Source: Candidatus Aenigmatarchaeota archaeon
GTDB lineage: Archaea > Aenigmatarchaeota > Aenigmatarchaeia > PWEA01 > B50-G16
Assembly: GCA_003663345.1 (NCBI GenBank)
Contig: QMZU01000015.1
Location: 1 to 10,487 of the forward strand
Direction of reading: 5' to 3'
Length of the DNA stretch: 10,487 bases
A program made the position numbers and the translations under genes. Below the pieces are notes generated by a model. That model had not been told where the DNA came from. It saw nothing but the letters and a program-made list of their open reading frames with translations, and did no database searches. Positions 1-10,487 of this stretch are shown here, piece by piece; the first letter of the stretch is position 1; every line of letters begins with the position of its first letter.

Positions 1-96
1 GACATAGTGATAATAAAACACATCTCAGCTCCAGCATTCAGCAGAGAAGAGATGGAAGAGTCGGTTGAAGAAGAGAAGGCATCACTTCCCTTCTGA
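1..96 (+). CDS. C-terminal fragment of an unrecognised protein (5' end outside window)
   Basis: The first frame is open from base 1 to a TGA at 94-96 and encodes 31 residues: a short hydrophobic start (DIVIIKHISAPAF) and then a charged, Glu-rich stretch ending in SLPF. The composition looks like a genuine soluble C-terminus. It converges on alaX and overlaps its end by 15 bases, a compact tail-to-tail arrangement common in small archaeal genomes. Too little is present to name a family, and no start is visible. It could also be a chance open frame, since 32 codons is short. Confidence 0.5.
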   Translation, partial: DIVIIKHISAPAFSREEMEESVEEEKASLPF

Positions 97-801
97 TTTT
101 TCTTCAAGAATGAATTCAATCCTTTTGTTATTTTTACCTCGGGATTCAAACTTGGATATTTTAAACCTTCCCAGCTCTCCGGTGCTTCTCACATGAGTGC
201 CTCCACAGGGAACCATATCGATATCATCTATCAGGATGATTCTCAGCTCCTTCACGGATTTCGGAAGTAAGGAGAGATTCGCTCTTCTCGGGTCAATCCT
301 CTTCAGTGCCTCATCCCTTGGCATGAACTCTATTCTGACAGGAAGGTTCTCCTTGATTCTTCTGTTCACTTCTTCCTCTATCTCCGGTATCATTCCCTGG
401 TCCACCCTCTCAAGGTTGAAATCTATCCTGGCTCTGTTCTCATGTATCTGGTTTCCTGTTGTGCTTGCACCGTAGAGTTTCAGAACCACATACGAGAGGA
501 GGTGTTGAGCTGTATGGTATCTCATGTGGTTATACCTTCTTACCCAGTCGATTTCACCCCTCACCTCAACACCTTCCGGTATTTCTCTGTCAAGGTGGTG
601 CCAGATGCCATCCTTTTTGATGACTTTCAGAACTCTCGCCTTCTCACCATTCCAGTAGAGATAACCGGTATCGGTCGGCTGGCCACCACCTTCCGGGTAA
701 AAAGCCGTTCTGTCCAGGAGGACAGAATTTTCCCTGCTCTGGATAACTCTGGCCGTGAACTCCTTCAGATAGCAGTCCTTGAAATAAAGAAGTTCAGTCA
801 T
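82..801 (-). CDS. alaX: AlaX-type alanyl-tRNA editing hydrolase
   Basis: A stand-alone relative of the alanyl-tRNA synthetase editing domain that hydrolyses mischarged tRNA-Ala (Ser-tRNA-Ala, and Gly in some members) in the cytoplasm. The 239-residue protein has an N-terminal beta-barrel-like part with the GGGQPTDTG motif (residues 38-46). The editing core follows, with zinc ligands H96 and H100 in HTAQH and C199 and H203 in CGGTH. Having both parts but no C-terminal oligomerisation domain matches the medium AlaX-M type. An ATG fifteen bases upstream (816) is possible, but 801 is preferred because a strong Shine-Dalgarno AGGAGG (808-813) lies 6 bases before it. The gene overlaps the antiporter stop by 8 bases, so the two are probably co-transcribed and translationally coupled. 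All catalytic ligands are intact. Confidence 0.93.
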   Translation of the reverse strand: MTELLYFKDCYLKEFTARVIQSRENSVLLDRTAFYPEGGGQPTDTGYLYWNGEKARVLKVIKKDGIWHHLDREIPEGVEVRGEIDWVRRYNHMRYHTAQHLLSYVVLKLYGASTTGNQIHENRARIDFNLERVDQGMIPEIEEEVNRRIKENLPVRIEFMPRDEALKRIDPRRANLSLLPKSVKELRIILIDDIDMVPCGGTHVRSTGELGRFKISKFESRGKNNKRIEFILEEKSEGK

Positions 802-2056
802 ATCGATCCTCCTCAAAACTCTCCCTTATCTGGTCTGCTATTGTTTCCTCTTCCGGTTTCTTGTGTTCGGTGTGGAAGATTCCCAGAGTTGATATTATCG
901 CGGTTGTGATTATTATCGCAAAGACTATCTGGGTGAATATCTGCGTTCCCTCTATGTGGTATTCTATGAACGGCATTGAGGCGAGGACAGCTGCTGCCAG
1001 CCCTCTTGGAAGCATATACGTCATCAGCTTCTTCTCCTTTTCGGTGAAACCTGCACCTATGCTTGCGATCCTCACAGCGATGAATCTCGTTACGAGTATG
1101 ACCAGTGAGAGCACAACTCCGAGTATTATTGGAACTACGTCCTGGAGAACTATGAGCGCTCCGAGTGTGACGAAGAAAAAGGTCTTGACGAAAAATGATA
1201 TGTTTGCGTGGAAGTGTTTGGTCTCAAGAGTGAGTCCTGATTCTATGTTCTCGAGTTTCAGCATCTCACCGAACTCCCTGCCGTTCCCGAGAACGATACC
1301 TATCATCAATGATGCTATGGCACCATTCCCCCCGAGGGTTTCGACAGCCGGGTAAACAAAAAATAGGTAGGCAAGAGTGAGCATGTAGTAGTAGTCGTTC
1401 TTTTTCAGCACCTGGAGGAAGAAGAGCCAGACCAGACCCGCGATGAAACCTATGACAAGGGATATGGAAAAGGACGAGGCAACCGCTTGTAGCGGTCCCT
1501 GGATGTCAACACTTCCAAGACTCTGCCCCTTGGTTATCATTCCCATCAGAACCAGACTTATGACTATGCAGAGCGGGTCGGTCAGCGCTGACTCTATATC
1601 CATTATCAGCGCCGGCTCCTCTCTCAGGTCCTTCATGGATGAGACTATGGGTATGACTATTGCAGAGCTCACGCCACCAACTATACTCCCTAAGAGAAGT
1701 GATTTGAGGAAGGAGAGGGAGAAGAAGTAATAGGTTATGAGCGCAACCGATACTGCGGAGAAACCAAAACCGAGCAATGCCAGAAGCAGGGCACGGGGAA
1801 CCTCCCTTATTAATTTATAAACGTTCATGTTCAGACCAGCATCGAATAATATTATTAGCAATGCGAGGGCTGAGAACGCGGGTATGAAGTCTATGAGCGG
1901 TCCTGTTTCTATTATACCCATTACAGGTCCGAGGATGAGACCGAGAAGAAGTAACCATATCAGATCCGGTATCTTCGTCTTCCTGAAGAAGGCATTTGCG
2001 AAGAAACCTATCGTTATTATGGAGCCGATTAAAAGAAATACAGTGGTGACATCCAT
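794..2056 (-). CDS. Cation/proton antiporter, NhaP-like (CPA superfamily)
   Basis: A 420-residue integral membrane protein with about 12-13 hydrophobic segments, expected to exchange Na+ or K+ for H+ across the cytoplasmic membrane. The conserved FDAGLNMN motif (residues 71-78) and ESALTDP (155-161) mark it as a monovalent cation:proton antiporter. D160 aligns with the ion-binding aspartate of the NhaP 'ND' pair; here the preceding residue is Thr, not Asn. The hydrophilic C-terminal tail is short and acidic (about residues 395-420), with no TrkA-N/RCK regulatory domain. The ATG at 2056 lies about 25 bases downstream of a TATA-like run on the minus strand (2078-2085), which suggests a leaderless transcript. 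alaX overlaps its 3' end. Which cation is carried cannot be read from the sequence. Confidence 0.88.
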   Translation of the reverse strand: MDVTTVFLLIGSIITIGFFANAFFRKTKIPDLIWLLLLGLILGPVMGIIETGPLIDFIPAFSALALLIILFDAGLNMNVYKLIREVPRALLLALLGFGFSAVSVALITYYFFSLSFLKSLLLGSIVGGVSSAIVIPIVSSMKDLREEPALIMDIESALTDPLCIVISLVLMGMITKGQSLGSVDIQGPLQAVASSFSISLVIGFIAGLVWLFFLQVLKKNDYYYMLTLAYLFFVYPAVETLGGNGAIASLMIGIVLGNGREFGEMLKLENIESGLTLETKHFHANISFFVKTFFFVTLGALIVLQDVVPIILGVVLSLVILVTRFIAVRIASIGAGFTEKEKKLMTYMLPRGLAAAVLASMPFIEYHIEGTQIFTQIVFAIIITTAIISTLGIFHTEHKKPEEETIADQIRESFEEDRYD

Positions 2057-2094
2057 GGTAAAAATATAAAGTGGTTCATTTAAAAGGTTTGGTA
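2057..2094. promoter_or_regulatory. Divergent promoter region, antiporter / threonine synthase
   Basis: Only 38 bases separate the two divergent starts. On the plus strand TATAAA (2064-2069) lies about 25-30 bases before the threonine synthase ATG at 2095. On the minus strand a TTTTAAAT-like element (2078-2085) lies at a similar distance before the antiporter ATG at 2056. The two core promoters are interleaved, and both transcripts should start at or near their start codons (leaderless). This is read from spacing only. Confidence 0.5.
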
Positions 2095-3198
2095 ATGAAC
2101 GTTCTTAATCCTGCTACAAGGGTCAGAGGTCTGAAGTGTTTTCTATGCGGGAGAATGTATGATTTTCAGGATATAGTCTTCAGGTGCGAGTGTGGCGGAA
2201 GTCTGGTGGTGGCTTATGATTACAGCGCCATCAGAAAGGTTCTGAATGAAGAGTGGAAAGACAGGTGCGTGGAGCACTGGAAGTACTGGCCCTTCTATCC
2301 TGTTGACCCGAGGAATAAGGTTAGTCTTGGAGAGGGTGGGACACCTCTGTTGAAGGATGAAGTGCTTCTTAAAAATGAAACTGTGAACCACACGGGCTCC
2401 TTCAAGGACAGGGGAAGCACTGTTGAGATAACCAGGGCTCTGGAGCTCGGGGCCTCAGAGGTGGTCTGTGCATCAACAGGCAACATGGGTGCGTCCGTAG
2501 CAGTGTATTCGAGGCGCGCGAACCTTAAGTGTAAGATATTCGTGCCGGACTTTGCGCCTTCACACAAATTAAAGCAGATAGAGAGCACAGGTGTTGAGGT
2601 CATCAGGGTCAAGGGAAGTTACACAGATGCCTTGAAAAGAAGTGTTGAATATTACGAGAAATACGGTTCGTATCTGATGGGAGATTACCCGTACAGGGGT
2701 GAGGGTGAGAAGAGTATTGGTTTTGAGATAGCGGAGCAGTTGGACTGGAAACCACCACAGTATCTGTTTGTCCCAATCGGGAACGGTACACTGATCTCCT
2801 CATGTTATAAAGCGTTTGTTGAGATGAAGGAGACTGGATTGATAAGAAAGATGCCAAAATTTGTCGGTGTTCAGGCGAGGAACTGCAACCCTGTTGTGGA
2901 TGCATGGGAAAGAGACCTTGATAGAGTTGAACCACAGAAAGACACCAGAACCGTGGCAACAGCGATAAACTGCCCGGACCCTCTGGACGGGAACAAAGCG
3001 CTATACGCGTTGAAGAACAGTGATGGCATCGGGTTATGCGTGAGCGAAGATGAGATTCTTGAGGCGAAGAAGATTCTGGGCAGGAAGGGTTTCTATGTGG
3101 AAGAGGCGGGGGCGGTGGCTTATGCCGGCTGGTTGAAGATCAGAGATGAGGTCAAATCATCATTATGTATTTTAACCGGTCACGGATTGAAAAGTTGA
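2095..3198 (+). CDS. thrC: Threonine synthase
   Basis: A PLP-dependent enzyme converting O-phosphohomoserine to threonine and phosphate, the last step of threonine synthesis. The 367-residue protein opens with a zinc-ribbon-like cysteine set (C15, C18, C31, C33), as in many archaeal members. HTGSFKDRG follows, with the presumed PLP-binding lysine K104, then the phosphate loop STGNMGAS (127-134), the glycine-rich PIGNGTL (227-233), and TGHGLKS at the C-terminus, which is typical of threonine synthases. The Pro usually found before TGSFKDRG is His here. A GTG at 2071 would add 8 residues, but it falls between the TATA box and the expected transcription start, so ATG 2095 is chosen. No hom or thrB neighbour is present. 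The related fold of threonine dehydratase is less likely given the zinc ribbon and C-terminal motif. Confidence 0.92.
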   Translation: MNVLNPATRVRGLKCFLCGRMYDFQDIVFRCECGGSLVVAYDYSAIRKVLNEEWKDRCVEHWKYWPFYPVDPRNKVSLGEGGTPLLKDEVLLKNETVNHTGSFKDRGSTVEITRALELGASEVVCASTGNMGASVAVYSRRANLKCKIFVPDFAPSHKLKQIESTGVEVIRVKGSYTDALKRSVEYYEKYGSYLMGDYPYRGEGEKSIGFEIAEQLDWKPPQYLFVPIGNGTLISSCYKAFVEMKETGLIRKMPKFVGVQARNCNPVVDAWERDLDRVEPQKDTRTVATAINCPDPLDGNKALYALKNSDGIGLCVSEDEILEAKKILGRKGFYVEEAGAVAYAGWLKIRDEVKSSLCILTGHGLKS

Positions 3199-3240
3199 AT
3201 ATATATTTTACAATATATTCTTTAGAAAATATTTTTTGAG
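3199..3240 (+). terminator. T-rich terminator after threonine synthase
   Basis: AT-only stretches follow the stop codon and end in ATTTTTTG (3231-3237). Archaeal RNA polymerase terminates at such T-tracts without needing a hairpin. I see no strong stem here. Confidence 0.5.
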
Positions 3241-3265
3241 AAGGAAATTTTATGTTACAGGAATG

Positions 3266-3273
3266 TTTATAAG
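3266..3273 (+). promoter_or_regulatory. TATA box of the nrdR-nrdJ operon
   Basis: TTTATAAG lies in otherwise non-coding DNA, with transcription expected to begin about 25 bases downstream, near 3295-3300. That places the start inside the first NrdR operator and leaves a leader of roughly 55-60 bases before nrdR. The position is inferred from the archaeal promoter spacing rule. Confidence 0.6.
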
Positions 3274-3288
3274 TGAGATGGGCTAAAA

Positions 3289-3304
3289 ACACTATATATT
3301 GTGG
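3289..3304 (+). promoter_or_regulatory. NrdR box 1
   Basis: ACACTATATATTGTGG closely follows the bacterial NrdR-box pattern (ACA, a TATATA core, TGT). It is an interrupted palindrome, ACA-C-TATATA-T-TGT. It overlaps the predicted transcription start, so a bound repressor would block initiation. The gene directly downstream encodes NrdR itself. Confidence 0.85.
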
Positions 3305-3320
3305 TTCTCCTTTGAGAAAG

Positions 3321-3336
3321 CCACTATATATTGTAT
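3321..3336 (+). promoter_or_regulatory. NrdR box 2
   Basis: CCACTATATATTGTAT repeats a 13-base core of box 1 (CACTATATATTGT) without change. Its offset from box 1 is exactly 32 bases, close to three helical turns. Paired boxes with this spacing are the known NrdR operator layout in bacteria, where the protein binds both sites on one face of the helix. It lies in the leader, 20 bases before the nrdR start. Confidence 0.85.
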
Positions 3337-3355
3337 TTTCCAGTGGGTAATGAAT

Positions 3356-3808
3356 ATGCGCTGTCCTTACTGTAATTTCGAGGAGACCAGAGTCATAGAT
3401 ACCAGGGAGAGTGGAGAATGCACAAGAAGGAGAAGGGAATGTTTGGAATGCGGGAGACGTTTCACAACCTATGAGAGGTTCGAGCTTCTGAATCTCACTG
3501 TTCTGAAAAAGAATGGGAGCCGGGAGCAGTTCGATAGGAACAAAGTTAAAAGTGGTATACTCAAAGCTGTGGAGAAGAGACCGATCACAGAGGAGCAGGT
3601 GGATTTGATCGTTGACAGGATTGAGAATGAGTTGAGAGGAATGGGTTCTGAGGAGATCGAGAGTAAAGTTATAGGAGAGCTTGTGATGAGGGAGTTGAGG
3701 AAAATCGATCCTGTAGCGTACTTGAGGTTCGCTTCTGTTTACCGGCAGTTCAGTGATATAACATCCTTCGAGAAAGAATTGAAGAACTTAAAGGAGGAAA
3801 AATTATGA
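3356..3808 (+). CDS. nrdR: Transcriptional repressor NrdR
   Basis: A nucleotide-sensing repressor of ribonucleotide reductase genes. The 150-residue product has an N-terminal zinc ribbon (MRCPYC, with C3, C6, C29, C32) in an arginine-rich DNA-binding segment, then an ATP-cone domain (about residues 46-136) that binds ATP/dATP. Length and order match bacterial NrdR. The start is set at the ATG giving MRCPYC, the usual N-terminus; the ATG at 3350 is possible, and longer versions would read through the operator region. The stop overlaps the nrdJ start (ATGA, 3805-3808), implying coupled translation. Two NrdR boxes upstream indicate autoregulation of the whole operon. NrdR is near-universal in bacteria but patchy in archaea, so an ancient transfer is possible. 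Confidence 0.95.
   Translation: MRCPYCNFEETRVIDTRESGECTRRRRECLECGRRFTTYERFELLNLTVLKKNGSREQFDRNKVKSGILKAVEKRPITEEQVDLIVDRIENELRGMGSEEIESKVIGELVMRELRKIDPVAYLRFASVYRQFSDITSFEKELKNLKEEKL
3793..3797 (+). promoter_or_regulatory. Shine-Dalgarno site of nrdJ
   Basis: GGAGG inside the end of nrdR lies 7 bases before the nrdJ ATG at 3805. It supports that start and independent ribosome loading on a gene that overlaps its neighbour by 4 bases. Confidence 0.8.
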
Positions 3809-6800
3809 ATCTAACTGAGAACGCTCTTAAGGTTCTTGAGAAAAGATATCTGAGAAGGGATAAGGATGGAAAAATTATAGAAAAACCCGAGGAGCTCTTC
3901 AGGAGGGTTGCAAAAGCCATTGCAAAGGCAGACGAGCTTTACGGTGAAGACCCAAAAGTCAGTGAGAAGAAATTCTATGAAATGATGACCAACCTTGAGT
4001 TCCTACCGAACTCGCCGACGCTCATGAATGCCGGCACAGAACTTGGACAGCTATCAGCGTGTTTTGTCTTACCTGTGGATGACTCCATGGAAGGTATATT
4101 CGATGCTCTCAAGAATACCGCCTTGATACACAAGAGTGGTGGTGGAACCGGTTTCTCATTCTCCCGCCTCAGGCCAAAGGGTGATATAGTGAAGAGCACG
4201 GGAGGTGTTGCTTCAGGACCACTCTCATTTATGCAGACCTTCAACACAGCCACCGAAACCATAAAGCAGGGTGGAAAGAGAAGGGGCGCGAACATGGGGA
4301 TACTGAGAGTGGACCATCCTGACATAATAGAGTTCATAAAATCAAAAGAGGAGGAAGGGGTTCTGAACAACTTCAACATTTCGGTTGCGATAACGGATAA
4401 ATTCATGGAGGCGCTCGAAAAGGATGAGGAGTACGACCTTGTAAATCCTAGAACAAAAGAGGTTGTAAGGAGGTTGAGGGCAAGGGATGTTTTTGATCTC
4501 ATAACGAAGATGGCTTGGAAGAACGGTGAGCCTGGAATAATTTTCATAGACAGGATAAATGAGGACAATCCAACACCTCATATAGGGGAGATTGAATCAA
4601 CAAACCCCTGCGTGACCGGAGATACGCTCCTGCCAACAGAGGCAGGGTTGGTTCCGATAAAGGAGCTGTTTGAAAAGAATCCCACAACACTCTCCCTGCC
4701 GATAGCGGTTGATGGTCGTTCCGTTGGGGTGGAAGGTATTCAGAAGGCACTTCCGACCAAGTATCTCTTCACCGGAGTAAAGCCTGTCTACCGTCTCCTC
4801 ACAAAAGAGGGTTATGAGATAAAGGTCACTGATAATCATATGTTCCTGACGCCTGATGGATGGAAAGCTCTGAAGGAGTTAAAAGAAGGAGATTATGTCT
4901 GCATACAGATGGATGGTATGTTTTCGGAGAAACGGGAGTTGCCAGATATAGAATGTATTAGGAAGCTGAACAAAAAATACAGGAAGGATTTGAATCTTCC
5001 TGAAGAGTGGGGCGAGGACCTAGGGTTCGTGCTCGGGCTCCTGATAGGTGATGGGTGGTTGAGAGAGGACAGGATCGGATTCACATTCTCTTCCGAAGAG
5101 ACCGAACTTATGGAAAGGGTAAGGTCAATAATCTCGGTGTGGTATGGTGATGTCAAACCTGTGAGAAGGGAGAACGGTGTTTACCACCTTTCATATCATG
5201 CAAGGGGTTTTGTTGAGTTCTTCAAGATACTTGGTGTTGGAGAATGGAAATCTCATGAAAAGAGGGTACCGTGGAGTGTACTGAGAGCACCCGAGGACGC
5301 GGTCCGTGGTTTCCTCAGGGGTTTGTTCACAGCAGACGGAAGCGTCCAGGGTACTCTGAAGAAGGGAAGGTCTATCAGATTGTCATCAACCTCTCTGGGA
5401 TTGCTCAAAGATGTTCAATTGCTTCTCCTTAACTTCGGAATCAAGTCGAAGATATATCAGAGGAGAAAGAGGGAGCAGAAAAACTTCCGATATGTCACAA
5501 GAGATGGTGAGGAGAGGGAGTATGAAGGAAGACTCTTTCATGAACTTGTGGTGTCACGTGACGGTATGTTGAAATTCATAGAGAGAATTGGTCTGGAGCC
5601 AAGAAATATGGAGAGGTTCAAGGAATCAGAACGGGTTTACAGGGACAGGTTCTACGCAAGGATTGAAAGGATTGAATACATTGGTGAAGAGAGGGTATAT
5701 GATCTCACGGAGCCGAGAACCCGTTCCTTTATAGGGAACGGATTTATTCTTCACAACTGCGGAGAACAGCCACTGCTCCCCTACGAATCCTGCAATCTCG
5801 GTTCTGTAAACCTTTCAAAGGTTGTGAAGGATGGAAAAATAGACTGGGAGAAGCTTGAGAGGATAGTCAGAGATTCTGTCCATTTCCTTGATAATGTCAT
5901 AGATGTGAACAAGTATCCAATACCTGAGATAGATGAGATGACCAAAGCTAATAGAAAGATTGGACTCGGTGTTATGGGTTTCGCCGACATGCTGATACAG
6001 TTGGGAATTCCTTACAACAGCGAGGAGGCTGTGAAGAAGGCGGAGGAGGTTATGAAGTTCATTCAGGAAAAGGGCAAGGAGATGTCAGAGGAGCTGGCGA
6101 AGAGAAGAGGGAACTTCCCGAACTATGAAGGAAGTATCTATGATGGAAAGAGGATGATGAGGAACGCGACCGTGACCACAATAGCACCCACCGGAACTAT
6201 ATCGATTATAGCCGGGACATCCAGCGGTATTGAACCCCTCTTTGCGATATCATACGTAAGGAACGTTGGTGAGAGTCTAGGGACAGAGCTGGTGGAGGTG
6301 AACCCGTTCTTTGAAAAGATGTGTAAAGAGGAAGGAATATATTCAGAGGAACTAATGAGAAAGGTCGCATCCACCACGAGCATACAGGATATGGAGGAAA
6401 TACCCGAGAGAATAAGGAGGCTATTCATCACAGCTCATGATGTGACACCCGAACAGCACATAAGGATACAGGCAGCATTCCAGAAGTACACTGATAATGC
6501 CGTTTCTAAGACAATCAACTTTCCGAACAGCGCAACTGTAGATGACGTTAGAGAGGCATACCTACTCGCCTACAAACTCGGATGCAAGGGCGTGACCGTT
6601 TACAGGGACGGCAGCAGGGAGGTTCAGGTCATAACAACCGTCAAGAGAAAGACCCTCAGACCCAGACCAAGGCCCAAGACTATAAAGGGTGCAACACAGG
6701 AGATAAGGACAGGATGCGGTGACCTTTATGTCACGATAAATGAGGATGAAAATGGGTTGTTTGAGTTATTCGCACAGATGGGCAAGTCAGGTGGTTGCAT

Positions 6801-7155
6801 CGCTTCGTTCACCGAGGCGGTTGCCCGTCTGATATCCCTTTCGCTCCGCTCAGGAATAGATCCGAATGAGATAAGGAAACAGCTGGCGGGGATAAGGTGT
6901 CCGAGACCTTCCTGGGAAAATGGGACACCGATACAATCCTGCGCTGATGCAATAGAGAAGGCAATGGCCAGGTACATGCGCGGGGAGGCCACGACCACAC
7001 AGGCGAAGGTGGAGAGTTTCATCAAAAAAGATGAGGGAAATGAAGCGATAATAAAGAAAGGTATATCGCCTGAATGTCCGGAATGTGGTGAGATGCTTGA
7101 GTTCTCGGAAGGGTGTGTTGTCTGCAGGGCATGTGGATACTCGGAGTGTGGTTAG
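3805..7155 (+). CDS. nrdJ: Adenosylcobalamin-dependent ribonucleotide reductase (class II), intein-containing precursor
   Basis: Reduces ribonucleotides to deoxyribonucleotides using a thiyl radical made from adenosylcobalamin, without needing oxygen. The precursor has 1116 residues; removing the intein (269-651) leaves 733. The first extein carries the reducing cysteine C86 (QLSACFVLP) and the Gly-rich HKSGGGTGFSF. After the intein come C652-G-E654, the radical cysteine and catalytic glutamate, and C663 in YESCNLG. The 11-residue distance from C652 to C663 equals that between C322 and C333 in the Thermotoga maritima enzyme. APTGTISIIAGTSSG (about 795-810) is the phosphate loop. A TSCPD-like domain (about 955-1060) and a cysteine-rich tail (C1091, C1094, C1104, C1107, C1110, C1115) end the protein; the last CGYSECG probably shuttles electrons to the active site. 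No N-terminal ATP-cone is present, so overall-activity control is not built into the enzyme. It is followed with no gap by the adenosyltransferase gene. Confidence 0.96.
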   Translation: MNLTENALKVLEKRYLRRDKDGKIIEKPEELFRRVAKAIAKADELYGEDPKVSEKKFYEMMTNLEFLPNSPTLMNAGTELGQLSACFVLPVDDSMEGIFDALKNTALIHKSGGGTGFSFSRLRPKGDIVKSTGGVASGPLSFMQTFNTATETIKQGGKRRGANMGILRVDHPDIIEFIKSKEEEGVLNNFNISVAITDKFMEALEKDEEYDLVNPRTKEVVRRLRARDVFDLITKMAWKNGEPGIIFIDRINEDNPTPHIGEIESTNPCVTGDTLLPTEAGLVPIKELFEKNPTTLSLPIAVDGRSVGVEGIQKALPTKYLFTGVKPVYRLLTKEGYEIKVTDNHMFLTPDGWKALKELKEGDYVCIQMDGMFSEKRELPDIECIRKLNKKYRKDLNLPEEWGEDLGFVLGLLIGDGWLREDRIGFTFSSEETELMERVRSIISVWYGDVKPVRRENGVYHLSYHARGFVEFFKILGVGEWKSHEKRVPWSVLRAPEDAVRGFLRGLFTADGSVQGTLKKGRSIRLSSTSLGLLKDVQLLLLNFGIKSKIYQRRKREQKNFRYVTRDGEEREYEGRLFHELVVSRDGMLKFIERIGLEPRNMERFKESERVYRDRFYARIERIEYIGEERVYDLTEPRTRSFIGNGFILHNCGEQPLLPYESCNLGSVNLSKVVKDGKIDWEKLERIVRDSVHFLDNVIDVNKYPIPEIDEMTKANRKIGLGVMGFADMLIQLGIPYNSEEAVKKAEEVMKFIQEKGKEMSEELAKRRGNFPNYEGSIYDGKRMMRNATVTTIAPTGTISIIAGTSSGIEPLFAISYVRNVGESLGTELVEVNPFFEKMCKEEGIYSEELMRKVASTTSIQDMEEIPERIRRLFITAHDVTPEQHIRIQAAFQKYTDNAVSKTINFPNSATVDDVREAYLLAYKLGCKGVTVYRDGSREVQVITTVKRKTLRPRPRPKTIKGATQEIRTGCGDLYVTINEDENGLFELFAQMGKSGGCIASFTEAVARLISLSLRSGIDPNEIRKQLAGIRCPRPSWENGTPIQSCADAIEKAMARYMRGEATTTQAKVESFIKKDEGNEAIIKKGISPECPECGEMLEFSEGCVVCRACGYSECG
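4609..5757 (+). mobile_element. Intein with LAGLIDADG homing endonuclease, inserted in nrdJ
   Basis: In-frame insert of 383 residues between extein ESTNP and CGEQP. Splicing elements are all present: C1 (CVTGDTLL, block A), TDNH with H77 (block B), VYDLTEP (block F, intein residues 363-369) and the terminal HN (382-383) followed by Cys+1. Two LAGLIDADG helices lie within: LGLLIGDGW with D148, and FLRGLFTADGSV with D243. Both acidic residues are kept, so the endonuclease may still cut. The +1 residue is the reductase's radical cysteine. The reading frame and base composition blend with the host gene. Archaeal class II reductases are well-known intein hosts (the RIR1 family), so the occurrence has precedent; which RIR1 insertion site this equals needs an alignment. 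Confidence 0.96.
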
Positions 7156-7650
7156 ATGATAATACTTTATTATGGTGATGGCAAGGGGAAGACCACAGCA
7201 TCCCTTGGAATTGCACTCAGAGCGGTAGGTCACGGGATGAAGGTCTCTGTTATTCAGTTCATGAAGGCGAGGCCAACCGGTGAGTACTTTGCTCAGGAGT
7301 TCATAGACGGGCTGAGTATCCGCCAGTTCGGAAGAGATGTTTTCGTGGATGAGCCGATAAAAGATGATTTCGAACTGGCTCAGAAGGCGCTGGAGTTCGC
7401 GAGAGATGAGATTCAAAAGAGGGATGTTGTTATACTCGATGAGGTCAATATCGCACTCAGTAAAGGTCTGTTGAAGAAGGATGAAGTGCTTGGTCTTCTC
7501 GACTCCGTTCCGGATGGGAAACATGTTGTTCTTACAGGAAGGAACCCACCGGATTATCTCATCAAAAAGGCTGATCTGGTGACAGAGATGAGGGAGGTGA
7601 AGCACCCTTACAGGAAGGGTGTTAGCGCTGTGAAGGGTATAGATTGGTGA
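7156..7650 (+). CDS. cobO: Cob(I)alamin (corrinoid) adenosyltransferase, CobA/BtuR type
   Basis: Transfers the adenosyl group of ATP to cob(I)alamin, giving adenosylcobalamin, the cofactor of the reductase encoded just upstream. The 164-residue protein starts with the altered P-loop GDGKGKTT (residues 7-14) that this family uses to bind ATP in reverse orientation. VVILDEVN (91-98), VVLTGRNPP (124-132) and the tail TEMREVKHPYRKGVSAVKGIDW region (143-164) are family hallmarks. It is slightly shorter than bacterial CobA because the N-terminal extension is missing. Its ATG immediately follows the nrdJ TAG, and it shares that transcript. The substrate must be Co(I), so a strong reductant is needed; the three redox genes that follow are candidates. 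It could be called cobA or btuR in other systems. Confidence 0.93.
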   Translation: MIILYYGDGKGKTTASLGIALRAVGHGMKVSVIQFMKARPTGEYFAQEFIDGLSIRQFGRDVFVDEPIKDDFELAQKALEFARDEIQKRDVVILDEVNIALSKGLLKKDEVLGLLDSVPDGKHVVLTGRNPPDYLIKKADLVTEMREVKHPYRKGVSAVKGIDW

Positions 7651-7654
7651 TGAA

Positions 7655-7849
7655 ATGAAAATAAAGAAAGATATGTCGATAGGAGAGATCGTCGCGAGAT
7701 GGCCCGAGACGGTTGAGGTCTTTTTCAGGAATGGACTTCATTGTGTGGGGTGCCATATAGCCTCGTTCGAGACCTTGGAGGATGGAGCAAGAGCACATGG
7801 TATAGACCTCAAGAAGCTTCTGAAGGAGTTGAACGAAGCGGTGAAGTGA
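7655..7849 (+). CDS. DUF1858 domain protein with CxxC
   Basis: A 64-residue protein made up of one DUF1858 domain: the opening MSIGEIVARWPETVEVFFRNG pattern, then GLHCVGC with C30 and C33, then a helical end. This domain occurs alone or fused to redox and iron-sulfur proteins. Its biochemical role is not established; the CxxC could bind metal or act as a dithiol. The start lies 4 bases after the adenosyltransferase stop, preceded by GGTGAT as a plausible ribosome site. It ends one base before the FMN oxidoreductase gene, so the two are almost certainly co-translated. Its place in a ribonucleotide reductase operon suggests a thiol or electron-carrier task, but this is inference. Confidence 0.88.
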   Translation: MKIKKDMSIGEIVARWPETVEVFFRNGLHCVGCHIASFETLEDGARAHGIDLKKLLKELNEAVK

Positions 7850-7850
7850 G

Positions 7851-9122
7851 ATGTATCATAAGAATGCCGATAAGGCCACAGGAACCTCTTACTCCTTCCC
7901 GGAGCATGTTACACCGAGCGGTATGTGTTCCATATGCACCAAGTGCGGAAGATGTGAGATAGGTCTCAGAGCAAAGGAGGGTTTATCACCGTTTCCAAAA
8001 CCTTTCGGTGTTGCGCAGTTCGGCGCGGAGAAGAAGACGCCTGATATAAATGACCTGAACATCGTGCCAGAATTGTTCGGTGATGGCGTATTCTTTGGTG
8101 ATGTCTCTATCGAGACTACAATAGGTTCCTTCAGGGTCAGAGCACCTGTCAGTATAGCTGCGATGGGTTCGACCAAAGTTGCAAGTGTTCACGGAGAGGC
8201 TCTTTCAGAGGGTGCTGCAAGAGCCGGTATACCGATCGTGATAGGGGAGAACGTTCTGGTGACATACGGAGAGGAAGGTTTGAGAAAGAGGATAGAACCG
8301 TTTCTCAAAAATTATGATGGATATGGTGCTGTGCTGGTTCAGGGTAATGAACAGGAGCAGAAGATGGGTGTATTTGAGAGGGGTGTGAAGATGGGCGCTC
8401 ACGGTATAGAGATAAAGGTATCCCAGGGTGCGAAGCCAGGACTGGGTGGTGAGGTGGAGTTCCGGGGCGAGCACCTTGCAAAGAAGTATCAGAAGTATGG
8501 ATACAGGGTTCTGGAAATAGGAGAGGATGAGAATGGTAAGATTTACCAGAGGCATGCGCTACCTGGTTCGCTGTTTGAAGAGGAATTCGGAGAGAAGCTC
8601 AAGAAGTATTCCGAACTCGGTGTGCCTATATGGATCAAGGTTGCTGCTGGTTCAGGGCTTCTCAGGTTTCTGGAGTTCTTGAATGAGATGAAAAGAGATG
8701 GTGTTCCCATTGAGTGTGTCACCGTTGATGGTATGGGTGGAGGAACCGGAATGTCGCCGTGGGTTATTATGAACGAGATAGGACTCCATTCATCAAATAT
8801 TCTCCCTGCTCTCAGTGACCTTGATTTTGACGTATTGGTGGCAGGTGGGTACAATACCGGTGTTGATATTGCCAAGGCCATGATGCTCGGAGCCGATGGT
8901 GTTGCAATTGGAAGGGCCTTCCTTGTGGCGGCAAATGTCAGTGAGAACGGAATTGTGAATTACGTGAAGAGCTTGAAGGGGGACCTCCAGATGGTCTGTG
9001 CAACCCAGAGGGTCAAGAGTGTGAAAGATTTAAAAGGAAGGAGAGAGAGATTATATCCACTGACAAAGGAAGCGGCAGAGGTGTTTGGCCTCTCTCAGGA
9101 CCCCAGAAAAGTTTTGAGGTGA
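7851..9122 (+). CDS. Glutamate-synthase-like FMN oxidoreductase with N-terminal four-cysteine motif
   Basis: A 423-residue protein with the FMN-binding TIM-barrel domain of the glutamate synthase large subunit. Signals are AAMGSTKVA, the SQGAKPGLGG segment (about residues 194-203), DGMGGGTGMSP, LVAGGYNTG and MLGADGVAIGRAFL. No glutamine amidotransferase domain is present. The cysteine triad that holds the 3Fe-4S cluster in true glutamate synthases is not visible after the barrel. Instead the N-terminus has CSICTKCGRC (C26, C29, C32, C35), which could carry an iron-sulfur cluster. The substrate is therefore uncertain; making glutamate from ammonia-derived glutamine is not supported by the local genes. 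It starts one base after the DUF1858 gene and ends 4 bases before the ferredoxin, a plausible electron partner. Confidence 0.85.
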   Translation: MYHKNADKATGTSYSFPEHVTPSGMCSICTKCGRCEIGLRAKEGLSPFPKPFGVAQFGAEKKTPDINDLNIVPELFGDGVFFGDVSIETTIGSFRVRAPVSIAAMGSTKVASVHGEALSEGAARAGIPIVIGENVLVTYGEEGLRKRIEPFLKNYDGYGAVLVQGNEQEQKMGVFERGVKMGAHGIEIKVSQGAKPGLGGEVEFRGEHLAKKYQKYGYRVLEIGEDENGKIYQRHALPGSLFEEEFGEKLKKYSELGVPIWIKVAAGSGLLRFLEFLNEMKRDGVPIECVTVDGMGGGTGMSPWVIMNEIGLHSSNILPALSDLDFDVLVAGGYNTGVDIAKAMMLGADGVAIGRAFLVAANVSENGIVNYVKSLKGDLQMVCATQRVKSVKDLKGRRERLYPLTKEAAEVFGLSQDPRKVLR

Positions 9123-9126
9123 AGAA

Positions 9127-9309
9127 ATGAAGGTAACGGTTGACCATGAAGCGTGTATAGGATGTGGAAGCTGTGTTGCTCTCTGTCCTGAGGTCTTCGA
9201 GCTCGGGGAGGATGGAAAATCGCATGTGAAGAATCCTGATGCATGCGACCAGTGCAACTGTCAGGAGGCGGCCGATGTTTGTCCGGTGGGGGCAATCACT
9301 CTGGAGTGA
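9127..9309 (+). CDS. Ferredoxin, single [4Fe-4S] type
   Basis: A 60-residue small electron carrier resembling the Pyrococcus-type ferredoxins (opening KVTVDHEACIGCGSC). C10, C13, C16 and C52 (in CPVGAI) are the expected cluster ligands. C20 and a cysteine near 43-45 match the positions of the disulfide pair in the Pyrococcus protein. Position 13 is Cys, where P. furiosus ferredoxin has Asp, so a full four-cysteine cluster is expected. The segment CDQCNC (40-45) adds more cysteines than usual. GAGGTGA (9115-9121) overlapping the previous stop is a good ribosome site for the ATG at 9127. It is the last gene of the nrdR operon and a likely partner of the FMN protein. Confidence 0.92.
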   Translation: MKVTVDHEACIGCGSCVALCPEVFELGEDGKSHVKNPDACDQCNCQEAADVCPVGAITLE

Positions 9310-9370
9310 TTATCCACTCCACCACAAATATTTTTTTATATTTTAATGAGAAGATAAGGTTGGGTTGGTT
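9310..9370 (+). promoter_or_regulatory. Operon terminator and promoter for the thioredoxin-like gene
   Basis: Sixty-one non-coding bases. A run of seven T (9331-9337) would end the ferredoxin transcript. The overlapping TTTTTATATTTT (9333-9344) can act as a TATA element about 30 bases before the next ATG, giving a leader of only a few bases. No NrdR box is present here. Confidence 0.5.
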
Positions 9371-9634
9371 ATGATAACTCTGAAGGACTTCTATGCTGAC
9401 TGGTGTGCTCCCTGTAAGAAGCAGGAGAAGGTTATAAAGAAGGTTCTGAAGGAGTTCAACGGTCATATAAACCTTGAGAAAATAAATGTCGAGGAGCGCC
9501 CTGAGGAGGCGTCAAAATACTCGGTTCTGAGCCTACCCACACTTGTTATTGAAAAAGAAGGAAAGATATGTGAGAAACTTATCGGTTTTACGAGCGCGGA
9601 GAAATTGAAAGAGATTCTGAACAAGACTTTTTAA
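9371..9634 (+). CDS. Small thioredoxin-like protein (WCAPC)
   Basis: An 87-residue thioredoxin fold with the active site WCAPC (residues 11-15) and the cis-proline loop SLPTL (P56). It is shorter than standard thioredoxins because the first strand and helix are largely missing, as in the small archaeal glutaredoxin/thioredoxin-like proteins. It should act as a cytoplasmic dithiol reductant. Being next to the class II reductase operon makes it a candidate electron donor to NrdJ, though it has its own promoter. The ATG at 9371 is preferred over a TTG two codons upstream. No thioredoxin reductase is in the window. Confidence 0.88.
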   Translation: MITLKDFYADWCAPCKKQEKVIKKVLKEFNGHINLEKINVEERPEEASKYSVLSLPTLVIEKEGKICEKLIGFTSAEKLKEILNKTF

Positions 9635-9636
9635 AG
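9627..9636 (+). promoter_or_regulatory. TATA-like element of the acyl-CoA synthetase gene
   Basis: CTTTTTAAAG spans the stop codon of the thioredoxin-like gene and lies about 25 bases before the ATG at 9657, predicting a leaderless or near-leaderless transcript. The run of T may also help end the upstream transcript. Confidence 0.45.
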
Positions 9637-9656
9637 TGATTCTCCAAATTAATTCT

Positions 9657-10271
9657 ATGCTTGGTTATCTTGAGGTCAATAGACTTCTCAGGAAGCATGG
9701 AATACCGAAACCAAAGGAGTTTGTGATGAGAAAATCCTCTGATCTTCCAAGTATAGGATTTCCTGTTGTTATGAAATTGCTCTCACCGGATGTTATTCAC
9801 AAAACGGATGTGGGTGGTGTGGTCACCGGAATAGATTCCAGAAAAAAGGTCATTGAAACATTCAGGTCCTTCAGGGAACTCACCAAGAGAAGGAATTTCA
9901 GGTTCAATGGTGTGCTGGTTCAGGAGGAGCTAAAGGGTGTGGAGACTATAGTGGGTATCAAGAAGGATCCGCAGTTTGGTCATGTTCTGATGTTCGGGCT
10001 TGGTGGAATATTTGTAGAGATAATGGAGGATGTTAGTCTCAGAATCTGTCCAGTTAGGAAGAGCGAGATACGTGAGATGATTAGAGAGATAAAGGGTTAT
10101 CCTCTTCTAAAGGGGTTCCGTGGTTCTGAGCCGGTTGATGAGAAGAAATTGGTGGATGTTATGAAGAAGGTTTCAGTGATGGCTGTTGAGGAGGATTTGA
10201 AGGAAATGGACATAAATCCGCTGATATGTAACTCAAAAGGTTGCTGGGCTGCTGATGTTAGAATAATGTAA
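9657..10271 (+). CDS. acdB: Acyl-CoA synthetase (ADP-forming), beta subunit (ATP-grasp)
   Basis: The ATP-grasp subunit of the archaeal enzyme that turns acetyl-CoA or another acyl-CoA, ADP and phosphate into the free acid, CoA and ATP. The 204-residue protein has the family motifs in order: GIPKPKE (15-21), PVVMKLLSPDVIHKTDVGGV (36-55), LVQEELKG (87-94), DPQFGHVLMFGLGG with FVEI (104-122), and EMDINPLI near the end (183-190). Length is close to the ~230 residues of separate beta subunits. The matching alpha subunit, which carries the CoA-binding domain and the catalytic histidine, is not in the window. ATG 9657 is preferred over GTG 9636 because MLGYLEVNRLL matches the usual N-terminus and sits 25 bases after a TATA-like element. 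Substrate preference cannot be judged. The stop codon directly abuts the tRNA-Ala gene. Confidence 0.87.
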   Translation: MLGYLEVNRLLRKHGIPKPKEFVMRKSSDLPSIGFPVVMKLLSPDVIHKTDVGGVVTGIDSRKKVIETFRSFRELTKRRNFRFNGVLVQEELKGVETIVGIKKDPQFGHVLMFGLGGIFVEIMEDVSLRICPVRKSEIREMIREIKGYPLLKGFRGSEPVDEKKLVDVMKKVSVMAVEEDLKEMDINPLICNSKGCWAADVRIM

Positions 10272-10288
10272 TGGTGGACCGGCCGGGA

Positions 10289-10342
10289 CCCTCTTTTCCT
10301 TCGGTCCGGAAGGGTTGATAAGGGAGGGTGTGGCTCCCTTAT
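10289..10342 (-). other. T-loop intron (position 59/60) of tRNA-Ala
   Basis: A 54-nt intron between A59 and T60. At the junctions, T-loop TTC pairs with GAG near the intron's 3' end, between 3-nt bulges AA^A and GG^T, giving a relaxed bulge-helix-bulge next to the T stem. Inside are a perfect 9-bp hairpin (10342-10334 with 10326-10318, 7-nt loop), then TATCAACCC (10320-10312) and a 5-bp hairpin (10313-10309 with 10302-10298). Confidence 0.82.
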
Positions 10343-10364
10343 TTTGAACCCGGGATCTCCACCA

Positions 10365-10377
10365 CTCTGGTTCTCAT
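10365..10377 (-). other. Anticodon-loop intron (position 37/38) of tRNA-Ala
   Basis: The 13-nt ATGAGAACCAGAG lies between A37 and T38. Loop bases TTGG (32-35) pair with CCAG in the intron, flanked by 3-nt bulges CA^A and AG^T and by the anticodon stem. This is the standard archaeal bulge-helix-bulge splicing motif at the canonical site. Confidence 0.9.
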
Positions 10378-10394
10378 TGCCAAGGTGGCGTCCT

Positions 10395-10407
10395 TTCGCT
10401 CTTGGAG
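10395..10407 (-). other. D-loop insertion of tRNA-Ala, possible third intron
   Basis: The D loop between GTCT and GGAC is 21 nt instead of about 8. Removing 13 nt (about CTCCAAGAGCGAA) leaves AGCGGAAA with G18-G19 in place and a 76-nt tRNA. The splice helix is weak (only two central G-C pairs), so the boundaries are uncertain, and an unspliced long D loop is the alternative. Confidence 0.55.
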
Positions 10408-10434
10408 TTCCGCTAGACCACCGGCCCATTTAAA

Positions 10435-10487
10435 TGGTGGGTCTGGCAGGATTCTCCCCCTTCCCATCCGGTGAGGATGGGTTGATA
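10435..10487 (-). tRNA. 3' part of a second tRNA (identity unknown), with T-loop intron; continues outside window
   Basis: On the minus strand the gene ends with T60, CCTGC (T-stem 3' strand, 10450-10446), CAGACCC (acceptor 3' strand, 10445-10439), discriminator A and an encoded CCA (10437-10435). The bases before T60 do not form a T loop or the matching T-stem strand, so the loop is interrupted. From 10487 to 10452 runs intron sequence: TATCAACCC, a 7-bp hairpin (10481-10475 with 10469-10463), and GGAG-AA^T at the 3' junction. The anticodon lies outside the window, so the amino acid cannot be named. Confidence 0.8.

Follow-up and report, generated by a model that had tools for sequence, protein, structure and literature searches.

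A predicted NrdR-repressed archaeal operon that may join a B12-dependent ribonucleotide reductase to its cofactor enzyme and an electron supply

Wei et al. 2015 reportedly described a chain in Methanosarcina barkeri that runs from a ferredoxin:disulfide reductase through NrdH to NrdD, in which the reductase is of the FTR type, NrdH has a thioredoxin fold and NrdD is a class III ribonucleotide reductase (RNR). Operons of nrdR and the class II gene nrdJ are also known. In Streptomyces nrdRJ, as presented in the available text of PMC9110341, nrdR comes first and nrdJ second, and the NrdR boxes lie about three helical turns apart. According to the available part of PMC5704485, a cysteine-rich tail is present in ~70% of non-monomeric class II reductase sequences; the residue numbers given there correspond to CxxC-x9-CxxCxxC-x5-C. 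The tail of the one NrdJ tested was reduced neither by a glutaredoxin nor by either of two thioredoxins of its own organism, and the native donor for the six-cysteine tail was not found in that study (PMC5704485).

Here we analyse a locus of a Candidatus Aenigmatarchaeota archaeon within a stretch of 10,487 nucleotides (the window). It shares gene order and box spacing with Streptomyces nrdRJ, as far as the available text of PMC9110341 describes it, and differs in its archaeal host and in the added adenosyltransferase and redox genes. The features are as follows.

3266-3273, + strand: TATA-box-like TTTATAAG, read from the sequence
3289-3304, + strand: NrdR box 1, ACACTATATATTGTGG, from the box-pair scan
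3321-3336, + strand: NrdR box 2, CCACTATATATTGTAT, 32 bp after box 1
3356-3808, + strand: nrdR, Zn-ribbon and ATP-cone repressor NrdR (TIGR00244)
3805-7155, + strand: nrdJ, class II RNR with an intein and a C-terminal six-cysteine domain, CPECGEMLEFSEGCVVCRACGYSEC
7156-7650, + strand: cobO/btuR, CobA-type ATP:corrinoid adenosyltransferase (PF02572, 8.4e-56)
7655-7849, + strand: DUF1858 / TIGR03980 redox-disulfide protein (profile match; CVGC motif)
7851-9122, + strand: FMN TIM-barrel protein (PF01645 and PF01070)
9127-9309, + strand: small single-cluster [4Fe-4S] ferredoxin (Fer4_15, 4.8e-14)
9327-9345, + strand: T-rich stretch between the ferredoxin and thioredoxin genes, read from the sequence
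9371-9634, + strand: thioredoxin with WCAPC (PF00085, 8.4e-19)

The ORF coordinates agree with the original prediction of six tightly packed same-strand genes, the intergenic gaps from nrdR to ferredoxin being -4, 0, 4, 1 and 4 bases. GC per gene is even across the locus (0.41-0.54) and thus gives no sign of a chimera. The thioredoxin gene starts 61 bases past the ferredoxin gene and is perhaps of the same functional set; the intervening T-rich stretch is a possible archaeal terminator and/or promoter. NrdR scores 192.5 bits against TIGR00244 (cut-off 124.65) and contains both the Zn-ribbon (PF22811) and the ATP-cone (PF03477). NrdR-box cores (CACTATATATTGT) occur at 3290 and 3322, two observed against 0.01 expected from dinucleotide shuffles, and none of 200 base-composition shuffles yielded an equally good pair. 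The promoter region of nrdR thus carries a palindromic box pair spaced by about three turns, as in NrdR regulons, in keeping with the NrdR control predicted earlier. By the rules for archaeal promoters, transcription would start at ~3295, within box 1. A sigma-70 and terminator scan of the locus, whose promoter model is of the wrong type for archaea, gave counts near chance.

NrdJ matches PRK08665 with 1207.4 bits and carries a LAGLIDADG intein (Pfam), with ends set by eye at about 4612-5757. With its catalytic domains and all six C-terminal cysteines (CxxC-x9-CxxCxxC-x4-C), it is a class II RNR with a cysteine-rich domain. In CobO, PF02572 spans residues 1-164, the whole protein, which places it in CobA/BtuR; it scores below both NCBIfam equivalog/subfamily cut-offs. 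We compared 80 nrdJ loci, which represent 78 of the phylum's 81 other NrdJ genomes (all but G057, G134 and G145). On the same strand and within 5 kb, nrdR was present in 32/80 and cobO in 17/80, so the nrdR-nrdJ-cobO grouping is ordinary in the phylum and had rightly been called an obvious functional set.

Gene order, gene identities, the paired NrdR boxes and the complete six-cysteine tail of NrdJ are direct observations. From them we infer, with limited confidence, an NrdR-repressed operon that would encode a B12-dependent reductase, the finisher of its cofactor and an electron supply. The ferredoxin, the flavin protein and the small redox protein may form an unusual electron route to NrdJ. 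Reduced ferredoxin would pass electrons to the Fe-S/FMN protein, which would reduce the CxxC disulfide of the DUF1858 protein and/or the downstream thioredoxin, and these could in turn re-reduce the C-terminal cysteine pair of NrdJ. Together they would amount to a ferredoxin:disulfide reductase system with an FMN barrel at its core, in place of NADPH-thioredoxin reductase or an FTR-type enzyme. Such a route would resemble the reported M. barkeri chain in that a disulfide reductase and then a small redoxin relay ferredoxin electrons to an RNR; it would differ in its FMN barrel, its DUF1858 protein and its class II NrdJ. A bolder form of the proposal is doubtful. In it, the GltS-like FMN barrel, bearing an Fe-S site near its N-terminus, would take electrons from the single-cluster ferredoxin in a third kind of disulfide-reductase system, neither NADPH-flavin nor FTR; the DUF1858 redoxin that it reduces would be the physiological donor so far missing for NrdJ with a cysteine-rich domain; and in sister archaea DUF1858 would serve class III RNRs in the same way, again under NrdR. 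An operon joining a tailed NrdJ to a ferredoxin-flavin-disulfide set would provide concrete candidates for the donor of the tail, and the tail itself is counted as support for an electron supply.

Also counted as support, reductant genes can occupy the slot beside nrdJ. The order is nrdJ-cobO-thioredoxin reductase-thioredoxin-like in G056 (locus L245), nrdJ-thioredoxin reductase-thioredoxin-like in G046 and thioredoxin reductase-glutaredoxin-nrdJ in G107; these same-strand reductase genes within 5 kb (3/80 loci) are joined by three more on the other strand. The G056 cluster, like ours, has reductant genes after nrdJ-cobO, but an NADPH-type reductase replaces DUF1858-FMN-ferredoxin, no nrdR stands in front, and its NrdJ is without the six-cysteine tail present here. 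The NrdJ of G046 is tail-less as well, despite the thioredoxin reductase behind it, as is that of G128, the only one of the 80 loci with DUF1858. Among the 59 loci with a six-cysteine NrdJ, a same-strand thioredoxin reductase occurs in G107 alone; small ferredoxins accompany 6/21 tail-less but 2/59 six-cysteine NrdJs. These observations count against a dedicated electron supply: with thioredoxin reductase and ferredoxin mostly beside tail-less NrdJs, our confidence in it is lowered.

At E <= 0.001, neither a TIGR01292-like thioredoxin reductase nor the FTR catalytic subunit (PF02943) was found in this genome, which we count in favour; since the genome is 74% complete, itself a point against, both may lie in its unsequenced part. 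TIGR01292-like matches at E <= 1e-20 occur in 130/156 phylum genomes, 29 of them above the curated cut-off. The complete six-gene arrangement was seen once, at this locus, and this too counts against the proposal.

The DUF1858 protein scores 100 bits against TIGR03980 (cut-off 44.95), named 'hybrid cluster protein-associated redox disulfide domain' in NCBIfam, and CVGC is its CxxC. A CxxU selenoprotein form of DUF1858 is reported in the available text of PMC9312934; it makes the CxxC a likely redox site and supports an electron supply. We tallied 52 of the 57 DUF1858 places outside this locus, leaving out the second place in G057 as well as L275, L280, L282 and L283, for which BLAST gave nothing at the cut-off. 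RNR genes lie near DUF1858 (same strand, <=8 kb) in 11 of the 31 other single-domain loci, and 9 of the 12 loci with an adjacent small ferredoxin belong to these 11. Class III genes (nrdD and/or nrdG) are present in 10/11, L218 and L273 being counted on an nrdG-like piece alone. In L211 the best solved match of the class III NrdD is Thermotoga maritima NrdD (137.7 bits), nearly equalled by the class III chain 8p23 (136), so that this enzyme may be formate- or redoxin-dependent. The nine pair-bearing RNR loci, mostly class III, fall into families f18 (8 loci) and f29 (1). Where their nrdR or nrdR-nrdD promoters were scanned (L210, L211, L212, L214, L215 and L216), paired NrdR boxes were present in 6/6. 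The claim that the redox genes are tied to reductases thus stands for the DUF1858-ferredoxin pair, and the pair at RNR loci is further support for an electron supply; family f18 makes up 9/11 of the RNR-linked loci, which weakens it.

The same pair could instead consist of Fe-S assembly or repair helpers that RNR operons have taken up; at this locus they would perhaps serve the Fe-S sites of the neighbouring ferredoxin and FMN protein. We consider this explanation unlikely. DUF1858 is the C-terminal domain of SufT in four proteins, according to the available text of PMC4982691. It lies within 4 kb of iscS/iscU in 21/31 single-domain loci, against 11/31 for RNR, with both in 7 (7/11 of the RNR-linked), and 5/5 tested of the 21 long DUF1858 proteins are fused to IscA-type Fe-S_biosyn; both facts count against the electron supply. 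In G051 the pair comes immediately after iscU, as it does, in the other order, in G041. Set against this, no isc gene was found in the window, neither NrdJ nor CobO is known to need an Fe-S cluster, and NrdR boxes precede the predicted operon. The pair stands behind nrdR-nrdD-nrdG in G147 and G115 as well, and isc genes were not found there, on contigs that reach only ~2.7 and ~1.8 kb past it.

The FMN protein (423 aa) has an N-terminal CxxC-x5-C that is invariant in the alignments; its cysteines 26, 29 and 35 are a candidate Fe-S site. Its structure model (pLDDT 86.5; best match type 2 IPP isomerase) shows no more than an FMN-type barrel. In alpha-hydroxy-acid FMN dehydrogenases the catalytic His lies in NHGG; here that position aligns with DGfGGG, and such a dehydrogenase/oxidase identity was rejected. 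A profile search (E <= 1e-60) of the 156 phylum genomes returned six other close family members, and beside none of them (9-16 kb each) were nrdR, nrdJ, nrdD, nrdG, cobO, DUF1858 or a small ferredoxin found. The DUF1858-FMN-ferredoxin trio, originally proposed as a unit to be sought with nrdJ or the adenosyltransferase, is therefore not conserved within the phylum, and the tie to reductases is not supported for the FMN protein. NrdJ is present in 4/7 FMN-positive and 78/149 other genomes (Fisher p=1.0), DUF1858 in 2/7 and 54/149 (p=1.0); that the protein tracks neither, with no RNR near its six other loci, argues against an electron supply. Absence of thioredoxin reductase is weakly associated with it (3/7 against 23/149 genomes, p=0.09).

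The FMN gene could simply share the promoter and encode an oxidoreductase of biosynthesis or catabolism, with the ferredoxin as its partner; in our view this is unlikely. The other FMN genes are indeed scattered among housekeeping genes, one adjoining indolepyruvate:ferredoxin oxidoreductase IorAB, and bacterial relatives stand beside a BfuABC-like module. A contig scan listed relatives of 29-36% identity; among the matches listed, NuoE/NuoF/HydA-N-like subunits, resembling those of the electron-bifurcating BfuABC family of PMC9304861 as its available text describes it, adjoin relatives (~36% identity) in 34/80 loci. The window differs in having no BfuB or BfuC among its scanned proteins. Such electron-input subunits suggest that the FMN family probably receives Fe-S electrons, which we count for the electron supply. 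Gaps of 1 and 4 bases speak against mere promoter sharing and suggest that the FMN gene is inside the NrdR operon. So do fusions to the FTR catalytic domain, annotated on 7 of 120 listed FMN homologues (1677 matches overall) and confirmed on 2/2 re-scanned of those 7; they point to disulfide chemistry and are counted as support for the electron supply. FTR and these fusions share with the proposed route a [4Fe-4S] cluster plus a disulfide. PF02943, the mark of FTR/FDR, is absent from the FMN protein and from the window, and here cluster and disulfide would sit on separate small proteins.

CobA-type enzymes need a one-electron donor, e.g. flavodoxin. The ferredoxin or FMN protein might reduce Co(II) on CobO, allowing adenosylcobalamin to form there directly, and the cobO gene does adjoin the three redox genes. 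In 8/80 loci nrdJ has a same-strand small ferredoxin gene no more than 5 kb away, and four of these loci also have cobO; nrdJ-cobO-ferredoxin without DUF1858 and the FMN protein, in G091 and G087, likewise speaks for this alternative. Class III RNRs need no cobalamin, and the 10/11 class III share of RNR-linked DUF1858 loci thus favours thiol reduction among the two electron targets first proposed. DUF1858 is in 1/80 and the close FMN family in 0/80 other nrdJ loci (the sole 'fmn' match, L345, is distant, E 9e-5), and cobO is at 0/6 other FMN loci (9-16 kb each); we judge cob(II)alamin reduction quite unlikely.

That the FMN protein is a glutamate synthase is highly improbable and was rejected: the PF01645 match behind the 'GltS-like' label holds, but the protein has no amidotransferase domain in its 423 aa, the GXGXG domain, which 8/156 phylum genomes have, was found in none of the FMN-positive ones, this genome included, and the [3Fe-4S] motif of glutamate synthases, CxxNxCPVG, is absent from the alignments. 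The main text of PMC9304861, in its available part, contains neither glutamate, GltB nor GltA.

DUF1858, which Pfam still labels a domain of unknown function, gains a testable role from its repeated pairing with ferredoxin behind class III operons. Seven matches to it occur in phage records, which are unannotated.

The nrdR, nrdJ, cobO, DUF1858, FMN protein and ferredoxin genes all lie on the (+) strand, and the ORF calls leave intergenic gaps of -4, 0, 4, 1 and 4 bases, in line with the original prediction of a tightly packed array (gaps -4 to 4 bases). The last three encode a DUF1858 protein of 64 aa, an FMN-barrel protein of 423 aa and a ferredoxin of 60 aa. NrdR boxes had been noted ahead of the array, and a pair of predicted sites was found there that none of 200 base-composition shuffles equalled. 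In the remaining source genome (951 kb, 183 contigs, 74% complete; the window is contig C15), a 12-base core with at most one mismatch matched twice, both times solitary and not above the reversed-pattern control. The features are:

3289-3304 and 3321-3336: predicted NrdR boxes, two exact 13-base cores (0.01 expected)
about 4612-5757: LAGLIDADG intein within nrdJ
9371-9634: thioredoxin gene, 61 bases past the ferredoxin gene, with a T-rich run in the gap

Beside the thioredoxin gene, 9657-10271 encodes a short protein partially matching ADP-forming acyl-CoA synthetase models (NF045493/NF045494); at locus L309 a similar protein accompanies genes for thioredoxin, thioredoxin reductase and a protein resembling glutamate dehydrogenase.

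Among 156 phylum genomes, source genome included, NrdR-type matches occur in 78 (E <= 1e-10; 68 exceed the curated cut-off) and NrdJ matches in 82 (E <= 1e-30; 79 exceed the cut-off). We surveyed 80 other nrdJ loci, drawn from 78 genomes out of the 81 that carry NrdJ besides the source genome: within 5 kb on the same strand, nrdR was found at 32 and cobO at 17, with one further opposite-strand case of each. At 16 of 17 other nrdR-type promoters the box pair was unmatched by any of 200 shuffles (the exception, L239, by one), and the best pairs at the scanned promoters were spaced 31-32 bp. Five negatives gave 172/200 (L213, nrdJ without nrdR) and 83-185/200 (four iscS controls). By these neighbour counts and box pairs, the combination nrdR-nrdJ-cobO behind NrdR boxes is ordinary among these archaea, although PMC9110341 describes archaeal NrdR as rare.

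The window's NrdJ ends in six cysteines, CPECGEMLEFSEGCVVCRACGYSEC. Such C-terminal arrays are tied to terminal reduction in passages of PMC5704485, which also state that the native donor for a cysteine-rich-domain NrdJ could not be identified. The tail is present at 59 of the 80 other loci and absent from 21; nrdR partners almost solely tailed NrdJs (31/59 vs 1/21). Several phylum genomes have very long nrdJ frames, up to about 2100 aa, which suggests repeated intein insertion.

The DUF1858-FMN protein-ferredoxin trio did not hold up as a unit. Seven of the 156 genomes carry the close FMN family (E <= 1e-60), and its six other members lie among housekeeping genes, one adjoining IorAB; the 9-16 kb around each, searched at E <= 1e-4, contain no small ferredoxin, no isc gene and no DUF1858, nor any of nrdR, nrdJ, nrdD, nrdG and cobO. 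FMN-protein genomes are uncorrelated with NrdJ (4/7 vs 78/149 others) and DUF1858 (2/7 vs 54/149); thioredoxin reductase is absent from 3/7 vs 23/149, a weak link (p=0.09).

Unlike the trio, the DUF1858-ferredoxin pair is a recurring unit in the phylum. We tallied 52 of 57 DUF1858 places outside the window, comprising 21 long proteins and 31 single-domain ones. A small ferredoxin lies within 400 bases at 12 of the 31, and 9 of these 12 are ribonucleotide reductase (RNR) loci; same-strand RNR genes lie within 8 kb at 11/31. The clearest order, nrdR-nrdD-nrdG-DUF1858-ferredoxin, was found in G130, G131 and G147 (family f18, which supplies 9 of the 11 RNR-linked loci), and in G115 (f29) the ferredoxin precedes DUF1858. 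Class III genes occur at 10 of the 11, in two as just an nrdG-like piece; at the remaining locus (G128), nrdJ-cobO is about 4 kb off, past iscS-iscU-gdh. Since class III RNRs need no cobalamin, a B12 role cannot be the shared reason for the pairing. Of the two uses originally proposed, electron delivery to NrdJ is thus favoured over cob(II)alamin reduction.

DUF1858 leans toward iron-sulphur assembly: iscS/iscU lie within 4 kb at 21/31 single-domain loci (7 have both isc and RNR genes), and all five long proteins scanned, from the 21, are fusions to an IscA-type Fe-S_biosyn domain. The long proteins (179-224 aa) come mainly from families f6 and f28 (L249-L261, L264-L267, L272, L276, L279, L285). 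DUF1858 occurs as a CxxU selenoprotein (PMC9312934). Seven phage records also encode DUF1858-like proteins, at 35-43% identity: MT836873 and six more (H1-H7), all unannotated, titled 'Bacteriophage sp.' and originating from human faeces.

The FMN protein model (pLDDT 86.5) matches FMN barrels, best type 2 IPP isomerase, and Cys26, Cys29 and Cys35 are invariant in two alignments (41/41 and 10/10 rows). Glutamate synthase was rejected: the protein has no amidotransferase domain, the GXGXG domain occurs in 8 phylum genomes, none with the FMN protein, and the [3Fe-4S] motif that glutamate synthases carry is missing from both alignments. Hydroxy-acid oxidase was also rejected: in an alignment with flavocytochrome b2, DGfGGG stands where the histidine of NHGG would be. 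The names given at source, 'alpha-hydroxy-acid oxidizing protein' and 'glutamate synthase', are thus little guide to function. Relatives at about 36% identity adjoin NuoE-, NuoF- and HydA-N-like subunits at 34/80 loci among the matches listed (BLAST against proteins of one locus, L073, whose subunits were typed separately), or 31/53 with sufficient upstream sequence; the family's electrons thus probably come from Fe-S proteins. The about 525-aa relatives (L042, L073 and others within L027-L106) cluster with NuoE-, NuoF/HydB- and HydA-N-like subunits, looking like a BfuABC-type complex whose FMN subunit is GltS-like; neither 'glutamate' nor 'GltB' was found in the main text of the Bfu paper (PMC9304861). 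The catalytic domain of ferredoxin:thioredoxin reductase (FTR) is annotated on 7/120 FMN homologues among the matches listed, N-terminal in both that were re-scanned (P0033, P0094), so a [4Fe-4S]/disulfide module has become attached to this FMN protein elsewhere. Its two neighbours in the window are a CxxC protein (DUF1858) and a [4Fe-4S] ferredoxin.

An electron route from the trio to NrdJ is our best reading of the operon, held tentatively and at rather less than an even chance. It draws on these FTR-annotated homologues, on the probable Fe-S electron source of the FMN family, on the CxxU selenoprotein form of DUF1858, on reductant genes adjoining nrdJ in relatives and on reductases undetected in the source genome. 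The relatives carry nrdJ-cobO-thioredoxin reductase-thioredoxin-like (G056), nrdJ-thioredoxin reductase-thioredoxin-like (G046) and thioredoxin reductase-glutaredoxin-nrdJ (G107, whose reductase scores under the TIGR01292 cut-off); the window's DUF1858-FMN-ferredoxin and then thioredoxin occupy the same slot. The 74%-complete source genome yielded neither thioredoxin reductase (phylum 130/156 at E <= 1e-20, 29 over cut-off) nor the FTR catalytic subunit (phylum 17/156). At L296:11724-13007 (-) and L331:2532-3812 (+), a glutaredoxin-like CPYC stretch is apparently fused N-terminally to thioredoxin reductase, judging by first residues and BLAST.

Against this route, the complete arrangement was observed once, with a quarter of the genome missing, and the NrdJs of G056, G046 and G128 have no six-cysteine tail. 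Same-strand thioredoxin reductase occurs at only G107 among 59 tailed loci vs 2/21 untailed, and a small ferredoxin at 2/59 vs 6/21. In relatives, NrdJs adjoining reductant genes are thus mostly of another type than the window's. The missing correlation of the FMN protein with NrdJ and DUF1858, the lean of DUF1858 toward iron-sulphur assembly and the concentration of its RNR-linked loci in family f18 also count against the route. A ferredoxin beside nrdJ-cobO could also serve CobO or something else: in family f21 a lone ferredoxin follows nrdJ-cobO in G091 and G087, and directly follows nrdJ in G089 and G080.

On the electron-route reading, the six genes would be a class II operon under NrdR control that brings its own reductant supply, possibly driven by ferredoxin. 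The nearest worked-out analogue is in Methanosarcina barkeri, where Wei et al. (2015) reportedly described a chain from ferredoxin through an FTR-type disulfide reductase and NrdH to NrdD. Among the open-licence PMC papers listed for DUF1858, for NrdJ, NrdR and the adenosyltransferase in archaea, and for native class II reductants, no title or abstract opening describes the window's gene set.

At three loci the NrdR Zn-ribbon (PF22811) is joined straight to the ATP-cone of class III NrdD (L214:6897-11234 (-), L216:4614-6941 (+) and L217:4243-5715 (+)), and a pair of NrdR boxes precedes it; no standalone nrdR was seen at these loci. Such a fusion is possibly a reductase repressing its own gene. 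The available parts of PMC9110341, PMC12051234 and PMC11226230 do not mention it under the word 'fused'. Nine phylum genomes have sub-cut-off NrdR matches in frames of ~500 aa or longer, compatible with NrdD fusion, and all three scanned are fused.
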